This document shows positions 1 through 64,000 of a DNA stretch of 64,000 bases, piece after piece. Position 1 is the stretch's first letter. Each line of letters starts with the position of its first letter. The notes under the pieces were generated by a model. That model had not been told where the DNA came from. It saw nothing but the letters and a program-made list of their open reading frames with translations, and searched no databases. Position numbers and translations under genes: made by a program. The DNA comes from Loxodes magnus (taxonomy: Eukaryota; Ciliophora; Karyorelictea; Loxodida; Loxodidae): the NCBI GenBank assembly GCA_946699065.1, contig CAMPDV010000287.1, positions 310,001 to 374,000 of the forward strand, given 5' to 3'.

Positions 1-2392
1 CAATGAACTCTGTCATTTTTTTACAAGAACTTGCTCTTTCTTTTTAGTTGTAGATTCTAAAAATGATGCAACTATTTTTCCCTTTGGTAGTTTTAATTTT
101 TTCTAAGGCTCTTTATGTTGCTATTAGGTTATGGATAATTTATTGGATGCTTATTGTCTTTAATATCATTTATACTGACTTTATATTTTTAGAAGTACTA
201 AGTAACTCCAGTTTTAGGCTTAGTCACTACTTTTTCAGCAGCACTTCCGGCTTCAATATTTCCTTAATCAGGTTTAGCCTATACTCTCTATATAAGATCC
301 TTAAACCTTTTCTTCTGATCTCTCAATTCCTAATCTAGTATCCTTCTGTTTTAAAGTGTAAGCATCAGTGTTTTTCTAGCATATCTTCTTGATTCTTATT
401 CAGTTAGATAGATAGATAAATACGCTGCTGTTCTTGCAACTATTTTAATCTTCTCAATACTTGTGAAAATTGCTTTCTAATCCTTACTAATCCCGTCTAT
501 CGAAAGCGCTTGGCTATATTAGACTAATAACACTTACATTTACGTCTACGTGCCTCCCATAGCACTTTTATGAGCTTTACCTATGAAGTCTAACTCCTTT
601 AATTGATTATACTTATCTAGCCTTAATATAAGTTCTGCTGAAAGATGCTTCTTTCAAGCATAGAAAAGAGCTTGATAATCCGTTTAATCAAGCCAGGCTG
701 TAAATAAAAATCTCTCAAGCCTGCTATTTTTAAATCTATAGTCATTATTATAAAAATGTATGGTATAAAGGTTTCTGATAGGTGAATTAGAGAGATTCGC
801 TATAAAGGATTAGTTTCAATTCCATAGAAAGAGACTAGATTCAATAAGAACTATACTATAGAACCCTTTGTTTGCTATAAGAACAAACTTAGAACCTACT
901 TTGTGAGGGGATGTTAAAATACTAAGGTAAGGAACTTCAATGGCTGATAAAATAATCAGCCAGTTAGATATTATAGCAGGAAGGAGTTAGTAGACTATAA
1001 AAGAACCAAGATTAAGATGTTTATAAAGAGTATAAAAAGAGCTTAAAATAAGGGTTTTAGCACTCTTATCTCTTTAATCTACAATGTCTGTAGTTAGTAC
1101 ATGAAGCTATTATAAGAGGATGAGTTGAGAATTAAACTAGAATTCAAAGAGCTCAAAGTCGATGTATAAAAAAAGTGATATAATTGAATGAAAATACAAA
1201 AATGATGCAATGCTAGTTTCTATGTATTTTTTATTAAGTATACATATAAAGGTAAGCTTTAAATTAAATACACTAATTGAAATTAAAATTGGTAAGATCT
1301 TTGGAAGAAAGAAATTGAAATGCTTCTAAGATATAATAAGAAGCTTGAAGAAATAAGCAATTTTAACTCTTAAAAGCGAAATAATTATAAGAATTTATCA
1401 ATTGAAGGTATCTAATTGAATAGATCAATAACTATTGTATTATACTATAATATGAGCAAGCATTTTGGTAATACAGGAGATAGGGATAATGTAATAGATA
1501 TATAAGTATTAAATTTGCAAGATAAATAGCTTTAAGTGCATATTGGTGGATGATAACTCTGATAATGCTTTAGATATTCTCATTCTTATCTTTCCCAGAT
1601 TATTTTTCACATTTGACTGGCTAAAGATAGTGGTATAGAGTAAACCTGCTATTTTCCAAAATCACTCTAGCTTCTAAGGAGAATTCATTGTTATTTACCT
1701 CAGTTTAATCCAGAGATAATGTTTGTAATCTGAATGGTTACAATATACCTATAGCGCTATCAATTCCAAGCAAACTTACTTAGTATCAGGTTAGTTAAGC
1801 TTCTCAATCTACCCACTTTCTTCAATAATCCTATCTTCCATTACACTTGTATAATACTCTCTTAATACTTAAAGAGCTACACTCTATATATTATATACTA
1901 GTTTCCCAAGAGAAAGGATTCGATAGGTGTTAGGAAATGAAGAGAACAGAATTAGCTATTTATATTAGTATGTCGCAGTTACATGTTAATGACCTAGATT
2001 TCTAAATACTATAAAGCTATTTTATAACGAGATCTAATATATAAACTTGATCTGCAAGCATCTATTAGTGAGTTATCTCTACAGAAATATAGCATTCAAG
2101 CAAGGTCATATAATATAGGATTATTTTCATTAGATAAATTGTCTGCCTTAAAATCAAGATTACAGTGAGAGTAGAATCTCATATTTATAGCTTTATACTT
2201 AGTTGCAATATTAATAGAAAAGCATACTATATAGATATTAGATTAAGCGTATTCATTAGATTTTAAATGGATAATTATGGTAGACTTTTCTCTATTAGCT
2301 ACTGATATTTATATCTCTTTAAGGTTCAACTTAGTTTGCTTATATGATAGGATGAAATTGAATGATACTTAAGGTATTAGAAATAGAAGCAT
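1..2392 (-). CDS. Partial probable multi-pass membrane protein, cut by the left edge
   Basis: One reading frame runs from an ATG at 2392 to the window edge, with TAA/TAG read as Gln and TGA as Trp. The part from about 760 to 1 is the most protein-like: mixed charged and hydrophobic text, including ARTAAYLSIYLTEQES and AGSAAEKVVTKPKTGV, followed by a basic Gln/Lys-rich coiled stretch (RRILDQELRDQKKRFK). Upstream, roughly 1290-760, the frame holds several hydrophobic blocks that could be membrane segments. The layout recalls the large ciliate membrane proteins of the TmcB/PAS type, but I see no diagnostic motif, so that is only an impression. Between 770 and 2390 an opposite-strand frame is also plausible, so start and N-terminus are uncertain. 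The C-terminus lies outside the window. Confidence 0.42.
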
Positions 2393-2465
2393 GTCATATG
2401 ATTATTATTTAATATCTTATTTAAAAATCTACTTTTAGTTTTAAATCAAAATTGTGAATATCTCA

Positions 2466-5400
2466 TCAGAAGTTTCTAACCTCTTCCAAATCATTCAGCA
2501 CTTGCTCAATTTCTTGGTTAGTTAAGATGTGATTGCACACTACGCAATTAGGCTTTTTAACTAAATTGTTTTTATATCTTAGTATTCTATCCGTGTCTCT
2601 TGAAATTTTACCTCTCAAACATTTCTTGCATATTTAATGCTTGCACTGTAATTGTAAAACAACAATCTGGCTTACAAGTTAATGACATCCTTAGCATTAT
2701 GTTAAAAAATATTATGTCTGATAAAGGTCTTGCATTTCCTTTTTCTTATCCATTATTTTAGTGTAATATACATGATTTTTTATTTGCAAAGGTTTGCTTT
2801 CATTTAATGGGTATTCATTTCCACTTTCAGTTATATAAGTGAAAAATGGCTCACCTGGATTTTAGATAACGTAACCTTGAGGAATTTTAGATTCTCTGAA
2901 AGTTAAAAAACTTCCATCAAAACCATCAGCCTCTGATTATTCTTTTGTATATATTATGTCAAAATGGCCTGGCTTTTATAAGATGTATATTAAAGGACAT
3001 AAACCTGCTACTTTTATTTTTTGAAATGGTATCTTAACCTATTTCACATCTAAAACGACTACTTCGATTTTAATCCTCAAAACAACTTAAAGCAAACCTA
3101 TTTCAATTCCTTAAGGTTCTTTACCCATTGTAAGTATATCTTTGATCAGTTGATTGTAATTAACTGAACTTTATTACTCAAAGTGCTCTTTATGTTGTTC
3201 TAAGTAGTTTGCAGTAAGGCATCGCATTTCCCATACAAGTACTTCATCTTAATTGTCTTTATTTCTAAAGATTTCCTCAGTTAGATATTTCATTATATAG
3301 AGGTTGTTCTTCATCTTCTACTATTCCAGATTTGTTAACAGTTACAAGAACGTTTTCCTCAATACTTCATGACTATCACTCTAATTGTTCGGTCTTACCT
3401 AGTAATACCCAAAGTTTCTATTTATCTTATAAATAAACTCTTATAAATAGCCAATGGGAGTAGTGATTCTTATCAAATGCTCTAAGAATGCAAAGCCAAT
3501 AGCTCGATAGTAGCTATTTCCATCACCTCTAACAGTTCTATAAGAATTATACTTTAGTGAGAGATTTATTATGTTTGCCTTTATATTTTCATTATTCTTG
3601 AAATCCTCACACAAGTGTTCTAGTTTCTTACGAGATGAAATTTACTAAATTTCAGATTCACATTATGACTAATTTTATATACTAAACTCAGCTTAAGTTA
3701 TTTATTAATTAATACTTTAAGAGGTTTAATAAGAACTATTTTAAGAATTTTGGGTTTATATTTGGCCTGATGATTAAAAGTTCCTATTTTGATCATTTCT
3801 TTAAACAAACCATTATTAGTTTTCTTATCTCTCAGATGTTACTTCCTATTAATTTACGCTTGAACTCTCGGTTTACGTCTATTTATATAGTAAAATTTTA
3901 TTTTTTAACTCTAGTTACTTCTTCAAATCAGTTACCTATTAGTTCAACTTTAAATTTTTGTATAATATACTGTCGTTTATAGCCTCTTTTTCCTCTAATG
4001 TTTCCTGTAGTTCTTAATATTTATTTTGCAATTAGAATAATTCTATTTTAATAGTCTCTATTTTATTATTTTTATCTAATAATTAAGCACTTAACTATTT
4101 TTTGACTGCCTGTAGTTCGTTAATCTTGTATTACTCAGATTAAATTAAGCTCTCTTTTCTTTATATTAAAATTTAATTTTCTTAATTTTCTTTCCTCAAA
4201 GATTAGCACTCAATCATTTAGTTTGAATTCCTTTTCTATTCCTCAGAAATTTATATATCACTTTTCTTTAAATTTTCCTACATCTCACTGATCTTGTTTT
4301 CATTAGTTTAAATACTGTCTTATTGCTATTATATTAAAATATTTTATTATTCATTTTGGCTTTTAGTATCTTAAATATCCTTATTCATTTATGCTATTTT
4401 TTCATTTTAGGTGTTATAAGCATCCAGGATCTTTTAAAACCTTAGCTTATTTTTTTCATGCTGTTCTGTTAGTAAACCTATCTTTTTATTTTGATTTTGA
4501 GTCTATTCTTTTAGTAGTCTTATCTTATTATTTTGATCTTGAATAGTAGTTTAATTTTGGCTCTAAATGTTAGTAAGTTCTTTGTTTTTATCTAAAGCTT
4601 ACTTTACTTCTGTTTTTAATTTACTCTCTTCTTGATTCAGTTAATGCAACTATTCATTTAAGCAATTGGATTTCCTTCTACTTTCATCTTTTAGCTGTTG
4701 CATTTAATCATTTAATTTCGTTTATTTCAGTTTTAATTTATTAATTTGAGTTTAATCTTCTTACTTCTTCTTTAAAAGTTCATTTAACCAAATTTTGTAT
4801 TTTTTAAGTTCATCATCTTACTTAATTTTACTGTTTTGATTCTGCTATAAACTACTTTAATCTTATTACTTATTTTATTTTAAAGAATTGACTAGCTGTT
4901 TACATTAAGCTAGTTCTTCTTGAAGATTCTTTCTTTCTTATTCCATGTGCTTTTATTAATCTTATAGCTCTTTTATTTACATCCATTAGCTTTCATTTTT
5001 TTTTAACTATTCATCTAGAATTTTGCATGTCTCTATATAATCCTCTTCATATTAACTAACCTCTTGCTTTTGCATTAGTTCTTATATTCTACTATTATAC
5101 CTTTCAACTAGCATCCTTATTTCTTTTTCTCACTCTTTCTCCTTTTCTTTGTAGTTATAGATCATATAATTGTCTTAATCACCTTCATAATTATCATAGT
5201 CTAAGTTATTTTAAAACACCAAGTTTATTTTATAAAACCGTCCCTCTATCTTATGCTAGTAAGCTTCTATTATTTAAGACTTTTCCTTGCTTTCTCATTA
5301 CTCCATTTCAATCTTTAAGTTTTCTCATTTCTCTTTTAATTTTTAAACCTCTTAAAGCTTTTATTCACTATCCTAGATGGTTTAAAGTCTTTTGTTTTCT

Positions 5401-6047
5401 ACTATTTTAATCTAGTTCTATAAGTCTTTAATCTCTACTATAAAAGTGATTATTTCTTACTGCTACTATAAGATATCTTCAAATACGTTCTAGAGCTCTT
5501 CGCTACAAATCTAGCGAATTTATTTAACGAAGTAGATTAAAATAGTGCTGCTTTACTACCTCAGCTAGCTTTCTTCACTGTTAATCTTACTCTAGAGTAT
5601 CTAGAATTAATTAATTCTTAGTTCACTCTCCATTTATTACTGCATTTCATTAACCTCTTCCTATATTTAGCTTTATATCTGCTTTAATCTCTACTCAATA
5701 GATATGAACTAATGTCCTCTATGTGTTGTGATGGTGCACATTCCACATACTTGTATATTATCATTTACACATATAGAGTTCAAGATCTGCTAGTGATCTT
5801 AGCATTATTAATTTACCAGCTTCAATTTTATTACTGGATCTTAGTGCAAAAACTCATAAGCTATCGGAAGGTTTTCTACACCTATCTTGTTTTTTATATT
5901 ATGAGTAAGGCATTTAAATTCATCCTTCTTCTTACGAAGTATTTTCAAGCATTTTTCACAGAAAACACAAGTACAGTCAAGTCGTTTTGGTAGTCGTTGA
6001 CTGTTATTAAAGGGTTCTTCACATAACTCGCAGAAATGAGATTACAT
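2466..6047 (-). CDS. RING/B-box/coiled-coil protein with otubain-like domain and C-terminal RING (1193 aa)
   Basis: A single frame of 1193 codons runs from ATG at 6047 to TGA at 2466. Residues 6-49 form a RING-type finger (CELC, then CTCVFCEKC, then C46..H49). Residues about 79-115 form a B-box (CQDH..CVND..CGMC..HRGH). A long Gln-rich coiled coil fills the middle. From about residue 835 the text matches otubain (peptidase C65): RGDGNSYYRAIGFAFLEHL, ending with PGHFDIIYT. In otubains the triad is Asp-x2-Cys and a distal His; here Asp842 and His1028 are present but residue 845 is Ser (AGC). Residues about 1118-1171 form a second RING-like finger (CQGC..CKHQICKKC..CVVC). It therefore joins E3-ligase modules to a deubiquitinase fold that is probably inactive and may bind ubiquitin. 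Head and fold assignments are firm; catalytic loss is inferred from one residue. Confidence 0.88.
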
Positions 6048-6135
6048 ATTTAATAAATTTTATAGTAGAAGTTAAGGATTTTAAATAGCTAGAGTATTTA
6101 ATTTAAACTATCATCTTTAAAGGTTAACTAACACT

Positions 6136-7450
6136 TCAAGACACAACCTGCTTTATAATTTTCTCATTGGAGATATTTAATTTTCAAGGTAAAAGCTTAT
6201 AGTAGATATTTTTGGATCCCACTCTTACTAGCTGCTCTTGCTTTTTGTGTGCTCTTTTGTGTTTTACGATTTAAACTGGCTTCTAATCATATTGTAAGAC
6301 TTTGCATTGAGTTAATAGTGATTGTAGTTAAAGGTGCGATTTTTCCTTTTGGATTACTTAAATAATTGCCTGGTACTAAAATAAGGAATTTTTTTTGGAT
6401 AACTACGCTTTTACTATTTTAATATCATTAAAGTAGATATAGTCCTTAATTAGTATATCAAGGGTATTTTATAATGATCTACTTTCTTCAGATCGTCTAG
6501 AATATTAAAACTAACCCATTGCTACTTCTGTTTCATTTTATTGCTTTCTTTATTACTAATAGAATGATAGATAATCTACATTTCTTTTATATTTAGCAGA
6601 GGCATTTTTGAATTAATTTCTAGAGGTTAGATACGTATAAAAATTTCCCTTTTTCTCTCACACTAAATTTTAGCTAAATCTAGACTCAGCTTTCCTTCAG
6701 CATCTTTTGATTTGATTTTTCCAAATGAAACAACTTACTTATCTCCTAACTATAAGGTTCCTTAGCTATACTTCTATTTCTTTAAAAATTAGCTAACTAA
6801 GTTAATTAATCCTAGTAGATTGGCACTCTATAAACCTCGCTTCAAACATTACCTTCTTAATATACAAATTTCCTAGAAAGCTTCTATCTAGCCAGTAGTT
6901 ATATATTTCCCTTGTTTTATTCAAGGTAGAAAAAGTTTAATTTAACTAATCTTCTTCTAGCTTAAGTAAGAGCACTATAAGCATTTACTCAATTAATGGT
7001 CTTAGTATCAAATAATGAACCTTATTGGCTTCTTTCTTAGCGGTATTACCCTCTATCTTAGCATTAATCACTTTATAGCTTCTAAGTGCTTGCTTTATAC
7101 TCCTTTGTACTAGACCTTGTAGCTAACTCTATGCTTCTTTCTATTTGAATGAGCTTGTACTTTTATATAAGGGAAAATTCTTTAAGCTTAGTAAGTAGTT
7201 CTAGATATAGCTTGAGAAGGAAAATCAAGCTATGAAGCTTATTATTGAGATAAAATATCCAAGTTTCTAGCTTTAAAAGAGCAAGCATTTGGTTATTGTA
7301 AATAAGGTAAAAGCTAAATCTATAGAAAGTAATCTAATTAGGCTTTTAGACTGGAATCCTGATAAGGATATAGGTATTTAAAATAGGAAACTTAGCCTTT
7401 AGTGCTTTAGATAGATACTTTATGCTATGAGATCTAAGGGATAATTAGTA
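6136..7450 (-). CDS. Hypothetical protein with N-terminal hydrophobic segments
   Basis: A coherent frame can be followed from about 7450 to TGA at 6136. Its upper part is hydrophobic (LGYFISIISFIAWFSF, a likely membrane segment). A charged region follows that contains SIKQALRSYKVINAKIEGN and VMFEARFIECQSTRINQ, and the C-terminus is rich in Gln and Lys (IVKHKRAHKKQEQLV). The middle faintly resembles the helical repeats of large ciliate TmcB-like membrane proteins, but I cannot name a domain. No convincing start ATG was found, so the 5' limit is approximate. Other frames on this strand also read without interruption over parts of the region, so the gene model needs transcript support. It lies about 90 bases upstream of the otubain-like gene, on the same strand. 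Confidence 0.4.
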
Positions 7451-10096
7451 TATTGTCAGTAATGATAAAAGTAAACTACTAAGATAATATCATTTATTTA
7501 TGCTAGTTGCTTAGCTTAGAAAAGTATAAGTACGGTAGTTGAATGACTAGAGAGAAATTGAAGAGGAGAATGAAGATCTGGAAATTATTTAGTTATTAGG
7601 GAATTTAAATCATTAAGGAGTACTACAATACTTATGCTCAGATTTTAGAACAAGAGTATAAAAAGAGCATGATGAAGAAGCATGACAGATATATTTCACA
7701 TATTTAAATTAAATTTTTATACGTTTACAAGGCAATGAACTTGAAAAAATATTTCCTACCTTTAAACTTCTTTAAAAAGATAACTTGAATTAAGGTAAAT
7801 CAGAATAATGTGATAGAGTAATGCTCACGAGTAAAATAGACTGAATTATTAGTGATGTATAACCTTGAAAAAGCAAAAGCAACTTTAGAGTAATCTAAAT
7901 TGAGTTTTTCGGTTTGCTTACTTTTATTAATCTAGAAATGAATATATTTAGTTTAAATTTAACGTTCTTTAAGAATTTTCTTCTACTTTCTGTCAACCTC
8001 ATTTATTTGCAGGCTTAAAAATATTTACAATTGTCTTTAATTTTAATTTTCAGATCTTGTCAAAGTTACTTGATATCTAGCCATCATTTTTACAATTATT
8101 TACCCTTATTTATTGACTTCATACAAATTATCTCAGCTTATTTTTTAATGATTTATCTTGATATCTACATAAAGGCATTTCTTCGAAGTTCATCAATAGC
8201 ATAATGTATTTTTCTTTCTGATTCTTAAATCTGAACATCTACTATAATATTCTTATGATATAAAGTCTTTCATTCAACTTAGTATGGTATTCTTTTTATA
8301 ACTTAGTTCGTTTATTTTATTTAGTCATTTTTCTTTTCTGAATTATGTGATTAACTATCCTGATTCTGTCAAGTCTTCATAAGAAAATTATAAGACTTAA
8401 TTTTAGAATCATATTTGCTTTAGTGTTCCATAAGATCATCACACTATTTAAACATTTTATCTCTTCTTGCAGATCTAGCATTACTTTAGTTTTTTGCTTG
8501 AAACTTGATTTGTCAGATGTATAGAATCAAGTTACCCTCTTATGAAGGCAGACTTTATCTGTTTTTAAGGTTTTACTTCAAAAATCGGCATCATTATGCA
8601 AGAGCTCTTTTCTAGCCTCTTTATTCCATTTATTTCTATTCCTCTATAGCTTAAAAAATCATTTTCTCGCTCCTTCTATCACTTCTTAAGTGATGCTAGT
8701 ATTAGAAAAATACATATAGAGACTTAAATACTAATTATTTACTTCCAAAGAGAATCAGAGAAGCACTAGAAAACGTACTAGATAAGAATTTTAAGTAAGT
8801 ATAGATAAGCTTGAGCAAGGGCATTAATAGTCTAGCTCTATTAGTATGATAGTTAGATTGAATCACTTGCAAGAGTAACAGTATAGGATTATCTAAGCTA
8901 GTAAGTTAAACAAATGTAAGTACTTAGATTGAGGGTGGTAAATTACAAAGCTGACTAGTAGATATTAAAAAGAGAAAGGTATAGTAATTAATAGATTTGC
9001 TTATTAGATTGCAGGGCTTAAAAAATTCAGCTTATAAAAACAGCCTTTCGAAATCAAGAGAAGATATAAGTTTAAAAGACTGTAAAATGCAAAAATACAA
9101 TTCGAAAGAACTGGTAAATGATGGTGTATCTATGCCTATCAAGATATCAGAGGTTGCCTATTTTCATCATAGGTATCTGATTTTATTATTAGTTAAACGA
9201 AGAATTGTCGCACAGGTTTAAACTGAGTAGACTATAGAAGGTAATATCAAACATAACATCCAATTCTATTTAACTTAGTTGCATTCATATTTAATATATT
9301 CTAGTTAGCTAAATAGAGAGCTATTAGTAAGCTCTTCAATAAACTTAATATCTCATAAAACTTAAAAAAGGCTTACTAATCTAGAAGATAAATAATCATA
9401 AAGATAACCATCAAACCAAGTAAGTAAGCTAGCTTACAAGCTTTAGTAAGGCTTACATTAGACTTAGTACTAGAGAGGATGCAAGATAATGAAGATGGCC
9501 TTTCTATAGGTATAGTCAGATTATAGATATATAAGTCTAGTTTTAATCAAATATAATAGAAGAATTGAGCATAATAATAGTCAAAGACTGTCTTTATAAT
9601 ATTAGTAGTATAATTATGCTTAATGGTAACTAGATAAGTATAAAAGGAGTTATGTACATCTATTAGATATATACCAAAATGGACTCATAAGTACATAAAG
9701 TAGGTTTTAAACATAATATAATAGAGAAGAAAGTTAGGATTAAGAGCTAATTTACCAGCTTATTATTTCAGCAAAATAGTAAAGCTAGCTAGCTTATAAG
9801 AAGCATTAACTTGACTAATAAGAAGCAAAATACAATAGTGAGCATGAAATTTAGTTAGGTAAAAATAGCGCAATAAAGCCAATAGATTTTGTAATAAGAT
9901 CAGCAAAAAACAGAGTAAAAGGAATACGGGCGAAAAGTATTGCCTTAAATAAGCTTGGAGACCAAACTAGCCTATTTAAAAACCCTCATTCTATAAAATA
10001 AGGGACTATAATTACCTTGAAAATAATAAGTTCTCAAGGTTATATAGAAGATAAAATGAAATTCATATATTAATTATTTTATAATTAGAACATAAA
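7451..10096. other. Unresolved region, coding-like text on both strands
   Basis: No motif fixes a frame here. A minus-strand frame near 8430-7950 reads as a charged, Gln-rich protein (MFKQCDDLMEHQSKYDSKI). At 9250-10000 the plus strand reads as a Gln/Lys-rich protein, while the minus strand reads as a hydrophobic, membrane-like one. Base skew changes sign near 7200 and 8700, which fits several short genes on alternating strands. I cannot choose between the readings without transcripts. Confidence 0.3.
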
Positions 10097-12130
10097 ATGT
10101 CATCTATCCTTTGCTTATTATGTGAAGAGTAATTCAATAGAGATAAAAGACTACCTAGAAGACTTGAGTGTAGCTGTGTTTGCTGCGAGTAATGTTTAAA
10201 GGTATTTATTAAACTAAACAAGTTCTATAAGTGTTAGATTCATATGTAGAGAAGTACTTAACTGATTGAAGATTTAGAAGTAGTTGAAGAGTGTTTAAGA
10301 GATGAAGTAGAAAATGATACTTTGTAAACTTAGCTTTGCTAAAATCATATGGATATATATAAGTTTTATTGCCAAGATGATAATGAAAAAGTATGTGGTA
10401 TTTGCACTATTTCTAACCATGATGGACATAAATTCATATCCCTAGAATAGAAACTTTAAGAAGCTAGAAGTTAAATTGTAATCGAATTGGGTGCTCTAGA
10501 AGATTAGATGAACCTAGAATAAAAAATCAAGGCTTTTAAATCTTTCTAACAAGCTCTAGGAAGAAAAGCCTTAGAACTAAGAGAGTAAACTATACGCTTA
10601 TAAGCTTATTTCTATAGCTAAATACATGAAATAAGCTCATTAGAACTGAAAAGTTAATTAGAAGAGCTCTATAAATTTTAATAAGACATTACTAATAAAA
10701 TAGCTTAGAGCAAAAGCATGATGAAGAAATTAATTACATTGAGGTAGAAGGAAAATAACTCACTTGAAGGTTGCCAATAAATAAGTCAGGAAATTAAGGA
10801 TTTATAGAATGGATACGAGCAAAATAATGCTAATAATGAGAGTGAAAATGGTTTTATAAAATTCTAAGATAGCTCTTTCAGTTAATTTAAAGACATTGTA
10901 ATGAAGCAGCTTATAAAGTAGAATTAGATAGAAGAAACTTGGGCTGAAGACTAAGCAGGGACTATAAATTAAAACTATGAATATTAGATTAATTAGCTTA
11001 ATCAATAGCTAGAAAATGCTAGAACTTAGAATGCAAAGTTAAACGAATAACTGTAAAATTCAAATTAGATAACATAATAACTTTTTTCTACTCTGAGAGA
11101 ATTAGAAAAAGCAAAGACAGACCTGCAATAACAGGTAGAGTAATTAACTGAAATTAATGAAAAGAACAAACTTAAATAATAGTAATGCTTACCTGAAGTT
11201 ATCTCTGAATAAGATATCGAATCGGAGTATTGAACTTACTCGCAAAATAGTTAGGAATAGGTATAGAATTATGTGGAAATGCCATATGATTAATAAACTA
11301 TAAAAAGCAGAAGCTAGCACCAAAAATAGGAATGGACTCATTATATTATATCCTAGTATCATAATAATAATAAGCTGCTTTATAAAATAAGCTCAAAATA
11401 GATATAATTATTTAGCATTCCTATAGAAAAACTTTGACATAATTACACTTTTTCAACTTAAATCAGTAATGATTTATTAGCTCTGGCAGGAGGATATGGA
11501 ACATGAAGACATTAAGAAAATATCTCCCTAGTACATGTAAATTCGGTTTAAAAATTTAACTTGGTATATCCTAAATTATGAACATCACTAGTGCATAATA
11601 ATTAAAATCATATTTATGTGATAAATGGATTTTTACCTTATCAAAGTTATTCTAGCAAGTGTGAGTTACTTAATATATAAAACTATAAGTAGATTTAAGT
11701 ACAAGATCATCCATATAAAATGGGACGTTCTGGAAATGCTTATGCGCATGATTTTCTAGTGACTTTTGGAGGTTTTGGAAGCAATTGCTACGATAGAGTT
11801 TGCTTTTATGATATCAATGACAATAAATGATTCCAATTCTGAAATAGTATGCCAGTTCAAGCAGCTTATTGCTCAGCAATTTTCGCTCCTGATATCGAGC
11901 TAATTTTCCTTTTTGACAATTACGACAGACTAAAAAATACTAACGTCTTTGACTACCAACAATTTTATATTCACGGAAAAAACTTTCCAATATATGACCA
12001 ATCTACTTTTCGCTCTTTCTGCTTCAATGGTATTTATTAAAAGTAGAATTTATATATGTTCTAGACCGATGGATAGGAATTATATACCTATAATATACAA
12101 TTAGAAAGCTGGAGAAAGGTTAGTTTATGA
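10097..12130 (+). CDS. RING/B-box/coiled-coil/kelch protein (677 aa)
   Basis: ATG at 10097 and TGA at 12128-12130 lie in one frame of 678 codons. The N-terminus carries a RING-type finger (C6LLC9, then CSCVCCEQC) very like that of the 2466-6047 gene. A B-box follows (CQNH..YCQD..CGIC..HDGH), then a Gln-rich coiled coil. The last third is a kelch propeller: GGYGTWRHQ, FGGFGSNCYDRV, DINDNKWFQFWNSMP and ESWRKVSL are typical blade pieces. Several blade Trp residues (GTW, NKW, QFW) are TGA codons, while the terminal ESW uses TGG, so TGA=Trp and TGA=stop occur in the same gene. The architecture is that of a substrate-binding E3 ubiquitin ligase. It starts a row of three RING-family genes on this strand. 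Confidence 0.87.
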
Positions 12131-13385
12131 TATATTATCTTAATTTTACTTAATATAACTGCCTGTCATTTTTCATCCTTCATTTCACTTAATCTCATCT
12201 CTTCTATCAATATTCCTTCAAATTCTTAACTTTCGATATTAAAGTATAAGAATAGATCCTTTAAAGTACTCTTATATATGATTTTACACCCTTCAATACT
12301 TTGAGTCCATATATTTTATCTTAACGGTTATGAAGAAATGATTGCTTTACTTCCAAAGCGTCTAAAATGAGATCTAATTTAGTGATATTTATAGCTCTAA
12401 AAGCTTCTAGTAACTATATCTTTGCAATTCTGATTATAAAATTTATTTAGTAGTAAATGGCTATAAAAGCCTATGGGTATTTTATAACCTATTGATTTAA
12501 TAAGATAAAGGTAAGGCAAAAGCATCAATCAAGCTAAGAAACTTTAAATTCATTTCATTCATCTTCAAGTATGAGAATCTAACAGCAACTCTGAGATAGG
12601 GGGAAGCACCTACTTTAAAATCCTTTTCAGTCTTCATTTTATAATGAAAGATACATTTCTATAGTCAAAATTGCTTAAATGTGCTCTGAAAGATTCTTAG
12701 TAACTGAGAGTTTATTTCGCTTTCTCGCTAAATTTCAAGCGTATGATATCATGGGAAGAAAATGTAAATAAGATTTACTTTCTGATTAGTAACTAAATTC
12801 CCTTAGAAATTCATTTTTATGAGCAGAGAGAGAAAAAAATGAAGTTTGCAAACAGTAAGTAAAGTAAGTTAGCAGAACTAAAATGAAGCCTTATCTAAAA
12901 GATAGGCTTGTACAAAAGTATTTTGTATTAAAGTGAAATAAGAAGCTTTTATTACGTTTATCAAACTAAGAAGAAATCTTGTTAAGAAAGAGATTTCGCC
13001 ATCCTTGCTTTTTATAAGTAAACAGATAGATAGTGGTACCAAAATTTTTTCTTAAAGAAGTTAATATTAAATTGCCTTATACTTCTTAATAGTCATAGTA
13101 GACTTTATAATGTCAAACTTATGGTAGCAAGTTAATCAAATTTTATAATCCTACAAATATCAAACATAATAAGGACTAACTCCTTCCTATCTACTGCACT
13201 AAATGCTAAAGTTATAATTAGCACTCTTATTTTCTAACTAAAGTCTTACTGATAGCTATTATTAACTCTATTTACTAGAATAAATATAGAAGCTAAAAGA
13301 GTATGTAAAAGTATTAATCCCTAGTTACTTGTTGACTATATCTCTTAGCTCTAATCATTAAAGTTATCTCTTTTTTACTTTAAAT
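12131..13385 (+). other. Intergenic or unresolved coding-like region
   Basis: Between two firm genes. A plus-strand frame from about 12570 to 13260 reads as a plausible, motif-free protein (for example SLHFIMKDTFLQSKLLK and YQTKKKSCQERDFAIL), but a second plus-strand frame is nearly as good at its start. I see no finger, membrane run or repeat in either. Confidence 0.3.
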
Positions 13386-15539
13386 ATGTCTTCTAACTTC
13401 TGTGGATTATGTGATCAAACGTATGATCTTAACATATGTCGTCCTAGAAGACTTAAGTGCAGTTGTGTGTGATGTGAAAAATGCTTGAAGATATAAGGTA
13501 AAGTGAAAAAATACTTCAAATGCTAGATACATAAGTTTAAGGATTATAGTAAGATAGAAGAGCTAGAAATACCTAATTTACCTTTACTAGAAAACTAGGT
13601 TATTAAACAGACGCAGAATTAGATAAGTTAAAAACTCGATTAAGTGTAGTAACAAATATAAGTTGGATAAAGAGTAAAAGAACTAGAAAACATATAAAGC
13701 TAAGTAAGTTTAAAAGAAGGTAAATTAGGGAATCTAGCAAGCAATAAACCCTTAGAAAGCACTGATTAGATATAAGATAGATAACTAGATCGACCTTAGG
13801 ATGAAAATCAAGACTTACTTCTTGACCAAAAATCCGTTAACTTATAGAGATAAAAAGAAGAATATGAAAGATAATAAGAAACTTAGCTTAAATAGTTAAA
13901 TGAAAGGATTAAATTTTTATAGCAGTAATAAGAGGAAAGCTAGACTTTAATCAAAAGCTTATAAAAGGATCTTGAGGCATCACGTAAAAATGCTGAACTT
14001 CTTAGTTCTGAGATTTAAGGATATCAATTGGAAAGCTAAGAAATGAATGATTATTTAAACTAAAAGGAGGCAAAGATTTAGAACTAAAGAAAACAGATAA
14101 CTGTTTTTCAAAACTAATAAAAATACTGAAAAAAAGAGGAAGCAAATCATAATAAAGAATTAACAAATTCCAGAAAATTAGTAAATAGTAAAGAGGCTAA
14201 AGTTAAAAATCTCTAAAGCAATATTTAGCTAAAGGATAAATAAATAGAAGCGAAAGATATATTGAATTAAGATTAATAGAGTCAAATTAAGGAGTTAATA
14301 AAGAAAGAAGAAGAAAGTAAAGTTCAAATTTAACAGCTCAGAGCAACAATAGAGAAATAACTATAGACCGAAAGCGATAAAGATATTAGAGAAAAAGAAT
14401 TTAAAGTACCTAAATAATAACTTCAAGATATTAAAAATGAGAAAGAAGGGATAATTTTAAATTACTAGGAACAAGTTAAAGAGCTGAATAAATAGATAGA
14501 CGAAAATAAAAAGCAGATCTAAAGCTTAAATGATAAGTTGTAGAATGATAAACTGACAATAGAATAACTTAGTACTGAATAAAAAGTTCTGTGTAGTAAT
14601 CAAATGACAGCAAGAAATTCAGCTTAAGATGAAAACACGATTTTAAAATTAAATAAATAGATAAGCGATCTAACCAAACAATAAGATAGCCTTAAACTCT
14701 AACACTAAATACTTAAAGAAGAACTTTAAATATGCAAATAAAAAAACATAAATCTAACCAATGCTAGTGGTAAGTTGATTAATGTAAATGATAATAGAGA
14801 CTGGGAACTAAAGCAAAAATAAGACTTAATTCTAAACTAAATAAATGAAATAAAAAGCCTAAAGGAATCTTAAGACTAATTAGCTAATCGTAATATAATC
14901 TTAGAAAGCTAAAACTAGTAAATAAGTTAATAAAATATTTTTATGTCTAACAGACTATTATAGATTGAAGAGTTATTTTCAGAAAAATAAAGTTAGCTAG
15001 AAGAGAAAGAATAACTAGTTCAGAATCAGTAAAAGTAATTAACTAAAATGTAAAAACAGCAAGAATAGATTTAAACTGATTGCCTGGTAAAAAATGAAGA
15101 TGAAGGTACAAATAAAAATAGCAATGATAACTAAATTTAAATCTAAAAGTAGTAATAGATATAAGATTTTCAAACTTATTAGCAATAACTACAACATAAA
15201 ATTGACTCTCTGAATAAACAATTTTAAAGGACTAAGAAGAAAAGTAAGTCATAGGTAGATAAAAGGGACTTATATTGACTAAAGCGAAAAGAAAATATAC
15301 TAGAAACATAAATAAAAATTGAGAAATAAAATAGCGAGATCTCTAAATAACAATTTGGCTATATTTGTGTAGTTATTACAGTTATTATTCTGCTGAATCT
15401 AGTAAAATGTATTTAGGAGATCTTCTCCTAGAAGTCTTAACTTTTAAAATTAAAAATTTTTCTTAATCAAATATGTAAAATAAAGTAGCTATTTAAATAG
15501 TTAAGGATGACATCTCTCTAAGTTTATTAATTAAAATGA
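13386..15539 (+). CDS. RING-like finger, long coiled coil and C-terminal membrane anchor (717 aa)
   Basis: ATG at 13386 and TGA at 15537-15539 enclose 718 codons in one frame. The N-terminus is a RING-like finger related to the neighbouring genes (CGLCDQTYDL, CSCVWCEKCLK, FKCQIHK). Within CVWCEKC the Trp is TGA; paralogs have C or F there. No B-box is present. Residues about 70-650 are almost pure Lys/Glu/Gln/Asn coiled coil, in which Gln is nearly always TAA or TAG. Near the C-terminus a single hydrophobic run (FGYICVVITVIILLNLVK) is a likely membrane anchor, followed by a short basic tail. The product may tether a ligase-type finger to a membrane on a long rod. It could instead be structural; nothing shows catalytic competence of the finger. 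Confidence 0.82.
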
Positions 15540-15620
15540 TTTATTTTTAAAGTTCTATTTAATTTACCTTTATAGCTTGTAATATTTATTCTATTCAATT
15601 GATTATAAATTTATTTTAAT

Positions 15621-16673
15621 ATGAATGGTATCTACTGTAGGCTCTGTTAAAGTCCTTATGATTTTTAAAATAAATTGCCTAAAGTTCTTGACTGTGGCCA
15701 TACTCTTTGTCTTAGTTGCTGCTAACTTAGATAAAAGACCTTAACTATTACATGCCCGTTCGATAGCTTCATTTTCCAAACTCACTACTAAAACCTTAGA
15801 AGCAATTTATTGCTTTTTGATTATATCAAAAATCAAACTCAAATAAAAGACCCTTCTTAACCAAATCAACTATCACTGAATCTTGCTAAGGACTTATAAG
15901 TAGTAGAATCTGAAGGTAAGAAAGCATGTTCATATGAAGATTGGTTAAGATAATAAGCATCTGAAGGGAATATTGAAGCGACTAGACAATTAGAGGACTA
16001 TTAGATACTCTTATAAAAGTCTTTAGTCGAAGAAAATATTTTGGTATAAGAGACTCTTATAATGATGTAGCTTCTTTTTAGTAGTCCTTATGGATCAGAA
16101 GAAGCAGAAATAAACAAAAGAAAATTATAGGAATTTTAGGATTCTATAAGAGAGATTTATTAGAATCAAGATAATCATATAAAAATATAAAGATGTAGCA
16201 ATGAGATTTGTGGTACGTGGAAAATAAATAATAACCCTTAGTTTTTATTATTCAAAATTAATAAAGACTGTTTGTTTTGAGGATTTGAAATTTTTGGATC
16301 ACCTTCACTTGAATAAAAAGCTGCTATTGTCAGTATTTTTCTTTACTAAGGTGATTGCTAAGTTTTTCCAGAAGATATTTTGTTTGACTGCGTCAAATAA
16401 ATAGATATTTCTTCTGATTTTATAAATAAGATATAGAGAATATAGTTCCATTAAAGGCCAGTAATAAAACAACATCAAATTTACACTTTATCTGTGTAGA
16501 TTACAGGAGAAGAGTTATTTCAAGCCGATCCTAGCACTTTTAAGCTCAGCATCGATTATAATGACTTTAATGTGCAAATTTTGGAAACATAGAGCAGCTA
16601 ATAAGAGGAAAGAGTATCTTGGCGAAAGGAAGGCCCATTAATAAGTCTATTGATAAAAGAAATTTAAAGTTGA
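15621..16673 (+). CDS. RING finger protein with PHR-like C-terminal domain (350 aa)
   Basis: ATG at 15621 and TGA at 16671-16673 enclose 351 codons in frame. The N-terminus is a canonical C3HC4 RING (CRLC, VLDCGHTLCLSCC, ITCPFD). A short helical linker contains LLFSSPYGSEEAE, which is conserved in the paralog at 28314. The C-terminal 170 residues read as a beta-sandwich resembling the PHR domain of PAM/highwire-type ligases: FLLFKINKDCLFWGFEIFG is the signature-like start, and DFNVQILE and KEGPLISLL lie near the end. Trp in LFWGFEIF is TGA. RING plus PHR suggests a ubiquitin ligase. The PHR assignment rests on pattern memory and is moderate; the RING is firm. It begins about 80 bases after the previous gene on the same strand. 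Confidence 0.83.
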
Positions 16674-16899
16674 CTCTTCATTATATTTTCAACTTCATTA
16701 TCATTTTATCATATATTTAAAGCTGAGATACCTCTATACTATTTTAATACTCTATATATCTAAAATAATTTTCAACAAAAAGCTAAAGCTACACTTTGAA
16801 CTATAATAGCATAGTTTGGTATATTAGCTACTATATTTATATGTTCTTATATATATTAACACCATATACCCTTATAATAACCCTATTTTGACTAAAATT

Positions 16900-17560
16900 A
16901 TTGCTTACAGATATAGCAAAAAAGATTACATAGAAAGCATTTTAGATTTTGTTTAGTTAGAAAAACTACTTAAAAGCATAGCAATCGCTAGTAAAAAGAA
17001 TGCATCTAATATGGCTAGATGCTACATAAATTTTTGGTAGTTTCCTCCTTAGACTAGATAATCTATCACTATAAGGGTTCTAGAGATTAAGATAAAAATT
17101 TCTAGTATTTAAGTGAAATTTTAAGCCATATAAATCGTAGAATTTTTATAGACACAGTATTAGCAAACAGATTAATATTTAGACTAGTACTAAGTTTAAA
17201 TCACATCTAGTTGATATAAAGAGAGGAATTAAGAAACTACAGTCATTATATCACTTTCGATTTAAATAGAAATGGAATTTTAATATGAATGATGGCAAAA
17301 TTAATTAAACATATAGTAATATATAATATAATTATTTTGGTATACCTAGCTTTTATAAACTTAGGGATTTAGTTTTCATGTTGTAAAATAAAAATAGGAA
17401 AAGAATATTAGAAGGATTTAAAGGATTTTATAAGGTTTATAGAAATAGAAAATAACAATTTAATGATCCGAGAAAACGGAAATAAATAATCAAAATCGCA
17501 TACTAAAATGTAACTTCAATCTTAGAAAAAAAGTCTCTAAAATGAATAGTAAATTACATT
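16900..17560 (+). CDS. Possible hypothetical gene
   Basis: Plus-strand text here is protein-like in places: ILDFVQLEKLLKSIAIASK near 16940, then KFKSHLVDIKRGIKKLQSL and FKGFYKVYRNRKQQFNDP near 17200-17480. The pieces lie in different frames, which means introns, a shift or chance. No domain is recognised and no start is evident. Confidence 0.28.
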
Positions 17561-20303
17561 TAAAGATCTTTTAATTTATCACAACTTAGTGCTTTAGTTT
17601 TAAGAAACTAATTAAGAATTATTTAGTAACAGAGAAAGTCCAAAAGACTCAAGAAGGACAATTAAAATTAATACAAATGTTAAAAATTATAAAGAAATTG
17701 GATCAAGATTCATACTACAAGAGTGAGATTTAAATGCCTTATGAAGTATGAAATAAATTAAAATAAATTAAGTTTTCAATTTGGCTCAGAAGCAAAAAGA
17801 AACAAATGAAAAACAAAATAAATAATCTGAAAGTAGGAGAGATTGTAAAATAAATTTGATAAAGAAATTAAAGAAATAAAAGAGAAACTAAAGAGGAACT
17901 AAATAAAGTAAATTAATGTCAAGAGAATATAATAGCTATTTTATATAATTACAGAAGAGAAGCATCAAGACTTCCAAAGTATTTTTTAAAATGAATGCTG
18001 AAAAAAAGTTATAAGGATATTAAAACTTAAAGATAAATACTGAAAGATTATAAGTAAGATTTAAAGTTATTATATTGTAATTATTTAAGATAAAAACATA
18101 AAAAATAATTGAAAAAAGTTTTATACTACTAGATAACAAAGCAAGATTGAGAAAAAAGGAACAATGATAAGTAAAATTTTATAGAAGCATAAAAATAAGG
18201 ATATTATAAAAAGATTCTTAAACCTATTTTATATCAATCAATAACAATATCAATTTAAATCAATAAAATTTCTTGTAGAAATAGTAAATATTTTAGCTAT
18301 GTTTATTATTATATAATTTATCATATACTTTTTCACAATCCAATAAAATGGATTTGTTCTTGAAATTAATTTTAAAATTTAAATCACCTTTAAATTAATT
18401 TTGCTCCATTACTTAACTTTTTCCTATTTTATTACTTAAAACTTATTATTATATTAACTTAAATAAAAATTTGATTTAGCTTATTTCTTTTTAATAGATT
18501 TAATATCTTTATACTTTTTTATTAGATATATATAGCAAAAATTTGTAAGGCTAATTAAGATAGATCTCTAAATTGATTAAATAATTTTACTTTAAGAGTT
18601 TATGAATGCCTTTATTTATAAGATATGCTTCTTTCAAATAAAAACATTTTAGAAACTTAAAAAGCAAATTAGAATTCCCTCTTCTTCAGTTTATTTTAAC
18701 ATGATTCTTGCTCATTCATCCATTCTATTACATGCAATAATTAAACTCTGAAAAAAGCAGCATTTTATACAAGATTTGAATCTAAAGAACTCTAGTTACT
18801 TTCTTGAGAATTAGCTAATATATAATCACAAAGTATTAATCGCTTTATATCTAGATTTCCTACTATTATTTAGATTATTTCCTTAGTGTTTATAATACGA
18901 CATATCATAATATGGCAATACGTATCGTATAATCCTCATTTACATTAGAGATTGCCATTAAGAAAAAATGCTATTATTCATCCCAAAAAGTAGTAAGTTT
19001 GGGTTTCATTTATTATATACTAATATTTCTCTATATAATGCTTATTAAATTTTGAATATGCTACCTCTAGAAACTAGGATAAGTTTTGAAATCATTTAGC
19101 TTAAATAAGTTTCAAAACTGGTTATAGAACATATAGTTTGACAGCTTAAGAGTTATTGAGAATGACTAAATTTAAGAATCTATTTAGAGATTAAAATATT
19201 TTAGGCTTATTAAACTTATAATTTCAAGAAGGAAAATATTACACTAAGTTTTAGAGCAATCTACGCCTTTTATTTGTATAAGCTATAATTACTTAATTCT
19301 TATCTATTGCATGAGAAACACTTATTTATGAGTTTTTGGTTTTAACATTTTTTAAAAAAATAGGATATGCGAAAAAAGGCTAAGAATTAGCAATAAAAAT
19401 AATTGTTATATAGCTATTCTTAATATAAAAAATTAATTAAAATATGCAAAAAAGCAAGTTAAGTCATTCTAAAAATTAAAAGATATAAATACTTTAAATT
19501 TAAGAAAGATATCAGAAACTGAATATTTCAATCTAATTAACTCAAAATACCAAGATATATAAAAGCAGTTATAGAATATTATAAGCCCAAAGGCTAATTT
19601 TATTTTCTAATTATAGCTTTAATTCTCAAAGCAAGGAATAAGGGAATGCTAGAAATTAGTTTGTATATTATTTAAATCAGATTGAAGAGTTTAATATTTA
19701 TTGACTAATCTAAGTTTAACTAGAAGAATTGGAATAGTTAAAAAATAGCAAAAGAAGGAAGTACGTTTTAGATTTATAATTAATATAAAATATTTAAAAT
19801 AGCAACTAAGTTTAATTTTAGTTTTTCCATTATTTCTAAAATGCAATAATTCAAAAGGAAGAAAATTTGTGTTAATATATGAGTAAGAAAATAAGTATAG
19901 ATTAATCTATTTACCCTCATATGATAATACTCACTGTTATTAGTAATTTCTTAAGATCTATGAAAGATAAATCTTAAAATTAAACAAAGAAAAAAGTAAA
20001 TAAAATGAAAAAATAATACATAAGATAGAAAATACGCTTTTAATGAAGATAGTTTATTAATAAAAAAGAAAATTTAAGAAAAAGGTAGATATTATTTTAT
20101 AACGTAAGCATTATTATGTAAAAATTTAGAGAGTTTAAAGAACTTATAAATGTCTTTATCACTAAAATAATATATTTTATATCATATAAAAGAAGAATAA
20201 ATATTTTAGAAAGACAATTATATTCAAATTTTTGTCTAGCATTTCTTAAAAAAGCTATATTTAAATGAATTAGTTAATAATAATCTAAATTAACTATCTT
20301 TGG
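17561..20303. other. AT-rich region without a recognisable gene
   Basis: Mostly A/T homopolymer-rich sequence. A weak A-rich, plus-strand coding impression exists around 17640-18200 and 19540-19800, but there is no motif and no consistent frame. No RNA gene or repeat unit was seen. Confidence 0.5.
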
Positions 20304-20798
20304 TCAATTTTTCCTTAATTCCTAGTGTAACCATTCAAACCCATTCTCTATATTTACTCCATTTTTGCAGCTTTTTAATATTTTACAATTTTTTACGTTT
20401 CCCCATTATATTTTGCTATCATCTATTTATTCGAACTAGTCAGATAAGTCACTTTTGTTTAATAAAAGAAGAATTGGTTTTTCTCCTCTTTATTTATTTA
20501 AAAATTAATTCAGTTCTTAGACTTCCTATGAATTATTATTATCAGTAACATAAACGAATGCATCAGCTTTGATTTAATAATTATAATCTGGAAAATCTTT
20601 TAAGTCATAAACTTTTTCTTTAAACTCAAATACATGCTATTAGATTTATCTTGTTTCTTCGTAAGATTTCTTAGTCTATTTATATTTCAAGTAATAAATA
20701 ATGCTAGATTTACCTGATTTTTTAGGTCCAATGAAAGCAACAGTTTTAATATACCTATTAGCTATATCTTAAGAATTGCAACTAGGACCACAACCCAT
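20304..20798 (-). CDS. Divergent Arf-like small GTPase (164 aa)
   Basis: ATG at 20798 and TGA at 20304 enclose 165 codons in frame. The protein starts MGCGPSC, so Gly2 could be myristoylated and the Cys residues acylated. The P-loop (G1) is clear: FIGPKKSGKSS. The NKSD box (G4) is clear as LLLLNKSDLSD. The G3 position, normally DxxGQ in Arf proteins, reads YDLKDFPDY, with no Gly-Gln pair, followed by the usual strand KADAFVYVTDNNN. The length is short for an Arf, with little between P-loop and G3. It is probably a nucleotide-binding Arf/Arl relative with altered or lost hydrolysis. The family call is firm on P-loop and NKxD; altered activity is inferred. A mutual 5' neighbour begins at 21103 on the other strand. 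Confidence 0.8.
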
Positions 20799-21102
20799 AT
20801 TTTATTATGTTCCTAAAATAAATTTAATTTTAAAGCTTTATAATTAAAGCATTTTAATACTTAAATCAAAACAACAAACTTTTAAATAGCTAGAACTTTC
20901 TATCGTTTTTATTAATTAATCTAATAAAAAGTTAAATTAAATATCCTTAAAATAGAAATTATTTAAGCTTAGAAAACTAAAAAGAGACTATTTTGATGAG
21001 ATTTTATACTAAAGATAGTCTGGAAGTTATATAATAGCAAGAAATATTTTATATTATTTCCATATTTAAGAAGTTAAATACCTAGTAAATCATCTGATTT
21101 TT

Positions 21103-21760
21103 ATGGGACAGAGTTTTAATGTAGGATAAAGTTTCACTAGAGTATGGTGTGATAATACAGATGTTTAAATTCGTAAAGTAAATCCTGAAAATCCTGGCTA
21201 GTAGTGGTATGAGAATACTTGGGTTTCTTTAAAAGCTGCAATAGAAAAGACAAAAGTTCGCTTAAAGTCTGTGTAGTTTAAATTAAGATTATTGCCTATC
21301 AACCTCTAATAAATTAGTTTTAGAAGACTGATTAACTTACATATACTAATATTTCTGATATATAAGATAAAGAAATTAGCTTGACAGGAATAAGATGTAA
21401 ACTGCCTAATTATCAGTAATTGAAAACATAATGAGAGTTACTTAAACCAAAACATAAAATAGGCAATTAATTATGGTTAATTTTATCGGTTCTACTATAA
21501 ATTTTTTCCTCTTTTGAGATATAGATAATTTAGTATATTAAACAATAAGGGAGAGTCCCTAACATAAAGCAAAATTTAACTAATAAAGGAGAATTCTGGA
21601 GTTTATTAAATAGATTTTGATTGGATTGAATTTATAGAACCTGAAGAATACCATAGCTCGCTAACTCTAAAGAAGGTAATTAGTTTTACTTATAATTTTT
21701 TTGTTCCTTATAACTTAGAAAATTATAATTTTGTAAGAATTTTTGTTTAAAATCAAAATT
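21103..21760 (+). CDS. Hypothetical gene, probably split by introns or shifts
   Basis: Starts at ATG 21103 with protein-like text (MGQSFNVGQSFTRVWCDNTD, then NPENPGQQWYENTWVSLKAA). The reading then moves to another frame (KIIAYQPLINQFQKTDQLTY, ending near TGA at about 21430) and again to text near 21540-21700 (SGVYQIDFDWIEFIEPEEYH). The changes of frame suggest short introns, which I could not place, or decay. There is no domain match. It is divergently arranged with the Arf-like gene, about 300 bases apart, so the two may share a promoter region. Confidence 0.4.
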
Positions 21761-22787
21761 AAAACAGACTAAAAAGAATATAAGAAGTGGTAATAAATAT
21801 TGCAAAAGTATAAAAAATAAGCAAACAATTTTAAAATTGAAATGAGAATAAATATATAAAATAAAATACTTAAAGAAACATAATTACAATTATAAGCATA
21901 TTAAAAAATATAAATATAATTAAATAAAAAACAATAATTTTCATTTTAAAAATAATTTCTAAGGAAAACAAAAATTATGATATAAGTACAATATATTAAT
22001 TAGATATTGTAAAATATTTACAAACCAAAATTAAATTATTTTCAAATTAGTTTTTATAGCTTATTATAATTAAACTTTCTATCAGATAAATTTTAATCAC
22101 TATTTTATTTATGATAAATAAAGGAAAAATATAGATAGAACTTTCTTTTTTTATAGATTATTACTAAATGTTTTTAATAGATAATTAGCAGAATTTAAAT
22201 TAGATACAAATCAGTATTAAAGTCTTTAAAAATAGTTGCTAAGTAAAAATTTGTATTATTTTGGATATTTTTTCTTAATAGTTTTTTTATAAAAATCTTA
22301 AATATATTTTACAAAATTTCGTTTCAAGGTAAAATAAGAAAATCTACACTAAATATAATTATAAAAATAAGCTTAATTAAATATAAAATAAATAATGATT
22401 CCTCTCGTTTCTTCTTAAATGAATAAAATAAATCTAGTAAATATTTTAAATGCTGCTATTATATTTTGGCTAAATACAACTAATTACTTTTAAGAAGCAT
22501 TTATAGTTAAAAAATTATTAATTAAAAATTTAATTTAAGTGAACTAGAAAAAAATTTAATTCTTCTAAGATTTAATTTTAATCTTTTTGAAAGTAATTTT
22601 ATCTTTTTAATTGCTATGCATATTTTTCATTTAAACTAAGTATAAAAAAAAATTTAATTTTCATTAAAATTTTGGATATTTTAAAATTCTTAATTTCGCT
22701 ATTTAAGCACCTGGATAATATTATTTTTTTCATATATTTAATAATTTTAAATCTTAGTATAAAAAAGTTTAATATATTACTACTTAA
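21761..22787. other. Extremely AT-rich intergenic region
   Basis: Homopolymeric A/T runs with very few G or C. No motif, repeat unit or RNA gene is seen. It separates convergent genes and probably holds their 3' ends. Confidence 0.6.
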
Positions 22788-24020
22788 TCAAAATTATTTA
22801 AAAGATAAATTTTTAATTATTTTTTGTTATTTAAAGTTAAATTTATTTTAGCTTTTAATAGTAAGATTTTTTTAATTGTTTATTTAATTCGAAGTTATAA
22901 TAAATTAATATTTTTAAATTATCTAAGTTAAATTTCTTCCTTGCTAATTTTATCTTTCTTGCAAATCTTAATCAAAGTTAATAATCTCTACTCTTCCAAA
23001 TCTATTAGTAAACTTAACCTTACCAGTAAAGTTTTAACCCTATCAAAATCCTTCTCATTTCTCCCCATTCTCATCATAAAATTTTCCTTTTCCTTGTTTT
23101 AAATTATTCCAAAACTCTCCCGCATATATTTTTTTATTGCCTTTATATAAAGAACCTTCACCTTATATTAAATTCTGCACAAAGTTTCCTTTATATTAAT
23201 CTCCATTTTTATATTTTAAAACACCATACCCATGTTTTTTATTTTGATAAAAATCTCCTTCATAAACATTTCCATCTACAAATTTGAATTTTCCATTTCC
23301 TTATTTTTAGCCTTCTATTCATTATCCTTTATATTATTCTCCATTTTTATAATTCATTTTTCCATTTCCATGCACTTTATCTTGCAAAAACCCTCCTTCA
23401 TATATATCTCCGTTTGTGAAATTAAATTTTCCTTTACCAAACTTTAATCCTCACATCCATCTTCCTTCATATTTGCTTCCATCTTTATATCAATAAGTTC
23501 CTTATCCATGAAATTTATCTGTAAAAAACTCTCCTTCATATTTTTCTCCGTTTATATAAATGAAAACTCCTTTTCCTTACATTTTATCCTTTGCATATTC
23601 TCCAAAATATTTATCTCCATTAGCATAAGTAAAATTTCCCTTTCCTTGCATATAATCATTAAAATATTCACCTTCATATTTATCTCCATTTTAATAAATA
23701 AAAGTTCCATTTCCATGCTTTTTATTTTTCCAAAAATCTCCTATAAAATAATCTCCATTTGCTTATCATAAAGTTCCATATCCTTATTTCTAACCCTCAG
23801 TAAAATTTCCCTAATACTTATCTCCATTTTATATAAATACACCATAACCTTAATAAATAATTTCTTCTTCTTTCAAACTCTCCCCCGATTATATTTTTAT
23901 TTATAAAAATCTATCAAATTTATTTGGCTATTTTTAAGGTATCACAAAAGACCAGACAAGTATAATTAGCAGGAACAATACTAGAGATATTATAACTATA
24001 TTTCTCAACCTGCTTTACAT
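22788..24020 (-). CDS. Membrane-anchored MORN-repeat protein (410 aa)
   Basis: ATG at 24020 and the first non-repeat TGA at 22788 lie in one frame of 411 codons. The N-terminus is a signal anchor (RNIVIISLVLFLLIILVW). From about residue 60 there are some eleven MORN repeats of 23 residues, for example NGDKYEGEYFNDYMQGKGNF and NGDIYEGGFLQDKVHGNGK. MORN units bind lipid or act as membrane-associated scaffolds. Several repeat Trp positions are TGA (GQWIEGQKQG, EGFWQGQ), while others are TGG (GDFWKNK, EGRW). The last about 55 codons after the repeats are Asn/Gln-rich low complexity, so the true end could lie earlier if TAA or TAG can stop near a 3' end. Repeat assignment is certain; the end is less so. 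Confidence 0.88.
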
Positions 24021-25638
24021 AAGTTATTAGCATTATTAAATAAAGATCTAGAAACCTTCTTGCAGCATATTATTTGTTTTGTGTAAGATTTATTACTATT
24101 TAATCATTTTAGTGCTTTTTAAATAAAATAATGTAAATCTAAGATCTATAATTACTAATAAAGCTAAGTTACTATAAGTACTAGTTAAGTATTAATTATT
24201 TAGCTTTAATTTTTATTTCCTTTCTATTATTTTTTCAGTTCCTATCTTTTTTATTAATATGATCTTATTAAAACACCTAAAGCTCATGTTTAAATGTATT
24301 TTGCCTCTTATTTAAACTATATTTCTTTAGTTTATTTTTTCTGATATATACAAGCATCTTCAATAAATTGGTATAGTTACTTATCTTATTCGATTTCCTA
24401 TTTTAATATAAATTAATAAATAAAAGATTTAGTTTAGTCCTTAGATGTTATTATATGAAAATTAATCAGTTGATTATATAAATAAAGATTTAAAAATATC
24501 CCTTCCAAAATATAAAATATATACATATCTAATAAGACTCTAAACTTAAATTTTATATCTATTTTATATTATAACCAATTTAGTGAATGAAAGATACATG
24601 CAAAGTAATAATAAAATGTATTATGCATAAATTTATTTTACCAAAATTAAGATTTATGCATAATACATCAGATTCAAGATTATACTTTATGCATAGAAAT
24701 AATATAAGAATGAAGCATTTTTATAAGTACATGGGAAATAACTTTAAATTGAAAATACAAAATTATCCATATTTTCATGCTGTTTTAGTTAATTTTCTCT
24801 AATATAAGATTATTATAATAATTATAAATATTAAGTAGTAAACTATTCAACTTGGTATGATAAAAATAATATTTATATATGTTAATAAAGATTGTAAAAC
24901 TGTGCATCAGCAAGTAAAATCTAAGAAATTAAGAAATTTAATTAAATAATTGAAATTATGTTAGTTTGATTATTTTAATGAAGCAAACTATATAAATAAT
25001 AGTTATTTCAAGCAAATAAAAGAATCTTTAGATATTGTTGGATTACTAAAGTAAGGTAAAAAAAATTTCTTTTTTAATTGACTGAGTTAAAAAATTAAGC
25101 AAATAAGTATCAAAAGGTTGATTAAAAAGCTAATTTTAAATTCTTATAAAACTATTGATGGTTTAATATAAATCCTTCCAAAAGAAGAGTCATAATAGAA
25201 AATTGATTAGTCCTATCTAAATTAAAGATCTAAAATTATATAAAAAATTAATTAATTTAGAATAAAAAAGATAATTTAAAAAGAGAAAAGTAAATGTTAA
25301 ATTGATTAAGACAAAAGATAATATTAACTATTTTAAAATTGTATGCATAAAGTAGGATATTTATGGAAATATTTAATTGCAAAAATACCAAAAAATCTAA
25401 ATTTAAATAAATTATAGAACAAATCAATGAAAATAAAAATTTTATAATAGTATATGAAAGTTAAAATTAACGATATGATACAAAAAAGAAAACTTTAATA
25501 AAATTTATATATTTAATTAAAATAAATATAATGCTATAAATATATAAATCGTTTAAATTAGGCAAAAATTCAGTATATAGTTACTAAAAGTCTATCATTT
25601 GGAAAGTACTAAGATATTATGATATATATTATTAAAAA
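24021..25638. other. AT-rich intergenic region
   Basis: No motif-supported gene. A short uninterrupted plus-strand frame at 24587-24802 has biased composition and no recognisable feature. The rest is A/T-rich with no repeats of note. Confidence 0.5.
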
Positions 25639-26341
25639 ATGGCGCCTAAGAAATTACAGACTTTCAAACAGAACTCAATAACACTTAGCAGGATTTAGCC
25701 AATGATCTCTACCTTCTTTAGATAGAGAATTAAGAATTAGTAAATGCTATTAAAGATCTTTATCAACGAACTAATGTATTATTAAACTCTATGGAAATTC
25801 TAAAATCGGAAATTTAAAAACTACGATAGGAATTAATTCTAAACCCGTACTTGCAACAATTTTAGGGAGAATTTTTCAGACAGAACAAATAGTAAGAGAA
25901 ATTTAAAACTCGAAAATATGTAAACCAGAGAAATCTTAAATACAAAATGACCCAATGGAAAAAGATTAACAACCTGTAACAAAACATATTCCCTATAGGA
26001 AAATAATGATATGCTGATATGGCAAGCGTTCAGGACATAAAGTAAGAAATTGCTACCATTTTTAATAAAAATAAAAGAGATTAATATAAAATAAATGGTA
26101 AGATATATTTAGAATATACTGCACAAGTGAAGATTTACTCTATTGGAAAAAAATACTCCAACTAAACAAAGAAGCTCCAAATATGCAGTATACAATTATA
26201 GAATCCAATAAGAAATAAATGGAAGTCGACATACCGGAAACTCTCAGAAAGGACAAATTAAAAATCTTCAGAACTTATGATAAACAAGATCCAAGTAAAT
26301 ATGAAGTTTCTTTTATTTAGCATTAAACTTTTAATTCCTGA
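25639..26341 (+). mobile_element. Retroelement ORF1-like copy, degenerate
   Basis: Coding text has a leucine-zipper-like coiled coil (QDLANDLYLLQIENQELVNA, QKLRQELILNPYLQQF) followed by a zinc-knuckle region (ICWYGKRSGHKVRNC) and a conserved C-terminal piece ending near 26341. The same order and wording recurs at 45192-45860 (better preserved) and on the minus strand near 42500-43140. This is the layout of a nucleic-acid-binding ORF1 protein of a LINE. The copy is not whole, with about one break. Class is inferred from the zinc knuckle and nearby LINE material; a gag-type origin cannot be excluded. Confidence 0.65.
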
Positions 26342-28313
26342 TTAACCAAATAAAAGTGAAATCACTTAAATTAATTAATTAATTAATTAAATTAAATTAA
26401 TTTATATATTTAAATTAAAACTTTCTTGCTCTCGAAAAAGAGATTTTAGTTGATTTATTAAGTATAAAATTTGAGGGAAATAAAGATTATATATGAATAG
26501 GAAAATTTATTGATTACTAATCTAAATTATATCTATATATTTTTATTTTTCCTTTATCAATTAAATAAAATAATTTTTAAATCCAAATTATAGACATTTA
26601 TATTTAATTTATGCTTCGTAAGATTTATTTCAAATTAATAACTCAAAAAACAAATTGTAATTTAAATTTTGGAAAGACAAGCAAAAGGAATAAATTATAC
26701 ATATTTCATTTATTTAAACAGATTATAGTTTCTTCAAGATAACTACTGCTTATCTATATCATTCTTTCTTTAGTTTACTAACTTTTAGTGTCTAGATTAC
26801 TGTACTTGAAATGCACATTAAAAAGTAAAACGTAAGTACTTATAGAAATACATTATATTTAATTTTCCTTTTAAGTATTTTAGAATTTTAATACTTAATT
26901 CTAATTTTTAAGTTACCATTGTCTAAGCTGAAAATATAATTAAGTCATAATATATTATTTATTTCTAGAGATGGATCAATATTTTATTTATGAATAATCT
27001 TAAGTCATTATTCTTAACATTATCTAGATGCTGCTCACAATGAAAACTTGATTATTATAAATTCTAGTCTATAAGCCCTTCAAACCTTTTAAAACACTTC
27101 TTATTCTTAATAATTTATCTTTAAGGCAATTTTTCTTTTACTATCTATTTATATTTCTAGCTTATAAGTTTCACTTATTTAATCTACCAAATAGTCACTC
27201 AAAAAGTTATTAATTAAATATATAAATTTAATCCTTTTTTAGTTTATATAAATCATATTCATTCTATAATATACTTATTTATACTTTGATAAGTCTTTTA
27301 TATTATACGAGTATTTAATATGCTGAATATATTTTTTACTTTAAATGAAAATCTTATAAAAAGCAGAACTTAGGCATCATTTCTTATTTTGGGAATATAA
27401 AGGAAAATAAGCCAATGTACAAAAAAATGAAAGATTAGGAATTAAATATCAAGTATTAGCATAGACTTAGAATTTTTACTCTATTGACTTAATCCATCTA
27501 CAGTCATATGCAATTACTTATAAATACAATTACCTTATGAAATCTTACAATTAAAAAGTTGCATCATACAGTATTTAAATAGAATCTCTATTTTAAAATC
27601 TTACACATGTAAAGAATGATTGATATGAGTTTTATACACATCTTTTATACTAAGTTTAATTTTAAATAGACTGGTAGAAATATACATCTTTAAAGAAAAC
27701 TTAGAAATAAAAAAGCATATAATTTCCACAATAATTATAGGATGGCTATAAATTAATTTAACATATATGTAAAGTTGTAAGCAGACAAATTCAATTTTAA
27801 ATACTATATTTATAAAGTTAATAGACTGTATATATACTTTTGTAATTTGTATCTAAGACTGAGAAAATAACAAAAATAGTGGAAGTAAAAATTATAGTGT
27901 TACTTTAACAATAAGTTAATTGAGTTATTTATAGCTAAAGAGATAAAATAAGCTATAAGATGTAATTACTCTTATATAGCAGAACTTAAAAAAGATAAAT
28001 CCTCTTAATTTTTGTTAAATATCTAAGTTGATCCATAAGTATATTAAAAAGTAGGCTTGTAATAATACATCCCATTTAAACAAAAAAGTAAAACTAATTA
28101 AAAATGAGATTCTTTTATAAGTTATTATTTATCTTATAATTTAAATAATGGAAACTAGAAATTTAAGGTATTTATAAAATAATATTTTTCTCATCTTCAT
28201 TATAAAATAAAGTATGACTTATTTCATAAATTATTTAAATTATAGTAGTTTAGTTTAATTTATAAAGTAATTGGTGTTTATATTTTTATTTAGTTACATA
28301 AATTATAAATAAA
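26342..28313. other. AT-rich intergenic region with a short TTAA-type simple repeat
   Basis: A run built from TTAATTAA/AATTA units lies at about 26365-26405, just after the ORF1-like copy. The remainder shows no gene, finger or RNA. Confidence 0.5.
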
Positions 28314-29762
28314 ATGAATAGCTTTACTCATTGTAAACTATGCTAAAATCAATATGACTCTTTAACTAAACTTCCTAAAGTTCTTAATTGTGGCCATACT
28401 CTTTGTATTAGTTGCTGTTAATGTCTATGCAATAACTCTTTTATCAAATGTCCCTTCGATAATTTCACGTAATGTGATAGTTACTTAAAGCTAAGAACTA
28501 ATCTACTTCTGCTAGATTATATAAAGTAAAGAAGTTAGTAAAACAAAGTAAATAGCATATTAAAGGACTAGAAATAAAAAATAGGATTTCTATCTAATTA
28601 GTTAGGATAGATAGTATAAGACTTGAAGTAGCAAAAGTTATAAACTATTTAAATTATAGAAGAGTAATAAAAACTAATTTTATAGCAAATAGAAACTAAC
28701 TAACTAAATATAAGACAAAAAATAACTTCACTATCTAAAGATTAGAAATAAAATATCAACTGAAATTAAATTAACTAGAGCTCTTTATCGGAGTTAATAA
28801 ATAAATTAAATGAACTAAAGCAAGAGAAATTAATAAATAAAAAGTAAAAAATAAGAGCAGAAATAAAAGATAATTAACTATTAACTTTATTAAAAGAACA
28901 AATAATAGAAATAACAGATATAAGTAATTAAATAAAACAAATAAAATATATGAACAAAGAATAGCAAGTAGAAATTAAGAGTTAATAAAGTATATATAAT
29001 AAAAGTGAGAGTATTTATACATATGAAGATCATTTGAAATAGTTAGCTTAGTTTGGAGATTACGAAGCGAATCGATAATTGGAAGAATATTAGTCACTTA
29101 TATAAAAATCTTATATATAGGAAAATAATGCAGCACTGGAAGCACTAACTTTGATGTAACTTTTATTTAGTAGTCCATATGGATCATAAGAGGCAGAAGA
29201 AAATAAAAAAAATTTATTTAATTATTTGAAATAGAATAATGAAAAATAAATAAATTGCATAGTAATGTAAAGATGCGATAACTAAAGGGAAACCTCATGA
29301 AAACCTAATGATTAACCTAATATAATAACTTTTAAAACTAATAAGAAATGCCTTTTCTTTGGCTTTGAAATTTTCAAACCCTAATCTTATGATTAATAAT
29401 CAAGAATTACAATGCTAATGATTATTTAAGGTGATAAAGCGAAGGACAATAATATATCTAATATAAAATTTTTTACTAAAGATAACTTAGTTATATCTTA
29501 TAATCCTTTAGATAAAATACATAGAATCTGAATTATTTAAGATTTAGAAATTTAGCAAGAAATTCCATATACTCTTGTTATTGAGTTAAAGGGTGGTGAG
29601 CTGTAGCAAGCTAATTTGTAATCTTTCCGTTTTAGTATTGATAAAGAAGATTTTAATGTGTAAATTTTGGAAACATAAAATGTTTGGGATAGGTAAGAAC
29701 ATAACTTATGGTACAAGCAAGGTCCTTTAGTAAATTTGCTGTTTAGAAATATCTAGCACTGA
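28314..29762 (+). CDS. RING finger protein with coiled coil and PHR-like domain (482 aa)
   Basis: ATG at 28314 and TGA at 29760-29762 enclose 483 codons in frame. It is a clear paralog of the 15621 gene: RING (CKLC, VLNCGHTLCISCC, IKCPFD), the linker LLFSSPYGSQEAEE, and a C-terminal PHR-like sandwich (ITFKTNKKCLFFGFEIF, FNVQILETQ, QGPLVNLLF). Both proteins end at a TGA in the equivalent position, which supports TGA as the real stop. It differs by about 130 extra residues of Gln/Lys/Ile-rich coiled coil between RING and linker, which would help it oligomerise. The role is probably a ubiquitin ligase. It stands alone in AT-rich DNA and has no neighbour close enough to form a cluster. Confidence 0.82.
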
Positions 29763-32300
29763 TTTCATCCATAATAAACTTTAAAATATTTTGATATTTA
29801 AATTTTTTTTATTTCATAAACAATAAGGAAAAAGTTTTAAGCTATTTATCATTTTTATGAAAATAGGTATAAATTTAGTCTCTTTTTGTATGAAACATTT
29901 TTAAAATATCTAATAATCAGATTTCTAATTTGTTTCAATGAAAAAAATTACTAGCTATATATGCTCGAGTTTCGATATTTATTTTCTGAATTTATTTTTT
30001 TATTTAAAGAAGCTATATTCATATTCCATTTTACTTTATATAGCCTTTTCTTTCAATAATCTTTATACTTTTATTAACTTGCTTGATTATTTCTCTATAT
30101 ATCAAAGATAAAATTAGTGGGCTTTAAAAATTATTTTTGGTTCAGATATTTATTTTTCTTTTAGACATCAGAAAAAAATTAATATCTTTATGAAGATGCA
30201 GATAAAAAAGTAAGTTGTAGGTAAAAATTTGATCTAAAAAGAAAATTTAAGATAATCTATTAAAATTTCAATAAAAAACTAATTAGGCAACAAATAATTA
30301 AAGTTAAACTAGTTTTCTATTCAATTTGTTTTCAAGAACTTTTGAACAGTCTATGATCTTAGATAACATTTATAGATGAAAAATAACTGAACTGTATTAT
30401 TTAATATATGTATTTAATATTTTATTTAGTGAAAAGAAATAATCAAGTTAGATAGATTTTAATATGAAATTAAATAATTTTAACCTTTCAAATAAGAAGT
30501 TTAAGTGAAATTGATATTTTTCTCTGTTTAAAACCTTCGATCATACATTAAAAAATTAATAAAATGAAAATTAATTTATTTTGCTATAATTTAAGTTCTA
30601 CCAATATCTTTGTCTCTTAAACTTCAAGCAATTTAGAGTATTCAAAAATAAATATAAATATAAAATATGGTAGTCATAATATTGCAGGTATGATTAGATA
30701 ATTATTTGCACATGGTGAATATAATTTAAGGGAGTAGAAACATATAAACTTTATTTTATGGTAAATTTTGTATTGCAAAAAATAATTAAACTAAATTTAG
30801 ATTAAATAGAAATTTTGGGACGAAAAAAGTTTAAATTATAAAAAAGTTAATTAAACTAAAAGTTAAAGCTAAATATTATTTTTATGTAAAGTAATTATAT
30901 TAAGAAGTAAAAATAAAATATTATAAATATATTAAATAGAATACTTTGCTAATCTCTCAAAAAATTAACTTAGAAAATTAAGGAAAAAGTGGCAAGAAAG
31001 TTTGAGAAAAAAGCAATAGAAACAAGAGAAAACAGGTTCTTCATCAGAAGATAAATTTATCATCAGAACTGTAGAGATAGGTTAACCTTTAAATGAAATT
31101 AGCCAAAAATTCTAAAATAAACAAGACTAAATGCAAAAAATAAATAAAAAATAGATTAATATTAAAATTAAATAATAAATCTCTCTTAGAATATGGATTT
31201 AAATATTAGAATGAAAAAATAAAGTAAGAAAAATTTATAAGGGAAATTTATTTATAAGAGGATAAAAATATATTAATTTCTTTTATCAGAAAAAGATTTA
31301 ATTTTAGTAAGTTATAAATATTTAATAGTAAAATAAAGCTATTTTTAAATAAAAATTATGAAAAAGAAAATTTGCCAGGGTTTTAAAAAATAGCTTAGTA
31401 TGTTAAAAGAGAAAAAAGAATCATAATTCATATAACTCAATAATATGCATCTGATTAAATTGCATTAGTTTTTGAGAGAATTGGTCATATAATAATTATT
31501 AAAATAAAGCAATCAAATTAAAAAGAAAATATAAATATATATAATATATTATTTATTAATTAAAGCTTTTTACATCCAATAGAATAACATAAATATAAGC
31601 TTAATAAATATATTTTAATTCAATTTAATCAAATAATTTAGATAATCAATAAGATTTAGAATATTTTACCTAATTAATTTAGGAAATTAAAATGCTACAG
31701 TAAATTCCAATGTGACTTATAGTATAAATAAGATAAAACAACATCTAAAAAAATGTTTTAAATAAAATTTTCTATTTAATATAATTAAAATCTATTTCTA
31801 GGATTATTTTCTTTTTCATATTTACATTTTAATTGAACTTAAAAACATCTAATACTATCTAAATTATTAAATGTAATTTATAAATTTTTAGATATGTAAA
31901 AAAATAAAATAAAAATGATGGATAAAATTATTTAACTTTACAAGATTTAAGGTTAGTTTAAATATATTTTATCTTTATTTTATATAAATTTATAAATATT
32001 TATCATTAAACAATTTTAAAATTTGAGTTAAAAAAATAAATTTTTTTTAATTTAATAATTAAAAGTAATTATTTATAATGATTCTAATTTGTTTATAATT
32101 TTTGGTTATTAAATAATCAAATAATTTTATCTTAATGAAAATGTATAGTACATATATAAAAAATTATAAGATATTTTAGATTTAAGTAATGTAAATATAT
32201 ATAAAATTTATTAAATATCATTTTTGTAGTAAAATAAAACTTATATTAGCATTATGAAAAATACTAATCTAAGATTAAAATGTGTAATAAATAAATATTA
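29763..32300. other. AT-rich intergenic region containing one dispersed repeat
   Basis: No gene is seen. At about 31140-31300 lies a copy of a dispersed sequence that begins AATCTCTCTTAG and continues with ATTTAAATAT and AAGGGAAATTTAT. Related copies lie near 39180 and 63188, upstream of the two RING/kelch genes. Confidence 0.5.
31178..31300 (+). repeat. Dispersed AATCTCTCTTA repeat, copy 1
   Basis: Shares AATCTCTCTTAG, GGATTTAAATAT and AAGGGAAATTTAT, in order, with 39180-39300. A more diverged relative is at 63188. Function unknown. Here no RING/kelch gene is adjacent, so it is either a remnant of a third copy of that locus or a mobile sequence. Confidence 0.55.
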
Positions 32301-32301
32301 T

Positions 32302-32700
32302 TATAGAGTGCGAAGGATTTTGTTGATGCGCAGCTCTTTCGATATTAATGTTTAATATTAAAAAATGCTCTCTTTTTTTGTCGTTCATTCTATTTGTCCA
32401 ATGAGTTATGTCAGCTTCTCCAAACGAGAAATCTTCTTATAAAAAATTATTCTTAAATTTTGAAATAAATGCTCCAGTCTTCTTGAATAAGATCCAAATA
32501 AGAATTAGTTATTAAGTCATTAATTAGAAAGCCTGTCAGACAAACTTTCATACTGCTAGAGAAAACCCTCGGACAAATTAAACTTGTCTCTTCTGAGCTT
32601 GCCCAGCCTTCCCGTGGTGACATCTAGTGCGAGATTACTAGCAATACAGTATACACTGCACCAGATAACCTACTAATTCTCCTAATTGCGGCAGACATCC
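32302..32700 (+). repeat. Short GC-richer element with conserved head, copy 1 (possibly LINE 5' region)
   Basis: Begins TATAGAGTGCGAAGG and continues TGTTGATGCGCAGCTCTTT, matching heads at 51711 and, on the minus strand, 63843. The body to about 32700 is distinctly less AT-rich than its surroundings, above all 32570-32700, and has no coding motif. It is followed 90 bases later by the LINE coding region, so it may be that element's 5' untranslated part or an independent short element. Confidence 0.55.
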
Positions 32701-32791
32701 TTATTTTTTATATAATAAAAAGATAACTTTATTACTCTTCATATTGTATTTTATTTTTATTTTCTTAGTTTTTATTTATAATTAATGAAAT

Positions 32792-35700
32792 ATGACAAAA
32801 ATAGATTTTCCTCCTATACTAATAAAAGGATATAGGATATACTTTAGAAATGCTGGTAAAGGAGAAGGCGTAAGCTTGATTATTAAAGATGAAATAAATA
32901 GTACTGAATCTATAGTAAATATAGAAACCTAAAATCGATTTGTTTCAGTCAAAATGGAAAATATATTAATCACATCTTGCTATATGCTAGAAAATAATAA
33001 AAGTAGTCTTATTAAAGATTAAGCTTATTATTATATTAATACATATATTGGATAACTTCCAAATAATCCTCATATTGATAGGAGACTTCAATGCTCTATT
33101 ATAAAATTACGGAAATAATACTAAAAAGATTATGATAACACATCTAGATTTTAATAATTCTTGCAATAAACGATCTTTAAACAGTTAATAATACGATTAG
33201 TAATACATGCATACACAAAGAAACGGGAAAATAGTACTGTAATGACTATATTTTAATTAGAAGTAATTTAAATAATAATTAATTTGTAAATTTTTAGGTT
33301 CCCAATGACTGCTTAAAAACTGATCACATTCCAATTACAATTAACTTTTTGTTTAATACAAAATATTATGATGATGATAAAATAATTTAGAGAAAATATA
33401 AAATTAATCGTTTGTAAGATCTAATTGATAGATAAAGATATTAACAATGATTTATACAAATTTGTAATGAATTCTTTCAAATAGATAGAAATTATTTAGA
33501 GTAATATACATGTACATTAGCAGAAAAATTCAAGAAAACGCAGATTCAATACTAGGATCATTTATTCCTGATCCTAAATAAAACAAACTTCCTCAAAATC
33601 TTGCAAGAAAGTATATAGATGAGAAAAGAGCTAACTAAGAGTATAAAGAAACTCAAATTTATTTTGGAAGAATTAATTAATAAGTCCTTAATCTTTTGGA
33701 TCAGCTAATAAACTTTGAAATAAATACAAATATCATCTATGAAAATGGTTAAAAGATTAAGCAAAGAAGAAATTTCTAAATCTTAATGAAGAACCAAAAA
33801 TTATGTTTTCACAAGCGAAAAAGATTCTTAACCTAAAAATGAGAGACCAACGGAACTTTAATTAAGAGCTTAAAAGCCAATTCATTGATTCATGAGAGAA
33901 CTTTGTTTTTAACAAGCATTAAAATCTTACTTAGTAAATACCTTCCTATTTACAAGAATTTAAACTCTTTATGATTTAAGAAATTTAAGAAATTATTCAA
34001 TAAATCCCTAATGGAAAAATAGCTGGTCCAGATGGCATAGAGGGAGCATTATCAAAGTATGGAGGTTATTATCTTACTTTGATTCTCCATTCTTTCTTGA
34101 ATAATATGCTGAGGTTAGGTAGAATACCTGAAGAACTTAATATGTCAATCATTATTCCTATATTTAAAAAAGGAAGCAAAGATGACTGGAAAAAGGGAGA
34201 TCTTTTTCTTTGATGAACTCTATACTAAAAATGAATGATAAAGCTTTAACTAAAAGGTTATATGATTAAATATATAAAAGAAACTTAATTCATGAAAGCT
34301 AGATAGGATTCATGAAAAGGAAATAAACTGCTATTCAAATTTGGACAATATAGTAAATAATAGAATCCTATCGCAAATAAGCAAAAGGGAAGACAAAACC
34401 TTGCCACACTAATAGATGTAGAGAAAATGTTTGATACTATAGAAAGAAGATTGCTTTTCGTTTAACTCAGGAGAGTCAAGCTACCTTTAGGACTTATAAA
34501 TGCACTTGAATCTATCTATAAAAACATAAATTCCTCCTTTCTTATAGATGGAACTTTATCAAGAAAGATAAAATACAATAATGGAGTTATGTAAGGTAGC
34601 TCACATAGTTCAGTGCTTATTTTGCTGTACTATAATATTGTAATAAGATATTTAGAAAGTAAAAGTAACATAATAGGATTCAAATGTAATACTATTGGCA
34701 GAAGCTTCGCATGTAGAGGATGGACAGATGATTTAATTCTCCTATCCAAATCTGAAAAGTCCATGCAGATTTTAATAAATGAAACATAAAAAGTATTCGA
34801 ATGAACTTAATTGAATATTAATACTTCAAAATGCGAAATTATTTAATTCTTAAAAAAGAATCAAAAAGAAGTTAAGTTAAACTTAAAAATAAAAGGCAAC
34901 CCAATTATTTAGAAGTAATAAGTAACATATTTAGAAGTAATTCTTCATCAAAAAAAGAACCTAATTAATCACTGCAAATCGGTTTTAATTAATTATCTGT
35001 CTGCTATGAAACGTGACTCCTTGACATTTTAAGACTTTGTGCCGAACGTTCACGCTTCCTAAAGCAGAATATGGAGGAGAATTAATACCTTGAGCAATCT
35101 AAAATGGAGTTACTGGCATAATAAATAAAATTGATAAAAATAAGAGATTAATAGCAAGGAAAGCCTTCTAAGCATCTGAAAACGCTTTTAATGAGCCCTG
35201 TAATATAGATTTTAACTGAATACCATTTAAACATATTAAGGCTTTGAGGTTTTTTAGATTTTTTTATAAAATGCAATAAGAAAGTATCAACCTTCCATAA
35301 TCAAAGACTCTCTTTATGATAATTGATAGGAAGGATATTAATATAGAGACTAATTAACAAGATTATCTGAATACTACAAAATTGACTTTAATAATTAGGA
35401 ACATAATAGTAGCTTAACTACCTTTACGAAATATGTAAAGAACTAGATTCAAAAAAATTCCATAAAGTAACTTAGTAAAGACTTAAATGTATGCCAACTG
35501 CAAAGATTTTTATAGAATAATTTTGTAACTAATGATAATTCCCAGAAATTACCTATCTGAAACTAAATAAATAATATAGAAAAGAAATAATCAGCATATA
35601 CAAACTCAGAACTTAAAGCTACAACTTTTGAAAGATCTTTAAGACAGACATCACCTTATCGAGAATCCTTATTGCATCTATGGAGAATTGGACAAGCTCC

Positions 35701-36094
35701 AACATATTATGGATTGCAATTGTTGCATAGATATAAGAGAATGGTTAATAACAAAGATTAAATAAGGCGATATAAGAAGATTAATAACTTATGATTGAAA
35801 TTATATCAACTAATTCCCAAAAAACAAAATAGAATACACAGATTTACAAATAAAAATCTTCCACAGGATGCTGGTCAAAGGAGATTGGAATTATTCGAAA
35901 TGGAAAAAGAAGAATGATTGGAAAGTACTGAATCTAATGAAGAGGAAGTAAAAAATCAAGAAAATAGTGAGGAGAACGAGGAAGAAAAGGAATAATAAGA
36001 AGAACTAAAAGAGTAAGTGGAAGAATAGAAAGAATAAATTGATAACTAAGATAATCAAGCCTAAATATAAGATGAAGATGAAAGCGGGAGATGA
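32792..36094 (+). mobile_element. Non-LTR retrotransposon (LINE) ORF2, degenerate
   Basis: The 5' part matches an AP-type endonuclease: ILIKGYRIYFRNAGKGEGVS near 32800 and the LIGDFNA motif at about 33078-33095. Reverse transcriptase follows: PNGKIAGPDGIEGALSKYG near 34010, IPIFKKGSKDDWKKGD near 34160, GVMQGSS near 34580, and GWTDDLILLS at 34718-34747, a variant of the usual F/Y-A-D-D box. Then comes a C-terminal Cys/His piece (NPYCIYGELDKLQHIMDC near 35670). The tail is strongly acidic (MEKEEWLESTESNEEEV) and ends at TGA 36092-36094. Motifs lie in different frames, so several frameshifts are present, notably between the endonuclease start and GDFNA and within the first third of the RT. It reads TAA/TAG as Gln and TGA as Trp, as the host does. 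An inactive old copy. Confidence 0.85.
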
Positions 36095-37205
36095 AAAATT
36101 TATTAATAATTCTAAAGCATCTTTAATTGAAGGAAGTAATTCTAACAATTAAAGATGCAGCCAGACTATTTTAGTTTAGGTTTAAGCATAGTACTACTAA
36201 TTGTCTATATTTATAAGATAGCTAATTGAAACAAAAGTATCTGATTAGCAATAAATCTACATGATATAGACTATGCTCTATTTCTACCTATTTACTATCT
36301 ATTTTATGACTAACTATGTAATAGTAAAATGTATTGTAATATTTAGCATTATTGAAAAGCTTAATGTATAAAAATAGTAAATTTGAAAGAGTATAAATTT
36401 CCTATATGATGTATATTAAACTAAAATAAAATTTCTTATATAAATTATTTAATAATATTTTATATATATTAATTATAAGTTGAAAATTCTAGCAAAAAAG
36501 GAAGCAAGCAAATATATCATGTAACCATTTTAAGTAAAATAATTGTTTAAATTAGTAATAAAGTTATTATAAATGAATATGTATTCAGATATTTTAATAT
36601 ATAATAGCTATTTTAATATCTATCTATATTTAAAGATGCTTAATATTTAGCTCTTTAATTCTAAAAGGTTAGTATTATTATATAAGCTTGTATGGAATTA
36701 TCATTTTAATCTACTTAAATAATTAAATAATTTTAGATAAATAAAATTATTTATTTACATTTGCTATAAAATTAGAGCCTATTATTTTATTTTTACTAGT
36801 AGATATCTTCGTAGCTAGTTTTTACCCTAAAGTTATAAATTATGTATAATAATTTTATTGAGATATAAATGTTAATAAGAGATTTTTCCATGAGAATCTT
36901 AAAGATAAATTAAACTTAACTTCTAAATATAGCTATTAATAATAAGAATTCTAATTTTATCAAATTATAAGACAGATAATAATTCAAATTATTTACTTAA
37001 ATAGTTCAATATTTATAAAAATTATCAAGTAACCATAAATACATTTATACTATTTCACTACTAAATATCAACTAACTAGATCAAACTCTTCAAACATTAC
37101 ATATATATATTATACATTATTCATTTATTTAACTATTAATTAAATTTATTATTTTAATATTTAATACTTATATATAAATAATATTATCATTTTAAATTAT
37201 ATTAG

Positions 37206-38725
37206 TCAGTCAATTCTTTTTAATGCTATATAGCTCAAATTTACTAAGTCGATCTTTAATACTGAATCTCTATCTTATTCATAAGCAAAAACATATCCAA
37301 ACTTCTCTCTTACTTTCATCTCTGTTAAAGCAGCAACATTTTTAAAAATTTATCTTTATTCTCATTATTCTTTGTTTCTTTTATATATTCTTCTTGAATA
37401 TTCTTATGTTTAAAAAATTTTAATACCTCCAATTATAACTAAAGGTTCTAAGCACACTATAGGTCAAGCGACAGCTTCAGGAAGATTCAAATCACACTTA
37501 CTCCATCTATCTCTCTATATATTATACTTTCATATGTCTTTTAAAGTTTATCCTTTCTAATTTAATCCTCCAAAAGAATAAATATTTTATTCATCTTTAT
37601 TTACTACTAATGTTTAAAAAGTTATTTAAAAAGGAAATTAAGAACAGTTCTATCATTTATTTTCATTTCCTATTTTTAACTTTTCTACTGATTATAATAT
37701 CTGTCCATTTCTAGAAGCACCTCCAACTACATAAATATGATCTTAAGCTGCTGCTATTCCAAATCCAGATCTTCCTTCAATAAGATTGCTTAGTTTTTTA
37801 AATTTACCTTCATAATCAATTTATCAAGTTTCTTTTATTCCTTAAACCTATTTTTAAGATATTCCTCCAATTAAATATAATTTGCTTTAATATTCTATAC
37901 TATTAGCTGCTAAGGGAATTATATTTTAAGTTTTTATTTATCGCAATTATTCTTTTTCGATATTAAATAATCATAAATTTTTAGTTTCATCCTAAAAATA
38001 GTGAATATACGTAGAATCTTTTAACTTTAATTATTTTTATTTTATTTAATTTATATTTAACTAAATCATCTTTTATTCTTATAGATTTATATTTTCTTAT
38101 AGTTTCTTTCTTATTAGTGAGATGTAATTTTGATTTATTAAATTTCTAAGTAAAAGTATAAAATTTTATTTTTAAGTTTATAAGATTTTAATGTTTTAAT
38201 TTTATTACTTTTATATCATTTATTTTTAGTCTAAATTTTATATTTCAAAAATACTTTTTAAATTTAATTTAGAAATTATATTTCTATCTCTTATTCAATT
38301 CTATAAGATCTTTATTTTCTAATCTAAATAAAAAACACTTTAAGATTATATTTCTTTATTCCTAAGATTACTTTATACTATTAAGTTAATAAGTAACTTA
38401 CTAATATTTTATTATTTCTTAGTAATAGTAAAAGCTTTTTCTATTATTTACCTCTATATATCTTTTAACTTCTATTTAGTATTCTAACCTTTTTAGATTT
38501 ATTATTCTTTCTCTTATATCTTTATTATTATATCTGTATAGGTAAATCTTCAAACTTAAAATTATATGCTTTCTCACAAATAGGGCATGACATTAATCCT
38601 TATAATCAGTACTGAGTATTTAAACATAAGCCACAGTAAATATGTCCACAAGGTAAAGCAGTTGGAAGAGCGTTAGTTAAGTTGTAATCTTCCAAGCAGA
38701 TTAAGCACTTTGGTAAGGCTTACAT
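37206..38725 (-). CDS. RING/coiled-coil/kelch protein, copy A
   Basis: Starts at ATG 38725 with a C3HC4 RING (CLICLEDYNL, PCGHIYCGLCLNTQYW, SCPICEK). The Trp of QYW is TGA. A Lys/Ile/Gln-rich coiled region follows, then kelch blades in another frame: KLYLIGGIS, HIYVVGGASRNGQ, NIYSFGGLNQKGQTLKDIW, LVIIGGI, ending VLKIDLVNLSYIALKRID and TGA at 37206. Kelch Trp residues (NKW, DIW, AVAW) are TGA. RING and kelch frames differ by two bases, and the same offset is kept in copy B, so an intron in the coiled region is more likely than decay. Probably a substrate-binding ubiquitin ligase. The exon junction was not located. Confidence 0.82.
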
Positions 38726-39179
38726 TTTATTATAATTTAGATAAAAAGTGAGGTTAAATAGTAAATTTATAACAGTAAGTATCAAAAATAAAGTATGATA
38801 AATATAAAATTTATATAGATTATATTTAAATATAATTTGCTTAAAATAACTGGTCTTATATAAGAGTCTAAAATAATAATAAATAGTTGATAGTAAAAAT
38901 ATAATATAAATAGATAATAATAATATATATAATATTTTAAATATAATTAAAGATTAAATCTATTTTACTATAAAAATTATAGATTTTTTAATCTTAAAGA
39001 TAGTCTAAATATTATATTCGTTTATGCTATAATATTTTTTATAAATTTGTATAAAATTAGATAACTAAAGATTTTGACTAAAGGTAATTTTTTATTAAGT
39101 TAAGGATTTTAATAGAATTTTCAATAATTTATTTTTTGCTCGAAGAAATTAAAAAAAATTAGAATAAAAACTAAGTGAT

Positions 39180-39300
39180 AAATCTCTCTTAGTATTTGGA
39201 TTTAAATATCATACTTTAAATATTAAAATAAAAAATAATAAAATTAAAATATTATAAGGGAAATTTATATTAAGGATAAAATATATTAATAACTATTTAA
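39180..39300 (+). repeat. Dispersed AATCTCTCTTA repeat, copy 2
   Basis: Lies about 450 bases upstream of the start of the copy A RING/kelch gene. It shares AATCTCTCTTAG, GGATTTAAATAT and AAGGGAAATTTAT with 31178-31300. The equivalent place in copy B (63188) keeps AATCTCTCTTA and ATTTAAATA. It could be a promoter-region element. Confidence 0.5.
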
Positions 39301-39849
39301 AAGCAAGGATCTTTATTTTAGTAAAACATTAATAATTAATATTAATATTTAATATTAATATACAGCTTTTCAAAAATATCAATTATGAATAGAAAAGATA
39401 AACTTAATAGGGTATTAAGATTAAATAAGTATATCAAACGATAAAAAGGAATTATAATTAATTTTTACTAAATAGATATTTTAATTTAGTATCATTAATT
39501 TTTAATAAAATAAAAATAAAAAATTATTATTTGAATAAAATGTTGCATTTGGAAATAATTTACTATAATAAAATTAATTGAAAAGCTAAATTAATTAATT
39601 TAAATTATATAATTTTAAATTAAAAATTAAACTATAAATTTATAAAGTAAAGAGTCAAATTAATAAATCACATAATTTTATTTTAAAGGAAATAATATTA
39701 AAAATGTGTTAAAAAATAATTAAAACATTTTTGAATTAAATAATGTAAAATATATAAAATCTTTTAAACATCAATCTAATTTTATAAGCTAAAACTTTAT
39801 ATAAACACTATATAAGTACTACTAAAATATTAATAAAATCTAAATTAAA

Positions 39850-40362
39850 ATGAGTAATAAGAAAAATATATATATTAGACTCATCATATTTATTTTATAT
39901 ATTATTTTTACTTTATTTTTATTTATCTACAAAATTTTCTTTACTTTAATCTTGACTGAGTAAGAAATTTCTCCTTTTATGAGAGAAATGTTATTTAAAA
40001 TATTTTCTTATGCTGTCGATCTGACTAAGATTATTGATTGGATTCCTAGTAGTTCCCAAATAAAGACTAAAAAAATATTAGCTATTCAGTATTTGGTATT
40101 AATTATAATTAAAAAGTAAAACAATAAAATTAAAATCTTCGAAAGCTCCTTTTAGAGATACAAAGTTATAATAGCATTTTTTTGTAAAAGAATGTATTTA
40201 AATATAGTATAGTACTTACTAATATTTGTAGTAAAATAAATATAAAATCTCAATTAAATTAATTAATATTTAAGATAAAATTTTGCTTTAATTGAAAATC
40301 AATAAATATACCATTAATTAAGAAATAAAATTACAAATAAAAGAAAGATTAAAAACCTCTGA
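39850..40362 (+). CDS. Small multi-pass membrane protein, hypothetical (170 aa)
   Basis: One frame runs from ATG 39850 to TGA 40360-40362 (171 codons). It has three hydrophobic runs: IIFILYIIFTLFLFIYK near the N-terminus, ILAIQYLVLIII in the middle and YLLIFVV near residue 125. Between the first two lies a soluble stretch with EISPFMREMLFKIFSYAVD and WIPSSSQIK. The last 45 residues are Asn/Gln/Lys-rich. No family is recognised. The start is supported by the immediate basic-then-hydrophobic pattern typical of an internal signal sequence. No gene is close on the same strand. Confidence 0.5.
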
Positions 40363-40461
40363 TTATCAACTTTTTATAGATATCTGAATTTGAAAATGAT
40401 TCTTTTAATAATTTTTACTCAATGTTATTTAATATACGAAGTTTAGTTTTAAGCCTTCTTT

Positions 40462-40940
40462 TCAATATTAATTATTAATATTTAATCCTTTTAAAATTCT
40501 TTAAGTTTCTAATCTTTTTACTTCTTCCAGCTTAAATTTCTTACATATCTTTAATTAATTGCTATGAGAAATCTTAATAATATCATTTCTTTCTTGGAAT
40601 TATTTAGTAATATAATCAAATTAATTTATTGGTCTTTTAAGTATAGATCCTCAGTATTATTTAATTACTATTTAATGCTCCTTCTATATTTATTTCAATT
40701 AAGATTTACTAAATAGTTAATTTAATTGAGATTTAGACTAATTATAATAATTTTCTCAAGAGAAAGTGAGAAGTTGACACAATTTAGATTCTTAAGCCAA
40801 AAGAATTAGCAACTATAAGAATAAAAATGAATGCAACTGTTTAATAAGTAACTTCAAATTATTATCTTCCTAGTTTTAGGAGTTTTTTTGATGGATTCAT
40901 GAAGCTACAGATAATATGAAATAAATAATTTTTAAAAAAT
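40462..40940 (-). CDS. Hypothetical coiled-coil protein, 3' part
   Basis: A minus-strand frame reads as a hydrophilic helical protein (SQLKQIQKEHQIVIKQ, QFQERNDIIKISHSNQLK, FKLEEVKRLETQRILKGL) down to a TGA at 40462. The frame continues upstream with NYYNQSKSQLNQLF and a hydrophobic piece (LQLLILLAQESKLC). The 5' end is not defined and may lie beyond 41000. No domain is recognised. Confidence 0.38.
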
Positions 40941-42499
40941 TTAAACGAAATTAAAAAAGAAGGGAATGAAGTGCTGGAGATGGAATTCTTGCAAACATTT
41001 TAAGAATTTTTGTTTAATAGTTATATAATCTAGATCAATTTATCTTCCTGAATTTTTTATTTCTAATTTCATCTTCTTTAAGTTAAAAGAATAATGTCAT
41101 ACAAATAATTAGTCAACATTTCATTAGAAAGTTACATTTCTAAAATGTGATTGACTTTTTAGTTATAGTTAAACACTTCTATCTTAAAATTATTTTAAGA
41201 TTTTTGAAAAAAAACTTTAGTTTCTATAGAAAGAATAGCGATATAATTACAAAATAAAAAAGAATTATAAATAGAAAGTTCGTTAGCAATATAAGAAACT
41301 ATTTTATGATTTAAAATACAGTTTTACATGATTTAAGGAATGAAAATGTATAATTGTTACTGCCTCAACATCCAGATGCTACTTCTAGATTCAAATTTCT
41401 TGATTAGAAGAGAGAAAATCTTGCATAATCTTATAAACATTTTTTTGATTCTGTCGAATTTTTCTTGTCTGTTTTGTTTTTTGCTTTATTCTTAACTCTT
41501 CATTTTATTTTCTTTTTATAGTTTTTCTATTTTTTTAGTTTCTTATGTTTCTTATGTTCATATCTTTTAACTTCTAGATTTTTAGATGTAATTCTCTATC
41601 TTCTCGTGAAACAGAACGACCTAAAAAAATTAAGAAATTAAGAAATAAATCAAAAAGCTTATTTTTTATTGAGAATATAACTTATGTACCTCTTTTTTAA
41701 TTCTCCTAAAATAAAAAACAGTAAGAACAAAGAAATCCTGCTATTCATTCATCATAAGATCCTCAAAAAAACTAACACATTTTGGCTATTTAAATCCTTG
41801 ATTATAAAATTTTCTTTCATTTTAATATATTTTCAAGCTTTATAGCATTAAAACAGCAGACAAGTCTACAAATTCAAATCATAATTCTTTTAAAAATCGA
41901 TTAATTTTTGCTCTAATCCGAACTGTGGTTACACATTTTATAGCTTAAATATGCGAAAAGTTATTTCAAAAGGTCAGTTTAAATCCATAGAATTGATATT
42001 TTGCATTTATTAAATGAACACAAGAAAAAAAAAATTATATTAAGCAACTAAATCGAATCCATTTATACCTCTTTGTCATAATCCTTATCTATAAAATAAT
42101 TTTATTAATACTTCAAGATGAAATTCTATGTTAAAATTTGGAGTTATTATAGTTGTTTAAAGTAAAGCTTGATTTAATTTGAGTAAGCTTGGCTTTAGAA
42201 AAATGAAAAAATAAATAATTTTGGGTTGGAAATTACTAAATATGTATTTTTTCTCCTACCTTCACTATTATTTTGCTAAAATTTATAAAATTTGAAATCA
42301 GTGCTTGCTTTACTTGTTGCAGTGGCTCTTGTTATTTTGATTAAAACATTAAACTCATTTATTTAACTTTAGATTATCTATCTTTAATGTATTTTGTAAC
42401 TCCTTTAAGACATTTATAACATAATGAAACATATTTTATTATTGTGATACCATTATTTTTTGATTTATCGCATATTAGTTTATTGTTAAAAAAATATTA
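40941..42499. other. T-rich region, unresolved
   Basis: The plus strand is T-rich, which fits minus-strand coding, and the frame of the preceding entry may continue into it. No motif was found. Nothing else is recognisable. Confidence 0.35.
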
Positions 42500-43140
42500 A
42501 CCTCAAACAAGCTAGGTCTTCACTGTCATAGATATTGATGATTTTAAGATAACTTTTCATGATCTATTCCTTTGGTCAAATCCCAATCATTTTCTATTGA
42601 ATTAATTAACTGCTTTTTAGATATAGAGAGCTTCTTTATTTTCTTTAAGTATTTTTTCCTGTAAAGTAAAATTTCTTGATAGCATTAAATTCTAAATTAA
42701 TTTCCATTTAATTTTCTATTATTTTTTTTGCTTAAGATGGTAACAACTTCTTGCTTAATGTCCAGGCATCTTAAAGTACTAGCATGACTTTGATCTTCTG
42801 TAGGAAATGTGTTTTTTATTAATTTTTGTTCTATTTCTATTTGGTTGTAGAATATTTAGAATTTTTCTGGTTTATAGTTTCAATTATTTTAGATTTTCAA
42901 TATGATCTATTCTGTCTATAAAAATTCCACCTTCGAATTGCTACAAGATAAGGCTTAGAACTAATTCCCATCTTAAAATTGAGTTTAACAAATCTTAAAC
43001 TCTCTATTAAAGATCATTAGCAGTCTTTGTCAATTTTTGATTCTCCATATAAAGAAAGACACATCCTACTATGTGTTATTGGGTTTATGGAATAGGTTTG
43101 CTTCTTTGAAGTAATATATTTATAATAATTTGATGTTATT
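42500..43140 (-). mobile_element. Retroelement ORF1-like copy, degenerate, inverted
   Basis: On the minus strand the order matches the other ORF1 copies: a helical start (MENQKLTKTANDLQQRVQDL, LLNSIL, LILQQFEGGIF), a decayed zinc-knuckle region (YFKMPGHQARSCYHL) and the conserved downstream text that includes AVN and DWDLTKG-like pieces. It is clearly related to 25639-26341 and 45192-45860. It is not whole, with at least one break. It lies between unrelated host sequences. Confidence 0.6.
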
Positions 43141-43519
43141 GGATTATTTTCACTAAAAAGTTAAAGGACTAAACAAAATTAAGTTTCTATTTCTAAAGCT
43201 AAAGAACTAAAACGATGCTGATTAGAGATATACGCTTAATAAAGCTAATAATAAATAAATTATAATATACATTTATTTTACTAAAATACTTAAAGTAATC
43301 AAAAAAACTAGCATAATGCATAGATATCTTAAGATTAAATTAAGACATAAAAATTAAAAATTAGTTAACAAAAAAGGAAACTAAATTCCTTTAGTTTTAT
43401 TGAGTTATAAGGGAACTATGATTTATATATAAATATCATAAGTATATGTCCCTTTTTTACATAATAAGTAGTATACTCAATTTTAAATCAAATATCAATA
43501 TATAGAAGTCTCTTTAAAA

Positions 43520-44600
43520 ACTCAAATCAAATAAGAATAGACATTGAAGATTTTAGTGGTTCTGGAAGTGTTGAAACTTATGTATTTTTTGATGATATAA
43601 GGAATTCATTGAAAATTAATAAAAATATTATGCAATTATAACAAAATTATTTGAAGATTATTTCGAATCTGTTTTAAGAAAATGATAAATGAATTTATTC
43701 CGTTAAATAATTTAAGATTCAACTAATACTTTTAACAAATGCCTTAGTTTCACCTAAACTTCTAATATAGGAATTTAAAATATATACCTATTTTTAATTC
43801 TTAAAATTAGCATGCTGTGATTTTCAAATATAAATCCGATACAACTTTAAGTACTAACTCGGGTGGAACTTTCGGTTATGAGTCAAATTCTCAATTATAT
43901 TGACAAACATCAACAAAAAAAACATAAACTGATGCATTACAGCTAAATTACTGCCAATAGAAGAATCTAGTTCTTGATAAAAGATATTTTATTCATTTTC
44001 TGACATTAAAAAGACAGGAATCGTATAAATTGTATTAGCAGACTGAAACCTTGATAATAACTTAGCAAATAATGTTCTCTTTGATACCAAAAAAAATAGT
44101 TTAGGATCAAATTTCAAATATTTATAAAAAAGTAGTGTTATATGTGGTTCATGAAACTATTTTAATAAGCATCTTAATAATTTAAAGCATGCACAATAAG
44201 CAAATGTGAAAAATGCGATTAAACAACATCTTAAAAATGAATAGATGGATAGAAGTGTACTCAAAATACATGTGATGGTACCTTCAGTCCCTTCCGTCCA
44301 ATTAATAAGATAAGGATAACGATGATATATGCTAACTTGTCATGAAGTAATTCCAGGATGTACTCGGTGCACATAAGAAGGAAGTATATGTTCTTAATGT
44401 ACTAGTGGTTATTAACTTAAAAGTGATAGTTACTAATCTTGTGAAAATTTAGTAACTAAATGTATTTTATGTAGTTAAAATATTTATTAGTTATGCTTAT
44501 AAGGTAAAAAAGACACACGGGGTTTGCTAAAATTCCTGCTTCTAAGATTAGTGAGGTTATGACTACGACTTTGTTTGCTTAGATTGCTCTTTATTTTTTA
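43520..44600 (+). CDS. Cysteine-rich surface-protein-like gene, frames discontinuous
   Basis: Plus-strand text near 44170-44300 reads ACTISKCEKCDQTTSQK and KCTQNTCDGTFSPF. Near 44340-44480 it reads CHEVIPGCTRCTQEGSICSQ, CTSGYQLKSDSYQSCENLV and TKCILCSQNIYQLC. This spacing of paired Cys, with a GYxL motif, is typical of ciliate cysteine-rich surface proteins, many of them GPI-anchored. Upstream (43520-44150) other frames contain FSGSGSVETYVFFDDIRN and LSTNSGGTFGYESNSQLYW. The pieces lie in different frames, so the gene either has introns or is decaying. No signal peptide or anchor was pinned down. If functional it would be extracellular. Confidence 0.5.
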
Positions 44601-45191
44601 ATGGATACTTGATTTATAGTAAATAGATCCAAGCTTTTTTAGAATACACTTTAGGTTAATTTTTCGATTTTAAAAACTAAAGTTGCTAGAGATGCTCTCA
44701 AGAACTAGAAGACTGCATTTCTAGCTCTCTTGATTTAGATTCTTGCTTCTAATATTAAAATCGTAAGATAAAATGATATAATCTATTATTAAAAAATGAG
44801 ACTAAAATAAAAAACTTAATTTTTATTATTTGATTTATCATTTTTTATTGCTATTACATATAGTCAGATTAAAGTCAGTATTATTATTTATAATAAATTA
44901 ACTTCTAATTATTTTTTTTATTTCTATTTACATTTTTAATTATTTATGAATTAAGGTTTTCAAATAAAATATTATAAAGAATTTAAGTTAAGCTTATTAT
45001 AACCTCCTTTTAAAAAATGTCTAAATTAATTAAACATAAAAATTATCTTTTCTAACTAACTAGAAATTATTACAATGCTTAAGAACTAACTAAAATAAGA
45101 TATGAGATTAAGCTTTATTTAGATATAAGTAAAATCAAAGTTATTACATTTGTTTGATACTACTGAATATTATGATATAATCAGAGTAAAA
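44601..45191. other. AT-rich spacer
   Basis: No gene is seen. The part up to 44760 may still be the 3' end of the cysteine-rich gene. Confidence 0.45.
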
Positions 45192-45860
45192 ATGGAAAAT
45201 TTCTTGCAATAAGTCTCTTCTTAAAAGGATTCGTCTTAGTCAAAATATGACTAATAAAAAGTACTTTAAGAATTTCAAGTTATGCAATTAGAAAATTTTA
45301 AACTCCTAAGAACAGTATAAGAAATAGAAAGAAAAATAGAATATCCGATGACTAACTCACAAGAGAAAAAAATTGAAAATAAACAGTCAGGAAATATAAG
45401 AATAGAAAAATTCAACCAATTCGCAGAATTAACTGAAAGCATATTCTTATAAAAAATATAAATGAATGATCCGATGGATGTTGAGCAGCAGCCCATAACA
45501 ACTTTCATTCCATATCGAAAAATAATGAGATGCTGGTACTGCAAGCGCCCAGGGCACAAAGTAAGAAGCTGCTTCCAATTTTAATAAAAATAAAAGAAAA
45601 TAATAGAAAATTAATGGGAAAATATTTTCAGAATCTATTGCAACTAAGAAGGTAAACTGTATAGAAAAAAATACTACAACTAAAGAGTGACTCCTTATAT
45701 CTAATAGGCGGTTAACGAATTCAATAAAAAGTGACTGGGATTCGACCTATCGGAAAAGATTAGAAATAACAATCTAAAAATCACCAAGACCTATGATAGA
45801 CAAAATCCAACCAGATTTGAAGTTGATACTTATACCTAACTTTAAACTTAAAAGTGGTTA
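45192..45860 (+). mobile_element. Retroelement ORF1-like protein, best preserved copy
   Basis: A continuous frame from ATG 45192 carries a helical, Gln-rich N-terminus, then TTFIPYRKIMRCWYCKRPGH with the rest of an intact CX2CX4HX4C knuckle (KVRSC), then a conserved C-terminal part (ENIFRIYC, KITKTYDRQNPTRFEV). The similarity to 25639-26341 is continuous from the knuckle to the end. The coding part looks whole, but no partner ORF2 follows it, so it is a solitary copy. LINE ORF1 is the likeliest identity. Confidence 0.68.
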
Positions 45861-46615
45861 GCCTAAAAATGGCAGACCCACTATAATCTATTATTTATTT
45901 ATTTATGTTCTTTCTTTGTTAAAATTATATAGATATGTGATATCTTTAGATTTGATGGTGTTATATAGATGCTTTATAAATCATTTTTAAGACATCTTGT
46001 TATTGTTAAGCTTTCTAAATTTTATTTATTTGATTTAATTTAATTTAATTTTTATAAATTTAGAAATGTTTACTTAAAAATCAAACTTTCTAGTAAATGT
46101 TAGTTTTTTTCATTTTTATTAATATTAGAGATAATTTTCTTAGTATTTATTAACTTTTTATTTAGTTAAAAAATTATTAATTTCGCTTAATTTTTGTTCT
46201 TTTAGATTTTAAACTTTACGTATGCTTTTAATTGAGAAATAGCCTCTAATTTCCCTATTTTCTGGATAGATGCTATTTAAAAAAATTTGAACATATATTT
46301 TATTTAGCTGAATTTAAATTTTTGTGATTCATAACCCCCTTGCTCTAAGTAAATACCGTTTTGTATATACAAAAGTTCATTTAAAATGATTAAAAGTATT
46401 CTATTTATCAATTGTCGTTTTTTTAAAATTCTTTATGAATAATTCTAATTAAATTTTGAAGAATAATAATTATTCTCTTAATTAGATTTCATTTCATATA
46501 ATTTTCAATGCAAATTTATAAATATTAAAGTCAGAAAATAGTTAATTCTTAATTTTTGCATTGTTATTTAACAAAAATCATTTTAATAATTGAATATAAT
46601 AATATTTGCTTTTTT
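45861..46615. other. AT-rich spacer with short AATTT-type repeat
   Basis: Contains tandem TTTAA units at about 46030-46056. No gene is seen. It includes the 3' side of the minus-strand MORN gene. Confidence 0.5.
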
Positions 46616-47980
46616 TCAAAACTATTGTTCATAAAATTTATCATTTTCGAACTTTCCTTCTTTCTTAGTTCCGTTTTTTAACCTTAGAATGCCCTGTCCT
46701 TGCTTTAGACCATTTATTCAATTTCCTTCGAAAATTTCTCCATTTGCATAGTAATAAATACCTTTGCCCTGTCTTTTGTCATTTTGAAATTCCCCAACAT
46801 ATTTGTCTCCTTTTTATGGACCTTATCCCCAAATAAATTTTCCTTAGCCTTGTTTTTTACCCTTTACGTAATATCCTTCAAACAGATCTCCATTTTAATA
46901 TTTTTGAATACCTTTTCCATGCTATTTCCCATCAATCCAATCACCTTCATAGAGATCACCATATGCATAATAGTATATTCCTTTGCCATGTCTCTTGTTA
47001 GCATTAAAATCGCCAACGTATTTATCTCCTGCATATTAGCCTTATTCTCAAGTAAAAGTACCTTATCCTTGTCTTTAATATTTTACAAATTATCCTTCAT
47101 ACTTATTTCCGTTCTTTCATATGAAAACTCCATTTCCAAGCTTTTAGTCATTTTCCCAACTTCCCTCGTAGATGTTTCCACTGGAATAATAATAAGTTCC
47201 TTTACCGCATTTTTTATCATTATAGTATTCTCCAATATATTTATCTCCTTTTCCTTAATCCCAAGTAAAAGTTCCTTTTCCTTATTTTTTATTGCTTACA
47301 AAATGTCCTTAGTATCTTTCTCCATTAACTCACTTAAAGGTGCCATTTCCGTTATACAGGTTGTGAAAGAATTCTCCCTCATAGACATTTCCATTTGAAT
47401 AGAAATAAACTCCTTGTCCATGTCTTTTTCCTTAAAGCCATGCTCCCATATAAACATCTCCTTTCCAAGGTGGAACATTATAAAAGTAAACTCCTTTTCC
47501 TTCTTTTTTATCTTAATACCACTTTCCTTCATATTTATCGCCACTTTGATACAAATAAGTTCCATGACCATGATTAATATGACTGTTTTTTATGATGTAT
47601 CCAGTATAGGTATCTTACCCGTAAGCTTTATCGACAACGTATTCAACTTCTTGCTCTCGATAGACTTTATAATTTTAAGGTTCGTACTTGAAAATTTTGT
47701 AAAAGTTTTAAAATTTCTTTTATAGCTAAACTTTATTTTCTTCATTCTCTTGCACCTAAGCAGCTTGCATAAGCATTTTTTATTAATTTTTTTAGGAATA
47801 TTCCTGATAGTCTTCATCTTCATCTTTATCTTTATCTAAATCAAATTCAATATCTTTGAAATGAATTGGTGCAAGTAAATCTTAGTCATTATCAACATCT
47901 TAACACTCTTTATAAGTATTGCTCCTTAAATTTGCCTGAATATTTTTTTATTAATTTTTCCTCCCTCCAAATTCACCCAT
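46616..47980 (-). CDS. MORN-repeat protein with acidic N-terminal extension (454 aa)
   Basis: ATG at 47980 (MGEFGG) and TGA at 46616 enclose 455 codons in one frame. Residues 1-110 are hydrophilic, with an Asp/Glu/Lys tract (FDLDKDKDEDEDYQEY) and a coiled Gln-rich stretch. From about residue 145 to the end are some twelve MORN repeats, such as SGDKYEGKWYQDKKEGKGVY and YGDLYEGDWIDGKQHGKG. The same repeat position reads FTWDQG with TGG at 47261-47263 and FTWEQG with TGA at 47048-47050, a clean demonstration that TGA is Trp. MORN proteins commonly scaffold membranes or cytoskeleton; in ciliates many are cortical. No catalytic domain (for example PIP kinase) is attached. Gly2 might allow lipid modification, though position 6 is not Ser or Thr. 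Confidence 0.9.
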
Positions 47981-50039
47981 CACTCCTTATAACTGGAGAC
48001 TTTTACTTTATTTTTTATGCTTTTACTTTATTTAAGTATTTGCTTAAGCGTTACCCATTTATTAATAAACTTCATCTCAAAAAAAGTTTTAAAATAATAG
48101 CTTTAATTATTTTATAGGTCCAAGTAACTTATTTAAATTCATTCCAAATCTAAAATTAATTTAAGTTTCCCATAAAGTATACAATTGTTGAATCAATATC
48201 CTTTACTTTATTAAGTTTACTCTGTATAAAGCATTAATTCTAATTTTATTTTATTAAAGAGCTAATTAAAAAGGCATTAGCTTTATTTAAAAGACTGATT
48301 TATTTAGGCTTAAGTATTTTTATTTTCTTTATCTTTAATTTAGAATTATATGAATGTTGGATAATCTCTCTAATAAATTCTCTTAAAAACTTAATTAATT
48401 CTACATCTTTATTAATTACTCAGTCCTGCTTATAATATATCTTTATTCTTGCAATACTTAGTAATAAAAAGCTTTACTAACACTTTTTGTAATTTTAGTA
48501 GTTTTTTCTATTTTGCTTAACTTGTTATATATTCCAAAGCTTTACCTATTTTATTTAAGTTAAAGAAAGATAACAAAATCACACTTATTTCTTTTTAAAA
48601 ATATTTCGATTATAGAAATAACTCTTAAGCTTGTAGAAGAACCCTTATAATGAATGATTTGTATAAAAATAAATAAAAATTATAAATGAAACTATCTACA
48701 CTATCTAAGATTTATTATTGCTATTTTTATATATCCTAATTTTAGCTTAAATATACAATTTAATAAAAAGCTATAAAAAAAGAAGCAACTATATCCTTTT
48801 TAATTACATATAGCTACTGAGAATAAAATTTTTTAATTAATTGTTTCATGTTTTAATTAAAAATTATCTAAGGTAGTGCTTGTATAAAATAATATATATA
48901 TGCTTTTAGATTAAGAGTTCTTTGATAAAGATATGTGTGTAAAGAATATCTATAAAAAAGTTGTATTAATTGTGTTTATGTAGAAGCTTATTTAGAAGAA
49001 TATGATTAAATGTAACTTCTTTAATTAATTAAAAAGATTATCTTTACTTTTATCATTTATGTATAAAAATTTAGAATGTATAATAATGCTTAATCAATTA
49101 AGTAATTTTTATTTCACTTTCAACTAAAACTCAATTTTATATAATTTAACCAGATTTTTAAAGGATTTAGTTTAAAGGAATTTTTGTTTTCTTGTTCGAT
49201 CTATGCTTAGCTTATTAAGGTAAATTATAATCATTATGTAAATTTTCCCTAAAATGTTCAGTTTTTTATAAATTGCTTCTAAAAAAAGAAAAAGAAGGCT
49301 ATTTATTTCTCTCTTTTACTTTGCCAATTTCATACTTTGAACTGTAATTTCAATTAACAAAAAATTTAATTTAATATTCATTTCCTAATTATTATATTTA
49401 ACTTAAATTTAATAACTTTTTGGCTCAAATGCTTAGGCAGTTAAATAAGTAGGTTATTAATTGCGAATATAAATTTGCAGGCTGAGAACTAAAAAAGGAT
49501 AGAATAACGGGGAGTAAAGAATTTTATGATTGAATGATATAAATTATAAAAAATTAAAACTACACTGAATATACACTTCTTGATTAAAAATATAGGGAAT
49601 TATTATAAAACCAAGCAAATAATTTAAGTTAAATTTTATGTTTAAATCAATCTGGATTTAACCAATTAAATTTGAGAAAAAGCAAAAAATAAAGAATTTT
49701 ATTGCTGGTATAGCAATGATTTGTATAAGAATAATCATATCTAAATTAAAAGGTAGCTTATCATTATTAATTCATACTAAACACTCGTAATGGCTTAATT
49801 TTTAAATATATATACTAAATTATATCAATTATGATGAAAAGAGTAGATTTATAAAAAAGCAATGCTATTAAATTATTATAAATAGATTCATCATCTTCGT
49901 TTATCAAGGCTTTACTAGCTAAGAAGTATTCTTAATAATTATCACTTTTACAAAGAGCATAAATATTATATCGTTATGATGCTTCTAAAGGAGGAATTAC
50001 GTAATTTTTAATTATTTAGAAAACCTTAAACTCAACAAT
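47981..50039. other. AT-rich intergenic region
   Basis: No motif-supported gene, repeat or RNA. Text around 48100-48600 and 49430-49800 is compatible with coding but cannot be framed. Confidence 0.45.
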
Positions 50040-50594
50040 ATGAAGGACAAAACCACCTTACAAAATCTTGATTTTATAGAAATAGTTTTAGATAGCTTCA
50101 GATTCGAAATCTTAATGCGATCTTAACAGGAAAGGATAAGAGAGGAAATTGATAAATATGTTAAAGATTTTATAAGCAATGTAGTGTCAAAAGAAAACAG
50201 GATATATGCAAAAAATACTTCCATACTAAGAGTTAATTAGAAAAGATTGCAGAATGGAATCAAGTGAACATACCTGAATTATAAAAAATTAACAAGAGGT
50301 AAAACCCAAAAAATAGATTAGTCATTATTGGATCAATTCTAAAAAGATATTGAGTAAAGACTGAGGTCTATCCAAAATATATTAGCTGATTCATTGGCTT
50401 ATGAAAGTATGGTGTAAATTTAAAAGAAGATATAAATTGAAGAAGATTGTATTTAATATAAAAAGATTAATAAAAAAATAGATTCAGATATATCAAGAGA
50501 AGATCGAATGAAACTTATGGAAGAATATGCTGATACAGAAGAAGAATCGGAAGAAAACATAGCAAGAATGATATCTTTCCAATATTTTCTGTGA
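50040..50594 (+). CDS. Hypothetical helical protein (184 aa)
   Basis: ATG at 50040 and TGA at 50592-50594 enclose 185 codons in one frame with balanced, clearly protein-like text. It begins MKDKTTLQNLDFIEIVLDSF, continues with charged helices (RSQQERIREEIDKYVKDF, QFQKDIEQRLRSIQNILAD) and ends in an acidic tract (MEEYADTEEESEENIARM). One TGA is read as Trp (GIKWTYLNYK). There is no membrane segment, Cys/His cluster or known motif. It is less AT-rich than the DNA on either side and has no nearby partner on the strand. It could be a host gene or a first ORF of an unrecognised element. Confidence 0.6.
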
Positions 50595-51710
50595 AATTAT
50601 TAAAACTTTTTGAATCATGGCGAACAAAATAAAGGGTGGCATCATATTAATATATTATGTTATGTATTATAACTTCTAAGTTTTTTTCAAAGCTGAATTT
50701 TATTTGTTTTCTCAATCTTAAATGTAATGAAAATACATAAAAACTCCTATGATGCTTGAAAAGTTTTTTTTAATTGATTATAAGTTAGGTTACAACTCTG
50801 GATTTACTAATTAGATATGCAAGATTAAAATAAGAATTTTATCTAGTTCCTTTTATATATTATGTAAAGTTCATAAATTTAAATGCAGCGCAATACTCAA
50901 CCTCTAAAGCACTTAAGTATTTAAAGCCAGATTCATTGAAATTAGCATCGAAGTTTATGTTTATTTCATGAATTTTTTTATGATTAACAAGAATTGTACT
51001 CTTAAATGAAGAAAGTACCCCAAGAAATGATTTTTGATAAGTATTCTATTAAATGATATAAAATATCATTTTTTATTTTTGAAAAGCATAATTTAGTACT
51101 TGGATAACTTGATGACTCCTTAGTTATACATTTTAAAATTGTTCTTGAAAATTCTTACATGATAGTTTTATATTAGCCATTTTAATTAAAATCCAAATAA
51201 ATGAGCTAATTAGATCTTTAAAATTAAACCTTAATTTAACCTTAATCTAATAGATCTTCATTATTTACTTTTAAGTCTTCTGCTTATATGCTTTTTTTTG
51301 TTGCAAGATTAACTCTAATAAATATTTTCCTTTTTTAATTAAAAATAAATTTAACATCATTAAAAAGTAGTCATCAGTGAATAAGTTGAACTGCAAGCTT
51401 TTGCAACAAAAATTGCTTAAAAATTTAAATTAATATTGATTTTAGATAGTTTATTAATATAAATAGTTAGTAACTTAAAATAGAAAAGCATTTATGTAGT
51501 GGAACTTATAACAATTAAATATATTCCTCTAATGTTTATACTTATTAATTTATAAAAGTTTCTTCAGTCAAACTATAATAATTTATAAAATATAAGTTCA
51601 TTAATAAATAAAGTAAAGAATTAACTTACAGCTAAGATAAATTTATTGCAGCTATATTTATGCATTAAGGCATGTAAAATAGCTTAAGGAAATAGATAAA
51701 TAAATTTGAT
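50595..51710. other. AT-rich intergenic region
   Basis: No gene, repeat or RNA seen. Confidence 0.5.
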
Positions 51711-52005
51711 TATAGAGCGCGTAGCACTCTCGTTGGTGCGCAGCTCTTTAAAAAAAATGTTTCATACTGACAAGAATGTTTTTTACTGATAAAATTATCA
51801 GATACTGGTAGACCTTGTTCAATATTGATATAATTTAAGAATACTCGTAATCTTTAATACTTTTTGGAGGTCCAAGGACATGGCAGGATTGTGTCTCATT
51901 GCATCGACAAAGCAGAGGACGACATGTGTCAATTATGAGTACTTAACTTCCCCAACCTCTGATGAAGATGACCTTATTGCTCACCTTCGAACAACTATTT
52001 AATAA
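51711..52005 (+). repeat. Short GC-richer element with conserved tRNA-like head, copy 2
   Basis: The head reads TATAGAGCGCGTAGCACTC, then TCGTTGGTGCGCAGCTCTTT. GAGC/GCTC and GCAC/GTGC can pair, and the text resembles the 5' half of a tRNA (acceptor GAGCGCG, TA, GCAC stem, TTGGT loop), including an A-box-like TAGC...TTGG. The body (51850-51995) is GC-richer than the flanks and non-coding, and it ends in TATATATATA. No convincing B box; CACCTTCGAACAAC at the end is a weak candidate. Likely a SINE-like element or the 5' end of a LINE. Confidence 0.6.
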
Positions 52006-52692
52006 TATATATATATAATAAATAAATTTGACTTATAATAATTTATAGAAATGTTTATAAGTTATTTAAATCTTCTTTCTTAAACAATTTGATTTACTTT
52101 GCTTCTTCTTGATCTTTATCTGTATATTATTCTTATTCTGTTTTTCAATTTTTTAAATCATATCTATTTTTCATACACTCATGTGTTTAAAAATCCTTAA
52201 AAATAGCACATAAATTGCTGATATTCAAAATGTTCAGAATATTTTACTTAAAATTTAAGTAAATTTAAGACCAAAGTTATAATTCTTACAAAAAAAGATA
52301 TGATTGGATATTTAAAATGAAAATATTAGTTTTGATTTAAATTTAAATCTTTAAACTAAGAAAAATAAAATAAAACAGGCTGAAGTTATTTCATTTTGTT
52401 CTAATTAATTTGTACATAAAATTTATCATATAAAAGGCTACTAAATAAAAATCATTTTTGACATAGGATTTATAAGATTTTATCCCTCTTATAGTTGCAG
52501 ATCTTAAGTTGACATACACTCTCAGATTGATGATAGATAACTTCAACAAGTAGTATTATTTCTCAGAAGCCATTTTATTCATATATAATAAAATATTTTA
52601 TTAGTACTATTAAAGAATATAAAAATTACTTCTAAGAAATAACAGAATTTATACCAGTACACTAAAACAGGAAACCCTTCTAAAAAATAAAA
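52006..52692. other. AT-rich spacer
   Basis: No gene or repeat recognised. Confidence 0.5.
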
Positions 52693-53215
52693 ATGCGTAG
52701 GCTATATAAAGGAAGAAAGTTAGATGCAAGACTGATACGATTAACATTAATCACCTGGAAACCAGAAATTAGAAAAACTACATATAGAAACATAAATAGA
52801 GATGCTATCCAAGTCATTAAAATATTTTATATTAAAAATAGAAAACTCATGGAAGGTAGAAAAATTAGAAAAAATAATAAAGAACCTACTTGAGAAGCAT
52901 TATTACTTAGTCTTAGATATGTAAAACAAATTAGAATAAAAAATAACTTAAATTTTACAATATATCCAGGTAATATAATTTTCTTTTTAACAGAACAAAT
53001 CGATCCTATGAAAATAATATTATAACTCAAAATTTTGATCTTTGGATAAAGAATAATTAAGATCGCTACAAACAAGAGAGTAACTATTCAGACTATTAAA
53101 GGATGGTGCGCTAATGAAGTGTTACACCTCCTAATTAGCCTAGTAGGAATTTTAATAAATCAAATAAAGATAAACTGATAGAATATATCAGATGGCTTAT
53201 TATTAAAACTTGATA
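52693..53215 (+). mobile_element. ORF1-like coding remnant, plus-strand member of an inverted pair
   Basis: Helical, Lys/Leu-rich text (LEKLHIETQIEMLSKSLKYF, KLEKIIKNLLEKHYYLVL) leads to QLFRLLKDGALMK, which is shared with the minus-strand copy at 53580-54200 (QLFRILKDGALMK). Nucleotide similarity between the arms is strongest over about 53090-53215. The zinc-knuckle part seen in the partner is missing here. Degenerate; family inferred from its partner. Confidence 0.5.
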
Positions 53216-53579
53216 AAGTCCTTTATTTTCTTTTTACTATTAAAAATATACTAATGCAAGCTGCTATGAGATAAAATGTTATTTAATTTTTTTATTTTTC
53301 TTCTTTTAGTCTTAAACATTTTACAATTTTTTACTAAATGATAGGTTGAATAGTAGAGATAGCATTTCTTTATTAAATAATTTTATTATTAAATCTTTTT
53401 CTTTACTTTTGTTATCCTTCTATTTCAGAGATTCATTTTACTACTATGTTTAAGATCCTTCAATATCCAATTTAATTATAGTTTCCTATTTTATTCTTGT
53501 ATTAAAAATTACTTTTAGTAATCAATCTGTTAGTCTCAATTACTTAGATTTATTCTTTTCTTTTAAAGTTAAAGTTAAA

Positions 53580-54200
53580 GTTAAAAAGCTTTGTTAAAGC
53601 CTTAGTAGTCAGCCATCAGAACTATTCTATCAGCTTGTCTCCATTAGTTTGTCATGAATTCCTACTAGGCTTAGTTAGGCGGTATAGCCCTTCATTAGTG
53701 CACCATCCTTTAATATTCTAAATAATTATAGTCTTGCATGTAGCGTTCCTAATTATTTCTCCAAGGATTAAGATTTGAATTAAAGAATTTTTTTCTATAA
53801 TTTTTCCGCTTTATGTTGGATATATCCTAAATAGTTTTTAAAAAATATCTTATTTATTCTTTCTTTAAATTTCGCTTAGTTAGTAGCAGTATTTTCATTG
53901 GTGTTATTTATTGCACACGTAGCATTTTATTCTTCTTTTAAACTATTATTCCTGTAACCCTTATTTAATTTAAATTTACTACTTATTTTAAATAAACGTT
54001 TACTGTTTATTTTAATTTGAGGCTTCATTTCTATTTCCATAGGATCTGATTAATTCTGTTAAATCGAAAATGGTGTTACCTGAATTTATTATTAAATTTA
54101 AAGAATTCTTTGTTCCAGTTTATTTTTTATTTCATATGATTATTAATATTGTTTCTCAAGCAAAGACGTTATTAATTTTTCTAATTTTTCTACTTTAGCA
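53580..54200 (-). mobile_element. ORF1-like remnant with zinc knuckle, minus-strand member of the pair
   Basis: Minus-strand text contains a Cys/His knuckle (KCYVCNKQHQWKYC, spacing CX2CX3HX4C) near 53935 and, further on, the QLFRILKDGALMKGY region shared with 52693-53215. The segments shared by the two copies are in opposite orientation with about 360 bases between them. An additional stretch around the knuckle is present here only. Not whole. Resembles the zinc-knuckle ORF1 copies elsewhere in the window. Confidence 0.5.
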
Positions 54201-54325
54201 ATAAGGTATATATTTTTGAACATAAACTATTTTAATAACTTAGATAATATTTCTATTTGAGTTTGTGTTCGAAGTTTTTTTAATTCTGTATTTCCAAGTT
54301 ATATAATTTTTGTTAAAATAAAAAA

Positions 54326-55620
54326 ATGGAAGGATTCAAAAGAGGTTTCTATACCACCTCCAAAAAGTTGGAGAGGAAACTTGAATCCAATCTTGGATAG
54401 TCTTCTTACTCTTAACCCTAATTTTTTCTTAATTCTAACAACCTGAAGAGGAACAGAAACAAGCTAAGAAGACAACACATGAGATAATTCCAACCTCAGA
54501 AGAGAAGCCCAGAAAGCAGATGAAGTCTGCTCTGCACCAGGAGGTCTCAAAGTTCAATCCTTCTGGCCAGATGAGCATGGAACAGCTCATCAAAGTGGTA
54601 CTAAACCTCCAGGAAGAGGTTAGGAAACTTAGAAAGGACAATGAGAAACTGATGGAAAAACTCAACCTAGCGGAAGGAATAGAATCCAGACTTATGTCCT
54701 AAGAAAGAGAACTAAGCGCTTTCTGAAACATATCTTAAGAACAGAGTAGCTAATCCTAAAATTAGCTTCAGAAACAATCTGATCTGACTATTAGACTGGA
54801 AATACTAGAAAAGAAATTAGATGAGCAAAGGGGAGATCCAATGATGATTGAAGAGACCAATAGGAAGACTAAGGTTAAACTCCAAAAAGTAGTGAAGAAA
54901 TGTTACTACTGCAATTAGACAGAACACTTATGAAGACGCTGCAAGGAATTCCAAAAATTTCAAGACGTAGTATTGGAATAAATAAAGAACCATACAAGCA
55001 CAGTAGAGGAAGAAAAAACAAATGTAGTAGAGACAAATAAGAGAAAGATTATACTTAAATGAATAAGGATACATTTACAAGAGAAAATTTAATTAGAAAT
55101 AAGGCTAGATCCTGAAATGACAAGAGTAATGGGAGGAAAGAGGAGTAGAGACATCTAAAACTTGATTTTTAACACTGGAGCAATCTGGTGTCCAGCATGA
55201 AGAGGTGAAAATCCTCGAAAATTGCTAAACTTAATTTATCCTATTATTATAATTTTTGTTAAAATCTTCAAACTCAACATTACTTTACGAACCATTAATA
55301 TTATTTGCAAATTTTAATTAAATAATTAATCACTTTCTCTTTCAAGCCACTAGAAATTCCTTCCCAGCTCCACGAATCAAGGCGCTCCTTAATTCACATG
55401 ACGTGGATATTTTATTCCTTAATCCAATAAACTCATATCAGGGAGTTTTATGAATAGATCTCAAAACTTCAAGCCGCTAGCAAGAGTGAATAACCAAAAA
55501 TTTCAATCCTTACAGGAATTGAATTTAAACAAGTACATTCTCAGTGACAGGATAGAAACTCGACCTTATCCATAAAACTAGAAGATTATATCGAACGATC
55601 AACCTCAACTCCAGCTTTTA
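54326..55620 (+). mobile_element. LINE 5' fragment: ORF1 with zinc knuckle and start of ORF2 endonuclease
   Basis: ORF1 text includes EEKPRKQMKSALHQEVSKF, a coiled coil (LQEEVRKLRKDNEKLMEKL) and an intact CX2CX4HX4C knuckle (KCYYCNQTEHLWRRC) near 54900. It begins with ATG 54326, but that ATG is two bases out of frame with the main reading, so a shift or short intron lies near 54400-54440. Downstream, around 55370-55450, IKALLNSHDVDILFLN followed by SYQGVLWIDLK resembles the N-terminus of a LINE AP-endonuclease. The element then stops near 55620, so RT is absent (3'-truncated or interrupted). The region is visibly GC-richer than its surroundings, and most Gln codons are CAA/CAG, unlike host genes. 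Endonuclease identity is moderate. Confidence 0.65.
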
Positions 55621-56260
55621 ACTTACTATAAGCTAATTTAAAATATTTGAACGCATGTAAAGTTCTTAGCTATTTTTAAATAAGGGACTGGCTAATATAA
55701 ACTTACTATATAAGAAGCTCTATATTGCATGATCAGATACTATTATTTTTTAAATGCTCAATTAAAGTATCTAGATTTATAGATCTAAATATTCCATAGA
55801 ATGCTAGCATACAAAAAGTTTGAACTGTTGAAAATAAAAAAAAGTGAAAAATAAGAGTAGAATTTTAAAGTAAAATAATAATTTAAAAATAAATTAAATA
55901 AAATAGGTACTTTATAAATAAGATATACTACTTAAAAATATTATCTATCTTATTTAAGAAGCTTTAGCTAATTTAGTTTATTAAGTTTAATATTAATAGT
56001 TTAATATGAGTCAATTAATCATTTTGCTAACTTAATATTTGTATTAAAATTTATACTAAAAGAAATCAACTTTTATATATATTTACATTTATTATTTTTA
56101 TAATAAATATTTTATATTGAAATAATTAATAAAAAATAAGATAATTTTAAATATATTTTAATAATATAAATAAATAATTTAAATATTATATTCTTAATTG
56201 TAATTCAAAAATGTAGAAAAATTCCCAATTATAACCTACTTTTTATTGAACAAAGAGAAA
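55621..56260. other. AT-rich spacer
   Basis: No gene or repeat recognised. Confidence 0.5.
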
Positions 56261-56662
56261 ATGCAACCATCAAAATTAATATTCAGACTGAGAAGCTAAC
56301 TACTTTTTTTTAGAAGTGATCTTCAAGAAAGACATATTCCTTAAGAATATGATTAATGCTTATGTCAAGAAAAAGAGACATCTAACACATATTCAAATGT
56401 AAATACTACCAAACAAGTATAGATAATATTAAAACCTAAATAGATAAAATCATTAAAAGAAAAAATAAAGCGTAAAATAATATAAACTAAGAAAATCTTT
56501 ATGAAAATATAGAACAAGAGCTCTTAGAATATAATTAAAACATAACAAATTAAATATTTTGCAAAAAAGACTATATGACTCAAATTGATAGAATAATAAA
56601 ATCTACATGAAGCAGAATAAAATAAACATTAAAACAAATATATTCTTTCTAAAACTTAATGA
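56261..56662 (+). CDS. Hypothetical small basic protein (133 aa)
   Basis: ATG 56261 and TGA 56660-56662 enclose 134 codons in one frame (MQPSKLIFRLRSQLLFF, LQERHIPQEYDQCLCQEKE, LKPKQIKSLKEKIKRKIIQ). The protein is basic and Lys/Gln-rich with a few Cys and no known motif. Neighbouring frames read comparably, so this is a weak call based on one closed frame and composition. Confidence 0.33.
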
Positions 56663-58485
56663 AAATAAGACAAGTAAATCTAATCTTAATGAGACAAGAA
56701 GAAATACTACAACATTTTCAAGAGTACTTAAAAGTAGAAGTGTATTGAGTATAGACTTAAAACTTCAAAGCTATTAAGCAAACTTTATTATTTTTAATTT
56801 AATTTAATTTAATTTAATTATATTCTTAATTAAATTATATATATCATACTGTTATTTTTATTTTTATACTATCTGATTTTATTAACTTATTATTTATTTT
56901 ATTTACCTAAATTATATGCAAAATGTAAGCTACTCAAAAATGTTAAATTTGCTTATATTACAACAATTAAACTAACATTTTTACAATTGTTTTACCTTAA
57001 TCCTATATTTATTGTAGTTTTGTGTTGGATTACTCAATACTATTTGTAAGATTTGATGTTATATCCTATTTATTGAGTGTTCTATATAAATTTTAAAGAT
57101 TTTCTAAAGCTAAAGATTATATATATTAAAATAAAAATATGCTAATATTATAAAAGTAAATAATTCTTAGAAAAATAAAGTTAAAAGTTTAAATGAAAGC
57201 AAATATTGAATGATTAAAAGTAAAAATGTATTAATAAGATAAAAATAACATTATTAATAAAAATTTAGATAAAATGTGTAAAGGACTTAAATTATTAGAT
57301 TTAACACTAATAAAGTTTAATTAATAATACACCAATAAAAGGAGAATAACATTATATATTCATAAATTAAACTGATAGTTTGCTAAATTATCAAAGAATT
57401 ATCAATATATAATTGATTTGATAGTAAAAAATAGTAAGAACTAAGTATTAACTTTAAAATTAAAAAATGAGACATAGAAAATAAAATATAATAATATTTT
57501 GATTGATTTTACTTCATAATTGATTAAGACTATTTTTAAATACTTTTAATTTATTAAATAATCTCTTAGTTATGTTTAGTTTAATAATTTATTTTATTTA
57601 ATAGATATTAAAATAATTTTAATTAATATATTGTTTTCAATATAAAGTCAATTATTATTTTATAAAATTTAAAAAATGGTAAATAAAAATAAATTTTATT
57701 TTTAAAAGAAAGCAAAATTTCTTTCTTTTTATTAAAATTAGAAAAATTATTAAAGTAACTTTCTTTTTTCATTCCATAAAAAAATCTACTCCTTAAGAAT
57801 ATTTTTTTCTAAATTTTTGATTTCTTGTAATCAATCAAATCTTAAATAGGTATTTAAAATTCTTTTTATTTTTAGTAAAATATTTAAAGTAAAAAGTCTA
57901 ACTTCATTATTTACGTAAAAAAATAATGTTCTACATTATAAAAATCCTTTATTAAAGGTTAATTATAAAGTGAGATAGAGTTTCGATTATAAACTAATTA
58001 ATTAATTTACTAAAAGAATTTAAACTATAATAAAAATAAAATACTTACTATAAATAATTTAAAACATAAAAATATTCTTAACCTGTAGAATATTTAATTA
58101 TATAGTTAATAATTTTACTAAATTATTATACCTTAATCAACTATTAATTTATGCTTTATAATTTTATTTACAATTTTAAAAAAAATAATTTACAAATAAT
58201 TACATTATAAGCAAGTAATTAGAAAATAAAACGATACGAAATAAATTATTTGCAAATATTTATCATTAAAAGAATAAAAATGTTACCAATTATATTACTT
58301 TATTAAAAATAAACAAAAAATTTAGTTTAAAATTTAGATAATTTTATTAATTAAATTATATAATTAGATTTTCCTCCAGAAAGAGGTTAATGAAAAAATT
58401 ATAGTAAAAAGCAATATATATATCTTTTAGACTATATCAAGACAGTTTTAAAATAGTATTTAAAAACTAGATTAACTATTAATCA
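56663..58485. other. Very AT-rich intergenic region with an AATTT tandem
   Basis: Tandem TTTAA units lie at about 56792-56825. The rest is A/T-rich without any feature I can support. Confidence 0.5.
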
Positions 58486-58489
58486 TTAA

Positions 58490-59430
58490 AATAATTATTT
58501 GTCCTTCCATTCGATTGAAGTTTTAAATGTATGAAATCTACGTTCCTGTATGTTCTATTATTATATTTCATTTTCCTTAACTTCCCCTCTATTTATTTTA
58601 AGAGTTAAACATTTTTTTCTTTATAATTTTCCCATTTTTTGATGGTAAGAATTCCGTCACTCTTTACTTCAGTTTCTATCAGCATATATTTCTCCAGATA
58701 TTATTTCTTATTTATTTATAGTATGTGAATGTTTCCAACGCAAATGCTAAGTGCTCTTGTAAATATAGCGTCCTTTTCTTGCTCTAGGAAATTTTTTTTC
58801 TTGTTTTTCTATTTCTATGGGAGTTCCTTATAAAGGCTTCTGCAAACTTCATTCTAATAATTTTAGTTTTGAATCTAATTATACTCAATATTTTTACTCT
58901 CTCAATAATCAAATATCATTCTCTAACTCTGTCATTCTATCATAAGATTCAATTTTAGCTCTTCGGTCTATCATATAGATTTCATAATCATTTGCATGTT
59001 TAGAGGTTCTGACCTATTTCAAATATTTTTTCCTTCTATGAGTTTAATTCCCCTTCAAATTTTTTTAAAGATATTAACTGTATCAACTATTATGAATCCA
59101 TTCGTATAATTTCAATACTATCTAAATAAAATTACAGGGCCTATAATTAATTATCATACTTTGCCTTCTTCGTTCATTTTTATATATTACTTCCAGAGAT
59201 TCAGTTTAATGGTCTCTTTTTTCCGTTTTTATTGGAGGCGTTGAGAGTTGTGTTAACTTTTCTGTTCGGAATTTTTTCTTCAACGTCTATTTGTATGTTG
59301 ATGGAAGAAAGCTGTTTTTATTTTTTATTATTAAAGATGTTATTTCTTAATTTTTAAGTTTCTTTTCTGCTGGACTATTGTTGGTCTTAAGAAAAATGGA
59401 CTAGTTGAAGTTGAAACATGATAAGAGAAC
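58490..59430 (-). CDS. Coding-like region, frame unresolved
   Basis: The minus strand is purine-rich and protein-like throughout, but all three frames read well in places. Examples are VEEKIPNRKVNTTLNASNK near 59280, TSKHANDYEIYMIDRRAKIE near 58990, and LRKMKYNNRTYRNVDFIHL near 58560. This fits one gene with short introns or a decayed gene. No domain is recognised; a basic region followed by a leucine-rich helix is visible but does not match bZIP spacing. Confidence 0.4.
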
Positions 59431-60199
59431 ATACTTCTAGTTTTCTCTCCTAATCCGAGGAAGTAATAAAAAACTTTTCTGATTATAGCCATTTTAGTTT
59501 ATAGACTAAATTAATCTTAATATTTAATTAAGCTAAACATGCTATAACAATTCATAAAAAGGACTTATTGATCTAATTACAGAGTAAATATTTTAATATT
59601 TGTTCATAAAAGTAAAAGAACTATATTGATAGAAATTGTTTATGAAAGCGTATAAAGATAAAGTAGATGAAATAAATAATAAATAGTTTAGAATTATATA
59701 AAATAAGCTATATAAACTAACTTAGTAAAATAGGATTAATTTGTAAATGAAATTAGAAGTATTATCTACTATTGATAAAGAGTATTATTATTATTATTAA
59801 TGATTAAAACAAAAAATAAAAAAGGAGAAATAGCTTAGTCAATGGGATCTTAGCATATGCTAATTTGGTAAATAATAATTGAAAAAGTGAATAAAAAATG
59901 ATAATAATAATAATATTTTTAATAAATATAAAATTGAAAATATCTATTTAGTGTTTTATATAATTAAGTATTACTTAAAAATTCTATAATAATAAAAAAT
60001 ATGAAGTTGACTTATTTTTAATGATAGTTAATAAATTAAATATGAATAATTAGATTTTTTGAATTAAAAAATGTTGTAAATAATTTATAAATCTGATGAT
60101 AACTATTTGATTATTATATTTATCTAGTCTGATAAAATATTAAAATAAATGAATAACAATTAAATATTTTAATCGAATGTACATAAAATAATTTTGCTC
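59431..60199. other. AT-rich spacer
   Basis: Contains a short ATT triplet run near 59786. No gene is seen. Confidence 0.5.
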
Positions 60200-61109
60200 T
60201 ATCTATTTTATGACTAACTATGTAATAGTAAAATGTATTGTAATATTTAGCATTATTGAAAAGCTTAATGTATAAAAATAGTAAATTTGAAAGAGTATAA
60301 ATTTCCTATATGATGTATATTAAACTAAAATAAAATTTCTTATATAAATTATTTAATAATATTTTATATATATTAATTATAAGTTGAAAATTCTAGCAAA
60401 AAAGGAAGCAAGCAAATATATCATGTAACCATTTTAAGTAAAATAATTGTTTAAATTAGTAATAAAGTTATTATAAATGAATATGTATTCAGATATTTTA
60501 ATATATAATAGCTATTTTAATATCTATCTATATTTAAAGATGCTTAATATTTAGCTCTTTAATTCTAAAAGGTTAGTATTATTATATAAGCTTGTATGGA
60601 ATTATCATTTTAATCTACTTAAATAATTAAATAATTTTAGATAAATAAAATTATTTATTTACATTTGCTATAAAATTAGAGCCTATTATTTTATTTTTAC
60701 TAGTAGATATCTTCGTAGCTAGTTTTTACCCTAAAGTTATAAATTATGTATAATAATTTTATTGAGATATAAATGTTAATAAGAGATTTTTCCATGAGAA
60801 TCTTAAAGATAAATTAAACTTAACTTCTAAATATAGCTATTAATAATAAGAATTCTAATTTTATCAAATTATAAGACAGATAATAATTCAAATTATTTAC
60901 TTAAATAGTTCAATATTTATAAAAATTATCAAGTAACCATAAATACATTTATACTATTTCACTACTAAATATCAACTAACTAGATCAAACTCTTCAAACA
61001 TTACATATATATATTATACATTATTCATTTATTTAACTATTAATTAAATTTATTATTTTAATATTTAATACTTATATATAAATAATATTATAATTTTAAA
61101 TTATATTAG

Positions 61110-62647
61110 TCAGCCAATTCTTTTTAATGCTATATAGCTCAAATTTACTAAGTCGATCTTTAATACTGAATCTCTATCTTATTCATAAGCAAAAACATAT
61201 CCAAACTTATTTCTTACTTTCATCTCTGTCTAAGTAGCAACATTTTAAAAGATTTATATTTATTCTCATTATTCTTTGTTTCTTTTATATATTCTTCTTA
61301 ATTATTATAATGTTTATAAATTTTTAATACCTCCAATTATAACTAAAGGTTCTAAGCACACTATAGGTCAAGCGACAGATTCAGGAAGTTTCAAATCACA
61401 CTTACTCCATCTATCATTTTATATATTATATTTTCATATGTCTTTTAAAGTTTATCCTTTCTAATTTGCTCCTCCAAAAGAATAAATATTTTGTTCATCT
61501 TTATCTACTATTAATGCTTAATAAGTTATTTAAAAAGGAAATTAAGAACAGTTCTATCATTTATTTTCATTTCCTATTTTTAACTTTTCTACTGATTATA
61601 ATATCTGTCTCTTTCTAATACTACCTCCAACTACATAAATATGTTCTTTAGCTACTGCTATTCCAAATCCAAATCTTTCTTCATTTAGATTACTAAGTCT
61701 TTTACTATTACCTTCATAATCAATTTATCAAGTTTCTTTTATTCCTTAAAGTTAATTTTAAGATAATCCTCCAATTAAATATAACTTATTTTAATATGCT
61801 ATACTTCTACTTCCTAAGGGGATCATATTTTAAATTTTTACTTGCTGTAGTTATTCTTTTTCAATATCAAATAATCATAAATTTTTAGTTTCAAACTAAA
61901 AAAAGTGAATATGCATAGAATCTTTTAACTTTTATTATGTTTATTTCATTTAGTTTATATTTATCTAAACCATTTTTTATTCTTCTAAATTTATATTTTC
62001 TTATAGTTTCTACCTTATTAGTGAGATGTAATTTTTATTTAGGTTTTATATTTTATTCATTAAATTTCTAAGTAAAAGTATAAAATTTTATTTTTAAGTT
62101 TATAAGATTTTAATGTTTTAATTTTATTACTTTTATATCATTTATTTTTAGTCTAAATTTTATATTTCAAAAATACTTTTTAAATTTAATTTAGAAATTA
62201 TATTTCTATCTCTTATTCAATTCTATAAGATCTTTATTTTCTAATCTAAATAAAAAACACTTTAAGATTATATTTCTTTATTCCTAAGATTACTTTATAC
62301 TATTAAGTTAATAAGTAACTTACTAATATTTTATTATTTCTTTGTAATAGTAAAAGCTTTTTCTATTATTTACCTCTATATATCTTTTAACTTCTATTTA
62401 GTATTCTAACCTTTTTAGATTTATTATTCTTTCTCTTATATCTTTATTATTATATCTGTATAGGTAAATCTTCAAATTTAAAATGATATGTTTTCTAGCA
62501 AATAGGGCATGACATTAATCCTTATAATCAGTACTGAGTATTCAAACATAAACCACAGTAAATATGTCCACAAGGTAAGGCAGTTGGAAGAGCGTTAGTT
62601 AAGTTGTAATCTTCCAAGCAGATTAAGCATTTTGGTAAGGCTTACAT
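61110..62647 (-). CDS. RING/coiled-coil/kelch protein, copy B
   Basis: Starts at ATG 62647 with the same RING as copy A (CLICLEDYNL, PCGHIYCGLC, SCPIC). The kelch part reads GFGIAVAKEHIYVVGGSIRK, NIYSFGGANQKGQTLKDIW, LVIIGGI and ends VLKIDLVNLSYIALKRIG with TGA at 61110. RING and kelch frames are offset by two bases as in copy A, and the extra 18 bases relative to A are a multiple of three, so the coding relation is preserved. Replacements relative to A cluster in the kelch blades (SRNG to IRKR, AAAQD to AVAKE, TFQTLVV to TYQALIV). Both copies look functional; B may recognise a different substrate. Confidence 0.82.
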
Positions 62648-63187
62648 TTTATTATAATTTAGATAAAAAGTGAGGTTAAATAGTAAATTTATAACAGTTA
62701 GTATCATAAAGTATGATAATAAAAATATATATTATATGAATATAATTAGGTAGATCTAAATAAGAGTGTAAGAGTATAATAGATATTTAGTAATAATATG
62801 ATATAAATATATATTATTAAAGCTAATACTTATACCTTGTTCTTCAATTACTTGGTGAGTTTAATTAGAGGGTATTACAGTTTAATTTAGAGTGAGTTTA
62901 AAAGGATCTTTGAATAATAATTTGGATTTGAAGTGGTTATAGGATATAAATAATAATTATAAATATAATTATGAAATCTATTTTAAGGTTTCTTATTTTG
63001 TTAAGATAATCTAAATAATACTTTGATTAATGCTATATATTTTTATATATTTATGCTATTTTTATTAAAAGGCTTTGAATAAGGATAAATTTGTTTTAAT
63101 TATATTAAGTTATTTTAAAATCATTTTTAATTGTTTCTCGCTCCAAGAAAATAAAGAAAAATACATTAATATTATGGACAAATAGTG

Positions 63188-63300
63188 AATCTCTCTTAAT
63201 ATATTTATTTAAATAACCCATTTTAAATATCAATTTGAAGAATTAAAATAAGGCTATGTAAGATTATTTTTAATATAAGGAATCAAAAATACTTTAATTT
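63188..63300 (+). repeat. Dispersed AATCTCTCTTA repeat, copy 3 (diverged)
   Basis: Keeps AATCTCTCTTA and ATTTAAATA at the same distance upstream of the copy B RING/kelch gene as copy 2 has from copy A. The remainder has drifted. Confidence 0.4.
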
Positions 63301-63529
63301 ATTCACTAAGGGATTTTACTAAAGCACTAATATTTAATAGTAATATACTCCTACAAATTAAAACTATTAAAACTAAATATATAATTTCACACCTTTTTAA
63401 TTATTACTATATTAAAAGACTAAAAATCATTACAACATAGTTTACATTTAGTTTAATTAAGAGTAAAATTACAGTCTAAGCTAGTTATATCTAATAATTA
63501 AATATATAAAATATATTATTATAATTATC

Positions 63530-63843
63530 ATTTAAGAATATTTTAAATAGTGGAGGAGCAAGGCTCTAACTAAGATTAACTTAAACTCAAGTACCATGGA
63601 AGTACTTAAGAGCGACGAACTGGACAAGAATCTTGACAATAGCCAAGCAAGAAAGAGACATTGAGTAACGGCTGATGAAAGACGATTATATCTCTTGGGG
63701 GCATGACTCCAAACATTCTGAAGTAAAATACAGAATTTCATAAGGAATGAAGCACTGGATTAAACTTCCAATAAGAGATTTTTTATTTTTTAAAATAAAA
63801 TTTTAAAGAACTGCGTATTATCTAGAGTGCTACGTGTTCTAAA
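63530..63843 (-). repeat. Short GC-richer element with conserved head, copy 3
   Basis: On the minus strand the head reads TAGAACACGTAGCACTCTAG, then TACGCAGTTCTTTAAAA, aligning with the heads at 51711 and 32302. The body (63540-63760) is GC-richer than the flanks, is not similar to the bodies of the other two copies and has no recognisable coding motif. It ends in AT-rich DNA near 63530. Confidence 0.55.
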
Positions 63844-64000
63844 ATCTAATTTATTTATAAACAATTATTATTTTATAAATTTTTTAATATAATAACATAC
63901 ATATAAATTTAATAAATATTCTTTTTAATTCATTTATTTCAACTAAAACAGTTTTAGGAAACTTTTTTCCGATTGCTGACGCTCTCTTTTTAAGGAATAA
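63844..64000. other. AT-rich edge
   Basis: Nothing recognisable before the window ends. Confidence 0.5.

What the first reader, a model, noticed from the sequence alone, without database searches (positions are those of the whole stretch)
2466..6047. Fusion of RING/B-box ligase modules with an otubain fold whose catalytic Cys is Ser
One 1193-codon frame joins RING, B-box, coiled coil, an otubain-like domain (RGDGNSYYRA ... PGHFDIIY) and a second RING. Asp842 and His1028 of the triad are kept and residue 845 is Ser. Ligase and deubiquitinase folds in one chain are unusual, and a Cys-to-Ser otubain suggests a ubiquitin-binding pseudoenzyme inside an E3.
Basis: partly seen in the sequence, partly recalled or inferred. 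Interest (0 to 1): 0.82.

Follow-up and report, generated by a model that had tools for sequence, protein, structure and literature searches.

The report
Dead otubain inside a TRIM-like ligase
A ciliate gene joins a ubiquitin-ligase-like front half to a ubiquitin-cutting domain whose cutting residue has been replaced, and it belongs to a very large gene family in which that loss has happened repeatedly.

Summary
The frame is real, on the minus strand (2466-6047, 1193 aa, code 27). It encodes a TRIM-like RING and B-box, a long Gln-rich coil-like stretch, an otubain domain (Pfam C65, E 1e-25) with Ser845 in place of the catalytic Cys, and a C-terminal RING. It holds 342 otubain active-site motifs: 239 Cys, 103 non-Cys (80 Ser). 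Of 81 sampled otubain domains, 52 are followed by a recognisable RING, and a RING precedes the otubain in 10 other loci, so the fusion is a family layout, not a one-off. Parsimony needs 14-16 Cys/non-Cys changes among the 81. A neighbouring paralog shares Ser845, but its otubain is a gene-conversion copy. The Ser845 lineage rejects neutral evolution (omega 0.115, p 1e-6). A pseudoenzyme is supported. Ubiquitin binding is not shown, and changes at family-conserved positions (R1001V, Y1024Q) speak against the canonical mode. Cys-to-Ser OTU pseudoenzymes are known (Drosophila Otu, CG3251); new are the TRIM-otubain layout and the scale. Structure prediction was uninformative; no other ciliate could be searched.

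The parts
2466..6047 (-). whole coding frame, 1193 aa + TGA stop, genetic code 27 (TAA/TAG = Gln, internal TGA = Trp)
5901..6032 (-). N-terminal TRIM-like RING, residues 6-49 (ligands C6 C9 C25 C27 C30 C33 C46 H49)
   Evidence: Pfam zf-RING_UBOX E 1.8e-5, 0.1 bit under cut-off; profile A2 matches TRIM72 over RING and B-box; residues
5712..5804 (-). B-box zinc finger, residues 82-112
   Evidence: Pfam zf-B_box E 3.2e-7, over cut-off
3723..5696 (-). long Gln/Glu/Lys-rich coiled-coil-like stretch, about residues 118-775 (coiled coil inferred by eye; no predictor run)
   Evidence: sequence; aligned with gaps to the paralog
2949..3650 (-). otubain (Peptidase C65) domain, about residues 800-1033
   Evidence: Pfam E 1.1e-25; OTUB1 chain 4ddg E 2.3e-15
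3513..3515 (-). codon AGC, Ser845, at the catalytic Cys position (OTUB1 Cys91)
3522..3524 (-). Asp842, equivalent of OTUB1 Asp88
2964..2966 (-). His1028, triad His (OTUB1 His265)
2958..2960 (-). Asp1030, triad Asp (OTUB1 Asp267)
2910..3554 (-). gene-conversion tract, residues 832-1046, shared with the paralog at C287:301749-302891(-)
   Evidence: 10 differing codons of 215; 60-nt blocks 97-100% identical inside (83% in the last block), 47-77% in blocks outside
2535..2696 (-). C-terminal RING, residues 1118-1171, most like RING1 of RBR ligases

Best explanation
The gene encodes a TRIM-like (RING, B-box, coiled-coil) ubiquitin ligase whose C-terminal half is an otubain that has lost deubiquitinase chemistry, followed by a RING related to RING1 of RBR ligases. 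Shown: the single frame, the domains, Cys-to-Ser at 845 with His1028 and Asp1030 kept, its origin within a clade of Cys-bearing paralogs, and low omega on its lineage. Inferred: the RINGs recruit E2 enzymes and ligate; the otubain does not cut but is kept as a docking domain in the place where animal TRIM proteins carry their target-recognition domain. The most likely ligand class is ubiquitin, an E2-ubiquitin conjugate or a ubiquitinated target, as for OTUB1, whose Cys91-to-Ser form still inhibits ubiquitination without cutting. A new, non-ubiquitin ligand is the main alternative.
For: Domains. One gene: the paralog 10.8 kb away has RING, coil, otubain(Ser) and RING in one frame, with shared TGA-Trp codons. 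Ser lies within a Cys clade: nearest relatives L011-L014 have Cys. Constraint: omega 0.115 on the Ser lineage against 0.071 background; omega = 1 rejected, p 1.3e-6; not higher than background (LRT 1.3). Five sister pairs in which both members lack Cys have omega 0.06-0.50, all rejecting 1. 80 of 103 non-Cys motifs are Ser, in both unconnected codon sets (51 AGY, 29 TCN), though Ser is only 2 of the 8 single-base changes of TGC/TGT. OTUB1 Asp88, needed for its non-catalytic E2 binding in most settings, has its equivalent Asp842.
Against: No activity, binding, expression or structure evidence. The lineage tested includes time before the Cys was lost. The post-conversion comparison (7 nonsynonymous, 3 synonymous) cannot tell constraint from neutrality, nor can the whole-domain pair L009/L010 (omega 0.69, p 0.33). 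R1001V, Y1024Q, F959Q, A978P and P985L change residues that at least 92% of the 51 Cys/His members share; R1001 is changed in 26 of 28 non-Cys and 4 of 53 Cys members, which may mean that canonical ubiquitin contacts are gone. RING1 has Cys where RING-HC has His, and ligase activity is untested. Drosophila CG3251 did not bind ubiquitin chains detectably.
Confidence: 0.6

Rival explanations
1. Pseudoenzyme with a new job: the dead otubain fold no longer binds ubiquitin but recognises other proteins, and the family diversifies as a target-recognition repertoire.
For: Besides Cys, non-Cys members lose family-conserved residues of the active-site region: G841 in 23 of 28, R1001 in 26 of 28, P1026 in 23 of 28, against 0, 4 and 2 of 53 Cys members. 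Huge family with swapped N-terminal modules. CG3251 precedent.
Against: P0001 itself keeps G841, P1026, G1027, H1028 and D1030. On well supported branches only 7 independent pairs exist and the sign tests do not reach 0.05 (median p 0.06-0.25). No partner is known.
Confidence: 0.25
2. Decay: the otubain is a recently disabled domain drifting towards loss and has no function of its own.
For: Cys is lost often (103 of 342 motifs). 7 of 28 non-Cys branches have omega significantly above background, and 6 of 28 do not reject omega = 1. Close dead pairs have omega 0.46-1.06, not separable from 1.
Against: 22 of 28 non-Cys branches reject omega = 1, against 9 of 12 Cys/His control branches; several fits sit at the branch-length bound. 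Diverged dead sister pairs are constrained. The frame of this gene is intact and the tract was recently copied.
Confidence: 0.11
3. Ser845 is a working nucleophile (a serine deubiquitinase).
For: Ser is by far the commonest replacement (80 of 103), and 13 of 22 Ser-bearing domains in the alignment, this one included, keep His.
Against: The two Drosophila OTU proteins with Ser were inactive (PMC4654579 abstract and Discussion). Non-Cys members also lose R1001, Y1024 and often His or Asp. Serine deubiquitinases had not been described according to that abstract (2015).
Confidence: 0.02
4. Artefact: a sequencing error at 845, or two adjacent genes read as one.
For: The code lets almost any AT-rich frame stay open, and no transcript was available.
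Against: Ser in a paralog at another place of the contig; the same domain order in that paralog and in Cys members L013 and L050 within one frame; shared internal TGA-Trp codons.
Confidence: 0.02

Closest known systems
OTUB1 (otubain 1, Peptidase C65)
   Same: Homologous domain (E 2.3e-15); His and Asp of the triad; Asp88 equivalent. The solved chains 4ddg and 4i6l themselves read DGNS at this site.
   Different: OTUB1 has Cys91 and is a stand-alone enzyme; here Ser, in a chain with two RINGs and a B-box.
Drosophila Otu and CG3251 (OTUD4 family), PMC4654579
   Same: Natural, repeated Cys-to-Ser change in OTU domains; inactive.
   Different: Other OTU subfamily; no RING or B-box reported in the sections seen; small gene numbers.
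TRIM / RBCC ligases (e.g. TRIM72)
   Same: RING, B-box and coil in this order; profile match to TRIM72 over RING and B-box (E 3.8e-5).
   Different: C-terminal domain is an otubain plus a second RING; no TRIM with an OTU domain is known to me (recalled; two searches found none).
ARIH1 and other RBR ligases
   Same: The C-terminal RING of the family matches ARIH1 RING1 best (E 1.8e-4; L084 alone 5.1e-4).
   Different: No IBR or catalytic RING2 in this protein; the frame ends 22 residues after the last ligand Cys.
A20 / TNFAIP3 (recalled, no call)
   Same: OTU domain and ligase activity in one chain.
   Different: A20 has an active Cys and A20-type zinc fingers, not RING and B-box.

Membership tests
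Otubain (Peptidase C65, PF10275) | Profile match over the curated cut-off | tested here: met
   91 bits against 24.3
Otubain (Peptidase C65, PF10275) | Catalytic Cys in DGNC | tested here: not met
   Ser845; hence filed as a pseudoenzyme homolog, not as a deubiquitinase
Otubain (Peptidase C65, PF10275) | Triad His and Asp | tested here: met
   His1028 and Asp1030
Otubain (Peptidase C65, PF10275) | Otubain three-dimensional fold | tested here: inconclusive
   Single-sequence AlphaFold2 model, mean pLDDT 42, pTM 0.37; the fold is inferred from sequence homology
Otubain (Peptidase C65, PF10275) | Ubiquitin cleavage or binding | not testable with these tools
   needs purified protein
TRIM / RBCC ligase | N-terminal RING | tested here: met
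   Pfam E 1.8e-5 but 0.1 bit under cut-off; profile with B-box matches TRIM72
TRIM / RBCC ligase | B-box after the RING | tested here: met
   Pfam 30.8 bits against 24.1
TRIM / RBCC ligase | Coiled coil after the B-box | not tested
   sequence looks so; no predictor run; Gln-rich, so a predictor could mislead
TRIM / RBCC ligase | Ligase activity | not testable with these tools
   needs an in vitro assay
RBR ligase | RING1-type domain | tested here: inconclusive
   best PDB hit is ARIH1 RING1, E 1.8e-4, but other RINGs follow closely
RBR ligase | IBR and RING2 with catalytic Cys | tested here: not met
   the frame ends at residue 1193 soon after the RING; Pfam shows no IBR at E 0.1
Drosophila-type OTU pseudoenzyme | Cys replaced by Ser with His and Asp kept | tested here: met

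The most novel reading that the evidence does not exclude
The genome holds a repertoire of hundreds of RING/TRIM-otubain proteins in which catalytically dead otubains were repeatedly made from active ones, homogenised by gene conversion and re-joined to different RING modules. The otubain fold would then serve as an interchangeable recognition or E2-ubiquitin-sensing domain of a ligase arsenal, comparable in scale to immune-type ligase repertoires elsewhere.
Probability: 0.2. Interest if true: 0.85.

Novelty: new variant of a known kind. Interest (0 to 1): 0.62.

Why it matters
Ligase and deubiquitinase folds in one chain, present in active and dead versions many times over in one genome, make a natural experiment on what a deubiquitinase fold does once it stops cutting. 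Nature made, repeatedly, the Cys-to-Ser change that laboratories use to trap OTUB1. If the dead copies bind E2-ubiquitin, the family tests directly whether the non-catalytic role of otubains can evolve on its own. If they bind something else, it is an unrecognised recognition fold in ligases. The expansion itself is not mentioned in the main text of the L. magnus genome paper by the words otubain, RING, TRIM or ubiquitin.

Tried and rejected
Structure prediction of the otubain domain alone: mean pLDDT 42, uninformative, so no fold search was run. A paralog alignment was not handed to the predictor, because its stated rule does not list loci from the genome search.

Search for relatives in viral contigs: 7 stretches matched a pattern, none confirmed. 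Genome contigs (prokaryotes) was not scanned. No other ciliate genome could be searched.

Considered and dropped: Ser as nucleophile; two genes read as one; sequencing error (see rivals). 'The shared Ser of the nearest paralog shows long conservation' was dropped after finding the conversion tract. RBR origin of the C-terminal RING is kept only as a lead: no IBR found, and the tail of L041 gave no significant hit (best E 0.13).

Alignment A3 had several rows out of frame through my coordinates and was not used. One search printed too much and was repeated in short form. The TAL-effector hit has no matched stretch and was ignored.

Literature searches for the layout or the expansion; no listed paper described either, judged from titles and starts of abstracts only. 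Papers seen: PMC11441545 (abstract, sections 8 and 9, passages); PMC4654579 (abstract, sections 5 and 9); PMC10803509 (passages); the others only as search listings.

Full report
WHAT WAS CHECKED. The window is C287:310001-374000 of a 705.7 Mb, 7843-contig assembly. The size equals the 706 Mbp macronuclear assembly of Loxodes magnus (PMC11441545 section 8), and the code fits table 27; the species is therefore an inference. The frame lies on the minus strand, 6047 to 2466, 1193 aa. Because only TGA stops, and TGA may also be Trp, open frames are cheap here: a 794-codon frame is open on the other strand of the same gene. So I relied on homology, on a paralog and on the end of the gene (TGA-TGA, no reassigned stop codons in the last 55 codons, AT-rich downstream).

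DOMAINS. Pfam: RING (just under cut-off), B-box, otubain. PDB sequences: OTUB1 and OTUB2 for the otubain, TRIM72 for RING and B-box with a seven-row profile, ARIH1 RING1 for the C-terminal RING with a 27-row profile. Row choice for the last profile used a RING regular expression, so the invariance of its ligand columns is by construction. Single-sequence structure prediction failed to give a usable model.

ACTIVE SITE. Ser845 replaces Cys91 of OTUB1; His1028 matches His265; Asp1030 matches Asp267, the triad Asp according to the OTUB1 review (passages).

FAMILY SIZE. The otubain profile had 474 first-look candidates, of which 150 were scored, all over the cut-off. The motif DGN-x-[aromatic or similar]2-R-A (pattern GAYGGNAAYNNNTWYTWYMGNGCN) occurs 342 times, 0 in the reversed control. 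The odd codon is TGY in 239, begins with A, C or G in 65, is T followed by A, C or T in 37, leaving 1 TGG (listed). From the listed letters I counted 80 Ser (51 AGY, 29 TCN), 10 Asn, 6 Gln, 2 Thr and one each of Asp, Gly, Phe, Tyr, Trp. The assembly was not phased, so some copies may be haplotypes, and the pattern misses motifs that deviate elsewhere.

LAYOUT. A C-terminal RING by regular expression follows the otubain in 52 of 81 extracted domains; some misses show partial or differently spaced RINGs, and L088-L090 were fetched short. Upstream RINGs were seen in 10 other loci: in the otubain's frame in L004, L041, L050, L051, L055, L061, L069/L010 and L013, in another frame in L043 and L072/L011, where a short intron could join them (inference; L. 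magnus introns average 19 bp). Most fetched flanks were only about 1.5 kb, too short to see an N-terminus as far away as in this gene. L050, with Cys, also has a B-box. RING/B-box relatives of the N-terminus are numerous (1749 first-look candidates, 150 scored), and in the two best ones fetched, L070 and L071, no otubain lies within the 6-7 kb fetched. So modules have been shuffled.

THE NEAREST PARALOG. At C287:301749-302891(-) and upstream lies a second RING, coil, otubain(Ser), RING gene without a B-box. Over the whole length dN is 0.42 and dS 1.13, but residues 832-1046 differ in only 10 of 215 codons (dS 0.023, dN 0.014) with about 50% DNA identity just upstream and 47-77% downstream. This is gene conversion, so the shared Ser is not independent evidence of long conservation. 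It does rule out an isolated base error.

HOW OFTEN CYS WAS LOST. On a tree of 81 domains (53 Cys, 28 non-Cys; sampled by best score, by pattern order and by choice of non-Cys sites, hence enriched for non-Cys) the fewest Cys/non-Cys changes are 14, or 16 with more columns left out. The tree is a quick one with long branches, and 27 of 75 inner branches are open. Direction is inferred from active otubains elsewhere. This gene and its paralog sit beside Cys-bearing L011-L014 (support 92). AGY and TCN Ser codons cannot interconvert in one step, which also points to separate origins.

SELECTION. Three-sequence codon models: on this gene's branch omega is 0.115, background 0.071, omega = 1 rejected with p 1.3e-6. 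Of 28 non-Cys branches 22 reject omega = 1 and 7 are significantly above background; of 12 Cys/His control branches 9 reject omega = 1; L012 (Cys, His lost) does not (p 0.075). Branches include time before the loss, and several are saturated. Sister pairs without Cys in either member: omega 0.163, 0.056, 0.128, 0.068 and 0.497, each rejecting 1; the close pairs L009/L010, L060-L063 (four comparisons) and L080/L083 do not.

LINKED CHANGES. Against Cys members, non-Cys members have lost R1001 (26 of 28 against 4 of 53), G841 (23 of 28 against 0 of 53), P1026 (23 of 28 against 2 of 53), Y1024 (21 of 27 against 4 of 53) and His (14 of 28 against 2 of 53), but not core residues such as E856 (0 of 28) or W939 (0 of 28). 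With only 7 well supported independent pairs the sign tests stay above 0.05 at the median. This protein keeps G841, P1026, H1028 and D1030 but has R1001V and Y1024Q. In Drosophila CG3251 a His-loop aromatic that contacts the distal ubiquitin tail is replaced too; whether Y1024 is that position is not settled.

MECHANISM. I commit to a TRIM-like ligase with a non-cutting otubain used as a docking domain (0.6). The ligand is most likely ubiquitin or E2-ubiquitin, as in non-catalytic OTUB1 (abstract start of PMC6254341; passages), but this last step is the weakest; I put it near 0.35, and the new-ligand rival at 0.25.

NOVELTY. Cys-to-Ser OTU pseudoenzymes are known, and an OTU with ligase activity in one chain is known (A20, recalled). 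I found no report of TRIM-otubain proteins or of such an expansion in seven literature searches, judged from listings. Hence: new variant of a known kind.

Noticed in passing
window 10112 (+), 13401 (+), 15636 (+), 28332 (+): Further TRIM-like RING motifs; the one at 10112 has a B-box (Pfam E 4.3e-9), the one at 13401 is close in the RING but lacks the B-box.
   Followed up: partly
window 38707 (-) and 62629 (-): Two nearly identical RING frames about 24 kb apart, probably a recent duplicate pair.
   Followed up: no
window 23187-23839: Tandem repeat of 69/138 bp period at 71-73% match, in a stretch with strong GC skew; may encode a repeat protein on the minus strand.
   Followed up: no
G000, 13 places on 9 contigs (C264, C335, C494, C524, C602, C1423, C1728, C2829, C3008): One identical 23-base Ser-type motif, suggesting recent multiplication of a dead otubain copy; not fetched.
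   Followed up: no
L012 (C130:286823-288007): A near-identical twin of Cys member L011 keeps Cys but has lost the triad His (Tyr) and Asp (Gly): another route to a dead otubain.
   Followed up: partly
L041 and L084: Divergent members continue after the RING with further Cys pairs resembling an IBR; Pfam gives no IBR. A possible trace of an otubain-RBR ancestor.
   Followed up: partly
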